Shown: positions 1 through 47,932 of the stretch, one piece after another
Numbering within the stretch: position 1 is the first letter of the stretch
Layout: every line of letters starts with the position of its first letter
Made by a program: the position numbers and the translations under genes
The notes under the pieces: model-generated
What the model was told of the DNA's origin: nothing
Database searches by the model: none
What the model saw: the letters and a program-made list of their open reading frames with translations, nothing else
Assembly: GCA_006508105.1 (NCBI GenBank)
Contig: QKPP01000020.1
Span: 1,610-49,541 of the forward strand
From: Myxococcales bacterium FL481
GTDB lineage: Bacteria; Myxococcota_A; Polyangia; Nannocystales; Nannocystaceae
Length of the DNA stretch: 47,932 nucleotides
Direction of reading: 5' to 3'

Positions 1-110
1 CCGGCCTCCGCCGGAACGACCTCCATGGGCCCGGCCTCCGCCGGAGCGACCTCCATGGGCCCGGTCTCCGCCGGAACGACCTCCATGGGCCCGGCCTCCG
101 CCGGACCCGC
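1..110. repeat. 30-bp tandem repeat coding for a decapeptide
   Basis: Three nearly identical 30-bp units (1-30, 31-60, 61-90) are followed by a diverged fourth. They lie inside the minus-strand reading frame and encode repeats of the form P-M-E-V-(V/A)-P-A-E-(A/T)-G. The array probably continues beyond the left edge. Single-base differences between units change Val to Ala and Ala to Thr while keeping the frame. Confidence 0.85.
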
Positions 111-1562
111 CTCCTCCGGCGCCGTGGCGGCGTCGCTCGCTCGAACGGGCGCTGCCACCTCCACGGTCGCCGCCAGGTCCGATGGGCTCGCTTCGGCGTC
201 GGCAAGTGACTCCGCCGGCAACTCGGCGACCGTGTCATCCGCCGATGCCCCGGCTCCGGTCCAATGCACTGGGGGCGGCGGCGGGCTCGAACGCTGGGGT
301 CGCTCTACGTCCTCCATCGCCGACTCCGTTGCGTCCCACGCTTGTGCCGCGAGTTCTGACGCTTCTTCGGTTCGCGGCGTCGTGGTCGCGAGCGATCCCG
401 CGTGCACGTGATCGTCTGCCGTGCGGCCGCCATCCGTTGGCACATGGATCTCGCCGGACACCGCCACCAAGTCGGCGTTGAGGTGGTCGCCCCGGGACAA
501 GCTGGAGTGGGCGTCTTGTCGCGTCCACACGCCGGTATCCGCGGCCTCGTCCCCGTCCTCGAGGCCGGACACCGCCGGCCTCGACGGCGCGGACTCGCTG
601 TCCACACCCCGAGAATCGGCTCGTCGCCCCGCGCCAACAGCAAACGGCGCCGGGACAGGATCCGGCTGCGTCTGGGTTTCGCTCGGGTCGCTCACCGTGA
701 CGCCACTCGCCCGCGCGTCCGCTTCAGTGGCCGCAGGCGACGGGTCGCCGTCGGCCACGTGCGTCGATGCCTCGTCGTCGCCTGCGTCGACGGCTGGCGC
801 GACGACCGATTCAGGATCGACGACGGTGCCCGCATCATCGGGCCGCAGATCCGAAGCGACCCACGCCTCCGCGGGCTCGTGTTGCTGCGCCTCGAGGCGG
901 CGAACGGGCGACGCAGGGGATGGATCGGGTCGATGCGCTTCGAAGGAGCCCTCGCCCGAGGCGGGGGACGGGTCGGGAACGAGCTCGGCCGCGGCGTCAG
1001 ACGCAGCCGTTGCGCCGGGCTGCGGGCGAGGGCTCGACTCGCTTTCTTCCCAGCGCCGGGCCTCGGCGATCTTGCGTGACCACTCGGCCTCCTCTTGCAC
1101 CTTGAGCTCCGCGACCTTTTGCTCCCACTCCGACTCTTCGCGTGCGCGCTCGTTCGCCAGGCGAATCATGTCCGACTCGCCGTAGCTCGTGGGCTCGGGA
1201 GCCGGAGCGGCCGTCCGGCGAGACCGCTCGGAAACGGCGCGAGCGCGATTGATAGCCGCCCTCCACGTGGCTTCGTCGTTGATCCCGGGACGGCTCTGAG
1301 AAAGCGGGGCATCGCGGTGGACGGGTGCGGCGGGAGCCGCCGCGAACTCGATCTGGCTCGCTTTCGCCGAGCGGGGCGCAACGGGCTCGGAACTTGGGAC
1401 CGTGCCGCCGGGCCACCCCGACATCCTGACCGCCTCCCGCGACGGGCCCGATGCCTCGCCCGTTGAGTCAGCTGGTGCAAACGCGCCTGGTTCCGCTACG
1501 GGAGATTGGTCCGCGTCTCCGCGATTTGCAGAAGAGGAGTTCGTCTTCTCTCGAGAGTCCAT
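1..1562 (-). CDS. Low-complexity charged protein, 5' part (runs off left edge)
   Basis: An open minus-strand frame without a stop runs from an ATG at 1562 to the window edge, about 520 residues. An in-frame stop lies upstream at 1737-1739; a GTG at 1577 is an alternative start. The first 90 residues are Ser/Ala/Pro-rich. A charged, probably helical or coiled-coil segment of about 60 residues follows (around residues 115-180, rich in Glu, Arg, Lys and Trp). The rest is an Ala/Pro/Asp/Glu/Ser-rich tail ending in decapeptide repeats. There is no signal peptide, membrane segment or enzyme motif in the visible part. Composition suggests a flexible linker or scaffold region; a folded domain may lie past the edge. 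I do not recognise the family. The coding call rests on the long open frame and its regular acidic composition; the overlapping plus-strand frames read as Arg/Ser-rich shadows. Confidence 0.6.
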   Translation of the reverse strand, partial: MDSREKTNSSSANRGDADQSPVAEPGAFAPADSTGEASGPSREAVRMSGWPGGTVPSSEPVAPRSAKASQIEFAAAPAAPVHRDAPLSQSRPGINDEATWRAAINRARAVSERSRRTAAPAPEPTSYGESDMIRLANERAREESEWEQKVAELKVQEEAEWSRKIAEARRWEESESSPRPQPGATAASDAAAELVPDPSPASGEGSFEAHRPDPSPASPVRRLEAQQHEPAEAWVASDLRPDDAGTVVDPESVVAPAVDAGDDEASTHVADGDPSPAATEADARASGVTVSDPSETQTQPDPVPAPFAVGAGRRADSRGVDSESAPSRPAVSGLEDGDEAADTGVWTRQDAHSSLSRGDHLNADLVAVSGEIHVPTDGGRTADDHVHAGSLATTTPRTEEASELAAQAWDATESAMEDVERPQRSSPPPPPVHWTGAGASADDTVAELPAESLADAEASPSDLAATVEVAAPVRASDAATAPEEAGPAEAGPMEVVPAETGPMEVAPAEAGPMEVVPAEA

Positions 1563-2455
1563 GATGTTCAGCGTCACTGAGGCAGCAGCCCGCTGGCGGG
1601 CGGCTCGCGAGTGGTGGATAGGGATCGAAGCAAGCGAAGTCGTGGCGACGGCGTCAGCTCGAGCTGGACTTGCGGGCGACAGCGTGGCCCAGTCGGGCCG
1701 ACACCGTGGAATCAGGCCATGAAATGGCCGTCGCGTTCACATCACGAGGCGCCGGGCCGGGGCCCCACGCCACGCCGCATTGAACGTCGCCCAAGCCGTC
1801 CGAGTCAGTCACGGCGGGAGGATAACGGCAAACCCGAAGCAGCGAAACCCGAGCGGGCGGTGGCGATGGCACCGCAACCCGTCGATACGGCGAGGCGAAG
1901 AGTGTCGCGAACGGCCCACCTGCAGTGCAGATCAACGCCGGCGACAACGCCAACTGATGGGGTCGACCTGTGCGGCGAGCGACATGCTGGCATCCCGAGC
2001 CGCAAGTTGTGTAAGCAAATGCACATAGACCGAACCTGGTGAGGACATCGGCCGCACCTCCAGGATCACAGCAACGCTGACGCCGCTCGCTTGGCCGGAG
2101 TGCACAGAACCGAGCAGCGCAACGCCTGCGGACGCGGTCGCATGGCGAGCGCCCGTCTAGCGTCTTGACGCCGGACACGCGTGCGAACGTCGCTCACCGC
2201 GAGGCTCGTCGGTCAACGCCGCCGGCCCGTACGCCCGGTCGGCCACGCAGTTGGCCGACGCTCGACCGCTCCGTGCTCTTACGCGCGGCGCGACGAGCGA
2301 GCCTCTCCCGTTCGAGTCTGACTGTCCGCTCCACTCGCGCGGAGTCGTTGGACACGCGCCAACCCATCCCGTCACAGCCCCCGCCCGGCTCGGTGACGCG
2401 CCACGGTGGGGCGAAGCACCCGTTCACTGGACGGCGCGGAGCCCCGGTCCTGCCT
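1563..2455. other. 893-bp intergenic region, no supported gene
   Basis: Short open frames occur on both strands, but all have Arg/Pro/Ser-rich shadow composition and no recognisable domain or ribosome binding site. I see no tRNA, clear terminator or repeat. It separates the start of the low-complexity gene from the 3' end of the mqn genes. Confidence 0.5.
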
Positions 2456-3322
2456 TCACATCGGGCGCCATGGCGACCCGGCCGAGGCCGGTAAGACCCC
2501 GGCTTCACGTCCGCGCGCCAGGAGACAGTCGACGGCGGCGCGCCCCGTGGACCCCAGCTCTTCCGAGAACGCGTTCACGTACAGCGCGATATGCCGCTCA
2601 CAGACCGATGCCGATAGCTCTTGGGCCAAGCTAGCCACGTACGACCGTGATGCCGCCGGGTGGCAACGAGCATAGGCAATCGATGCCGACAATGCGTGCT
2701 CGAAATCACGGACCAGGCCGGGATCCAGCCGTCGATCGGCGCAGATCACTCCCAGCGGTAGCGGATACCCGGTGTCCTGCTCCCAGTGCTGACCGAGATC
2801 GGCGACGAGTTCGAGCCCCGCGTCAGCGTAGGTGAACCGTCCCTCGTGGATGACGACGCCCGCATCGACGTGCTCGGATGCGACCGCCCCCATGATCGCG
2901 TCGAACCGCATCGGTACGACCTGCACGGATGCTGGAGCAAACAAGCGAAGCAGCAGATACGCAGTCGTATTGAGACCCGGCACGGCCACCCGAGCGCCGG
3001 CGAGTGAGTCGAGGCGGTCGCGAGTCGACTCACTGCGCGTCACGACGAGCGGGCCACAGCCGTGCCCCAGCGCTGCGCCCGAGGCGAGCACGCTATAGCG
3101 ATCCGTGACATGACCCAGCACGCTCACCGATAGCTTCGTGACGGGCAAAGCATCGGCCGGACGGCGAGCGCGTTCGTTCAGCGCCTCGATATCCTCGATG
3201 ACGCAATGAAACGGCAGATCCGGCGCCGGCACGAGGCCGTGCACGAGCGCATGGAACATGAACGTATCGTTGGGACAGCTCGAAAACCCCAGGTCGAAGC
3301 GAGTCAGGGGCGCAGTCGGCAT
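2456..3322 (-). CDS. mqnD: 1,4-dihydroxy-6-naphthoate synthase
   Basis: MqnD converts cyclic dehypoxanthine futalosine to 1,4-dihydroxy-6-naphthoate in the futalosine route to menaquinone. The 288-residue protein has the family's N-terminal signature LGFSSCPNDTF (residues 11-21), a periplasmic-binding-protein-like fold pattern, and the later segments LPVTKLSV and VVIHEGRFTY that line the substrate pocket in MqnA/MqnD proteins. Length is normal. It starts two bases after the stop of mqnB, so the two are almost certainly co-transcribed. The last about 12 residues, rich in Ala, Gly and Pro, are poorly conserved-looking. The SCPNDTF motif and the neighbouring futalosine hydrolase make MqnD much more likely than MqnA or a generic solute-binding protein. 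Confidence 0.95.
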   Translation of the reverse strand: MPTAPLTRFDLGFSSCPNDTFMFHALVHGLVPAPDLPFHCVIEDIEALNERARRPADALPVTKLSVSVLGHVTDRYSVLASGAALGHGCGPLVVTRSESTRDRLDSLAGARVAVPGLNTTAYLLLRLFAPASVQVVPMRFDAIMGAVASEHVDAGVVIHEGRFTYADAGLELVADLGQHWEQDTGYPLPLGVICADRRLDPGLVRDFEHALSASIAYARCHPAASRSYVASLAQELSASVCERHIALYVNAFSEELGSTGRAAVDCLLARGREAGVLPASAGSPWRPM

Positions 3323-3324
3323 CG

Positions 3325-3951
3325 TCAGGCCTTCGAGAGTTGGGTGACGATCGCCGCCGTCAATCGGTCCAAGGCCGCGTCGAACCGCCAGGCCTGCTCG
3401 TCGCGATCACCGGTGTAGTTGCTGATCGCTCGCACCCCGATCCACGGCACGCCCCAGCGCGTGCACACCCACGCAAGGGCCGCGTTCTCCATGGTCTCGA
3501 TCGCGGTACGAGTGCGCTGAGCCAGCGCCTCCGCAGATGCATTCGTACCGCTGCAGCGACTGACCGTGGCCGCCCGCACCACGGGCAGCGACAGGTCCTG
3601 GGCCCAGGCTTGGGTGCGTAGCTGATCGGGCAGGAAGGGCCCGACCGACCCCAAACGCAAGGCATCGAGCGCGACGAAGCCCTGCGGCGTTTCGACGCCC
3701 TCGTCGGCGAGCTGGTCCTCGGCCACCATGCACACATCGCCCACGCTCAGGCCGGCTCCGCGATGGGCCCCCGCCACCCCCAAGAGCACGACGTACTCAC
3801 ATGCCGGACCGCGAAGCAGCCGTTCGGTCAGCCGCGAGGCGGCGGAGGTTTTGCCCACTCCCACCTCGACCAGTTGAACGTCGTGACGGCCGACCAACGC
3901 CGCGGCCACCCCTTCGCCCTCGCGAGGAGCCGCGTACGCTAGCAGTACCAT
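3325..3951 (-). CDS. mqnB: Futalosine hydrolase
   Basis: A nucleoside-phosphorylase-fold protein of 208 residues. MqnB removes hypoxanthine from futalosine to give dehypoxanthine futalosine. Features of the family are visible: VGVGKTSAASRLTE near residues 31-44, the hydrophobic LLGVAGAHRG strand and loop, and the C-terminal ENAALAWVC...GVRAISNYTGDRD region, which contacts the ribose and contains the catalytic Asp. It lies between pdhC (14 bp upstream) and mqnD (2 bp downstream) on the same strand. MTA/SAH nucleosidase is the alternative family, but the mqnD neighbour settles it. Many futalosine-pathway organisms lack MqnB and use adenosine deaminase plus MqnC or MTAN; its presence implies the futalosine rather than the 6-amino-6-deoxyfutalosine variant. 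Confidence 0.92.
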   Translation of the reverse strand: MVLLAYAAPREGEGVAAALVGRHDVQLVEVGVGKTSAASRLTERLLRGPACEYVVLLGVAGAHRGAGLSVGDVCMVAEDQLADEGVETPQGFVALDALRLGSVGPFLPDQLRTQAWAQDLSLPVVRAATVSRCSGTNASAEALAQRTRTAIETMENAALAWVCTRWGVPWIGVRAISNYTGDRDEQAWRFDAALDRLTAAIVTQLSKA

Positions 3952-3965
3952 CGACGCCCCACCGA

Positions 3966-5315
3966 CTACGTGAACAAGCGCATGGGCTCTTCGAGGTAGT
4001 CTCGCAGCGTGGCGAGGAACTGCGCCCCCACGGCACCGTCAACCACCTTGTGATCGCACGACAGCGTGGCTCGCATGCGTCGTCGCACCGTGAGTTCTCC
4101 GTCGACGACCACGGCGCTCGGTTCGACGGCGCCCACCGCCAAGATCGCGCCTTCGCCCGGATTGACCATCGCGGCGAACTCCGAGATGCCGAACATTCCC
4201 AGATTCGACACCGTGAACGTGCTTCCCGTCATTTCCTCGGGGCGCAGCTGGCGTTGCTTCGCGCGCTTGCCTAGTTCTCGGACCTCCATCGAGATCTGCC
4301 GCAGCGTTTTTTGGTCGGCGTACTTGACCACAGGGACGACCAAGCCATCCTCGAGGGCCACCGCGAACCCCAGCACGATATCGCCGTGTTCGACGATCGC
4401 ACCGTCGGTAAACGAGGCATTCACGCGCGGGTTCTCGCGCAAGCTTCGGGCGGCGGCCACGAGCAACAAGTCATTGAACGAGGCCTTGGTCCCCTTGACC
4501 GCGACGTTGAACTCGCCACGAAGCTTGCTCGCGCGCTCCATGTCGATCTCAATCGTCAGATAGAAGTGCGGCACCTGCTGCTGGCTTTGCAGCATGCGCT
4601 TGGCGATCGTGCGACGCATCTGCGAGTGCGCCACGGTCGTCGCCGGACGAGCGACGAACGGGCGACCGTGCTCGTCGACTTCCGCCGCGGGTGTACCCAC
4701 GGGCACGCTGGGCGTGGACAGCACGGCCCCTTCCACGTCGGCCTTGATCACCCGCCCGTTGGGGCCAGAGCCGGGAATCGACGTCAATGGCAGCCCGCGC
4801 TCGCGCGCGAGCCGACGTGCGACGGGAGACGCCGGAACCCGCGACTGCGCCCCTTCGTCCGTCAACTCAGCGGCCGACGTCACCGCCGGTGCGGGCGGCG
4901 AGGACCCGACGACCGGAGCCGGGCTGGCACTCGGTGCCGCGACGTTGGACGGCGGGGCCGCGGCGGCGACGGGGGCCGGTGTGCCAAGGCTCGATGCCTC
5001 GGGCGGATCCGCGGACACGGCTGGTGCCGCCGGGGCTGCTTTGTTCGCGGCCGCGAGCGCGGCTTCGACGTCGTCGCCTTCCGCCCCAAGGACCGCGATC
5101 GGAGCTCCCAGCGGGAGGACCTGCCCCTCTTCGGCGACGAGCTTGAGGACTCGACCGCGGTCGAAGCTCTCAAACTCCATTGTGGCCTTGTCGGTCTCGA
5201 TCTCGGCGATCACCTGGCCACGTTTGACCTGATCACCTTCTTTGATGCGCCACCGGGCGACAACGCCCTCTTCCATGGTGTCACTGAGTCGCGGAAGCTC
5301 GACAACGGTTGCCAT
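3966..5315 (-). CDS. pdhC: Pyruvate dehydrogenase E2 (dihydrolipoamide acetyltransferase)
   Basis: The 449-residue E2 core of the pyruvate dehydrogenase complex transfers acetyl from lipoamide to CoA. Domain order: one N-terminal lipoyl domain with the lipoylated lysine in ETDKATMEFES (Lys43); an Ala/Pro-rich swinging linker (about residues 85-155); a peripheral subunit-binding domain (about 160-200, SPVARRLARERGL...GPNGRVIKADV); then the 2-oxoacid dehydrogenase catalytic domain. The domain ends with the active-site DHKVVDGA motif (His and Asp) close to the C-terminus. It lies 58 bp after pdhB on the same strand, consistent with one pdhABC operon. A branched-chain or acetoin E2 is possible by family, but the paired E1 genes look like pyruvate type. 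Confidence 0.95.
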   Translation of the reverse strand: MATVVELPRLSDTMEEGVVARWRIKEGDQVKRGQVIAEIETDKATMEFESFDRGRVLKLVAEEGQVLPLGAPIAVLGAEGDDVEAALAAANKAAPAAPAVSADPPEASSLGTPAPVAAAAPPSNVAAPSASPAPVVGSSPPAPAVTSAAELTDEGAQSRVPASPVARRLARERGLPLTSIPGSGPNGRVIKADVEGAVLSTPSVPVGTPAAEVDEHGRPFVARPATTVAHSQMRRTIAKRMLQSQQQVPHFYLTIEIDMERASKLRGEFNVAVKGTKASFNDLLLVAAARSLRENPRVNASFTDGAIVEHGDIVLGFAVALEDGLVVPVVKYADQKTLRQISMEVRELGKRAKQRQLRPEEMTGSTFTVSNLGMFGISEFAAMVNPGEGAILAVGAVEPSAVVVDGELTVRRRMRATLSCDHKVVDGAVGAQFLATLRDYLEEPMRLFT

Positions 5316-5373
5316 GTTCGCTGCTACCTCTGGTAGTTCGGTCAGAAAGACGAGATGGACGAAGCCGTTCGAC

Positions 5374-6357
5374 CTACTTGTCGACGTAGGCCACGCGACG
5401 GATGCTGCCGTAGACCCGTTCGGGACTCGGCAAGGTCAGATCCTCGAGGTTCTCGGCGTACGCCATGGGTATGTCGTCGTAGCACTCTTTGAGCACCGGC
5501 GCGTCGAGATGATCAAACACCTCGCACTGCACCCGGTCGGCGATGTGGCTGCCCACGCTGGCGTAGGGCCAGCCGTGGAACGCCACCACGCAGCGATTGG
5601 TCTTGCGGACGCTGGCAAAGATCGCTTCTTCGTCCATGGGGCGGAGGGTCCGCAAGTCGATGACCTCGACATCGATGCCGTCGGCCGCAGCAAGCTCGGC
5701 AGCCTTCAGCGCCACTGGCACGCCCTGCCCCCAGGTCACCAAGGTCACGTCGTTGCCCGCTCGCTTGATGTCGGCCTTGCCGATCGGGATGAGGTACTCC
5801 TCGCTCGGCACCTCGCCGCGCACGGAGTACATCAGCTCGCTTTCGAAGAACACCACGGGGTTGTCGTCGCGAATCGCTGACTTGAGCAGGCCCTTCGCGT
5901 CGTACGGCGTCGCGACCGAGACGACTTTGAGCCCGGGAATTGTACCGTAGATGGCATCGAAAGCTTGGCTGTGGGTGGAGCCCAGCATATGGGCCGCGCC
6001 GTTGGGCCCACGAAACACCATCGGCACTTTGAACTGGCCGCCGGTCATGTGGTGAACCTTCGCCGCGTTGTTGAGGATCTGGTCAAACGCGACCGCCGAG
6101 AAGTTGAAGGTCATGAACTCAACAATCGGACGCAGACCACACATCGCCGCGCCGATGCCGACGCCGGCAAAGCCCGTTTCGACGATCGGCGTGTCCAAGA
6201 TTCGTTGCGCCCCGAACTCCTCCAGCAACCCCTCAGAACACTTGTACGCGCCGTTGTAGTGCCCGACCTCTTCGCCGAGCAAAAACACGTTGTCGTCCCG
6301 ACGCATCTCTTCGCGTATCGCGTCGCGAATGGCTTCTCGAATTTGTAGTGTGGGCAC
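5374..6357 (-). CDS. pdhB: Pyruvate dehydrogenase E1 component, beta subunit
   Basis: A 327-residue transketolase-type beta subunit that forms an alpha2-beta2 E1 with the product of the gene just upstream. It has the standard E1 beta layout: N-terminal REAIRDAIREEM, LLGEEVGHYNGAYKCSEGL, the PNGAAHMLGSTHSQ segment typical of pyruvate E1 beta, and a C-terminal transketolase domain with the VIDLRTLRPMD motif. Its start is two bases beyond the pdhA stop, implying coupled expression. Length is normal. Confidence 0.95.
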   Translation of the reverse strand: MPTLQIREAIRDAIREEMRRDDNVFLLGEEVGHYNGAYKCSEGLLEEFGAQRILDTPIVETGFAGVGIGAAMCGLRPIVEFMTFNFSAVAFDQILNNAAKVHHMTGGQFKVPMVFRGPNGAAHMLGSTHSQAFDAIYGTIPGLKVVSVATPYDAKGLLKSAIRDDNPVVFFESELMYSVRGEVPSEEYLIPIGKADIKRAGNDVTLVTWGQGVPVALKAAELAAADGIDVEVIDLRTLRPMDEEAIFASVRKTNRCVVAFHGWPYASVGSHIADRVQCEVFDHLDAPVLKECYDDIPMAYAENLEDLTLPSPERVYGSIRRVAYVDK

Positions 6358-6359
6358 GG

Positions 6360-7370
6360 CTAGTTCTCGACGTAGATGTTGCGGAAACGGTGCTCGGGAT
6401 CCGGTTGGGGCGATGCGTCGGCGAAGCGGATCGCCGCGTCCATCTCGTCCGAGACGGTGTCGTCGAGCGCCTCCAGCTCGGACTCGGGGATGGCATGACG
6501 CTCAGCCAGGGCAGCTCGCGTCGCCTCGAGCGGGTCTTGAGAACGAAAGGAATCGAGCTCGCCTGGACCGCGGTACTTCGCAGGATCGCTCATGCTGTGA
6601 CCACGGAAACGATAGGTCAGCACTTCGATCAACGTCGCGCCTTCCCCCTTGCGGGCGCGGTCCATCGCTTCCGACACGCGATCGCGCACCTGGAAGGGAT
6701 CGGTCACGACGAACCGATCGGCCGCGATACCGTAGCCCGGGGCCCGCAAGGTGATGTCCTCCACGGGCAAGGTCCGAGACAGCGGGGTGCCCATCGAGTA
6801 GCGGTTGTTTTCCACGACATAGACCACGGGGAGCTTCCACAGCCCCGCGAGCGTCATCGCCTCGTGGGCCGGACCGATGCCCACCGCCCCGTCGCCCAAA
6901 AAGCACAACGTCACGGCGCCGTCTTGCTTGTACTTGGATGCGAACGCATGGCCGGCCGCCACCGGCAGATGGTTGCCGACGATGGCGTAGCCCCCCCAAA
7001 GACCGCGATCGCGGTCGAAAAAGTGCATCGAGCCGCCGACTCCGCCGACGAGCCCGGTCGCTTTCCCGAACATCTCGGCCATGCACTGACCAGGTTCGGA
7101 GCCCAGCGCCAGGGCGAAGCCGTGGTCGCGGTAGGTCGTCACCACCCGGTCCTTGGGGCGCATCGCCAAGGCAGTGCCGACTGCGATGGCTTCCTGCCCG
7201 ATATAGAGATGAAGAAAACCGCTGATTTTGCCCTGTGTGTACGCCCGGGCCGCGGCCTCCTCAAACCGGCGGATCCGCAGCATCTCGCGGTAGGCCGCGA
7301 AACTGGCGTCCTTGTCCGCGCTGGCGAGCGATTCGGGCATCGGCGGTGGTCTTTCAATCGCGGTCGACAT
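6360..7370 (-). CDS. pdhA: Pyruvate dehydrogenase E1 component, alpha subunit
   Basis: A thiamine-diphosphate-dependent decarboxylase subunit of 336 residues and the first gene of the minus-strand pdhABC-mqnBD run. The thiamine-diphosphate/magnesium motif runs from GDG at residues 159-161 to NN at 188-189, the usual roughly 30-residue spacing. The phosphorylation-loop-like YRFRGHSMSDPAKYR segment is present in the C-terminal third, and the substrate-channel segment GVGGSMHFF lies around residue 110. The ATG at 7370 precedes a plausible N-terminus; a 489-bp gap upstream presumably holds the operon promoter. Linking acetyl-CoA supply with quinone synthesis in one transcript is an inference from spacing only. 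Confidence 0.95.
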   Translation of the reverse strand: MSTAIERPPPMPESLASADKDASFAAYREMLRIRRFEEAAARAYTQGKISGFLHLYIGQEAIAVGTALAMRPKDRVVTTYRDHGFALALGSEPGQCMAEMFGKATGLVGGVGGSMHFFDRDRGLWGGYAIVGNHLPVAAGHAFASKYKQDGAVTLCFLGDGAVGIGPAHEAMTLAGLWKLPVVYVVENNRYSMGTPLSRTLPVEDITLRAPGYGIAADRFVVTDPFQVRDRVSEAMDRARKGEGATLIEVLTYRFRGHSMSDPAKYRGPGELDSFRSQDPLEATRAALAERHAIPESELEALDDTVSDEMDAAIRFADASPQPDPEHRFRNIYVEN

Positions 7371-7859
7371 GTCAGGGCTGCGGAGACTAACACAGGGATG
7401 TGAGTTCGCGACCGCGTCGCCCCGGACTCACCGCTGCGTGCACCGCCTTGCGCACCAGTCGAGGCATCTTGACCCGTGGTCGCCGACGCCAAGCCGGTGC
7501 GAAGCGCGTGACGAGCCGAAAACCCGAGGGACGCAGTCGACCGTCGCTGCCCGGGCCCGCCACCAGGCTCGGGCCCGTTGCGTCCGCAGCGATCTCGGAC
7601 GTGGCCCGGCGCCACGGATCGACCGCGGTTCAAGCCCTTACGTCCACGTGACGAAGATGACCGATCCGCCGCCTCGCGCTGCCTGGCACGCCCTCACCGA
7701 AGTCGCGCCGAGATCCGATCGGGTCTTCGCCGACTCGGACCACAGTCAGTGGGACGAGACGCGCGCCGTGCTGCGGCGAGGCCTCACGCGCGAGTTGCGG
7801 TGGACCCCAGCGCGGCCCCCGAAGCGCGACCGGGACGCCTCGCCGTGTAGTATCCCGCC
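7371..7859. other. Divergent intergenic region between pdhA and bioB
   Basis: A 489-bp gap between two divergent genes, so it should contain promoters for both. I see no convincing -35/-10 pair by eye, no BirA-type operator and no supported ORF; the frames present are Arg-rich shadows. Confidence 0.4.
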
Positions 7860-8912
7860 ATGACGCACGGGGAACCGGCACCACCGAACACGTACGCGGA
7901 CCGCATCATCGCGGGAGATCTGGCTGCGCTCGACGAGCGTGCGCTCGAGGGGTTCCTCGCGGGCGCCGGCGACACATCGGACCTGATGGCCGCTGCCGAT
8001 CGGGTTCGGCGTCAACGGTTCGGTGACGAGGTTCACCTGTGCTCCATCGTCAACGCGAAACAAGGCGGGTGCCCGGAGGACTGCGGGTTTTGTTCGCAGT
8101 CGAGGCACGCCAGTACCACAGTCGGTCCCGAGCGGTTCATCGCCCCGCACGAGGCGGTCCACGCGAGTCACAAAGCGCAGACGCAAGGCGCCAGCGCGTT
8201 GGGCTTGGTGACCGCGACGCGTGGACTCGCTGACGATAGCCGGGCGCTGTCCCAAATGGTCGAGGGCATCCGCGCGGTCCGAGAGGCCGGGCACACCGAG
8301 GCGCACGCGTCTTTCGGCTTCGTCAGCGAACCGGCCCTACGCGAACTCGCCGAGGCCGGCCTCACTGAGCTCAACCACAATCTTGAGACCGGACGCAGCT
8401 ACTTCGACCAGATCGTGACCACGCATACCTACGACGAACGCATCGCGACGATCCGAGCGGCCAAACGAGTCGGTCTGCGCACCTGCTGCGGTGGCATCAT
8501 GGGGATGGGCGAGACGCCCCGCCATCGCGCCGAGTTGGCCATGCAACTGCGCGAACTCGACGTCGACGAAGTCCCGATCAACTTCCTCGTCAGCATCGAG
8601 GGCACGCGGCTCGAACGAGTCGAACCCCTCGAACCGCTCGACATGCTGCGCATTGTCGCGAGCTATCGCCTCGCGCTGCCCCGCCAAAACATCTTCATTG
8701 CGGCCGGTCGTCATCATCTCGGCCATCTGCAACCGCTCGTGTTCTCAGCCGGCGCGTCGGGGTTGATGGTCGGAGACTTTCTGACCACCGACAATCGCTC
8801 GGTTCAAGACGACCTCGACATGATCAAACAACTGGGTTTGCGTCCCCGAAACTGTGGCGCCCCGAAGGCGGAGACCAAAGGTGGTCGCCAACGCTTGCCC
8901 GTTGTAGCGTAG
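7860..8912 (+). CDS. bioB: Biotin synthase
   Basis: A radical-SAM enzyme that inserts sulfur into dethiobiotin, 350 residues. The radical-SAM cluster motif CxxxCxxC is at Cys71, Cys75 and Cys78, preceded by SIVNAKQGG, which is diagnostic of BioB. Downstream are the NHNLETGRSYF, TCCGGIMGMGE and NFLVSIEGTRL segments. The second ([2Fe-2S]) cluster ligands fit the cysteines of TCCGG and the conserved Arg near the C-terminus. No other bio gene is adjacent; a PhzF-family gene starts four bases after its stop. Confidence 0.96.
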   Translation: MTHGEPAPPNTYADRIIAGDLAALDERALEGFLAGAGDTSDLMAAADRVRRQRFGDEVHLCSIVNAKQGGCPEDCGFCSQSRHASTTVGPERFIAPHEAVHASHKAQTQGASALGLVTATRGLADDSRALSQMVEGIRAVREAGHTEAHASFGFVSEPALRELAEAGLTELNHNLETGRSYFDQIVTTHTYDERIATIRAAKRVGLRTCCGGIMGMGETPRHRAELAMQLRELDVDEVPINFLVSIEGTRLERVEPLEPLDMLRIVASYRLALPRQNIFIAAGRHHLGHLQPLVFSAGASGLMVGDFLTTDNRSVQDDLDMIKQLGLRPRNCGAPKAETKGGRQRLPVVA

Positions 8913-8916
8913 GCTC

Positions 8917-9708
8917 GTGCCTACTCTGCCTATCTTCACGGTCGACGCGTTCACCGATCAGCTGTTTCGCGGCAATCCAGCCGCCGTGTGTCCGCTCCGC
9001 GATTGGCTCCCCGACGAGCTGTTAGGGTCCATCGCCGCCGAGAACAACCTCTCCGAGACCGCCTACATCGTCCCGCGCGACGGTGGCTACGGTCTGAGGT
9101 GGTTCACCCCCACCGTCGAAGTCGACCTATGTGGTCACGCGACCTTGGCCGCGGGCCACGTTGTCCTGCGAGAGCTGAGCCACCCGCCGACGGAGGAGGT
9201 GGTGTTCGAGACCCGCAGCGGTGAGCTACGCGTACGGATCGCGCCCCCCGGATACGAAATCGACCTGCCCGCGACGCCGCCCGTGGCGGCGCCAAGCCCC
9301 GATCCGCAGATCGCCACCGCCATCGGGACCACGCCGCAGGAGACGCTCGGCGGCCCGCATCACGTGGCCGTCCTCACGCACGAAGCGGCCGTGCGGGCGG
9401 TGCGACCCGACTTCGCGCTCGTGGCCGAGCTCGGCGGAGGCGGACTGATTGTCACCGCGCCGGGCGACGATGTGGATTTTGTATCCCGGTTTTTTGCACC
9501 GCACCACGGCATACCGGAAGACCCGGTGACCGGTTCGGCTCACTGCACACTCGGTCCCTACTGGGCAGAAAGACTCGGCAAGACGCATCTACGGGCCAGG
9601 CAAGTCTCGCCGCGCGGAGGAGCGCTGGAATGCCAAGTCGGGCCCGCCAGCGTGTCGTTGCGTGGACAGTGTCGCAGCTATCTGCGAGGAACGATTGAAC
9701 TGCCCTAA
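8917..9708 (+). CDS. PhzF-family isomerase/epimerase
   Basis: A 263-residue PhzF-like protein starting with GTG, four bases after bioB. Family segments visible are FTVDAFTDQLFRGNPAAV at the N-terminus, ENNLSETAYIV with the catalytic Glu of the family, DLCGHATLAAGHV, and the C-terminal DPVTGSAHCTLGPYWAERL. PhzF catalyses an isomerisation in phenazine synthesis, but most homologues stand alone with unknown substrates, and no phenazine genes are nearby. The tight coupling to bioB suggests co-transcription rather than a shared pathway. Length (usually 260-300 residues) is normal. Confidence 0.9.
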   Translation: MPTLPIFTVDAFTDQLFRGNPAAVCPLRDWLPDELLGSIAAENNLSETAYIVPRDGGYGLRWFTPTVEVDLCGHATLAAGHVVLRELSHPPTEEVVFETRSGELRVRIAPPGYEIDLPATPPVAAPSPDPQIATAIGTTPQETLGGPHHVAVLTHEAAVRAVRPDFALVAELGGGGLIVTAPGDDVDFVSRFFAPHHGIPEDPVTGSAHCTLGPYWAERLGKTHLRARQVSPRGGALECQVGPASVSLRGQCRSYLRGTIELP

Positions 9709-10212
9709 AAACCGCTCCCCGGGGGTTCGATTTCGCGGTCGCCCAAACACCCAGTGGACGCCGAGAAACGCCACCGTGACGCGCCGTGACCACGAGGTTT
9801 CGCTTTCGCCCATCAGCGAGCCTCGGGGGTTCGAGACGGCATCTAGCGAAGATCGAGGATTCGCCTGGTTCCGCGACAACCTCCGAAATTAGCAATTCCT
9901 GTACAGTCAGAGGGTGACGAGCGTCCGGGCGACGCCTCCCCGGAACCGACGCCTGCACCCGCCGAAGCGGACTCGACATTGCTTGTTCGGGGTGGGCGTC
10001 CGTGCGATGTCATGTACGCGGCGAAATGATGGGGGTGTGGATGCGACAACAACCCTGCACAGTTCGTACTGCGCTGGTCGATCCTGGGCAGAACGGACAG
10101 CAACGACCCGACCGAACGGCGACGACGGAGTCTCGAGTGCGCTCGGCACACCTCGGACGAGACGCCGAGCCCCCGCCCCGAGACGGGCCGGTACGCGCAC
10201 GGGGAGCTTCCC
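9709..10212. other. 504-bp intergenic region, no supported gene
   Basis: Nothing coding is convincing here. A tRNA T-arm-like string near 9725 has no surrounding cloverleaf. The stretch presumably carries the promoter of the DUF4388/FGE-like gene. Confidence 0.4.
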
Positions 10213-12132
10213 GTGCCTGACCTGAACACAAAGGGCGGGACCACGCCCGTCAGCCAGCGGCACGCCACGATTGCGGATGTCGCGTCAGGTCGGCTGACGG
10301 TGGATGAAGCGGCGGCGCGACACCGGGTCTCCGCCCAAGTGATTCACGGGTGGGCCGACGAGTTCCTGTCGAGTGCGTCGAGCCAGCTCGACGCCGATCT
10401 ACGCGAGTTGTTCGAGCGCCGCGGTCTCGCGCGGGGCCAGACCGCCAGCGAGCTAGCCGGCAATGTCGAGGACGTTTCCATCCCGGAGTTGGTGCAATTG
10501 TTGGTTAGCAACGGGCGCACGGGGCAACTCGTCCTGAGCAACGCCTTCGGCGAGCACCGGCTGTGGATCGACGGCGGGCGCGTCATGACGGCCAGCAGCG
10601 GGGCGTTGGTCGGTACGCCAGCCGTCCTGCGCATCTTGGCGCAGTCGCAAGGACGATTCGTCGTGACATTTGGGAGTGCCGCCCCGCCCGAACCGAACGT
10701 CTCCGAGGAACCCCACGTTTTGTTGCTGCGCGCCGCTCATCGCAACCAGGAGGCTCAGCGGCTGCTCGATCGACTTCCACCGGCCTCCGAAGTCCTCATC
10801 GGCCCGCGTGGTTCGCCGTCGCTGGTGCTGTCGGTCGAGCAGTCGGACCTGCTCGCTCGCCTGGCGGACGGCGCGACGATCGACGAATTGCTGCGCGACA
10901 GCCCCCACGGGCACGCGGAGACCGTCACGGCCCTGCGCGAACTGTACGGCCACGGGTACCTCCGCGAAACCGGACAACATCGACCCTTGCTCGACCCCCG
11001 GCCGGACGCGAGCCCCGTGGAAACGCGTGAACTCCTGAGCGAGCTCAATCCACCCCCGCCGGCCCGACGCGTGGGTACGACCCTCGCCTTGGGGTTTTTT
11101 GCCGGGTTGGGAGCCGCGGTTGTGTTTGCACTAGCCTGGAGAGCGTTTGACCGCACGCCGGCCCCCGACGAGCCGATCCCCTCCCCGGCCAGTTTGCCCT
11201 CGCGGCCCTCGGCGTCGCCCCTTGCCGCTGACGGTGTCTCGCCGCGGTGCCCGGCGGGCATGGCCGGTATCGCTGGTCGGCGCTTTCGCCTGGGGACCGA
11301 GCATTCCGGTGGACCAGACAACTTGGCCGTGCCTGCGCATGACGTCGAAGTCACCTCGTTTTGCCTCGACCGCACCGAGGTGACCCACGGGACGTACGAG
11401 CGGTGCGTCGCCGAAGGGATCTGCTCGGCGCCCCGATCGACCAACGGTGTGCCCCCGCCGGGCCTCCCCGCGAACATGAGCTGCCGCGGCGACGTCAACG
11501 GCGAGGCGGACCACCCGGTGACGTGCGTCACGTGGGACCAAGCCGATGTGTTTTGCCATTGGGCCGGCAAGCGACTGCCGAGCGAGGCCGAGTGGGAGCT
11601 CGCCGCGAAGGGCTCGCCGTCGCGACCCTTTCCGTGGGGTGATGAGCCCGTCACGATCAAGCGAGCCAACGTGTGCGACGACTCCTGCGCTCGCGAGCCG
11701 CGCTCGTCGGACACCTCGGCATCGAGCGGGCGCCTCGCTGCGGCCACCGAGCCGTCCGGGCCGCGACTGACGGGCGACGACGGCTGGCCGGCCAGCAGCC
11801 CCGTCAAGAGCTTCCCCGACGGTGCGACGCCGACCGGAGTGTTCGATCTCGCGGGGAACGTGGCGGAATGGACGGCTGACTTCGTGTACCGCTACGCCGG
11901 TGGGCCAGTTCGCCACAACCCGCGCGGCCCGATCGACGGCACGGATCGGGTGGTACGTGGGGGGTCGTTCGCCAGCCGCCACGCCGGGGAACTCAAGACC
12001 ACCAGCCGAGCCACGCAAGACGGCCACCATGCGACCCCGACGATCGGCTTTCGCTGCGCTGCAAGCCCGCTGGGAACCGGATCGGATCGCGTACCCAACG
12101 CGGCCGCTCAGGATTCGCCGCCCGACCGGTGA
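10213..12132 (+). CDS. HTH + DUF4388 + membrane segment + FGE-like domain protein
   Basis: A 639-residue multidomain protein with a GTG start. Residues 15-55 look like a transposase/DUF1153-type helix-turn-helix (SGRLTVDEAAARHRVSAQVI). Residues about 80-150 form a DUF4388 domain (IPELVQLLVSNGRTGQLVL), a module common in myxobacterial signalling proteins. A single membrane segment (GFFAGLGAAVVFALAW) lies near residue 300. After a Pro/Ser linker, residues about 340-620 form a sulfatase-modifying-factor/FGE-like domain (FCLDRTEVTHGTYERC, WAGKRLPSEAEWELAAKG, GVFDLAGNVAEWTADF, VVRGGSF, GFRC). The catalytic cysteine pair of true formylglycine-generating enzymes is absent after RGGS, so sulfatase activation is unlikely; a binding or C-type-lectin-like role is inferred. 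The N-terminus is presumably cytoplasmic and the FGE-like domain periplasmic, as in transmembrane signal transducers. Confidence 0.85.
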   Translation: MPDLNTKGGTTPVSQRHATIADVASGRLTVDEAAARHRVSAQVIHGWADEFLSSASSQLDADLRELFERRGLARGQTASELAGNVEDVSIPELVQLLVSNGRTGQLVLSNAFGEHRLWIDGGRVMTASSGALVGTPAVLRILAQSQGRFVVTFGSAAPPEPNVSEEPHVLLLRAAHRNQEAQRLLDRLPPASEVLIGPRGSPSLVLSVEQSDLLARLADGATIDELLRDSPHGHAETVTALRELYGHGYLRETGQHRPLLDPRPDASPVETRELLSELNPPPPARRVGTTLALGFFAGLGAAVVFALAWRAFDRTPAPDEPIPSPASLPSRPSASPLAADGVSPRCPAGMAGIAGRRFRLGTEHSGGPDNLAVPAHDVEVTSFCLDRTEVTHGTYERCVAEGICSAPRSTNGVPPPGLPANMSCRGDVNGEADHPVTCVTWDQADVFCHWAGKRLPSEAEWELAAKGSPSRPFPWGDEPVTIKRANVCDDSCAREPRSSDTSASSGRLAAATEPSGPRLTGDDGWPASSPVKSFPDGATPTGVFDLAGNVAEWTADFVYRYAGGPVRHNPRGPIDGTDRVVRGGSFASRHAGELKTTSRATQDGHHATPTIGFRCAASPLGTGSDRVPNAAAQDSPPDR

Positions 12133-12249
12133 CCCAGCCCCCCGCGGCTGCATCCAAACCGCCGCGATCGGACCCAGACGCCTCCGCCCTCGCGAGACGG
12201 CGGCGGACCAACCGCCACGGTTTCATGTGGCCTCGCGCTCGCTTGCAGC

Positions 12250-13161
12250 GTGATCGAAACTTCGCGCCGTGCGCGTGACGCGTTGGCGACAGAAGCGAGA
12301 CTTCGCGCGCTCACGATCGTGGGTACCCTGCGCGCTCCCACCCGCTGGGGCCACACCTCTCCGTTCCACTCGATGACTGCGATCCTCGTCTTCTTCGTCG
12401 CGCACTGGCAGCTGTCGGTGTTTTGCCAGACCTTTTTCCTGCATCGCTACGCTGCTCACAAACAGTTCACGATGTCGCCGGGCTGGGAGCGGTTCTTTTA
12501 CCTGTTCACCTACCTGTGCCAAGGCAGCAGTTTTCTCGTGCCGCGCGGCTACGCGATTTTGCACCGCATGCATCACGCGTACAGCGACACGCCCAAGGAT
12601 CCGCACTCGCCTCGCTACTACACGAACGCGCTGACGATGATGTGGCGCACGAAGAAGGCCTACGACGACTACGCGTACCAGCGCGTCGAGCCGGAACCGC
12701 GTTTCGGTCACGATCTCCCCCAGTGGCCGCTCATCGATCGGATCGGCCAGTCCTGGCTTGTGCGGTCGATGTGGATCGCGGGCTATTCGGCGTTTTACTT
12801 CGCGTTCGCCAGCTCGCCGTGGCTGTTTTTGCTCCTGCCCGCGCACTTTGTGATGGGCCCCATCCACGGCGCGATTGTGAACTGGTGCGGACACAAGTAC
12901 GGGTACCGCAACTTCGCGGAGAACGACGACTCACGCAACACACTGGTGTTCGACTTCGTCACGCTCGGCGAGCTGTTCCAAAACAACCACCACCGCTTCG
13001 CGATGAGCCCCAACTTCGCCGCCCGGCGGTTCGAGGTGGACCCGACCTACTTCGTCATCCGGGCCCTCGCCGCCTTCGGCATCATCCACCCCGGACCGCA
13101 ACGCATGCGCTACCCCGACGAACGCGGCGTGGCCGGCCGGGCCGACGCTGCCTCGGTGTAG
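12250..13161 (+). CDS. Membrane fatty-acid (acyl-CoA type) desaturase
   Basis: An integral-membrane di-iron desaturase, up to 303 residues. The three histidine boxes are visible: HRYAAHK (about residue 65), HRMHHAYSD (about 105) and NNHHRF (about 245), with hydrophobic segments between them. It would introduce a double bond into a saturated acyl chain, usually at delta-9. The start is uncertain: the GTG at 12250 gives 303 residues, while the ATG at 12373, directly before the first hydrophobic segment, gives 262. Neither has a clear Shine-Dalgarno sequence. It follows the FGE-like gene on the same strand with no evident functional link. Confidence 0.9.
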   Translation: MIETSRRARDALATEARLRALTIVGTLRAPTRWGHTSPFHSMTAILVFFVAHWQLSVFCQTFFLHRYAAHKQFTMSPGWERFFYLFTYLCQGSSFLVPRGYAILHRMHHAYSDTPKDPHSPRYYTNALTMMWRTKKAYDDYAYQRVEPEPRFGHDLPQWPLIDRIGQSWLVRSMWIAGYSAFYFAFASSPWLFLLLPAHFVMGPIHGAIVNWCGHKYGYRNFAENDDSRNTLVFDFVTLGELFQNNHHRFAMSPNFAARRFEVDPTYFVIRALAAFGIIHPGPQRMRYPDERGVAGRADAASV

Positions 13162-13190
13162 CGAAAGGCTCGCTCCGTCTGCCCGCGATT

Positions 13191-13265
13191 CCTCGCCACG
13201 ACAACAACCGGCGAGATTCCCGCGCCCACGAAGCCTCGCCACGACGACAACCCGCAAGACTCCGC
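13191..13265. repeat. Imperfect direct repeat, two copies, 43-bp period
   Basis: Two related stretches start with CCTCGCCACG at 13191 and 13234 and continue through a similar CA/AC-rich then GC-rich sequence. They lie in the short gap between the convergent desaturase and peroxidase genes. No function is evident. Confidence 0.5.
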
Positions 13266-13318
13266 CCGAGCACGTGCCGAGGCGAAAGGCCCCGACACCC
13301 TAGCTCGCCACGTGCGGC

Positions 13319-14440
13319 CTAGCTGGCATCGGGCTTGGGCGTGTTCGGACCGCTCGCCGGGAGCTTCGGCGGCGCCACCAAGTCTTGCGGCACCTCTCCG
13401 GTCAGGGCGCCGAGAAACGCCACGATGGATTTCGTGTCGTCGGCGGACAGCGTCCGCCCCAACTGGTACTCGGCCATCATGGCGACGGCCTCGCCCAAGT
13501 CAGTCACCGAGCCGTCGTGGAAGTAGGGACCCGTCTTCGCAACGTTGCGCAAACTGGGCACCTTGAAGAACATCCGATCGGACTCGGACTTCGTCACCTT
13601 GAACCGTCCCGGATCCTCTTGGTGCGGCCACGCCTTGACCAAGCCGAGTTTCTGGTACATGTGGCCCCCCAAGTACGCCCCCGCGTGGCAAGTCGTGCAC
13701 CCGGTCGAGAGGAACACCGCGAGCCCTTGCTTTTCCGCGTCACTCAGCGCCGTCTCATCGCCAGCCAAATAAGTGTCGAATCGACCCGGCGTGACCAACT
13801 TGCGCTCGAACGCCCCGATGGCGTGGGCCATATTGTCGTAGGTCACGGGATCCGCCTCGCCCGGAAACGCCTGGCCGAACGCCTCGACGTAGCCCGGAAT
13901 CGACTTGAGCACCGCGACGACAGCGGCCTCGTCGGGCATGGCCATCTCCACCGGATTGAGGACCGGCCCCTTCGCCTGTTCCTCGATCGTCGCGGCCCGC
14001 CCGTCCCAAAACTGCGCGATGTGACCAGCAGCGTTGTACACCGTGGGCGAATTGCGATCGCCTCGTTGCTTCCGATGGCCCATTGAGGTTTTGTCCCCGT
14101 CGACACCGAACTTGTCGAGCAGGTGGCAACTGTTGCAGGACACGTCGTGGTTCTTCGACAGCCTCGCCTCGTGGTACAGCTGGCGACCGAGAGCGATCTG
14201 CGCCGAACTCGCGGGCTTGTCCGTGCGTGACAGGTCAGCCGGGAGGGGCTTGAACGCGGCAAGCATCGCCCGATCGACGACCGGCTTGGCCGGCTTGGCC
14301 GCCGGCGCCGGTTCTGCCGGCTGGGTCGGCTTCGCCCGCTCCGTTCCTTTCGCGGCCGGTGCGTCTTCCGCTGGCTTGCCACAAGCGAGAGCGCAGGAAA
14401 ATGAAGCGGCGATGAGTCGGGATAGCTGGGTGGTGGTCAC
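13319..14440 (-). CDS. Di-haem cytochrome c peroxidase family lipoprotein
   Basis: A CcpA/MauG-family protein predicted to reduce hydrogen peroxide in the periplasm using two c-type haems. Haem motifs CNSCH and CTTCH are visible in the expected halves, with the family segments RNSPTVYNAA, QFWDGRA and FKVPSLRNVAKTGPYFHDG. I place the start at the GTG at 14440 because GAGGAG lies about eight bases upstream and the N-terminus then reads as a lipoprotein signal ending in the lipobox ALAC. The longer frame from 14584 lacks these features. A Pro/Ala/Lys-rich linker follows the lipid anchor. About 373 residues. Convergent with the desaturase and downstream of tolB on the same strand. Confidence 0.9.
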   Translation of the reverse strand: MTTTQLSRLIAASFSCALACGKPAEDAPAAKGTERAKPTQPAEPAPAAKPAKPVVDRAMLAAFKPLPADLSRTDKPASSAQIALGRQLYHEARLSKNHDVSCNSCHLLDKFGVDGDKTSMGHRKQRGDRNSPTVYNAAGHIAQFWDGRAATIEEQAKGPVLNPVEMAMPDEAAVVAVLKSIPGYVEAFGQAFPGEADPVTYDNMAHAIGAFERKLVTPGRFDTYLAGDETALSDAEKQGLAVFLSTGCTTCHAGAYLGGHMYQKLGLVKAWPHQEDPGRFKVTKSESDRMFFKVPSLRNVAKTGPYFHDGSVTDLGEAVAMMAEYQLGRTLSADDTKSIVAFLGALTGEVPQDLVAPPKLPASGPNTPKPDAS

Positions 14441-14531
14441 GATCAACTCCTCGGCATCAGCCGGGCCATTACGACAAGAAACCACGTCCGATATCGCCGC
14501 GCAACCGCAAACGGCGGGGCGCCCTACGGCG

Positions 14532-16010
14532 CTACGGCGCGAGCGTATTCCGGTTGGACCAACGCAACGAGTGACCCAACACATCGGCGATTTTTCGTGG
14601 CCGGCGTCCGTCGAGACGCATCACGTACAAGCCGGGTCCCTCCCCGCTGGTGCGCGTCGAAAAAAATGCGATCAAGCGGCCATCGGGACTACACGCGGGC
14701 GCCGTGTGCCGCCCACGGGTCTGCGTCAGCCGCACCGGATCGCGCCCGCGAAGATCGCTGACCACGATGTGAGCGCTACGTCGAGTGCCCACGCTATAGA
14801 CCAAACGTGTTCCGCCGGGGTGATGGCAAAACGTGGGCGACGAAGCCGAGTAGCCCGCGATCGATACGGCTCGTTCTCCCACGTAAACCCGCTGCAAACG
14901 TTTGCGTGTGCCGGCGTACGCCAACTGATGGTCTGAGTCGAAGCTGGGGTGCAGCGCTAGCAACAAGCCGGTGCGTTCAGTCCACCCGTCGAAGCTTGCC
15001 CGTCCCACGATGACGCGAATGCCCTCCGGCGTGGCGATCGATAGCGCGGACGACTTGCGGTCGGGGCTAAACGCGAGTCCGTAGAGCGACCCGCTGCGAC
15101 CGATATCCACCGGCTCTGCCATGCCCGCACGAAACAGACGGAAGGGATGACGCTCGACGCTGGCGAGGTAAAACAGTTGCTCGTTCGGTCCGAACGCTGG
15201 CGCTGCGGCCACGTGCTCGGGAGGCGAGATGGTTTCGAGGCGCATCCCATCGGGATCGATCACATGGACTTGCCGCCGTTTCCCGTCGCCACCGACGAAG
15301 GTCAGTCGACTGTGAAACGACCCGAGATCCCCGGTGACGGCTTCGATAATGCGGTCGGAGAACTCGTGGCCACCGCCCCGCAACTGGGCGGCGTCGAGGG
15401 TACGCCGGCTCTCGAACACGACGGCTTGGCTGACCACATCGACGAGTTCGACCCCGCCGTCGTAGCGACGATCCGGTCGCGACGCCACGCTGACGCGCAC
15501 TAGGAACCGGACCTTTTCTTCGCGCCACTGGTCGGCGGTCGCCTCTGGCGCGGCAAGCTCGATGACCTCGAACTCGCCCGACAGGTCCAAGTCTCGCGCG
15601 ATCAAGTTCCGCATCCGGCGAGCATCGCCATCGTCGGCGACGACCCCGATCCGCGGAAGAACCAGCGAAACGGACAGCTTGTCGGACGCGGTCACCACCA
15701 GCTCACCGAGCCCCGCGTCCGACTCGGCCGCAGGCTTCGGGCTGGCGTGGGCGGGATCCGGATCCGGGGCGCTCACACCCGCCGACAGCAGCAGCGTCGC
15801 CAGTCCGCCAGCGACAGCGTGAAGTGCGCACCGTCGCCTCCCCGAGCTGTGTGGGGTGCGATCGGGCAACGAGTGATCGACCCCCGCGGCCGGAGCCCGA
15901 CGCCGGCGAACGGTCGACACGGCGCCCGATTGTGGGCTTCGCGTCCCCGGCTCAGCCACGATGGGCTTGTTGCGCTGGGCTGTGGTCAGTCGCATGCACT
16001 CTCGCTGCAA
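14532..16010 (-). CDS. tolB: Tol-Pal system beta-propeller protein TolB
   Basis: A 492-residue periplasmic TolB-like protein. After a long basic N-terminus comes a hydrophobic signal segment (AVAGGLATLLLSAGVSA, about residues 65-81). Next is the TolB N-terminal domain (RIGVVADDGDARRMRNLIARDL, then GEFEV), and then repeated beta-propeller blades with AFGPNEQLFY, LAFSPDRKSSALS and ACSPDGRLIAFFS motifs. The frame overlaps the 3' end of tolA by 25 bp, typical of translational coupling; an internal Met at 15995 is an alternative start. TolB binds Pal and contributes to outer-membrane constriction at division. Confidence 0.9.
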   Translation of the reverse strand: MQRECMRLTTAQRNKPIVAEPGTRSPQSGAVSTVRRRRAPAAGVDHSLPDRTPHSSGRRRCALHAVAGGLATLLLSAGVSAPDPDPAHASPKPAAESDAGLGELVVTASDKLSVSLVLPRIGVVADDGDARRMRNLIARDLDLSGEFEVIELAAPEATADQWREEKVRFLVRVSVASRPDRRYDGGVELVDVVSQAVVFESRRTLDAAQLRGGGHEFSDRIIEAVTGDLGSFHSRLTFVGGDGKRRQVHVIDPDGMRLETISPPEHVAAAPAFGPNEQLFYLASVERHPFRLFRAGMAEPVDIGRSGSLYGLAFSPDRKSSALSIATPEGIRVIVGRASFDGWTERTGLLLALHPSFDSDHQLAYAGTRKRLQRVYVGERAVSIAGYSASSPTFCHHPGGTRLVYSVGTRRSAHIVVSDLRGRDPVRLTQTRGRHTAPACSPDGRLIAFFSTRTSGEGPGLYVMRLDGRRPRKIADVLGHSLRWSNRNTLAP

Positions 16011-16852
16011 GTAAACGTCACCGTGAGCACCCGCGGCAAGGCGTTCGGGTAACCGCTCGGAGGCTCGGGCAGACCCTCGCCGCGAACGCTGCCCAGCGCA
16101 CGCTCAGCGGCCGCGTCGAAGTGGTGATTGCCGCTGCTGGTGATCTTGTAACCGGTCACGTTCGCATCGTCGCCGACCTCGATGGTCGCACGAACGCGAA
16201 ACCGCAGCAGGTCGGGTGGAGCCAACCCGGACCCGCTGACGCGGAACCGCGTCGACAGCCAGCGAATGAGCCGCGCGCGGTAGGCCGCGACGATCGCCTC
16301 GCCGGCCCCCGTGCCCCCGTCACCGAGCCCCATACCTCCCTCGCCGGCCCCCGTGCCCCCCGTCAGTGCCGCGACGCCGCCGGTCTCCGCCGCGGCAACG
16401 GAGTCCCCGGCCGCCGTCTCGCCCGAACTCTCGTCGTCGATGAGATCCGGCAAGACGATCTCAGCCGGTGAGCCCACCGCCTCGGGCCCTTCGTTTACGT
16501 CAGGGAGTGCCGCCCGAGACCGTCGCCGGCGGGACTTGGTACGGCGCTTGTTGGGACGTCGACGGGACGCTGGGCGCTTGGCCTGGGCGGGTGTGGGGGA
16601 CTCATCGGCTCGCCGCCAGTGACCGGGTAGCTGCCGCACCGTTCCCATCAACGACCCGCCTCCGCGGGCGTCGAGGACCGGATGGACCGCGATCGCGATC
16701 TCGTCGCCGGGATCGATGCGGCGAACGTCGGCCTCCCACGCCAGGCGAGACAGCCACACCACGCCGAACGCCACGGCCCAGATCCCCAACGCCACGACGA
16801 TGCCGACGCTCGCATCGGTGGGAGACACATCCCGCAACGCCGAGGATCTCAC
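15986..16852 (-). CDS. tolA: TolA/TonB-type energy transducer
   Basis: A 288-residue protein with one N-terminal membrane segment (GIVVALGIWAVAFGVVWL, residues 17-34). A basic Arg/Lys-rich stretch and a Gly/Glu/Ala-rich linker follow, and then a C-terminal TonB-like domain (FRVRATIEVGDDANVTGYKI...FDAAAERAL). The start overlaps the tolR stop by ATGA. Position between tolR and tolB identifies it as the TolA equivalent, although the C-terminal domain reads more like TonB than like enterobacterial TolA. It should span the periplasm and couple the TolQR motor to TolB/Pal. Confidence 0.85.
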   Translation of the reverse strand: MRSSALRDVSPTDASVGIVVALGIWAVAFGVVWLSRLAWEADVRRIDPGDEIAIAVHPVLDARGGGSLMGTVRQLPGHWRRADESPTPAQAKRPASRRRPNKRRTKSRRRRSRAALPDVNEGPEAVGSPAEIVLPDLIDDESSGETAAGDSVAAAETGGVAALTGGTGAGEGGMGLGDGGTGAGEAIVAAYRARLIRWLSTRFRVSGSGLAPPDLLRFRVRATIEVGDDANVTGYKITSSGNHHFDAAAERALGSVRGEGLPEPPSGYPNALPRVLTVTFTCSESACD

Positions 16853-17274
16853 GGCGACGCCTCGGGGGCCTCGGGCTCGACCAGTAGGTTGAGCCCGGTG
16901 ACCCCGGCGACCCGCGCGGCGGCGACGACCCGAGCCACCACGCCGTAGCGAGCCTCCTTGTCGGCCCGAATGTAGATCTCCTTGCTCGCTTGGATCCGGG
17001 CGTCCGTGGCCAGGACCACCTCCACATTTGTGGTCACGTCGCGCTCGTCAAACATAATCCGCTCGTCGGGCGTGACCGTGAGAATGAGCTTGGTGTCACT
17101 CAACGGCGCGCTGTCGGCCGCCACCTGCGGGAGCTCGACCCGCAGACCAGACACGAGCAGGGGGGCCGTGACCATGAACACGATCAACAAGACCAACATC
17201 ACGTCGACCAGCGGCGTGACGTTGATGTCGCGGAAGCCCGCTTTTCGGCCCGAAGGCGCAGGGCCGAGGTCCAT
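16849..17274 (-). CDS. tolR: TolR/ExbD-type proton-channel subunit
   Basis: 141 residues with a single membrane helix immediately after the conserved NVTPLVDVMLVLLIVFMV signature (about residues 17-34), whose Asp is the proton-carrying residue of ExbD/TolR. A periplasmic domain of about 100 residues follows. The ATG at 17274 overlaps the tolQ stop (ATGA), which fixes the start; the longer open frame upstream merely shadows tolQ. It forms the inner-membrane motor with TolQ. Confidence 0.93.
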   Translation of the reverse strand: MDLGPAPSGRKAGFRDINVTPLVDVMLVLLIVFMVTAPLLVSGLRVELPQVAADSAPLSDTKLILTVTPDERIMFDERDVTTNVEVVLATDARIQASKEIYIRADKEARYGVVARVVAAARVAGVTGLNLLVEPEAPEASP

Positions 17275-17924
17275 CAGTCGTCCTCGCGAGTGACCGATGC
17301 CGCCCATTCGCGGGCGGCGGCCGTCATTCGATCCATCAGGGCTTCGGCCCGAGCGGACAGCAGGTTGTAGGCCAACACGGCCGGAATCGCGGCGAACAGC
17401 CCCACGGCGGTCGCCAACAAGGCTTCGCCGATCGCTGGCGCCACGACGGGCAGTGACGCGCTCTTTTCCCGACCGATGCGAAAGAACGCGTCCATGATGC
17501 CGTAGACCGTTCCCAGTAGGCCGACAAACGGTGCTGTCGCCCCGATCGACGCGAGCCACGTCAGCATCGACGTGGCGCGTTCTCGCTGCTCGACGAGCAG
17601 TCGGGCGACCACGGCGGACACGACCTCGGGCTGTCCTCGTCGAGTTGCGACGGCCTCGAGCACGGGCGCCCCCAAAGCCGACTGATGATGCCGAGCCAGC
17701 GACGCCAGCTGCTGGGGTTCTAAGCGGCGCTGCCCGATCGCTTGTTCAAGCCGCGATTGGGCCACCCGCCAACGTCGCAGCTGACGGGACTTGACCACGA
17801 AGATCCACCACACCGCGGCCGAGGCCGCCAAGAGCAGCCAAAGCACGGCGAGAACCGGACCCGACGCGTGGAAGAACAACGCCGCCGGGTCCAAGACGAG
17901 CGTTTGGCCGTCGAGGTGCTCCAA
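17274..17924 (-). CDS. tolQ: TolQ/ExbB-type proton-channel subunit
   Basis: 216 residues with three membrane helices: AVLWLLLAASAAVWWIFVV near the N-terminus, ASIGATAPFVGLLGTVYGIM in the middle and AIGEALLATAVGLFAAIPAV near the C-terminus. The last two are the MotA/ExbB pore signature. I take the TTG at 17924 as start because AGGGG lies eight bases upstream and the resulting length suits the family; the longer frame overlaps pal. Coupled to tolR by an ATGA overlap. Confidence 0.9.
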   Translation of the reverse strand: MEHLDGQTLVLDPAALFFHASGPVLAVLWLLLAASAAVWWIFVVKSRQLRRWRVAQSRLEQAIGQRRLEPQQLASLARHHQSALGAPVLEAVATRRGQPEVVSAVVARLLVEQRERATSMLTWLASIGATAPFVGLLGTVYGIMDAFFRIGREKSASLPVVAPAIGEALLATAVGLFAAIPAVLAYNLLSARAEALMDRMTAAAREWAASVTREDD

Positions 17925-17961
17925 CGTGGACCCCTGTGCGAGCCGACTGGGTGGTGCCGGG

Positions 17962-18471
17962 CTACTTGTTGGCCAACCGGATCTCGACCCGACGATCGCG
18001 ATGCCAGGTGTCTTCGTTGGTGCCCACCGCATCGAGCTCGCCGCGAGACGAGGTGTTGACACGAGTCGAGGCCAGTCCACGACCCATCACGTAGCCGGCC
18101 ACGGAATCGGCGCGACGCTGACCCAGCCCGAGGTTGTACTCCTCGTCACCGCGCGGGTCCGCATGCCCCACCAAAAGCATGGTCTCGGCCTTGGCCGGGC
18201 CGTTGATGAAGCACTCGGCCAGAGCGTCGAGCGTGGCACTGGCGGCGACCGATAGGCTCGCGGAGTCGTACGCGAAGTTCGGCGTGGGCAGATTGCACAT
18301 CTGCGACACGGCCGGAGCCACGGCCACCTGGGCCTGCTCGGGGTTTTTGGCCCCCTCGAGGCCTGGCACCGGTGCCGGCTGAGTCGGAGGCTCTTGCGTC
18401 GGTTCCGGACGACAAGCGACAAGCGACGCACCGGCGAGAAACAACGATCCAAGTAGAGAAGCCTTCGCCAT
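17962..18471 (-). CDS. pal: Peptidoglycan-associated lipoprotein
   Basis: 169 residues. The ATG at 18471 gives a lipoprotein signal ending in the lipobox LVAC. A Pro-rich linker follows, then an OmpA/Pal peptidoglycan-binding domain: FAYDSASL, VGHADPRGDEEYNLGLGQRRADSV, RGLASTRVNTSSRGE and the terminal DRRVEIRL. These contain the Asp and Arg that bind meso-diaminopimelate. It is the first gene of the cluster, 37 bp before tolQ, whereas Pal usually follows TolB. Longer upstream frames are rejected because they bury the signal peptide. Confidence 0.93.
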   Translation of the reverse strand: MAKASLLGSLFLAGASLVACRPEPTQEPPTQPAPVPGLEGAKNPEQAQVAVAPAVSQMCNLPTPNFAYDSASLSVAASATLDALAECFINGPAKAETMLLVGHADPRGDEEYNLGLGQRRADSVAGYVMGRGLASTRVNTSSRGELDAVGTNEDTWHRDRRVEIRLANK

Positions 18472-19026
18472 GACGAACCCATAGCACGACCACCTACCAG
18501 CACAAGAGCCGCTGCCCGGTCGGTTGACGCATCGGTCGCATCGCGCCGAACGAGCAACGGTAGGCCCGGGCCCGCAGCGAGACGCCGCGAGGTTCGGGCC
18601 CAACGGCAGCCAAGCGAGGTGGGCCCGGGTACGTGCGTCGCCGCGTGGCCGCGTGGTCATGGGCGAGCGCCACGTTTTCGCGGCGATTCGCCCCGGACTC
18701 GACCCCGGACTCGGAGGCGTTCAGCCCCAGTTTGGCGGCGGTTGTGCCAGGGGCGAGCCGTGGACATGCCCGCGGTCTGGTCGTCCGCCGGGCGCCGAGT
18801 GGATCCACGCCTCGTGGGCACGCGTCCCACCGGGCGAGTTTGCACGCGCTCATCACCCCGGCAACTGGTCCGCGGTTAGCGTACGACGCGCGGTGTTGAC
18901 GGGGCATCGACTCCGCCCCGACGCGAATCGGGACAACAGATCTCATCTCCCGCCCGCTCGATATCACGCAGCCCGGCGCTGGCCTTGCGCAGTTCGCCGC
19001 GCCCACGAACGGCGCTCTCCCCCGGC
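18472..19026. other. 555-bp intergenic region upstream of pal
   Basis: No supported gene; long frames on both strands are Arg/Pro/Gly-rich shadows. It should hold the promoter of the pal-tolQRAB unit and the 3' end of the upstream FGE-like gene transcript. Confidence 0.4.
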
Positions 19027-19932
19027 TCAACCCCGGCCTGGCGGCGAGCCAGCTCCGAGGCGACGAGCCTGCTCCGGGGTCGCCGCGCACCGAAAGCCGA
19101 AGTGATGAAACGGCTGGTTGTCCGGCACGTGAAAACGTCGGCTCGCCGCCTTCGCCCGACCCGGCCCCCAGTACCACGAACCGCCGCGCACGACCTTGCG
19201 GGGAAAGGCGGCGCAAACCGACTCGCCGGCGCACGGCCCCCGTGGATCGATGCCGCGGCAGGCCTCCCCGCAGGCGCCGTAGCTGGGTGCCCCCCAGTCG
19301 GCGACCCACTCGTAGGCGTTGCCCGCCATGTCATGAAGGCCGTAGACGCCGGCGGGACGCGAGCCAACGGGCCACGGCTGCCCGGTCTCGGGGTGGGCCC
19401 CCCGCTTGGCGCGCCCGCATCCGCGACCAGACCGATCGGCGAATACCGCCCGCTCACAAGTCGCCGGTTGATTCCCCCACGGGTACGTCGCCCCCTCCGT
19501 GCCGCGGGCGGCCTTTTCCCACTGCGCCTCTGTGGGCAAGCGCTTGCCGGCGGCCTGGCAGTAGCGATCGGCATCGAACCAGCTGATCCCCTGGACCGGC
19601 AGCTGGTCGCGGTCAAAGCCGGCGTACCGTGGCCCGGCGGGGGCACACGCTCCGGCGGCGACACAACCTCGATAGTCGGCGTTCGTCACCTCGTAGACGT
19701 CGATGTAGTACGTGGACAGCCACACGGCCTCGCGCGGCGTCGCGGCCTCGATCGAATCGTCGCCGCGAACGAACGCCCCCGCTTCGACGCAAGCCATGCC
19801 GGCGACCGGCCCGGCGCACGGGGGGGAGATGGGACTGGACCCACCGAAGCGCAGTGCGACGAGCCACGGACCCAGCGCAACGTGGGCCCGCCGCGAACCG
19901 ATGGACTGGAGGACCTTGGAACTGCACAGCAT
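19027..19932 (-). CDS. FGE-like (sulfatase-modifying factor superfamily) protein
   Basis: About 301 residues from the ATG at 19932. Family segments: VEAGAFVRGDDS, YYIDVYEVTNADYRGC, QGISWFDADRYCQAAGKRLPTEAQWEKAARG, GVYGLHDMAGNAYEWVADW, KVVRGGSWYWG and FHHFGFRCAA. As in the other FGE-like protein of this window, no cysteine follows RGGSW at the position used by copper-dependent formylglycine-generating enzymes. Catalysis on sulfatases is therefore doubtful, and no sulfatase is nearby. The N-terminal 35 residues contain a weak hydrophobic stretch that may be an export signal. It diverges from the UbiD-family gene across 146 bp. The upstream in-frame extension overlaps that promoter region and looks like shadow sequence. 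Confidence 0.85.
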   Translation of the reverse strand: MLCSSKVLQSIGSRRAHVALGPWLVALRFGGSSPISPPCAGPVAGMACVEAGAFVRGDDSIEAATPREAVWLSTYYIDVYEVTNADYRGCVAAGACAPAGPRYAGFDRDQLPVQGISWFDADRYCQAAGKRLPTEAQWEKAARGTEGATYPWGNQPATCERAVFADRSGRGCGRAKRGAHPETGQPWPVGSRPAGVYGLHDMAGNAYEWVADWGAPSYGACGEACRGIDPRGPCAGESVCAAFPRKVVRGGSWYWGPGRAKAASRRFHVPDNQPFHHFGFRCAATPEQARRLGAGSPPGRG

Positions 19933-20078
19933 CGCCAGACAACCGCTCAACAAGCTCGTGGCCTCTCCGTCGTCATCGCGCCAGGGGGAACCCGTCGCCC
20001 GCCGCGGACGCCCGCGGGGACGCGCAGGAACCGCTATGGCGCCCGTCCCTCGAGCCCACCACCGTACACTACGACCCG

Positions 20079-21908
20079 ATGGCCTACGCCAGCCTCCGGG
20101 CATGCGTCGACGACCTCGAACGCCACGGGCACCTACGCCGGGTCGCGACGCCGGTCGATCCCCACCTCGAACTCGCCGAGATCCAACGCCGGCTGTACGC
20201 GGCGGAAGGGCCGGCACTGCTGTTTGAGCGCGTGAAGAACTCTCCGTTCCCCGCGGTGTGCAATCTCTTCGGAACCGTCGACCGCGCTCGCTTCATCTTT
20301 CGCCACTCGCTCGAACGGGTCCGCCGGGTGCTGGAACTCAAGGCGGACCCGATGGCCTGGCGACGGCAACCGTCGCGCTACCTCACCGCACCGCTGACCG
20401 CAGTGCGGGCTCTCCCGCGACGCGTGCGAAGCGGCCCGGTCCTCGCCGGTCAGACCCGAATCGACCAACTCCCGGCCATTCACAGCTGGCCCGACGACGG
20501 TGGAGCGTTTGTCACCTTGCCCCAGGTCTACAGCGAGGACCCGGCCCGACCGGGCGTCCACGCGTCCAACGTCGGCATGTATCGCATCCAACTCAACGGC
20601 AATGCGTACCAGACGAACGCCGAAGTCGGACTCCACTACCAGATTCACCGGGGCATCGGCGTTCACCACAGCCGCGCCCGAGAACGCGGAGAACGTCTGC
20701 CTGTCAGCGTGTTTGTCGGCGGCCCTCCGGCCCACACCTTGGCGGCCGTGATGCCCCTGCCCGAGGGGCTGTCCGAGCTCGTGTTCGCGGGCATGCTCGC
20801 CGGACGACGGTTTCGCTATGCGACGCGCGGCGCGTCGACGATCTCCACCGACGCGGACTTTTGCATCGTCGGCAGCATCGATCCCACTCGGACCAAGCCC
20901 GAAGGTCCGTTCGGTGACCACCTGGGCTACTACAGCCTGACGCACGATTTTCCCGTGCTCGACGTCGAAGCGGTCTACCACCGCCGCGATGCGATCTGGC
21001 CGTTTACCGTGGTCGGGCGGCCCCCGCAAGAGGACACGACATTCGGAGCCCTCATCCACGAGCTGACCGCCCCGCTGGTGCCACACGAAATTCCCGGACT
21101 CCTCTCGATGCACGCGGTCGATGCCGCGGGGGTCCATCCCCTGTTGCTCGCGATCGGCCAGGAACGCTACGTCCCCTACCGTCGGCAAGGCCCCCAGGAG
21201 CTGCTCACCATTGCGAACGCCATCTTGGGCTTTGGCCAAGCCTCGCTCGCCAAGTACCTGCTGATCGTATGCGGGGACGATGTGCCGGGCCTCGACGTGC
21301 ACGACGAGGCCCGGGTGCTCGCCGCCGTGCTCGAGCGCGTGGACTGGACCCGTGACCTCCACTTTCACACCCGCACGACCATCGACACACTCGACTACTC
21401 TGGAGCCGGGCTCAATGAGGGCTCGAAACTGGTCATCGCCGCGGCCGGGCCGGCGCGTCGCCGGTTGGCCTCCGAATTGCCGGTCCTGGGGACGCTCCCG
21501 CCGGGGTTTTCCGAGGCCCGGTTGGCACTCCCCGGGGTGCTTGTGGTATCCGCTCCCAAGGCGGCCCAAGCCGACGTGCTAGAGCAAATTACCCCCCTTT
21601 TGGACTACCTGCGGGCCCAAGCCCTCGGCGACAGCCTTCCGCTGGTCGTGCTCGCCGACGACGCCAAGTTCGCCGCCGCCAACCTGCGCAACTTCTTGTG
21701 GGTCACGTTCACGCGGTCAAATCCCTCGCACGACGTCCACGGGGTCGACAGCTTCATCGCGAACAAGCACTGGGGATGCCACGGCAGTCTGGTGATCGAC
21801 GCGCGCCGCAAGGCTCACCACGCGCCTCCCCTCGTGGAAGACCCCGCCGTCACCGCTCGCGTGGATGAACTGGCCGGCCCCGGCGGGCCGCTGCACGGAG
21901 TGCTGTAA
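20079..21908 (+). CDS. UbiD-family decarboxylase (possible MqnL)
   Basis: 609 residues, matching the long form of the UbiD family rather than the 490-residue enterobacterial form. UbiD enzymes use prenylated FMN to decarboxylate aromatic acids. Visible features include YRIQLNGNAYQTNAEVGLHYQIHRGIGVHH in the cofactor-binding region and EGPFGDHLGYYSL (containing the conserved Glu/Asp area), plus AKYLLIVCGDDV and NKHWGCHGSLVIDARRK near the C-terminus. The start is the ATG at 20079; the longer frame upstream overlaps the divergent gene's promoter. With futalosine-pathway genes elsewhere in the window, the proposed MqnL decarboxylase of late menaquinone synthesis is a reasonable substrate assignment, but this is inference. 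Confidence 0.88.
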   Translation: MAYASLRACVDDLERHGHLRRVATPVDPHLELAEIQRRLYAAEGPALLFERVKNSPFPAVCNLFGTVDRARFIFRHSLERVRRVLELKADPMAWRRQPSRYLTAPLTAVRALPRRVRSGPVLAGQTRIDQLPAIHSWPDDGGAFVTLPQVYSEDPARPGVHASNVGMYRIQLNGNAYQTNAEVGLHYQIHRGIGVHHSRARERGERLPVSVFVGGPPAHTLAAVMPLPEGLSELVFAGMLAGRRFRYATRGASTISTDADFCIVGSIDPTRTKPEGPFGDHLGYYSLTHDFPVLDVEAVYHRRDAIWPFTVVGRPPQEDTTFGALIHELTAPLVPHEIPGLLSMHAVDAAGVHPLLLAIGQERYVPYRRQGPQELLTIANAILGFGQASLAKYLLIVCGDDVPGLDVHDEARVLAAVLERVDWTRDLHFHTRTTIDTLDYSGAGLNEGSKLVIAAAGPARRRLASELPVLGTLPPGFSEARLALPGVLVVSAPKAAQADVLEQITPLLDYLRAQALGDSLPLVVLADDAKFAAANLRNFLWVTFTRSNPSHDVHGVDSFIANKHWGCHGSLVIDARRKAHHAPPLVEDPAVTARVDELAGPGGPLHGVL

Positions 21909-23048
21909 ATGGGGTCTCGCGCACGGTTTTGCCGTCTCGATCTCGCCGCGGCGATCGTGATCGGCTCACTCGTCTCGAGCCCGGTCGGGGCGGCGCCGCC
22001 GAAGCTGCCGCCGCCCCGTGAGTTCACCCCACCGCCTCCCGAGCCCGCGGCGCCACCCCCTCCGAACACCACCCAACCGCCCGCCGCTCAACCGGCCCGC
22101 CCCGTCGCCCCGTCTCAGCCCCCGGTGGCGCGGCCCACCATCACGACCCCGCCCACCAGCGCCGCCGAACCCTCGGGTGGAGCGAGCGCCGCCACCGAGA
22201 CCCCGTTGTCACCCGCGCCCGCGGGGTTGCGTCGACCCCAGCGCGTCGAGCCTCCCCAACCGCCCCGCCCCGCGGGCCAACCGGAGGCATCGGCGGCGCC
22301 TGTCCCCGCGCAGCCTCCGGCGAAGGGCCCGGCCACGATCGAGCGCGGCGTGGGTCGATCGCCGGCGGATGGCATCGACTTGGCGGCGCTCCCCGCCATC
22401 GCGGTACCTCCCAAGCCCACCGCCCGCGGCACCGGAGTCTTCGTCGCCAGCGGAATCTTGTTCGCGACCGCCGTCGGCGAGTACATCGCAGCGCACGTGC
22501 TCCTCAAGCGCCAGTGCCTCCAGGCACTGGCACTGCTCGACCCGCTCAGCGAGGAAACCGGCGAGGAGGTCACCGCGTGCTCGGCAAGCATGCTGCAAGC
22601 GGCCGCGTTGAAGCTGCACGGGTCGATCAACGCGTTGGCCAGTGTGGGCGTCGCCGCGGCCGGTGGCTCCATCCGAGCGCGCCACGACGCGCACCGCGAC
22701 GTATTCGAGTCCGGCCGGCACCATCAAACGCAGAACCTACGCACCGCCGGAGCCGCGATGCTGGGCGTGGGCCTGTTCACATGGCTCGGCTCAGCCGCCG
22801 GCACGTGGGCATCGACGGTCGCTTGCGACGACCTCGACTGCGTCGAGCGACTCCGCGGGGCCCAAACCGCGCTCACCCTCTCGAGTTTCGCGCTCGTCAC
22901 GGTGGGCACTGGAGTCCTCACGTACGGCCTACTCTACGAGCGTCGCTACGCCGAAAACGCCACGATCTACGGCCACATCCAGCGACTGCAACTGCTGACG
23001 ACCGCCCGACGCGGCCAGGTTGGCGTGCACCTCGTCGGTCAGTTCTAG
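21909..23048 (+). CDS. Secreted or membrane Pro-rich protein of unknown function
   Basis: 379 residues, starting directly at the base after the ubiD-family stop, so co-expressed. An N-terminal signal peptide (LAAAIVIGSLVSSPVGAAPP) is followed by about 130 residues dominated by Pro, Ala and Ser. A C-terminal region then contains three hydrophobic segments: FVASGILFATAVGEYIAA, AMLGVGLFTWLGSAAG and LTLSSFALVTVGTGVLTYGL. Cysteines at QCLQ, TACS and VACDDLDC could form disulfides. I do not recognise the family. The Pro-rich linker suggests the C-terminal domain is anchored in the inner membrane with a periplasm-spanning arm. Confidence 0.75.
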   Translation: MGSRARFCRLDLAAAIVIGSLVSSPVGAAPPKLPPPREFTPPPPEPAAPPPPNTTQPPAAQPARPVAPSQPPVARPTITTPPTSAAEPSGGASAATETPLSPAPAGLRRPQRVEPPQPPRPAGQPEASAAPVPAQPPAKGPATIERGVGRSPADGIDLAALPAIAVPPKPTARGTGVFVASGILFATAVGEYIAAHVLLKRQCLQALALLDPLSEETGEEVTACSASMLQAAALKLHGSINALASVGVAAAGGSIRARHDAHRDVFESGRHHQTQNLRTAGAAMLGVGLFTWLGSAAGTWASTVACDDLDCVERLRGAQTALTLSSFALVTVGTGVLTYGLLYERRYAENATIYGHIQRLQLLTTARRGQVGVHLVGQF

Positions 23049-23105
23049 ATCGCGATTCAGGTGTGCCCGACGACGGCTTGCCCGACCAAGACGCCGACGC
23101 GACCG

Positions 23106-23249
23106 GCTCGCCTCGAGCCCAAAGCTCGCCTCGAACCCGAACCTCGCCTCGAGCCCAAAGCTCGCCTCGAACCCGAACCTCGCCTCGAGCCCGAAGCTCG
23201 CCTCGAGCCCAAAGCTCGCCTCGAGCCCAAAGCTCGCCTCGAGCCCGAA
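23106..23249. repeat. 18-bp minisatellite, eight head-to-tail copies
   Basis: Eight contiguous 18-bp units of consensus (G/C)CTCGCCTCGA(G/A)CCC(A/G)AA. Units 1-4 alternate in pairs, giving a 36-bp higher-order period. The plus-strand frame would encode repeats of A-R-L-E-P-(K/E). There are no unique spacers, so it is not CRISPR. It lies just after the Pro-rich protein gene and abuts the 3' end of a small minus-strand gene. Confidence 0.9.
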
Positions 23250-23279
23250 GCAGGTGTCGCGCGGGGTGGCGGGTACCGT

Positions 23280-23471
23280 CTAGTCGCGCGCGGCCCAAAA
23301 CATCACGACCGTGATGCAGTGGAACTCGCTGTCTGAGGACTGGACAACGTCGCAATCGACGATGGCCAGTTTCTGATGATCGCGGCGCCACTCGGTCACA
23401 CGCTCGCCCAGCATCTGCCGGTCCGCGTGTGTCGAGGCGCTGAACACTTTGACGCCATCGATGCGTTCCAC
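23280..23471 (-). CDS. Small conserved-looking protein, 63 residues
   Basis: A GTG-initiated frame encodes a well-balanced small protein with segments VKVFSAST, LGERVTEWRRDH, IVDCDVVQSSDSEFHC and ITVVMFW. The alternating hydrophobic beta pattern, charged helix and absence of Arg/Pro shadow composition argue that it is real. It resembles short deltaproteobacterial proteins with the same FSA...LGE.VT.W...QSSD..FHC pattern, recalled from general knowledge and not checked. No membrane or signal segment. Function unknown; it is flanked by the minisatellite downstream and a 220-bp gap upstream. Confidence 0.6.
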   Translation of the reverse strand: MERIDGVKVFSASTHADRQMLGERVTEWRRDHQKLAIVDCDVVQSSDSEFHCITVVMFWAARD

Positions 23472-23691
23472 GTCGATCCGTCTACACCGACCCTCGCAAA
23501 GGGTCTAGCGATTCCGCCCCCCGCTGACCGGCCCGCGGGCTGGTCAACGGAGCACCGCTCGCGGGCCCGCAGAACGCCCGTAGAGAGCCTGGGCGATTCC
23601 GCCCAGCACGGAATCGCGACGCGGCGTCCTGCGCGGAGCCCTGGACGCACTACGGAGTGCAACCGAGGCCGCGCCCATCGACCGAACCGGC

Positions 23692-25452
23692 CTAGTCCGG
23701 CATCCCCGCCAGATCGTGCGCCGAGGCTACCAGCTGCTCAACCACGTCCCCGATCACGCGCACCGCATCGTCAAGTGAGGCGGACCCCGGCAGACCGTCG
23801 GGCACGGCAGGGAGCCGATACTTGAGCTCCGCCTCCCGCTTGGCCAGGTTGCGCGGCGAGATGATCACCCGCACCGGGGCCGCGATGAGATCGGCGTCGG
23901 CGAACATGAAGCCGGCCCCTACCTCGCGGGTATCCAAAAGCACATCGACGCCGGCCGACTGCAAGGCGGCGTACAGCTGTTCTGCCGCCTCGACCACGCC
24001 CGGTTTCTTGGCTTGCAATGCACAAATTTGCACCATGTAGGGAGCCATGCTCGCGGGCCAGATCGGCCCCCGGTCATCGTGATGCTCCTCGACGACGCAG
24101 GCCAACGTGCGACCGACCCCGATGCCGTAGCACCCCATGATCGGATTCCGCGCCGACCCGTCCTCTTCCGCGTAGGTTAGCTCCATCGCTTTCGAGTAGC
24201 GCACGCCGAGCTGGAAGATGTTGCCGACCTCGATGCCGCGGGTGGCTTCGAGCGGACTGCCGCAGGTCGGGCACGGCTCGCCGTCTAGCACCTGGCTGAT
24301 GTCGACCGGTTCAAAGCCCACCAGGTCACGTGTGGCATTGAAACCTCGGCGGTGTAGATCCAGCGCGTTGCCGCCAGTGACGAGGTTCGGCGTTTCGGCG
24401 ACCGACCGGTCGATCACGACTGTCACCCGGTCGCGGTCCAAACCGACGGGGCCGACGAACCCGGGCACGAGCCCCGCCGCATCCATCTCGTCTTCGCGCA
24501 ACGGCCGAATGTCGGCGACCCGGGCCGCGTTGCGCAGCTTCGCTTGATCGATCTCCAAGTCACCGCGCACAAACGCCGCGATGGGCCGCGACTCCTCGGC
24601 CATGAACAACACGGCCTTGCAGCAGCGCTGAGGCGAAGTTCCAAGAAACGTCGAGACCTCCTCGATGGTCTTTTGCCCCGGCGTCGCCACGTCCTCGAGG
24701 GCTTGCAAGTCCTCCTCGAACGCGTATGACCGCACGGCCGGCACCACCTCTCGGTTGCCCCGGTAGTCACACGCGCTGCACAGCAGCAGCGTGTCCTCCC
24801 CGTAGGGGCTGCACAGCATAAACTCGTGGGCCACCTTGCCGCCCATCATGCCCACATCGGACCGGATATCGACGACCTTACGCAGCCCGCAACGCCAAAA
24901 GATGCGCTTGTACGCCAAGCGGACCTGTTCATAGAACGACTCCAGATCCTCCGCGGTGCGATGAAACGAGTAGCCATCCTTCATCGTGAACTCGCGCACC
25001 CGGATCAGCCCCGCGCGACTGCGTGGTTCGTCGCGGAACTTCGTTTGGATGTGGTAGACCAAAAACGGCAGCTGCCGGTAGCTGTCGACGTTCGCTTGCA
25101 CCGCATCGACCACCGTCTCCTCGTTGGTCATGTTCAGCACATGAGGATGTCCGGTGCGGTCCACGAACCGTAGCAACTCGGAGCCAACCGCGTCGTAGCG
25201 ACCCGAGCGCTGCCACAACTCCGCGGGCGTGACGACCGGCATCAACATCTCCTGACCGCCAATACGGTTCATCTCTTCACGCAGGATCGCCTCCACCTTG
25301 GCCCGTACGCGTTGGGCCAACGGCAACAGGGTGTAGATGCCCTGTCCCATTTGGCGGACGTAGCCTCCCCGAACGAGCAGCTGGTGACTCGGCGAGCCGG
25401 CGTCACGGGGCGTTTCGGCGGTTCGTTTGCTCAGAAGGTGGGTGATTCGCAC
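23692..25452 (-). CDS. proS: Prolyl-tRNA synthetase
   Basis: A class II aminoacyl-tRNA synthetase charging tRNA-Pro, about 586 residues in the bacterial form with the inserted editing domain. Visible features: the N-terminal MGQGIYTLLPLAQRV and MLMPVVTPAELWQRSGRY; motif 2 (TKFRDEPRSRAGLIRVREFTMKD, residues about 135-155); the INS editing domain (TSPQRCCKAVLF...RPIAAFVRGDLE); motif 3 (MGCYGIGVGRTLACVVE); and the C-terminal anticodon-binding domain (LDTREVGAGFMFADADLIAAPVRV). I place the start at the GTG at 25452 so that the protein begins VRITHLL, as is usual; the 50-residue extension upstream is Arg/Gly-rich and overlaps the divergent promoter. The last few residues beyond the anticodon domain are unremarkable. 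Confidence 0.96.
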   Translation of the reverse strand: MRITHLLSKRTAETPRDAGSPSHQLLVRGGYVRQMGQGIYTLLPLAQRVRAKVEAILREEMNRIGGQEMLMPVVTPAELWQRSGRYDAVGSELLRFVDRTGHPHVLNMTNEETVVDAVQANVDSYRQLPFLVYHIQTKFRDEPRSRAGLIRVREFTMKDGYSFHRTAEDLESFYEQVRLAYKRIFWRCGLRKVVDIRSDVGMMGGKVAHEFMLCSPYGEDTLLLCSACDYRGNREVVPAVRSYAFEEDLQALEDVATPGQKTIEEVSTFLGTSPQRCCKAVLFMAEESRPIAAFVRGDLEIDQAKLRNAARVADIRPLREDEMDAAGLVPGFVGPVGLDRDRVTVVIDRSVAETPNLVTGGNALDLHRRGFNATRDLVGFEPVDISQVLDGEPCPTCGSPLEATRGIEVGNIFQLGVRYSKAMELTYAEEDGSARNPIMGCYGIGVGRTLACVVEEHHDDRGPIWPASMAPYMVQICALQAKKPGVVEAAEQLYAALQSAGVDVLLDTREVGAGFMFADADLIAAPVRVIISPRNLAKREAELKYRLPAVPDGLPGSASLDDAVRVIGDVVEQLVASAHDLAGMPD

Positions 25453-25546
25453 GATCGAGGGCCTTTCGCGGACGGATGCGCCGGTTCCTGGCGGCCGCTT
25501 ACCACGCGCCCCGTGGGCGCACAAGGTGATACGCTGTTTGCTGGCC

Positions 25547-27466
25547 ATGGCATCGTCGCGCTTGTCCCATTTGCTTCTCCTCGTGTGTGCGCAGCTCGTC
25601 ACGCTAGCCAGCGGTCACGCAAACGCCCAGGACCTGCCGCCGACCGAGCCCGGCGACCTGAGCAACCCGTTGGCGCCGGCCCAAGACTGCGCCGATTGCC
25701 ACGTCTTCCTCAATCCGCCGCAGCACATCGCGGAGCCCGACTACGCGCCGTGGATGTGGCAAGGGTCGATGATGGCGAACGCGGCCCGCGATCCAGTGTT
25801 TTGGGCCGGCGTCGCCATCGCCCACCAGGATGCCCCCGGAGAGACCCAGCTGTGCATTCGCTGTCATTCGCCCCAGGCGTTCCTCGCCGGGCGCGGGGAC
25901 GCGATCGCCATCGATGAGCTCGAGCCAGGCGACTTCGAGGGGATCGGCTGCGACCTTTGCCACCGGATGGTCGAGAGCAACGCGCCGCTGGGCAATGCCA
26001 GCTATGCGATCGATGACGAGGGCGTCGACGGCAAGGTGGCTCGACGCGGTCCGTGGGCCTACACCGACGATGTCGAGCTCCCGCACGCATGGTCGGACGA
26101 CCTTTCGTTTCTCGGTAGCTCGGAGCTTTGCGGCACCTGCCACGACGTGACCACGACCCGTGAGCGGGTCGACGAAGAGGGCGAGGGCATGGGTATGCCC
26201 TTCAACGAACAGCGCACCTATCGCGAGTGGCTCAACAGCGCCTACGCCCAAGAAGGAGACAGCTTTCGCAGCTGCCTCGACTGCCACATGCCGGCGGTCG
26301 CAGATGTCGCTGGGTGCAAGGCCCACGCCAACGACGGCCTGTTTCACGCCGAAGGCGGGCGCCGCCACGACCTCACGGGCGCCAATCTTGGCGGACTGGA
26401 AGTGCTTCGGCGAGCCTACGGCATTGACGGAACGGGCGAGGTCGACGACTACTACTATGAGTTCACGATGGACCGCGCACACGAGCTGCTGAGCACCGCG
26501 GCCGAGCTCGATGTGACCTTCCCCGACGCCGTTGATCTGCGCGAGGGCGTGGAGTCGTTGGCGGTCACCGTCACAAACACCACGGGGCACAAGCTCCCCT
26601 CCGGCTACGCCGAGGGCCGTGTGATGTGGCTGGAGGTCATCGTGCAGACCGGCGAGCAGGTCATCTACAGCTCGGGGCGCTGGGACGAGGCTGAGCAGCA
26701 CATCGAAGATGACGCCCAGGTACGGCGCTACGAGGCGATCGCCGTGGACTTCGACACCGGCACCGAGTTTCACTTGCTGCGCAACAACCACTGGGAGCGG
26801 GATACTCGTCTCCCGCCGCGCGGACTCATCGAAGACGTGGAGACCGACCCCGTGGGTGACCGCTACGCGATCGAAGACGGCGCGTGGAGTCACGTCGACC
26901 AAGTCGAGTATCGTTTCGACGCAGCCGCGCTACCGGATCCGACGCCGGACGACGACGACGAGGCCCTGATTCGCGTGCGCTTGCTGTATCTGCTGAACAC
27001 GCCCGAGTACATCGCGTTCTTGGAGGCGAACAACGAGACCAACGCCGCCGGCGCCCACGTGGCGGAAGCGTACGCCGATCCGACCGTCAACCCTCCGGTC
27101 CTGCTCGCGCAAGCCGAGACGACGGTGCCGCTCCTCGGATGGGACGCGGGCGACGACGACGACCCGTCGAGCACCGGAGCGGATGGTGATGATGATGATG
27201 ATGATGATGACGACACGGGCGACGACGACGGTGATGACGACGACAACGGCGATGACGACGACGATAGTGGCGACGACGACGACGGCGGCGGCGACGATGA
27301 CGACGACACAACCGCCCCGGGAGCGACTGGCAACCACGGGACGGCCAACGGCTGCTCGTGCGAAGCTGGCGGGAGACCGCACGAGCTCACCTGGTTGGTG
27401 CTGATGGGGGTGGCGGCCTGGCGGCGCCGAGCCAAGTTCTCGACGTCGAGGCCACCTGCCGCGTAG
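25547..27466 (+). CDS. Exported pentahaem cytochrome c with Asp-rich linker and MYXO-CTERM-like tail
   Basis: 639 residues. The ATG at 25547 opens with a signal peptide (LSHLLLLVCAQLVTLASGHANA). Five c-type haem motifs follow: CADCH, CIRCH, CDLCH, CGTCH and CLDCH, all within about the first 260 residues, in an arrangement like cytochrome c554-type or multihaem nitrite-reductase-like proteins. The central region ends in a beta-rich domain containing NTTGHKLPSGYAEGR, a segment seen in such multihaem proteins. Residues about 533-590 are an almost pure Asp/Gly/Ser/Thr linker. The C-terminus (GCSC, then LTWLVLMGVAAWRRRAK) fits the MYXO-CTERM sorting pattern of cysteine, hydrophobic helix and Arg cluster. 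It diverges from proS and converges on a molybdopterin oxidoreductase carrying the same style of linker. Confidence 0.88.
   Translation: MASSRLSHLLLLVCAQLVTLASGHANAQDLPPTEPGDLSNPLAPAQDCADCHVFLNPPQHIAEPDYAPWMWQGSMMANAARDPVFWAGVAIAHQDAPGETQLCIRCHSPQAFLAGRGDAIAIDELEPGDFEGIGCDLCHRMVESNAPLGNASYAIDDEGVDGKVARRGPWAYTDDVELPHAWSDDLSFLGSSELCGTCHDVTTTRERVDEEGEGMGMPFNEQRTYREWLNSAYAQEGDSFRSCLDCHMPAVADVAGCKAHANDGLFHAEGGRRHDLTGANLGGLEVLRRAYGIDGTGEVDDYYYEFTMDRAHELLSTAAELDVTFPDAVDLREGVESLAVTVTNTTGHKLPSGYAEGRVMWLEVIVQTGEQVIYSSGRWDEAEQHIEDDAQVRRYEAIAVDFDTGTEFHLLRNNHWERDTRLPPRGLIEDVETDPVGDRYAIEDGAWSHVDQVEYRFDAAALPDPTPDDDDEALIRVRLLYLLNTPEYIAFLEANNETNAAGAHVAEAYADPTVNPPVLLAQAETTVPLLGWDAGDDDDPSSTGADGDDDDDDDDDTGDDDGDDDDNGDDDDDSGDDDDGGGDDDDDTTAPGATGNHGTANGCSCEAGGRPHELTWLVLMGVAAWRRRAKFSTSRPPAA
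27147..27312. repeat. GAC/GAT low-complexity tract (Asp-rich linker of the cytochrome)
   Basis: A tract of GAC and GAT codons, including a pure (GAT)n run near 27188-27210. It encodes poly-Asp interrupted by Gly, Ser and Asn. It begins right after the folded domain and ends before the sorting tail. Confidence 0.85.
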
Positions 27467-27604
27467 CCGCGCCGCTAGAGGGTGACGCCCGTTGGCGTGT
27501 CGTATCCGGTCGACAAGTGTCGACGGCCGCGGCGATCACGATGTCAGCGCCGTTTGGCCACGCGGGCCGCTCGTCGGCCCGACGAAACCGCGCGGACCTG
27601 GCGA

Positions 27605-29128
<1,524 letters not shown>

Positions 29129-29616
29129 CAGGACCTTGCTCCGGGCGGGAGGCGCTAGACGTGAATGTACGCGCCAGATCGGACCGAGTTACACGCGCGG
29201 CCACACCAACCGCAACGAACGCAAATCCTCACGGCGCTGCCCTTCAGTGTCCGGGGGGTCGGTGGGAACGGCAAGCGTCGACGGCCATTCGCGGGTGGCT
29301 CATGCAACTATGCGAACCCGCCCTGAGCCACTTCGGCGCTCCCCGACGCGATCCTGCGTCGCGAGCCCACGGTGAGCCCCAGCGCGAGCCGAAGGCGAGA
29401 GCTCCGCCCGCGGGCCCACGACGGGCCTGCGCGTGAGGGCCGATCGCGGGTCCCTCCACCGGTCTCGGCCCCGCCGGGCGATCCAGCCCCACTCGACGAA
29501 GCTTCGCTGCGAACGCACGCAGACCCCCCGGGGCAAGGTGATCGACTGCCCGCCCCTCGGCACGACGCCGCGACCCCGCCGCGTTTCATTCGCCGCGAAT
29601 CGACCCGCATCGGCGA
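29129..29616. other. 488-bp intergenic region
   Basis: It lies upstream of the molybdopterin oxidoreductase and downstream of the JmjC-like gene, both on the minus strand. Open frames here are Arg/Pro/Ala-rich with no recognisable domain. Nothing else is seen. Confidence 0.4.
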
Positions 29617-30600
29617 TCACTCCGCCGGCCGCGACAACGCAAGTTTGTCGAGACGAGACAGGAACGCCCGGACGGCGGCGGACTGGGCGGCGAACCGCCC
29701 CCCATCAAGGGCATGCGCGTCAGACTCGGATTCGTCGGCCAAGGCCTGGGCGCACTGTCGGTGTAGCTGCCACCGATGTGCGACATCGCTTGGCCGGGTT
29801 TCAGTCGGCCGCCACCAGAAATTGACGTTTGCGTTGTACCGACCCAGATGCTCGAACGCGTGGTACCAAAACGCCGGAATGTACAAAAGATCGCCCGCCT
29901 CCAGCCGCCCTTCCCAACCTTGGCATTGTGCAAATTCGGGAAATTGAGCCAAATCCGGTGACTCGAGGTTCACCTGGCTGCAATTGTAGGCCGGCACGGC
30001 GGCCCCCAGCGGAAACGGAGACAGGCGCCACTGCTGGCCGGGAGGCACCAGCCAACATCGTTTCTCGCCGTGTACTTGGGCGTTGAGATTGTCGCAACCG
30101 TTGTTGTCGAAATGCAGCCAAGTACGCACGCCGGCGCCGCTAAACCAGGTCCATATTGTGTACAGTCGAGACTCGTCAAATAGTGGCGGCAAAGCGAAGT
30201 CGTCGACTAGCGCCGCTAGTTTGGCGCTAGTCTGTCTCGCCTGACCGCGACGCACGTTGACCAGCGGCTCTTCTTGACCACTGATCAAGTACCGCGCCCT
30301 CTGCGAATCCCGAGCGAGCATCCGCTCGAGCCACGCGGCAACCGAACGTTCTTCGGTCCGAAACATCTGCGCCATCGATGGCGCGAGGAAGTTCGGGTGC
30401 ATATGGTTCGTCGACACCTTGCCCCGGAGCACCACGTCGCCCAGGCGAGTCCGCAAACGCTCAGCCGCCCAGCTCGCCCGAGCCGGCCATCGTTCGAGCA
30501 TGCCGCGAATGACGACCGGTCGGCCCACGCGCACGAATCGCTGCTCGAACTCCGCCTGGGTCAGCGGGCCCACCGTGGGAACCGACTGGGTGATCTGCAT
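29617..30600 (-). CDS. JmjC/cupin-like Fe(II)/2-oxoglutarate oxygenase
   Basis: 327 residues from the ATG at 30600, chosen because GGAGG lies 12 bases upstream; an alternative ATG at 30645 has no such site. The N-terminal half has the cupin_8 opening pattern (FEQRFVRVGRPVVIRGMLERWPA). The iron-binding triad fits H163-x-D165 in WLHFDNN and His247 in AFWYHAFEH. GEKRCWLVPPGQ and GDLLYIPAFW are typical of the family. Members hydroxylate proteins or small molecules, or act in peptide modification; the substrate here is unknown. It is transcribed in the same direction as the sulfur unit but separated from it by 266 bp. Confidence 0.88.
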   Translation of the reverse strand: MQITQSVPTVGPLTQAEFEQRFVRVGRPVVIRGMLERWPARASWAAERLRTRLGDVVLRGKVSTNHMHPNFLAPSMAQMFRTEERSVAAWLERMLARDSQRARYLISGQEEPLVNVRRGQARQTSAKLAALVDDFALPPLFDESRLYTIWTWFSGAGVRTWLHFDNNGCDNLNAQVHGEKRCWLVPPGQQWRLSPFPLGAAVPAYNCSQVNLESPDLAQFPEFAQCQGWEGRLEAGDLLYIPAFWYHAFEHLGRYNANVNFWWRPTETRPSDVAHRWQLHRQCAQALADESESDAHALDGGRFAAQSAAVRAFLSRLDKLALSRPAE

Positions 30601-30866
30601 GGCGCGTCGTGGCCTCCGACCGGGCTCGAGAGGGGAGTTCACCATTGCACGCCGGCGTGTGCCACCGCCAGTGAACGAGCTTGGCGTGGTCGCCGGTGGC
30701 CCGATGCACGGGCCCGCCCCGGTTCGAGGGACCCATCGCGGCCCGTGGCGCACCGCATTGAGGTCCCGGGCCCCCGGATGGCGAGACCCGGCGGCGCACA
30801 GCGACGCCCAGTTGCCGTCCCGTACCGTGCCAGCCGACGATCTCCGATGGGTGCGGTTCCAAGCCC

Positions 30867-31523
30867 CTACGCCGAGGCCAGCACTCGCGTACGCAGCAAC
30901 CGCTTGACCGTGTGCATGCGACTTTTCACCGTTCCCGTCGGAACGCCCATCTCGTGCGAGATGTCGACCAGCTTGTGCTCATCCCAGTAGAAAAATCGCG
31001 TGGTTCGTTGCAGTTCCACCGGCAATCGCCCGAGTTCGCGGAGCAAACGCGAGGCCCGCTCCTGGGCGAGCATGTCTTCGCGAGGATCCGGCGATGCGGG
31101 ATCGGGTTCGGTGAGCAGCGGCGCTTTGCGTCGACGCACCTCGTTGCGTCGCAGATGAGACAGCAAGACTTTGCGTGCGATGCCAAACAGGTAGGCACGA
31201 AACGCGACCGCGGTAGGCACCTGCTCTCGACGCTCGACGCTCGCGAGCATGGTCTGCTGCACCAGATCATCCGCCTCGTGCGGCATGCGTCGCCGAAAAT
31301 AGCGACGAAGCGCCTCGACGTGGCGAGCGAACAAGACGCCCCCCGCTTTGTGATCCCCCGCTCGCCAGGCATAGAGCAAGGTCTCGTCCGCGACGGACGA
31401 ATCGCGCCGAAGGTCGAGCTCGTTCGCCGCCGAGGGTCCGGCGTGCGGTCGGTGCGACACCGCGTCGGCCTGATCGAGACGATGCAGCTGCGCGCTAGCG
31501 ATATCGGTAGAGGGGGAGGTCAT
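30867..31523 (-). CDS. ECF-type RNA polymerase sigma factor
   Basis: 218 residues. The ATG at 31523 has an AAGGAG ribosome binding site six bases upstream, which fixes the start and gives a 29-bp overlap with the DUF934 gene. After a polar N-terminus comes region 2 (LFARHVEALRRYFRRRMPHEADDLVQQTML) and then region 4 (LPVELQRTTRFFYWDEHKLVDISHEMGVPTGTVKSRMHTV), the sigma-70 helix-turn-helix. There is no region 3, as in ECF factors. No anti-sigma gene is adjacent. Its position as the last gene of a sulfate-assimilation run suggests co-expression with sulfur metabolism; its regulon cannot be read from the sequence. Confidence 0.93.
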   Translation of the reverse strand: MTSPSTDIASAQLHRLDQADAVSHRPHAGPSAANELDLRRDSSVADETLLYAWRAGDHKAGGVLFARHVEALRRYFRRRMPHEADDLVQQTMLASVERREQVPTAVAFRAYLFGIARKVLLSHLRRNEVRRRKAPLLTEPDPASPDPREDMLAQERASRLLRELGRLPVELQRTTRFFYWDEHKLVDISHEMGVPTGTVKSRMHTVKRLLRTRVLASA

Positions 31524-32007
31524 CGTCGGCTCCTTGGTAGCAAACGGTGAACGCTTGGAGCGCTCGCAACGCTGCTTGGAGGCGGGCGGGAGACTCCAAC
31601 TCAAACGCGTTGAATCCCACCCGCTTCATGTAAAACACCTGGTCGGGATGCACCGCGCCGCATGCCCGCATTTCGCCCTCGAATCCGAGGCGCGAGCGCA
31701 GGAGCCTCGCCAGGGTAAACAGCCGGCCGTCGCCGAACCGCTCGATGTCGACCGCGATCAGGTCGAGCCGCGCCACGTCGTCCGCCAGTTCCGCTGGATC
31801 GAGGTGCGCGGGGACACGGATCCCCACCGGCTGGTCACGAGAGATCAGTGCGTCGCGCTCTCGCTGCCAACGCGCCATGCTGACGATCGCGGGCTCGGTC
31901 TCGGGGATGGCCGCCTCGTCGGCGACATGGACCCAGTCATCGGCAGTGATGACCCCGTTGCGAATGATCGACCGCGAAGAATCGCGCGGGATAGAAGAAT
32001 CACTCAT
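31495..32007 (-). CDS. DUF934 family protein (sulfur-assimilation associated)
   Basis: 170 residues. DUF934 proteins sit beside cysI, cysH and related genes in many proteobacteria and are thought to help sulfite reduction or its electron supply; the biochemical role is not settled. Family-like segments are GVRVPAHLDP (here GIRVPAHLDP), IAVDIERFGDGRLFTLARLLRSRLGFEGEMRACG, and DQVFYMKRVGFNAFEL. The start overlaps the cobA stop by ATGA, and the 3' end overlaps the sigma-factor start. Confidence 0.9.
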   Translation of the reverse strand: MSDSSIPRDSSRSIIRNGVITADDWVHVADEAAIPETEPAIVSMARWQRERDALISRDQPVGIRVPAHLDPAELADDVARLDLIAVDIERFGDGRLFTLARLLRSRLGFEGEMRACGAVHPDQVFYMKRVGFNAFELESPARLQAALRALQAFTVCYQGADDDLPLYRYR

Positions 32008-32801
32008 GCTCGTACCTCGGCTTGAAACGCGGCTGGGTAGCCAGCGTGCTCACGAACTGGCGCCACGAAGGCGGCCAAACGCCGTACATCGACGACCGCC
32101 CCCACGACGATGGTGGCCGGAGGCCGCACCTCGGCGGCCCGCGACCGGATATTCGACAGTGTCCCCACGACGACCCGCTCGTTGTCGCGACTCGCCGCCT
32201 CGATCACCGCGACCGGCGTTTCGACCGCGCGCCCGTGTGCGACGAGCTGCGTGACGATGTCCTCGAGATGAGCCACCCCCATCAAGAACACTGCCGTGCC
32301 CACGCGCGAGGCGGCCAGCCAATCGATGCCGTCTCCAACCCCAGACGCGGCCTCGTGTCCTGAGAACACGGCGAATGACGACGATAGACCGCGCATCGTC
32401 ACGGGAATGCCGGCCAGTGCCGGCGCAGCCACGCTCGCCGAAATGCCGGGCACGACCTCGACCGCCACCCCGGCTGCGGCAGCGCTCAAGAGCTCCTCGC
32501 CGCCCCGGCCGAAGACGTACGGATCCCCGCCCTTGAGCCGGACCACGGTGCGCCCGGCTCGAGCGAGAGAGACAATGAGCTCGTGAATCGAGGCCTGCGT
32601 GGCATCGGCGTCGCGTCTGGTCGTCTTCCCGACGAACACACGCTCCACCGTGGCAGGAATTAGCTCCAGCACCTCGTCGGTGACCAAGCGATCGAAGAGC
32701 ACGACGTCCGCACCTTGGATCGCTCGCAACGCGCGGATCGTGAGCAGATCGGCTGCCCCGGGCCCTGCCCCGACGAGGATCAGCTTGCCGCGGCGGCTCA
32801 T
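32004..32801 (-). CDS. cobA: Uroporphyrinogen-III C-methyltransferase
   Basis: A SAM-dependent methyltransferase that starts siroheme synthesis, 265 residues. Siroheme is the cofactor of sulfite reductase (cysI nearby), so its place in a sulfur operon makes sense. Visible: LVGAGPGAADLLTIRAL at the N-terminus, VVLFDRLV, VRLKGGDPYVFGRGGEE, VVPGISASVAAPALAGIPVT and TAVFLMGV. It is a single-domain SUMT without the CysG dehydrogenase/ferrochelatase part. ATGA overlaps on both sides (with cysN and DUF934). Confidence 0.95.
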   Translation of the reverse strand: MSRRGKLILVGAGPGAADLLTIRALRAIQGADVVLFDRLVTDEVLELIPATVERVFVGKTTRRDADATQASIHELIVSLARAGRTVVRLKGGDPYVFGRGGEELLSAAAAGVAVEVVPGISASVAAPALAGIPVTMRGLSSSFAVFSGHEAASGVGDGIDWLAASRVGTAVFLMGVAHLEDIVTQLVAHGRAVETPVAVIEAASRDNERVVVGTLSNIRSRAAEVRPPATIVVGAVVDVRRLAAFVAPVREHAGYPAAFQAEVRA

Positions 32802-34474
32802 CGTCGCAGCTCCTCGAGGTCGAGCACCTGCTGGGCGACGAGATCGACATCAGCTGCGCGCGTTCGGACACGGAAGCCGTGGTCACCATCATCAACTTGC
32901 GTGGGTGAACCGGCCGCCACTTCGACTCGAACCACCCCCGCCGGCAGCGACTCCACGTCGGAGGTCACGGCAGCGATGAGTAGTTCCCCCGCCGTGGCGC
33001 GTTCGAGCCGCGCGCGAGTCGGGTCCGCAACCAGAGTCGTTGTGACCCCGGCCGTGAATGCCCGACGCCCCAGCGCCAAGGCCAAGGCCCGCGCGAGCTC
33101 GATGTCCCCCGAACTGACGACGTAGACCGGAGCGGTCGCGGCCGTTTGCTCGGTGGGTGCTTCGGCCGGCCGTGCGTCGAGCATACCCGCGGCGACCGTG
33201 CGATTGGTGTGGGGATCGATCAAAATGAAGCTACCGGTGCCTCGATTGACGTCGTACCCGTCGAACACGACCTCGTCGTACGTGCTGATCCGTACGCGGC
33301 CGATCGCGTTGGTTTCTAGCGTCGGCGTCGCGTAGTGCTCGAGCGTTTCAACGTCGACCCCGTGCACCAGCGACATCGCGGTGGTCCGGGTCGTGCGAGT
33401 CGTCTGCTTGAGCAAGTATTCCCGGGACATGTCGAGCGACTCCTCGTCCATCCACACCACGGTTGCCTCGAGGTCGCGGCTCGTGTTCGGCGTCGCACTC
33501 GGGTGCACGAGCGTGTCGCCCCGGCTGATGTCGATCTCATCCTCTAGAACCACCGTTACAGACAGCGGAGCGGCCGCACGCTCGAGCGGCCCGTCGTATG
33601 TGACGATCTCTTTGACCCGCGATCGCTCCCCCGAGGGACGCACCACGAGTTCGTCGCCAACACTCACCTCTCCTGAAGCCACAACGCCGCAGTATCCGCG
33701 AAAGTCCAGGTTCGGTCGCGCGACGTACTGCACGGGGAACCGCAACTCGGTCGAGACCGCATGCTTGGGCAGCGGGATCGTCTCGAGCAGCTCGAGCACG
33801 CTTGGACCGGCGTACCACGACATCTTCTCGCTACGCGCCACGACGTTGTCGCCACGCAACGCGCTGGCCGGTACGGCGACGACTTCGTCGCTGTCGCTGT
33901 ACCCTAGCTCGCGCCAGAACCGGCGAAAGTCGTCGTAGATGCGATCGAACACCGTTTGTGAGTACTCGACCAGATCCATTTTGTTGATGACGACCAGCAG
34001 CTTGGGCACGCGTAGCAGATGGGCGATAAGCGTGTGCCGCATAGACTGGGAACGCAGCCCGTGTCGAGCATCCACCAAGATGAGCCCCAAGTCGGCCGTG
34101 GATGCGCCTGTGGCCATATTGCGTGTGTACTGCCGGTGCCCGGGCGTATCGGCAATAATGAATTTGCGCCGCCGGGTCGAAAAGTAGCGATACGCGACGT
34201 CGATGGTGATGCCTTGCTCTCGCTCGGCCTTGAGCCCGTCGGTGAGCAGTGCCCAATCGATTTCCTCATCCTGCCCACGGGCCTTCGAGCGCCGGCGAAT
34301 TGCTTCGAAATGATCCTCGTACAAGTTGTTGGAGTCATGGAGCAAACGCCCGATCAGCGTTGACTTCCCGTCGTCGACGCTCCCGGCAGTGAAGAAACGG
34401 AGCAATTCGGTCTCGCGGGACGACCCAGAGGGCGAGGGAGGACCGGAAGGGGATGGTTCCAAGGTGGCTTGCAT
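32798..34474 (-). CDS. cysN: Sulfate adenylyltransferase large subunit with extra C-terminal domain
   Basis: 558 residues. CysN is the GTPase that drives ATP sulfurylase (CysD) to make APS. G-motifs: G31 to S38 P-loop (GSVDDGKS), DTPGH (residues 109-113) and NKMD (164-167), followed by EF-Tu-like barrels. About 110 residues from residue 445 onward go beyond the usual CysN end. They resemble a CysC (APS kinase) fold in length and in the C-terminal helix, but lack the GxxGxGKS P-loop, so this may be a degenerate CysC fused to CysN. It is the first intact gene after the leader and the decayed cysH/cysD. Confidence 0.92.
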   Translation of the reverse strand: MQATLEPSPSGPPSPSGSSRETELLRFFTAGSVDDGKSTLIGRLLHDSNNLYEDHFEAIRRRSKARGQDEEIDWALLTDGLKAEREQGITIDVAYRYFSTRRRKFIIADTPGHRQYTRNMATGASTADLGLILVDARHGLRSQSMRHTLIAHLLRVPKLLVVINKMDLVEYSQTVFDRIYDDFRRFWRELGYSDSDEVVAVPASALRGDNVVARSEKMSWYAGPSVLELLETIPLPKHAVSTELRFPVQYVARPNLDFRGYCGVVASGEVSVGDELVVRPSGERSRVKEIVTYDGPLERAAAPLSVTVVLEDEIDISRGDTLVHPSATPNTSRDLEATVVWMDEESLDMSREYLLKQTTRTTRTTAMSLVHGVDVETLEHYATPTLETNAIGRVRISTYDEVVFDGYDVNRGTGSFILIDPHTNRTVAAGMLDARPAEAPTEQTAATAPVYVVSSGDIELARALALALGRRAFTAGVTTTLVADPTRARLERATAGELLIAAVTSDVESLPAGVVRVEVAAGSPTQVDDGDHGFRVRTRAADVDLVAQQVLDLEELRR

Positions 34475-34520
34475 GTTCTAGTTCGCTTCGAGGTTGGGGG
34501 TCGAAACACGCCATCGACGG

Positions 34521-34790
34521 CTAGCGGTAGTCCTCACGCTGCTGATGTCGCATCGTGTCATCGTCGACGGCTGGCGTCGCGCGTCGAGACGTCTGCGCAT
34601 TCGCCAGCTCTGCGAGGAAGCACGGGACGACCGTCGTTGCGGACGACTCGGTTGCGCCTTTCCGTATCGACAACGTCGGGCTGGTGCGCGGCGTCCATCG
34701 GGACCGGCGGGGACTTTGACGGATGAAGTCATTGCTCTCGGGCTCGAGTGGGCCATGGTGAGAACGGGCAGGAGCGACAGCTTGCATGGT
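34521..34790 (-). pseudogene. cysD: Remnant of cysD (sulfate adenylyltransferase small subunit)
   Basis: The frame ending at 34521, 46 bp before cysN, has a C-terminus that lines up with the end of CysD: ATESSATTV against the family's AV.S.ATTL, then AQTSRRATPAVDDD and a terminal M...QREDYR against TSERQ.RVID.D..SME.KK.EGYF. Just upstream, PLEPESNDFIRQ resembles the N-terminal LE.ES..IIRE of CysD. The PP-loop region and most of the roughly 300-residue body are missing, so at most a doubly truncated remnant is left. Matches are partial and made by eye; a random frame is the alternative. Confidence 0.4.
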
Positions 34791-34807
34791 GATGTTGTTG
34801 GGTGAGG

Positions 34808-35210
34808 TCAAAACCTGGAGCGCGACGAAGCGATCGAACACGGCAGATGGCACTCGAGGTCTTCGTGCGACGCCCACCGCCGACGGCCTGAACGAGCGTC
34901 GTCGCCGAGTGCTACCATTCGGGTGCAAGCGGCGCAGCCCAAGCTGGGAACGCCGGCGTCGGCAAGCCGGTGCCACCACGCCGATGCCTCGTCCGGGCAG
35001 AGACTGCAAGCGGCGCGAGCCTGCGATCCACCCCATGGTTCCGGTCAACGCTGGTCGCGGGGGCTCGACGTCGAGACCGAGCGGCGACACGAACCCCAGG
35101 TCGCCGCCGGCGGTACCGTGGACCCACGCGAGCAGTTCGCGCGCGCGGGCGGAAGCAAGATTGCCGCCGATAAGAAGGGGATCGGCGATGTCTAGTGGGA
35201 CGGGAACCAT
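34808..35210 (-). pseudogene. cysH: Remnant of cysH (APS/PAPS reductase), frameshifted and internally deleted
   Basis: One minus-strand frame from the ATG at 35210 gives an N-terminal piece like CysH (ARELLAWVHGTAGGDLGFVS, about 35155-35090) and then WIAGSRRLQS, matching the family's WITGLRREQS. A different frame, ending in TGA at 34808-34810, carries an unmistakable C-terminal piece: GVPSLGCAACTRMV, then GDDARSGRRRW and ECHL, matching GYPSIGCAPCTRAV...GED.RAGRWWW...ECGLH of [4Fe-4S] APS reductases. About 100 residues of the middle are missing and the halves are out of frame. Position just after the poly-Cys leader and before cysD/cysN fits a former cysHDN operon. Assembly collapse is an alternative to true decay. 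Confidence 0.6.
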
Positions 35211-35286
35211 AGCGGTCACACGCGTGTTCGACGGGCGAAGTGCTGGCGGGCAAACAGTCCGCCCGCGCAACGCCTTAAACGCGAAA

Positions 35287-35312
35287 GGCCTTCCCTGGCG
35301 TGAAGGAAGGCC
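35287..35312 (-). terminator. Terminator-like hairpin of the cysteine leader
   Basis: A perfect 8-bp inverted repeat, GGCCTTCC (35287-35294) and GGAAGGCC (35305-35312), with a 10-nt loop. On the minus-strand transcript it is followed by UUUCGCGUUU, a weak U-rich tail. It begins 30 nt after the stop codon of the poly-Cys ORF. The 5' arm region UUCCUUC (35308-35302) can instead pair with GGAGGAA at 35360-35354 inside the leader ORF, an antiterminator that would exclude the hairpin. It could also act as terminator for read-through from cysI. Confidence 0.6.
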
Positions 35313-35342
35313 CTTGCTTGGTGGAGATTCCGGGGATTCTCG

Positions 35343-35420
35343 CTAGAAGAGCATTCCTCCTGCTGGACAGCAGACACAACAACAGCAACAACAACACGCC
35401 GCGTGGACTGCCGCCGGCAT
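35343..35420 (-). CDS. Poly-cysteine leader peptide (putative cysteine attenuator)
   Basis: A 25-codon ORF from the ATG at 35420 to TAG at 35343. Residues 1-8 are MPAAVHAA; codons 9-18 (35396-35367) are seven Cys, one Val and two Cys; the tail is PAGGMLF. Nine of ten consecutive codons for the rarest amino acid are most unlikely by chance in a conserved position. The downstream hairpin, competing pairing and cysH-D-N-cobA context follow the pattern of leader-peptide attenuators: a ribosome stalled on Cys codons would leave GGAGGAA free to form the antiterminator. A GTG at 35459 would extend the ORF to 38 codons. A weak GAAG lies about nine bases upstream of the ATG. Confidence 0.7.
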   Translation of the reverse strand: MPAAVHAACCCCCCCVCCPAGGMLF

Positions 35421-35690
35421 GCGAAGCTTCGGTTGGGTCGCGCTCAACAGCACGGGCACAAGCTAGCACCCGGTTTTGCGCAACGACAAGCAAAAACTGC
35501 CGAGAAAAATCACCGCCTCTCGCGGCGACGAAGCCTGCAGCGTCCGTGTTTCGACCTCGTCACCCGGTGGTCCAGCGCGGCACGCTTGCTTGCCGTCGTT
35601 CTCGCGGCGAGCGCAGCGCCCCTCCGCCTCCATCGCCCCCCAGCGATCCGCGACGCCCCAAAAACCGGACGGTTGCGGCGCTAGGCGGGA

Positions 35691-37346
35691 TCAGTCGGCG
35701 TACAGCCGGGTTTTGAACGGGTCGAGCCCGACGCGGCGGACGAAGTCCAAGAACCGCTCTTCCGACGAATCCCGCCCCTCCAAGTAGACTCTCATAATCG
35801 CGTCGATGGCCCCGACAATCTCGTCGCGCGAGAAGGCCCGGCCGACGATCTTCCCAATGCTCGCCCCGTCCTCCGCAGAGCCACCCAGCGTGACTTGGTA
35901 GTACTCTTCCCCGGCCCGATCGACGCCCAAAATGCCGATGTTGCCCACATGATGGTGGCCGCAAGCGTTCACACAGCCCGACATTTTGAGGCTTACGTCG
36001 CCAAGATCGTGCAAGTAGTCGTAGTCGTCGAAGTGCCGCGAGATGGCCTCAGATACCGGAATTGAGCGCGTGCTCGCCAAGTTGCAGTAGTCCAGACCGG
36101 GGCAGCAGATGATGTCGGTGAGCCGACCGACGTTGCCCTCGCCGAGCCCCACTTTTTGGAGCTCGGCGTGCAGATCCGCCAATCGCAGGGTCGGCACGTG
36201 GGGCAGCACCAGGTTTTGACCGTACGTCGCCACGATGCGGCCGAAGCTGTGGGCGTCGGCGAGGTCGGCCACCGCGTCCATCTGCTGGTGGGTGATGTCG
36301 CCAGGCGGTCGACCGTGTGGCTTGAGCGAGACCACCACCGCGCTGTATCCGGGCTGACGGTGTGGCAAGACATTGGCACGCAGCCAGGCGCTGAGTTGGC
36401 GTGACCCCGTCAGCGCGGCTCGGTCCAACCACGCTTGTGCATCGGGGAGGACCTCGTAGTCCGGCGGCGCAAAGAAAGCCGCCACGCGCTCGTACTCGGC
36501 TTGGGTCAGCTCCAAACCGGTGTCGGCGATGAGCTTCCACTCCTCCTCCACCAGTTCTGCGAAGCGCTCGATCCCCAGCGAGCCCACCAAGATCTTGATC
36601 CTCGCCTTGTACTTGTTGTCCCGCCGGCCGAACCGGTTGTACACGCGAAGAATCGCCTCGAGATACGCCAACAAGTCGCGCTGAGGGACGAAGTCTCGCA
36701 CAACCTGGCCAATCCGTGGCGTGCGACCCAGTCCGCCCCCGACCCAGACCTCAAACCCGGGCTCCCCTTGCTCGAGCCGCAAACGCAGCCCGATATCGTG
36801 CACCTCGACCGCCGCACGATCGTGTTTCGCCCCCGTCACCGCGATTTTGAACTTGCGGGGAAGAAACGCGAACTCGGGGTGAAACGTCGACCACTGGCGG
36901 ATGATCTCGCAGTAGGCCCGAGGATCGGCGAACTCGTCCGGCGCGATGCCGGCCAACGGATCCGCCGTCACGTTGCGAATGCAGTTGCCACTGGTCTGAA
37001 TGGCGTGCATCTGCACCTGCGCGAGTTCGCCGAGCAGGTCTGGAACCTGCTCGAGCGCCACCCAGTTGAACTGGATGTTCTGCCGAGTACTAAAGTGCCC
37101 GTACCCGCGGTCGTACTTGCGGGCCACGTGAGCGAGCGTTCGCAGCTGCCGTGAGGAGAGCGCTCCGTACGGAATCGCCACCCGCAGCATGTACGCGTGG
37201 AGCTGGAGGTACAGACCGTTTTGAAGCCGGAGCGGCCGAAACTCGTCCTCGGTCAGCTCGCCGGCCATGCGGCGCTGAGTCTGGTCGCGGAACTGAGCAA
37301 CGCGCTCTTCGACGAGGGTTTGATCGTAGCGGTCGTAGGCGTACAT
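35691..37346 (-). CDS. cysI: Sulfite reductase, hemoprotein (CysI-type)
   Basis: 551 residues; reduces sulfite to sulfide with a coupled siroheme and [4Fe-4S] cluster. Cluster ligands fit Cys415-x5-Cys421 (CCPGLDYC) and Cys458-x3-Cys462 (SGCVNACG), followed by HHHVGNIGI. The two ferredoxin-like half-domains are visible: GYGHFSTRQNIQFNW and TSGNCIRN in the first, PPGDITHQQM and TYGQNLVLPH in the second. Basic residues of the sulfite pocket (Arg and Lys in FLPRKFKIAVTG) are present. It starts 23 bp after the DUF2849 gene, a common pairing. No CysJ flavoprotein is nearby, so a ferredoxin or other donor is likely. Confidence 0.95.
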   Translation of the reverse strand: MYAYDRYDQTLVEERVAQFRDQTQRRMAGELTEDEFRPLRLQNGLYLQLHAYMLRVAIPYGALSSRQLRTLAHVARKYDRGYGHFSTRQNIQFNWVALEQVPDLLGELAQVQMHAIQTSGNCIRNVTADPLAGIAPDEFADPRAYCEIIRQWSTFHPEFAFLPRKFKIAVTGAKHDRAAVEVHDIGLRLRLEQGEPGFEVWVGGGLGRTPRIGQVVRDFVPQRDLLAYLEAILRVYNRFGRRDNKYKARIKILVGSLGIERFAELVEEEWKLIADTGLELTQAEYERVAAFFAPPDYEVLPDAQAWLDRAALTGSRQLSAWLRANVLPHRQPGYSAVVVSLKPHGRPPGDITHQQMDAVADLADAHSFGRIVATYGQNLVLPHVPTLRLADLHAELQKVGLGEGNVGRLTDIICCPGLDYCNLASTRSIPVSEAISRHFDDYDYLHDLGDVSLKMSGCVNACGHHHVGNIGILGVDRAGEEYYQVTLGGSAEDGASIGKIVGRAFSRDEIVGAIDAIMRVYLEGRDSSEERFLDFVRRVGLDPFKTRLYAD

Positions 37347-37369
37347 GGCGGCTGACTTTACCTAGGGAG

Positions 37370-37681
37370 CTAACGACCCTCTGGCGCCCCGCCGACTGGC
37401 GCTGCGCTGTGGCCGGTGGTGGGGCCGGTGGCCCGGATTTTCTCTCGGAGCGACGCGGCCATGATAGCGCCATCAGCCTCGACGACGACCTCGATCGCGT
37501 ACGGGCCGCATACACTGCCCTCGTCGCGCACCGCGGCCGCCAGCGCCTGTTCGAGCCCGCTGGCATCGTCCGCGGCGAACACCAGGCCCTCTTGGAGCCG
37601 TCGCGACCACACCCCTCCCGAGGCGAGGTAGACCGAGCGCCCATCCGCGACGCTGTTGGCGGTGATCATCTTGTTGTTCAT
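37370..37681 (-). CDS. DUF2849 family protein (sulfite reductase associated)
   Basis: 103 residues, immediately upstream of cysI. DUF2849 proteins are small, found next to cysI and cysG in alpha- and other proteobacteria, and have no settled function. Visible family-like segments: MITANSVADGRSVYL, GVWSRRLQEGLVF and YAIEVVVEADG. The C-terminal 20 residues are low-complexity. The start has little choice other than the ATG at 37681. Confidence 0.85.
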   Translation of the reverse strand: MNNKMITANSVADGRSVYLASGGVWSRRLQEGLVFAADDASGLEQALAAAVRDEGSVCGPYAIEVVVEADGAIMAASLREKIRATGPTTGHSAAPVGGAPEGR

Positions 37682-37988
37682 CGATTCTACGTCTCTACGT
37701 CTCTAAGTCGGCAAACACGTTGGCCTGGGACCAAGCGAGGGTCCCGGGACCCAGTTCAGTTCGGCGGCCTCTCGGCTGGAACTCCGGCGCATCCGCCCAA
37801 TCCGGGCATCCTTTTGTCCCGCGCCCAAGGCTCGTTGCGTGAACCAGAAAAAGGTTCGCGACACTCGTCGATCTTTTTTCTGCCCGCGACGGGCCGGCCG
37901 CCAGCCCTTTGCTCGCCCCGGGCTTTCAGGCTACGTTCCGCCGTAGTTTTGCCCCAGCCGCTCGGCGTACGAGCCGCCCCGACCGAAG
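37682..37988. promoter_or_regulatory. Divergent cys control region with two hairpins
   Basis: A 307-bp gap between DUF2849-cysI (minus) and cysM (plus). It holds a 9-bp stem with 7-nt loop at 37724-37748 (one G-T pair), which overlaps the perfect 14-bp palindrome GGGTCCCGGGACCC at 37739-37752. A second 8-bp stem lies at 37838-37845/37853-37860 around an AGAAAAA loop. Two direct copies of TCTCTACG-like sequence occur at about 37685-37705 next to the DUF2849 start. These could be operators or transcript structures. I see no match to SAM or other known riboswitches and no poly-Cys ORF. Confidence 0.45.
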
Positions 37989-38945
37989 ATGGAACCGATG
38001 ATCGCCGACAGGCCGCCCGTTTCTCCGACTGACCTGGTCGCGGAGACCGACCCCGTTCTCGCGCGCATCGGCAATACGCCGATGGTTCGGCTCAACCGGG
38101 TGCTGCCCGACGATGTGCCGCGGCAAGTCGAGATCTGGGCGAAGCTCGAATGGTTCAATCCCGGCGGCTCGGTCAAAGACCGAGCCGCACTGTCGATGAT
38201 CCGAGAGGCAGAAGCCGCCGGTCGGCTGGAACCGGGCATGACCATCCTCGATGCCTCCTCGGGCAATACCGGCATCGCGCTGGCCATGGTCGCAGCCCGC
38301 CGGGGCTATCGGTTGGTGTTGTGCTTGCCCGAAAACGCGAATGCGGACCGGAAGCAACGACTGCGGGCGTATGGCGCCGAGATCGTGCTGACCTCGCCGT
38401 TCGAGGGGAGCGACGGCGCCATCATCAAAGCCCGAGAGCTCGCGCATGCGCACCCCGACTACCTGTATCTCGACCAATACTCCAATCCAGCGAACTGGCG
38501 GGCCCACTTGCGCACGACGGGCCCGGAGATTTGGCGCGACACGAACGGTCAGATCACGCATTTCGTAGCTTGCCTCGGCACCTCCGGAACCTTCGTGGGC
38601 ACGAGCCGCTACCTCAAGTCGCGCGATGCGGGGGTGCGTTGCGTCAGCGTCCAGCCGGATGATGCGATGCACGGTCTCGAGGGCCTCAAGCACATGGAAA
38701 GCGCGCTCGTTCCGGACATCTACGATCCAGAGCTCGCCGACGCGGACCTCGGAGCCCCCACCGAAACATCGATCAACTACGCACGGCGCCTCGGAGACAG
38801 CGACGGGTTGCTCGCCGGAATCTCCGCGGGTGCGGCCGTTTGGGGCGCGGTTGAGGTCGCCCGGCGGATCGAGCGAGGGATCATCGTCACGGTGTTCCCG
38901 GACGGCGCCGATCGGTACTTCTCCGACCGACACGTGTGGGGCTAG
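37989..38945 (+). CDS. cysM: Cysteine synthase (O-acetylserine sulfhydrylase), CysM/CysK family
   Basis: 318 residues; a PLP enzyme joining sulfide (or thiosulfate) with an activated serine to make cysteine, the final step after CysI. The PLP lysine is Lys63 in NPGGSVKDR. The substrate loop is SSGNTGIALA (CysK/CysM type), the glycine-rich phosphate-binding loop is GTSGTFVG, and a C-terminal serine is expected in the GISAGAA region. The length and the WRAHLRTTGPEIW-type segment favour CysM over CysK, but cystathionine-beta-synthase-like relatives cannot be excluded. Divergent from cysI, with shared upstream DNA. Confidence 0.92.
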   Translation: MEPMIADRPPVSPTDLVAETDPVLARIGNTPMVRLNRVLPDDVPRQVEIWAKLEWFNPGGSVKDRAALSMIREAEAAGRLEPGMTILDASSGNTGIALAMVAARRGYRLVLCLPENANADRKQRLRAYGAEIVLTSPFEGSDGAIIKARELAHAHPDYLYLDQYSNPANWRAHLRTTGPEIWRDTNGQITHFVACLGTSGTFVGTSRYLKSRDAGVRCVSVQPDDAMHGLEGLKHMESALVPDIYDPELADADLGAPTETSINYARRLGDSDGLLAGISAGAAVWGAVEVARRIERGIIVTVFPDGADRYFSDRHVWG

Positions 38946-39305
38946 CCAGCCCGTCCCGTCGCCCCCTCCACCGGTCTCCGCTGCGGCGAGATGCCGACCT
39001 CGCGATGGTCATCAACCGGCCCGACGGGCCGCGCCCACGGCATTCGCGTGCTTCGCGCAGAGCGAACCACGGTCTGCGTCGACCGTTGCGGCACGGCATC
39101 GGGAGCCTGATTCGGTAGATCCGCGCATCGCGGCGGGGTAAACGAGACAATATCCGAGCAAACGCTTCATCACCGGACACGCGACGCCAGCGACCGGCTA
39201 TGATTCTCGCGGACGGGTACGCCCGGCGAAGACAAGGCAACCACACCAAGCAAGCATTGAGTGTCGCAGCACCGAACGGCGCCGCGACAACGCGAAGAGA
39301 AGAGC
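38946..39305. other. 360-bp region upstream of the RRM gene
   Basis: No supported ORF. Long leaders are common in front of RNA-binding-protein genes, but I can point to no specific structure here. Confidence 0.35.
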
Positions 39306-39980
39306 ATGGGCAACAAGTTATTTGTCGGCGGACTGAGCTGGGGCACGACCGACGACGGTCTCCGCGACGCGTTTTCACGCTTTGGCAGCGTTACCGAAGC
39401 CAAGGTGATCCTAGACCGCGAAACCGGCCGTTCCCGCGGCTTCGGATTCGTGTCGTTCGCCGAAGAGAACTCCGCACGCGAAGCGATGGAAGGGATGAAC
39501 GGCTCGGTGTTGGACGGCCGCACCCTCAAGGTCAACGAGGCACAAGATCGACCTCGCCCGCCACGCGATGGACCTCCCCGTGGGCCGCGGCGCGACGGAG
39601 GACCGCCCCGTGAGTCACGCAGCGGCCCCGGCGGATTCCGCGGAGATCGAGATGGTGGACGCCCGTCGCCGGGTTTTCGCGACGGCCCGCCGCGTGAGCC
39701 ACGAAGCCCGGGCTTTCGCGACGGTGGCCGCGACTTTCGTGAGAACCCCGGATTTCGCGAGGGCGGTGGCCGCGACCAGCGAGACGGCGGGGGTCGTCGC
39801 GGAAATCGTGGCGAAGGTCGTGACAGCCGTCGGTTTCGCGACGACGGTGACGGCGGGGGTCGAGGCGGTCGGCGAGACGGTGGCCGCGAAGGCGGCGGAC
39901 GCGGTCGCCGAGGCAACCGCCGCGGTGGCGGTGGCGGTGGCGGGCACAACTACGACGATATGGACGACGACAACTGGTAG
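39306..39980 (+). CDS. RRM-type RNA-binding protein with Arg/Gly-rich tail
   Basis: 224 residues from the ATG at 39306, which follows a GAAGAGAAGAG purine-rich site; the 15-residue upstream extension is less likely. One RNA-recognition motif spans residues 2-80, with RNP2 (KLFVGGLSW) and RNP1 (RGFGFVSF) intact. The rest is a repetitive Arg/Gly/Asp/Pro tail (GFRDG, RDGGR, RRGNRGG types) like cyanobacterial and myxobacterial glycine-rich RNA-binding proteins. Such proteins bind single-stranded RNA and are often cold-induced. A good terminator follows about 40 bp after the stop. Confidence 0.93.
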   Translation: MGNKLFVGGLSWGTTDDGLRDAFSRFGSVTEAKVILDRETGRSRGFGFVSFAEENSAREAMEGMNGSVLDGRTLKVNEAQDRPRPPRDGPPRGPRRDGGPPRESRSGPGGFRGDRDGGRPSPGFRDGPPREPRSPGFRDGGRDFRENPGFREGGGRDQRDGGGRRGNRGEGRDSRRFRDDGDGGGRGGRRDGGREGGGRGRRGNRRGGGGGGGHNYDDMDDDNW

Positions 39981-40022
39981 TCGCGCGTCGCTGCACGACC
40001 ACACCGAACGGCGCCTAGCAAG

Positions 40023-40056
40023 AAGCGGCCCTCCGATTGTCGGCGGCCGCTTTTTT
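40023..40056 (+). terminator. Intrinsic terminator after the RRM gene
   Basis: AAGCGGCC (40023-40030) and GGCCGCTT (40045-40052) form an 8-bp stem with a 14-nt loop, followed by TTTT. Placed 42 bp beyond the stop codon on the plus strand. Confidence 0.88.
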
Positions 40057-40152
40057 GGCGCCGTCGTCCCGCGTCGGCGCCGGTGAACCCTCGACGCCAG
40101 CGGGACCCCGAGTGGGCGGTCCCACGAGGGTCGAGCCAACGGCAGGCGCGAC

Positions 40153-40455
40153 CTAGGGCGACTCAGGCTCGCGAAACTGCACCGAGGACTCCATAGGATC
40201 CGCCGACTCCTCGGCCGACTCTGAATCCGACTCGGGCTCGGACTCCTCCTCGTCGGACCCGTAGGTCTCGAGCGGCTCCTCCTCTTCCTCGGCGTCCTCC
40301 GCCGGGGTGTCACCGTCTTCGGGCGCCGCCTCGTTGTTCATGGCGTCGTCGGGTGACGTCGTGTCCGCGGAGGTCTTGTCGCAAGCGACGAGACCAACGG
40401 CCACGCTGAGAGTGAACAGACAAGATACGGTGCGTTGCAGGCAAGTACGAAGCAT
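40153..40455 (-). CDS. Small acidic lipoprotein
   Basis: 100 residues. A lipoprotein signal (CLFTLSVAVGLVAC) puts the lipidated cysteine at residue 25. The mature part is almost entirely Asp, Glu, Ser, Pro and Ala, with no folded-domain pattern. It resembles other acidic, disordered exported proteins of this window. Function unknown. Confidence 0.7.
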   Translation of the reverse strand: MLRTCLQRTVSCLFTLSVAVGLVACDKTSADTTSPDDAMNNEAAPEDGDTPAEDAEEEEEPLETYGSDEEESEPESDSESAEESADPMESSVQFREPESP

Positions 40456-40883
40456 CGGTTGGTGACCTCGACGGACGTGGCGAGCACTCCCGGCTGCAAA
40501 GCCAGGTGCGCGCGAAGATGCTACCTACACCGTTCAGATGCGCGCGAGCAAGTGCCGTCTCGAGCAGTTCGGTCGGGCGACCGGCCCCGCCGCCGGTCGC
40601 GAGCGCACGACATGCTTGCCGGCCGGAGTCGCCTTGCGACAACCACCGCCAGCCCGGCAATGGATCATACGCGGCTTACTTGACTCGACGGCGACCGGGA
40701 GATCTAGACCACCACGGTTGTCCTGAGTGCTGGTGGCTCGCGCTTGGCTCGCCGCGCGATGAATACGGTGTCGCCGACAATCGAACGCGCGCCTCATTCG
40801 CCAGCCAGTGAGCCTGGCTCGGCGATCAGACGCGGCACAACACGGCCGCGCCGCCCGGGGCGGGGACGCTTCGGCTCGTCACA
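40456..40883. other. 428-bp intergenic region
   Basis: It lies upstream of the small lipoprotein and downstream of the aldolase/dehydrogenase gene. No credible ORF, repeat or hairpin stood out. Confidence 0.4.
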
Positions 40884-42914
40884 CTAGCGCGGCGCCGCGG
40901 CGATGTTGCCACCGTCCACGGTGATGACGGCCCCGGTCGTTCGCTTCGCGGTTGCCAACCAAACGAACGCGTCGGCCACATCATCCGCGGTCACCTCCTG
41001 CTGCAGCAGGTTCGCACGAAAGTAGCGAGCCGGATCGATCCCGCGGGCGCGCGCCCGCTCGACGACAAACTCGTCGGAAAACAGGCCCGTCCGCACGCGA
41101 TCGGCATTGACCGCGTTGCTGCGGATACCAGCGTCACCCAGCTCGAGGGCGAACTGCCGCATCAACGCAATCAAGCCCGCTTTTGCGATGGCGTACGGGC
41201 CGAAGCCCGGCCCCGGATTGAACGCCGCTTTCGAGGCGTTGAAGGTGAGAAACCCGCCGGTCCCCTGCGCCCGCAAGATGGCGACGGCCTCGCTCGCTAC
41301 CACCTGATGCGCCAGCAAGTTGAGATCGAGGCTGCTTTGCATCAGCTGGGGCGAACAATCGGCGATCGGCGACCGCGGAGCCGTCCCCGCGTTGGAGACC
41401 ACGCCATCGACCCCGCCGAAGCGGCGCACGACCAGATCGAAGCTGTGTTGGACCGCCACGGCATCGGTGACATCGACGGGATGCCACGCCGCGTGGAGCT
41501 CCTCGGCGACGACGCGAAGGGACCGCGCGTCGCGGTCGACCAAGAACACCTCGGCCCCGGCCCCCACCAGGGCCCGGGCACACGCCGCGCCGATCCCCGA
41601 CGCCGCCCCCGTCACGTAGACGACTTGACCGGCGAGCGGCGCGGCCGGTTTGCGCCCCAGCTTGGCTTGTTCGAGCGACCAGTACTCCATGGCGAACAGG
41701 TCCGTGTCATCAAGCGGACGGTAGGCGCCGACCGCCTCCGCGTCCTCGATCACGGCGATTGTGTGTTCGTAGATGTCGGCGGCGATCTCCGCCGCGCACG
41801 GGTTGGGACCGGCCGCGACCAGTCCAAACCCCGGTACGAGGATCACCCGTGGATCGGGGTCGAGCATGGTCTTGTTTTGCCCGACCGTGGCGACTTGGGT
41901 CCGAAAGTACGCCGCGTAGTCCTCTCGATAGCGGGCGAGCGCCGACTCAAGTTGATCCGCCCAAGTCGAACCGGAGGCCGGTGCCGACAGCACCAAGGGC
42001 CGTTGCTTGGTGCGGATCACGTGATCTGGCGTCGCCGGGCCCCGTCGCGCCACCGAGTGCAAATCAGCTCGATCCACGAAACCCCGCACCCGACGGCCGC
42101 CGCGGGCGGTCAGGACGTACCGCCGCTGTCCTGCGCCCAACCTTCCTCGCAAACACGGGGCGAAGTCTCGATACGACAGACCCGGATCGCTGACTTCGAT
42201 CGCAGCAGCTGGGGGACGACGAGACGCCACGAACGCTTCTGCCTTCGTGACCGCGCGAATATGGCGCTCGTAGGACTCACGAGCGGTATCCCCGTAGGTG
42301 AACAGCCCATGCTGGAGCAAAAGCAGGCCTTCACTATCGGGGTTCGACTCGTAGACCTCGGCCGCCAGTTTGGCCAGATCGAACCCAGGCATGACATAGG
42401 GCACGACGGCCAGCGTGTCGCCAAAGACCTCGCGACACAAAGCCGATGCGTCGCGCTGATCCACCAGCGCCAAGATGGCGTCGGCGTGCGAGTGGTCGAT
42501 GAAGCGATGGGGCAAAAACGCGTGGAGCAGCGTCTCGACCGACGGCGTGGGCGACGAAGCGTCGAGCAATCGCGTCCGTGTGGCGTTGACCATGGCTTCG
42601 TCGGACAACGACGCCAGACCGCGCAACGCGGTCAGCGACGCCAAGCGCACGGCCGGCAGGCCTCGGGGCTCGATCGAACCGAGGTCCCAACCGCTGCCCT
42701 TGACGCACAGCACCGCGACCTCCTCACCGAGATCATCTACCCACGTGGTCTTGACGGAGGTGTTGCCCCCACCGTGCAACACCAGCTGGGGCTCGCGGCC
42801 GATCAATCGGGAGGTGTATACCCGAAGCGCGATGTCTTCGTTGCAGCGAGGGTCGCGAGCACGCAGATTCTCGACGGTGGCTCGGGCTTGCTCGTCGGAC
42901 CAGGCGGATTGCAT
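40884..42914 (-). CDS. Bifunctional class II aldolase / short-chain dehydrogenase
   Basis: 676 residues with two enzymes in one chain. The N-terminal class II aldolase/adducin domain (about residues 25-400) has zinc ligands in DHSHADA (His141, His143) and LLQHGLFTYG, as in rhamnulose-1-phosphate and fuculose-1-phosphate aldolases. The C-terminal short-chain dehydrogenase (from about residue 430) has the NAD loop VTGAASGIGA, NAGTAPRS, the catalytic Tyr-x3-Lys in YAIAKAG, and VDGGNIA at the end. Fused proteins of this type handle sugar-phosphate or deoxysugar breakdown, oxidising the lactaldehyde-like product in some bacteria. No kinase or isomerase gene for such a pathway is adjacent, so the substrate is open. 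Confidence 0.93.
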   Translation of the reverse strand: MQSAWSDEQARATVENLRARDPRCNEDIALRVYTSRLIGREPQLVLHGGGNTSVKTTWVDDLGEEVAVLCVKGSGWDLGSIEPRGLPAVRLASLTALRGLASLSDEAMVNATRTRLLDASSPTPSVETLLHAFLPHRFIDHSHADAILALVDQRDASALCREVFGDTLAVVPYVMPGFDLAKLAAEVYESNPDSEGLLLLQHGLFTYGDTARESYERHIRAVTKAEAFVASRRPPAAAIEVSDPGLSYRDFAPCLRGRLGAGQRRYVLTARGGRRVRGFVDRADLHSVARRGPATPDHVIRTKQRPLVLSAPASGSTWADQLESALARYREDYAAYFRTQVATVGQNKTMLDPDPRVILVPGFGLVAAGPNPCAAEIAADIYEHTIAVIEDAEAVGAYRPLDDTDLFAMEYWSLEQAKLGRKPAAPLAGQVVYVTGAASGIGAACARALVGAGAEVFLVDRDARSLRVVAEELHAAWHPVDVTDAVAVQHSFDLVVRRFGGVDGVVSNAGTAPRSPIADCSPQLMQSSLDLNLLAHQVVASEAVAILRAQGTGGFLTFNASKAAFNPGPGFGPYAIAKAGLIALMRQFALELGDAGIRSNAVNADRVRTGLFSDEFVVERARARGIDPARYFRANLLQQEVTADDVADAFVWLATAKRTTGAVITVDGGNIAAAPR

Positions 42915-43007
42915 GGACCGCAGTAGAGCGCGTGCACCGAGGGAACAAAAGCCCGCCGCGGGTCAGACCGGGCCGGAGCCGGACGCAACTGCGCAAGGCG
43001 CTCGGCC

Positions 43008-43697
43008 TCAGCCTCGCGACCCCGCCGGGGGCGGCAACACGGCCTCGATCGCTGCGTCGTCGACGAGGCCCGGGGCCGGGTTGTCGGTGAGTACCAACCC
43101 GGGTGCGACCAGCGTCTCCACCGGGATTGTGACCGCTGGCGGAAGCAGGTAGCCCGTCGTCTCGTACTCGGGATCGACCAGCACCGGGGTTGAAAAGCCG
43201 TACTCGTCGGCCCACTCCACCGCGTGGGCGGACGTCGCGGGCATCCCGAAACTGGGGCCGCCGATCACGAACACGATGGTCATCAAGCCGTCGGGGGCGT
43301 AGCGATCTGCGCGCTCACGCACGGTGGGCGCATGCTTGCGACACGACTTTCACCACAGGGCGGCCCACTCCAGATACACGGGGACGTGACAGAAGTCGTA
43401 CAGCCGGACGCGCTCACCGAACTGATCGACGAGACGAAAGTCCAACAGCACGTCCCCCGGACGGGAGAGCGGGAGGTCCGACCCGGCCAGATCGACGGTC
43501 GACACGATCGCGTCTTGGCACGGCCCCACCTCCCAACCGCCGGCGTAACTCGGATCCACGGCACCTGAGTCCTCGTCGCCGGTCTGTGGGGTGACGGCAT
43601 CGGGGTCGAAGTGGTTTTCGCCGCCATTGGTCGAGTCGTCGGCACACCCGACGGCGAGCAAAAGGAATACGAGACTCGCGGGACGCAGCACTGGCAT
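43008..43697 (-). CDS. Thioredoxin-like lipoprotein with in-frame UGA (putative selenoprotein)
   Basis: 229 residues if UGA at 43350-43352 is read as selenocysteine. The ATG at 43697 has GGAG 12 bases upstream and gives a lipoprotein signal (LVFLLLAVGC, Cys18). After an acidic linker comes a redoxin fold: DVLLDFRLVDQFGERVRLYDF, VPVYLEWAALW, then UGA (residue 116), KSC (Cys119) and RKHAPTVRERADRY. Both halves are in the same frame, and UGA replaces exactly the first Cys of the WCxxC active site. Downstream sequence stays coding-like to the end (IVFVIGGPSFG, VLVDPEYETTGYLLPPAVTIP). Ordinary gene calling would give two fragments, 43350-43697 and 43008-43322. A nonsense mutation is the alternative, but the position argues strongly for Sec. 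Confidence 0.8.
43316..43334 (-). promoter_or_regulatory. Candidate bacterial SECIS hairpin
   Basis: In the transcript, CAUGCGC and GUGCGUG form a 7-bp stem (two G-U pairs) with loop CCACC, located nucleotides 16-34 after the UGA. That is the distance expected of bacterial SECIS elements. With the top pairs open, the loop begins with G, as SelB-binding loops usually do. Bacterial SECIS sequences are variable, so the position matters more than the primary sequence. Confidence 0.5.
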
Positions 43698-43822
43698 GCC
43701 GTTGTGCAACTCCGACCGCATCGTGCAAGTTACAGCCCGGCGAGTGGTGCTCCGGTCGTAAACGCCCACGACTTCCGCGAGGCGACGGTTCGCCCCATCG
43801 CGCGCCGCGGCGGCGCCCAAAC

Positions 43823-44905
43823 TCAGGCGGCGTCGTGGCGCGACGAGCCGGAGCCCGTCGACGAGCCCGCCATCGGCAACGGCTCGCCGCCCGACGCCGG
43901 CGCGGACTCCCCCGCCGAGGTCTCGGTCTCATCGCTCGCGTCCGCATCGCCCGAATCGTCGCCGGCGGGCGCGAGTTCGCAGCCGTCGATGGTCAGCGAG
44001 ATCCGCATCCAGCCCGCCTTGGCGCGCAGGGGGAGTACGAGTAGCCGGACCTGACCCGGCATCGACGCGACGATCCCCTCGCCACGCGCAAGCTGAGGCG
44101 AGCCCAAGCGCACGGGGCTGCCGGCTTTGTCCATCATCGCTTCGGCATCGGCTGCGAACATGGCGATGAGCCCAGTGAGGACCTCTTGCTGCGACGCTTC
44201 GTCGACATCCGCGGCGCCCACCCCCAGTGCGTTGCTCGCCAACGCCACGGCCAACGGGGGCTGCATCGTGAACACCAAGACGCGGTGCGGCTCGCCGCAA
44301 AGCGGCATCGACCACACCAGGTCGCCACGCGTCGACAGCCCGGCGGACAGTTCCGGAGCCGTCGCTTTGAATTTCGTCTGTCCGTAGCGTTGCCCGACGT
44401 CGAGCCACGCGCGAACGAAGCACTCCGTCTCCCATGGGGCGAAATCGGCGACTTGCTGGTCGTTCGCTCCCAACCGGGTAGCCAGGCGCTTGCGAGCGAC
44501 CTTGAACTGCTCGATCTCCGGCCGCGGGCGGTGTCCACGGTGAACGCAGACTTCCTCGATGCCCAACTGACTCAGCCGGATGAGATACTCGTGGGTGAGC
44601 TCGGCGCCTCGACCCAACAGCATCGCGCCGGTGCGTCCGTGAACGGCGCGGGCCAGTTGCTCACCGGGGGCAACTTCGCTCGGGCGCACATCCGCGATGT
44701 TGTGTTCGAGCCGTACGGCCTCGGTTTCTGCGGGCGAGTCACCGCGATAGAGGCACTGCACGCCCAGCGAACGCAGCAAGAGCACCTCGTAGCGGCGGAC
44801 GATCTCGCCCTCGCGCAACACGACGCGGCCGTCGGCGCCCACCAGGTTGTAGGGCAACGGCACCGACGTGCGAACCTCCGTCAACGACACCGGGCGCGTC
44901 TCCAT
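43823..44905 (-). CDS. Putative chemotaxis-phosphatase (CheX-like) domain protein
   Basis: 360 residues, soluble, no signal peptide. The N-terminal about 150 residues (PLPYNLVGADGRVVLREGEIV, LRSLGVQCLYRGD, LIRLSQLGIEEVCVHRG) resemble the regulatory region preceding HD-GYP-type output domains. The later part (PLAVALASNALG, SQQEVLTGLIAMFAADAEAMMDKAG, VRLLVLPLRAKAGWMRISL) has the pattern of CheX/CheC-like phosphatase domains. The tail is acidic and low-complexity. Its ATG directly follows the stop of the neighbouring 209-residue gene, so the two are translationally coupled. The family call is tentative. Confidence 0.6.
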   Translation of the reverse strand: METRPVSLTEVRTSVPLPYNLVGADGRVVLREGEIVRRYEVLLLRSLGVQCLYRGDSPAETEAVRLEHNIADVRPSEVAPGEQLARAVHGRTGAMLLGRGAELTHEYLIRLSQLGIEEVCVHRGHRPRPEIEQFKVARKRLATRLGANDQQVADFAPWETECFVRAWLDVGQRYGQTKFKATAPELSAGLSTRGDLVWSMPLCGEPHRVLVFTMQPPLAVALASNALGVGAADVDEASQQEVLTGLIAMFAADAEAMMDKAGSPVRLGSPQLARGEGIVASMPGQVRLLVLPLRAKAGWMRISLTIDGCELAPAGDDSGDADASDETETSAGESAPASGGEPLPMAGSSTGSGSSRHDAA

Positions 44906-45535
44906 CTACGACGCCTCCGTGTCCACCGGGTCGGACGCCGCGAGGCGAGCCCGAAGCCCGTCTAGCCACTGCCGCCGGGCCGCTTCTTCGGTCGGATTCT
45001 TGCACGGCCAGCCGCGACCGAACACGATCTCAAACTCGCAGCCGCCAATGCTCACCGCACGGGCCCAACCGCGGTCGTAGTTCCACTGCACGCGGAGTCC
45101 CTCGCCGGAGAAGGACACCGGGTGCAGCAGCTCGTAGCGATCGCACTGGTCAGCCGCGACGAAGTCCGCGGACAGCCGTCGCGCGAACCCGTCGAGAATC
45201 GCGTCACGCTCCGCTTGACCCTCGAGTTGCGACAAGTCGAGCCCCAGCCGATCCGCCTGTCGACGAAGCGCCATCGTGAGCCGCCGCTGGGCCGCGGACT
45301 CGAGCCTGACGGCGACAGCAGCCGGCTCGGCCCCCGCGAGCCCCACGACCGACACCACGTCGCCCGCAATCCAGCCCACCGGAGTCTCGATCGATTCGCT
45401 CGTCACGCTCGCCCCGGAGAACAGGCTCTGCGCCGTTGCGCTGCACGCGGCATCAAGCGCTTGGCTCTCCGCGGCATCGGGTTCGACGGGCCTACTATTG
45501 CCCCCGGAGGCCACCGCGTGTGTCTGGTCATCCAT
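44906..45535 (-). CDS. Uncharacterised protein coupled to the CheX-like gene
   Basis: 209 residues, first gene of the pair; its stop abuts the next start. Soluble, with no signal peptide. Segments such as SLFSGASVTSESIETPVGWIAGDVVSVVGLAG and VRLESAAQRRLTMALRRQADRLG suggest an alpha/beta fold similar in size to CheC/CheX or PilZ-like domains. A cysteine (GRGWPCKN) sits near the C-terminus. I do not recognise the family. Position suggests it partners the CheX-like protein. Confidence 0.65.
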   Translation of the reverse strand: MDDQTHAVASGGNSRPVEPDAAESQALDAACSATAQSLFSGASVTSESIETPVGWIAGDVVSVVGLAGAEPAAVAVRLESAAQRRLTMALRRQADRLGLDLSQLEGQAERDAILDGFARRLSADFVAADQCDRYELLHPVSFSGEGLRVQWNYDRGWARAVSIGGCEFEIVFGRGWPCKNPTEEAARRQWLDGLRARLAASDPVDTEAS

Positions 45536-45862
45536 GTGAGCGAACCGGTCGCGACGGATCGGTCAATCCGTGCCCCTGCATCTCCCCCGAGGGGCATCGT
45601 CGGGCCTCCGTCAAGCTTGAGGCCCGGTGGCCGACGTCGGACCCCGATTCGTCAGACCGATCCGAATCCGAACCGTGCCGGCCGAGATAGCCCAGGTGAG
45701 TCATCGAGTCGCCGCATCAAGCCCCGGCCTGATCCGGCGGAGGTGACGCCGGGAATTGGCCACACAACTCCACTCGCGGGCCGCCCGGGCGGGCGGTCGC
45801 GCGTCGACTCGGCCGCGGGTGGAAAGCTGATTCGCGGGCCCGTGCCCGTGCCCGCCGAATCG
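45536..45862. other. 327-bp intergenic region
   Basis: Between the peptidase gene and the two-gene unit, all on the minus strand. No supported ORF or clear terminator was seen; the unit's promoter is presumably here. Confidence 0.35.
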
Positions 45863-47395
45863 CTATTTTTGCACTAGAGCGACAAGCCAGCGAGCGTGTT
45901 GGGCCATCAACTCGAGCGAGGTGAACTCTTTCTCGCTCTCTGGCGCGAAGTAGCCGGTGCCCAGGTTCGCCACGTAGATGCCGCGCTCGAGGAACGGGTC
46001 GACGCCCGTGCCCCCCCGAATCGGGCGAATCGGTGCCGACACCCCGACCTCATCCGCGGCCGCCAGCGCGGTTTCAACCAGGTCCGGCCGAGCCGCCATC
46101 CGCGTGCCCATGTTGTCGTAATGATGCGAAAACTCGATCGCTTGGTCTGCCGCGAATTGGGCGAGGTGCTGCCGCCGAGCCGCCAATCCCTCGACGGCGA
46201 AGTCGCGGATCCGAATGTCGAGACACAAGCTGTCCTCGCTCACTCGAACTCGAAACGGTTGGCTGTAGCCATCGCGCTCGTCGGAGTCTTCGGCCCACAG
46301 CGTGAAGCCGGGTGATGTCGCCATGTAGCCACTGACGAAGCGTAGGACCGCTTCGATGGCGGCATCGCGTTGACGGGGCCCACCCGCCGTGACGCGGTAG
46401 CCAGCTCCCCTGGGCACATGCGGCGCGATCATCTCCTGGAGTGCCGCGTCGAGGCCCTCGACGCTGGCCCCCTCACCGACCGCGACATGCAACACGCCGT
46501 CGCAGTCTCGGACCGCGTCGGACTCGAACCCCAAGAACGTAAACGGCTGGGCCGACAAGCGTTGGTGCAACTGTGCGGCGAACCGCAAGGCGCTGCGGTG
46601 CCCCTCGGCCTTGGCCGTTGCGCCGTGGGTGTTGACGCCGAACAACTCGACGCGCACGACCTCGCCATCGACTTCGCTGGAAACCCGCCGTGGGAAACGG
46701 ACTTGGGCCCCCATGCCGTTGAAGCTCTCGACGTTGATCTCAAACGGAGCGATGCCGTCGATGGTGTAGGCGGAATCCACCCCGCGTTCGCGCAGCAGCT
46801 CCGCCAAACCAACCAACGCTTCCATCCGACCGATCTCCTCGTCCGGCCGAGCCACGATGAACAACGGCCGATGCTCGATGTCAGGATTGTCCGCGAGTAG
46901 CTGTACCAGCGTCATCAGGTGGGCGAGCCCGAGCTTGTCGTCGAGCCCAAACGGGGCACGACCCGAGCCGAACAGCAACTGTTGACCGACGAACGGGCGC
47001 GTCGCCGGGTAGTGCTCGACGCTGACGTACAGGCGATCGTTTTGGGCGTAGGGAATCTTCGAGCCGTCCCAGCCGGGAACATCATCGAGTTTCTCCACCG
47101 CCTCGGTGCCGCGTGCGGTGTCGAGGTGGATCATCAGCGCCAGCGCGGGCTTGCCAGCCGCGGCGCCTCGCCCCTCGACGGTGGCGATGAGGTTGGCGTA
47201 CTCGTCGACCTCGACCCGAGCCCCCAGCCCCGCGAAAAACCGCTCGAGGTGCAACGACAGCTCGCGCTGCCCCGGCGTGGACGGCACGGTGGTCGATGTC
47301 TCGTCGCTGCACGAGTCGATCGCGACGACATCTTCGAGGTGACGACGCGAGAGCTCGGCGATCGTGGAGTTGGGCGTGTCGGGAAACGAGGCCAT
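45863..47395 (-). CDS. M20-family metallopeptidase (PepT-like)
   Basis: 510 residues from the ATG at 47395. A di-zinc peptidase of the PepT/carboxypeptidase family. Metal ligands fit MIHLDTARG (His and Asp), FGLDDKLGLAHL (bridging Asp), RPDEEIGR (catalytic Glu pair) and, near the end, NLGTGYFAPESEKEF, where PepT has its last His. The inserted dimerisation domain lies in the middle (VELFGVNTHGATAKAEGHRSAL). PepT is about 410 residues; the extra length is in the lid and C-terminal parts. No signal peptide, so cytoplasmic peptide breakdown is expected. The longer frame to 47641 overlaps the next gene and is rejected. Confidence 0.85.
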   Translation of the reverse strand: MASFPDTPNSTIAELSRRHLEDVVAIDSCSDETSTTVPSTPGQRELSLHLERFFAGLGARVEVDEYANLIATVEGRGAAAGKPALALMIHLDTARGTEAVEKLDDVPGWDGSKIPYAQNDRLYVSVEHYPATRPFVGQQLLFGSGRAPFGLDDKLGLAHLMTLVQLLADNPDIEHRPLFIVARPDEEIGRMEALVGLAELLRERGVDSAYTIDGIAPFEINVESFNGMGAQVRFPRRVSSEVDGEVVRVELFGVNTHGATAKAEGHRSALRFAAQLHQRLSAQPFTFLGFESDAVRDCDGVLHVAVGEGASVEGLDAALQEMIAPHVPRGAGYRVTAGGPRQRDAAIEAVLRFVSGYMATSPGFTLWAEDSDERDGYSQPFRVRVSEDSLCLDIRIRDFAVEGLAARRQHLAQFAADQAIEFSHHYDNMGTRMAARPDLVETALAAADEVGVSAPIRPIRGGTGVDPFLERGIYVANLGTGYFAPESEKEFTSLELMAQHARWLVALVQK

Positions 47396-47469
47396 AGCCG
47401 ACACTCGCCCGGGTGCGCTCGGCTGTAAAGCGCTGGCTCGGCGTCGCGAACCCGGACGGGCCACCGCGT

Positions 47470-47932
47470 CTAGACGGCCTGTGCGATCTCGCGGGCCACC
47501 ACGGGGGTCAGCGCCACCCCCATGCCGCCGAATCCGGCGATCACTTCGGTCACCGGGTCCAGCTGTCGCCGCGACGGCCCAGCGGCGTGACGATTGTCGA
47601 CAAAGCCCATGACGCCCGCCCAATGATGCGCGATCGACCACCGCTGCGGGCCCAGGATGCGTCGAGCCACCGCGACCAGGTGTTCGGTGACCGCGGAGGT
47701 CGTCCGCAATCGAGTGTCGCGCTCGGCCTCGGGATCGAGCTGGCGTCCACCGCCGATCAGCAAGCGCCCGTCGACGAAACGAAAGTAGTCATAACCTCGA
47801 TCGAGATAGCCGAGCACCGGGGCGGCGGGCGTTTCGACGCAGGAGGTCACGATGACTTGGCCGCGCCCGGGAACGACGCGAGTCTGACGATCCAACTCCG
47901 ATGCAAATGCGTTCGTGCAGACGAACGCTCGC
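47470..47932 (-). CDS. FAD-dependent oxidoreductase (DAO family), 3' part
   Basis: The last about 153 residues of a larger gene whose 5' part lies beyond the right edge. FVCTNAF, VPGRGQVIVTSCV, FRFVDGRLLIGGGR, HHWAGVMGFVDNRH and the terminal GFGGMGVALTPVVAREIAQ match the C-terminal half of D-amino-acid-oxidase/glycine-oxidase-type enzymes, where the final Gly-rich helix closes over FAD. The substrate is not readable from this part. It lies 74 bp upstream of the peptidase gene on the same strand. Confidence 0.88.
   Translation of the reverse strand, partial: RAFVCTNAFASELDRQTRVVPGRGQVIVTSCVETPAAPVLGYLDRGYDYFRFVDGRLLIGGGRQLDPEAERDTRLRTTSAVTEHLVAVARRILGPQRWSIAHHWAGVMGFVDNRHAAGPSRRQLDPVTEVIAGFGGMGVALTPVVAREIAQAV

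Follow-up and report, generated by a model that had tools for sequence, protein, structure and literature searches.

A putative cysteine-codon attenuator before sulfate-assimilation genes of a myxobacterium and its covarying counterparts in Acidobacteriota

Upstream of sulfate-assimilation genes of Myxococcales bacterium FL481, a short open reading frame (ORF) with nine cysteine codons in ten is followed by two mutually exclusive RNA pairings, one of them a terminator-like hairpin, and the same layout, with covarying stems, is found in another phylum. The sequence of this leader, which lies in the window (the whole analysed stretch of 47,932 nucleotides), suggests that the cysH-cysD-cysN-cobA-DUF934 unit is probably subject to cysteine-responsive, ribosome-mediated transcription attenuation, a reading that is favoured for the window by a covarying family of acidobacterial leaders and by tandem leaders in a genome of its own class. 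On a wider scale, we lean towards the view that a Cys-codon leader with an intrinsic terminator before sulfate-assimilation genes is a widespread and undescribed form of sulfur control, which would be the rule at cysD in one acidobacterial order, sporadic in the window's class (where it would have arisen or arrived), and built unlike the mycobacterial poly-Cys system. To our knowledge, the sensing of cysteine and sulfur is little studied in both Myxococcota and Acidobacteriota, and leader codons that name the amino acid provide a direct, testable hypothesis.

The cysteine-codon leader and its alternative stems

Read from the ATG at 35420, the leader ORF (MPAAVHAACCCCCCCVCCPAGGMLF) comprises 25 codons on the minus strand (35420-35343) and terminates with a TAG (35345-35343). 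Its ten regulatory codons (35396-35367) are nine Cys codons (TGT/TGC) and one Val codon, and the stop lies 30 nt ahead of the 8-bp core of a hairpin; in all these respects the sequence agrees with the preliminary description, which had proposed a cysteine attenuator at this place. Two GTG codons farther upstream in the same frame (35459 and 35453) lengthen the ORF to 38 and 36 codons, the longest form spanning 35459-35343, and no clear Shine-Dalgarno sequence was seen before the ATG. The other frames across the Cys tract encode poly-Leu and poly-Asn; the overlapping poly-Leu frame (72 aa, from TTG 35493) was rejected as a leader because its stop falls beyond the terminator.

A promoter-like sequence recognised by eye on the minus strand (35489-35460, with TTGTCG at 35489-35484, 18 nt, and TG-C-TAGCTT at 35465-35460) places the -10-like TAGCTT 6 nt ahead of the GTG at 35453. 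Transcription from this sequence would start near that GTG, possibly giving a leaderless message, and a transcript from there to the T-run would measure about 170 nt. A consensus scan of 31000-39000 called no promoter, and Rfam riboswitch and leader families (SAM, T-box and others) had no match up to E=1 between window positions 31000 and 39500. Several leaderless leader peptides are described for Streptomyces lividans in the accessible part of PMC8079986.

The core of the hairpin, GGCCUUCC (35312-35305) with GGAAGGCC (35294-35287), is as perfect as had been claimed, and the best fold lengthens it to 13+2 pairs with -22.8 kcal/mol (35317-35281, minus strand). The hairpin is strong and its spacing is right, with 56 nt from the stop to the T-run, but the U-tract amounts to just TTTCGCGTTT and is weak, and a consensus terminator scan did not call the hairpin. 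A separate terminator-like hairpin with a T-run is located nearer to sir (35531-35501, minus strand; 8 pairs, TTTTT tail, -13.6 kcal/mol). The DUF2849-sir transcript from upstream possibly ends here, and the presence of this second hairpin makes it less likely that the hairpin at 35317-35281 is a mere end of the sir transcript.

The 5' arm of the terminator is at the same time the 3' strand of a putative antiterminator. The pairing of GGAGGAA (35360-35354) with UUCCUUC (35308-35302), which had been said to exclude the hairpin, does so and proved to be longer than the seven pairs first noticed: GCUCUU (35352-35347) pairs with AAGGGC (35315-35310), and further pairs bring the helix (35360-35345 with 35317-35302) to a total of 16 pairs and -21.8 kcal/mol when folded without the 3' arm of the terminator. 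Its 5' strand (GGAGGAA U GCUCUU CU; 35360-35345, minus strand) is part of the leader ORF; it follows the Cys codons and ends at the stop, so that a ribosome positioned there would cover it. The minimum-energy fold of the full leader still holds the terminator, as does that of each of the four simulated stalls; the antiterminator can therefore prevail only by kinetics, through being made first, and in classical attenuators the antiterminator likewise wins by earlier synthesis. When the upstream strand was shuffled, 31 of 2000 sequences reached at least 16 cross-pairs, as did 27 of 2590 other segments of the window; the gain in energy was equalled in 218 shuffles and 161 segments, and the total energy in 137 shuffles and 885 segments. 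The significance of the antiterminator is moderate by pair count and weak by energy, and in view of these chance counts the evidence from the single sequence is suggestive only.

From this anatomy we infer a transcript, its translation, its termination and a cysteine response. Transcription would start near 35455, perhaps leaderless at the GTG. With Cys-tRNA scarce, the ribosome would stall on the Cys codons (35396-35367) and leave 35360-35345 free to pair with the newly made 35317-35302; the terminator would thereby be blocked, and RNA polymerase would read on into cysH'-cysD'-cysN-cobA-DUF934. With ample cysteine, the ribosome at the stop (35345) would cover the antiterminator strand, the hairpin 35317-35281 would form, and transcription would end. 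This stalling logic, which had been put forward in the preliminary description, fits the anatomy of the leader as well as the layout and spacing of the acidobacterial family and of the tandem pair in the genome G045 (see below). The present-day function, however, is less certain than had been implied, because the cysH and cysD directly downstream look decayed.

Counterparts in Acidobacteriota and in the window's class

A detector that required a short ORF with at least three Cys in eight codons, together with a T-tailed hairpin at 40-75 nt past the stop, was run on 80 cysN loci from a wide range of phyla and recovered only two sites (L011 and L068), both located just before cysD in Acidobacteriota of the Terriglobia lineage. 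In the order to which the genome of L011 belongs, 38 of 95 genomes have a cysD match, and an intrinsic terminator follows a Cys-rich leader at 26 of the best 30 loci (L305-L334); two of the acidobacterial cysD genes were checked, and both pass the NCBIfam cut-offs. The distance from the stop to the T-run, for which 30-110 nt had been allowed, ranges from 55 to 88 nt with a median of 59 nt, close to the 56 nt of the window. The pair of leader and terminator was not recorded at L308, L316, L324 and L330, of which L324 nonetheless shows both on inspection. Rfam had no match in the eight acidobacterial loci that were checked.

In these leaders, the strand coding for the stretch of peptide behind the cysteines (UUCUGGCG) pairs with the 5' arm of the terminator (CGCCAGAA). 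The covariation alignment contains 20 of the 26 loci (L305, L306, L312, L328, L333 and L334 were left out). In the terminator, 98.2% of its cells pair, with three doubly changed pairs; in the antiterminator, 81.9% of the cells pair, with five doubly changed pairs in 13 cells. U-A is present in 8 and C-G in 7 of the 20 sequences at one column pair of the antiterminator, and the outermost pair of this helix fails in 12 of the 20. Both helices have a covariation score above that of every one of 500 shuffles, with lower scores in slid controls, and the pair-type count of the antiterminator does not stand above the shuffles (255 of 500 equally high). A pair of helices that exclude each other, both covarying and both placed between Cys codons and cysD, agrees with the prediction of attenuation. 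The acidobacterial leaders share with the window the Cys codons, the antiterminator strand inside the ORF, the stop, a terminator (in the window a terminator-like hairpin) and the spacing, whereas they differ in sequence and phylum, in their covarying conservation, in a strong T-tract and in the intact cysD behind them. Because the covarying design is present at over two dozen acidobacterial loci, these would allow the question to be tested should the window's copy turn out to be decaying.

In the window's own phylum, we applied a combined detector (a short ORF with at least four Cys in eight codons; a hairpin of -14 kcal/mol or lower with at least five T in nine, 40-76 nt past the stop) to 313 overlapping loci, or 3.8 million strand-bases. 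It found three distinct sites, which do not represent a genome-wide rate since the loci had been picked for sulfur genes or TGY tracts: the window, a site within a sir coding region, and the leader of cys genes in G045, a genome of the window's class. G045 possesses two tandem Cys leaders (L335, 2600-3075, minus strand; also L102) before cobA-type and sir-like genes, and the gene behind the leaders passes the cobA cut-off. The leader MPVLTDLRPVDHGERVSFEMRRNCSCRCPGGGLLPSARRPA (NCSCRCP) is followed 76 nt on by a T8-tailed hairpin of -19.4 kcal/mol, and the leader MNSSTHDTRQLGAPVADARPGEVCRCSCPCPGAGPPGTGSGQRAKEQDRT (CRCSCPC) 63 nt on by a T8-tailed hairpin of -26.5 kcal/mol; by eye, stretches of the ORFs are complementary to the 5' arms of the terminators (GGGGGCC/GGCCCCC and GCGGGUC/GGCCCGC). 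The class, the Cys codons, the complementary strand and a terminator-like hairpin are shared with the window, in contrast to the alternating order of the Cys codons (CSCRC, CRCSCPC), the tandem arrangement, the T8 tails and the different gene order.

Matches to sir are present in 193 of 317 genomes, about half of which are covered by the inspected loci. Our census comprised 98 sir loci, 96 of them distinct (30 + 28 new + 40) and many with at most 1.5 kb of upstream sequence; among the remaining distinct loci, whose flanks are often short, no further Cys attenuator could be credited. Cysteine attenuators thus appear to be sporadic in the window's class.

Several other matches were not accepted as leaders. 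A poly-Cys ORF of Caldilineaceae (L050) is antisense to a 487-aa frame, and detector matches at L122, L185, L346, L363, L368, L370, L380, L382, L417 and L425, matches at loose settings (L084, L091, L093, L108) and a second ORF of the window with MCPCC were treated as chance or as lying inside genes. At a Granulicella locus (L065), three Cys codons and a T-run are present with no clear hairpin.

Downstream genes and the locus in relatives

On the minus strand, the leader is preceded by DUF2849 (37681-37370) and by a gene for a sir-like sulfite/nitrite reductase (37346-35691; Pfam NIR_SIR, under every NCBIfam cut-off). It is followed by a cysH remnant (35210-34850), a cysD remnant (34803-34521), an intact cysN of 558 aa for the large subunit of sulfate adenylyltransferase (34474-32798; TIGR02034, 566.5 bits, cut-off 336.1), cobA for the uroporphyrinogen-III C-methyltransferase of siroheme synthesis (32801-32004; TIGR01469, 268.6 bits, cut-off 185) and a gene for a DUF934 protein (32007-31495). 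A cysteine-synthase gene (37989-38945) has the opposite orientation. The downstream gene set had been given as cysH/cysD remnants, cysN and cobA on the same strand: for cysN and cobA this is borne out by the NCBIfam cut-offs, which both pass, and cysH and cysD look like decayed pieces. The CysH-like and CysD-like pieces occupy three different frames and are interrupted by a stop and by deletions. The cysH remnant is shortened and has a frame change (piece 34966-34850), its N-terminal part being named by eye only; the cysD remnant has an in-frame stop, a frame change and deletions (pieces 34782-34660 and 34658-34527). Neither Pfam nor NCBIfam had a match for the ORFs in the remnant region, and PF01507 had none at the cysD remnant. 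In the remnant comparison, for which composition statistics were switched off, unrelated Arg/Ala-rich frames scored equally well, and for this reason the calls lean on motif order and position as well as on E-values.

Two further observations concern the coding regions of the window. The last 119 residues of CysN (32801-33157) occupy the place of the APS kinase in other CysN, yet belong to no Pfam family; they are perhaps a degenerate kinase, the usual P-loop being absent by eye. Elsewhere, a 507-aa ORF (27605-29128) has a long repeat rich in Asp residues close to its N-terminus.

The decay of the first two downstream genes means that the element is possibly partly out of use, and untranslated RNA in the decayed cysH and cysD could cut off cysN. 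Attenuation may have operated here only in the past, in a once functional unit that is now decaying while sulfate activation proper is encoded by genes at other places in the genome. We regard this special case of attenuation as possible but doubtful. It is supported by the resemblance of cysH and cysD to remnants and by the presence, in the draft genome (322 contigs), of a CysD-type gene on contig C104, a PAPS-reductase-like gene on C49 and a second CysN on C292. On the other hand, the leader, its stems, cysN, cobA and DUF934 are intact, although a poly-Cys ORF no longer in use ought to decay, and siroheme synthesis by cobA is still useful to the intact sir. The cysD-like genes on C104 (130-813) and C49 (3-353) are two different genes, each cut by the end of its contig, and represent either paralogues or mixed strains.

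The leader and the gene order of the window are not conserved at the family level. The nearest genomes compared are those of the family (29 genomes), with no genome of the same genus among the family search matches. Eleven family members have a sir that is 61-66% identical to that of the window, and in the fetched loci (L115-L125) it is preceded by DUF2849 in 10 of 11 cases and directly followed by DUF934 in 10 of 11. Scanning of these loci, from 600 nt before to 400 nt after the operon, revealed no poly-Cys leader at any of the eleven, and weak Cys-containing ORFs without the attenuator layout at four (L116, L117, L118, L125). In the window, the leader, cysH', cysD', cysN and cobA are interposed between sir and DUF934 (31495-37681), which are adjacent in these relatives. 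The comparison of cysN loci comprised 27 from the family (one being the second cysN of the window's genome) and another 60 from the class, and in 79 of these a cysD is preceded by 400 nt of sequence or more; within 600 nt upstream of the 87 genes, there was neither a poly-Cys run nor a terminator at the right spacing, and five weak Cys-containing ORFs were seen (L181, L202, L232, L236, L248). Consequently, neither conserved Cys codons nor covarying stems corresponding to the window locus were found at the 87 cysN and 11 sir loci. A search for CysH in the class found the window's own genome only and is uninformative, because the query from C49 lies below the NCBIfam cut-offs and the threshold was strict; cysH labels made with this query at the loci of relatives are incomplete.

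The main rival to attenuation is that the tract is a chance TTG/TGT trinucleotide repeat between sulfur genes and the hairpin an ordinary, perhaps two-way, terminator unrelated to it. The leader is indeed not kept in relatives, the other frames read poly-Leu and poly-Asn, and tracts of TGY repeated seven times (TGYx7) are present in 24 of the 29 family genomes and in 129 of 377 genomes of the phylum. Nevertheless, we consider this explanation unlikely. The tract of the window is the only TGYx7 site in the draft genome (6.4 Mb, 93% complete) and sits between annotated genes, the longest other frame over it having 146 codons, whereas at 16 of the 18 TGYx7 loci of the family (L279-L296) the tract is overlapped by a different open frame 290 or more codons long. 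None of these 18 tracts has a terminator at attenuator spacing, and they were rejected as leaders on both grounds. In addition, all changes within the run of the window but one are synonymous for Cys, and the stop-to-T spacing as well as the position of the antiterminator strand agree with the acidobacterial family.

Relation to known attenuators

In the trp and his attenuators of E. coli, a leader peptide rich in the end product is combined with an antiterminator that competes with a terminator, and the stop lies about 60 nt before the T-run. The window shares with them the product-rich leader (nine Cys codons in ten, with cysN, cobA and DUF934 downstream), the opposition of an antiterminator to a terminator-like hairpin and a similar stop-to-T spacing, and differs in the amino acid, the host and a weaker U-tract. 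Membership of the window leader in the classical attenuators is likely. The attenuation reading is weakened by the poor U-tract, the non-conservation and the decayed first genes, gains support from independent families in which the geometry recurs, and is plausible on the whole.

Short poly-Cys ORFs before sulfur genes, including those of the acnes species and cbs of B. longum, were described by Seliverstov et al. 2005 (PMC1262725), the accessible part of which gives no conserved terminator hairpins at those leaders, and mycobacterial control is presented as translation attenuation in the accessible part of a 2026 article (PMC13236596), which cites Canestrari et al. 2020 (doi 10.1111/mmi.14498). 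As far as these parts of the two papers go, the mycobacterial parallel that had been drawn for the window stands in function and fails in mechanism. A run of Cys codons in a short ORF before sulfur-assimilation genes, and possibly a leaderless start, are common to both; in contrast to the mycobacterial type, for which control of translation is described and no conserved terminator hairpin was found, the window has an antiterminator and, after the ORF and ahead of the genes, a terminator-like, T-tailed hairpin. It is highly improbable that the window follows the mycobacterial scheme, in which a stall would open a downstream ribosome-binding site without any involvement of termination: such control is described for mycobacterial cysteine genes (PMC13236596, as far as accessible), a leaderless start is possible in the window too, and the start region of cysH' (35210) pairs with the 5' part of the leader in the full-length fold, but the T-tailed hairpin intervenes, ending about 70 nt before the start of cysH', and the gene behind it is broken. 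Besides transcription attenuation, an added effect of the window leader on downstream translation is possible.

None of the literature matches listed reports a cysteine attenuator from myxobacteria or from Acidobacteria; for the latter, the accessible part of a 2010 paper states that almost no predicted attenuator had an associated function (PMC2965389). A predicted Cys transcription attenuator with a terminator stem is the uORFC-8-2 motif upstream of cysS in Rhodobacterales, as presented in the accessible part of PMC8632094. According to the same source, this motif has two Cys codons, belongs to alphaproteobacteria and controls the Cys-tRNA synthetase rather than sulfate assimilation, in all of which it is unlike the window; Cys codons in an upstream ORF, followed by a terminator stem or, in the window, a terminator-like one, are features that the two have in common.
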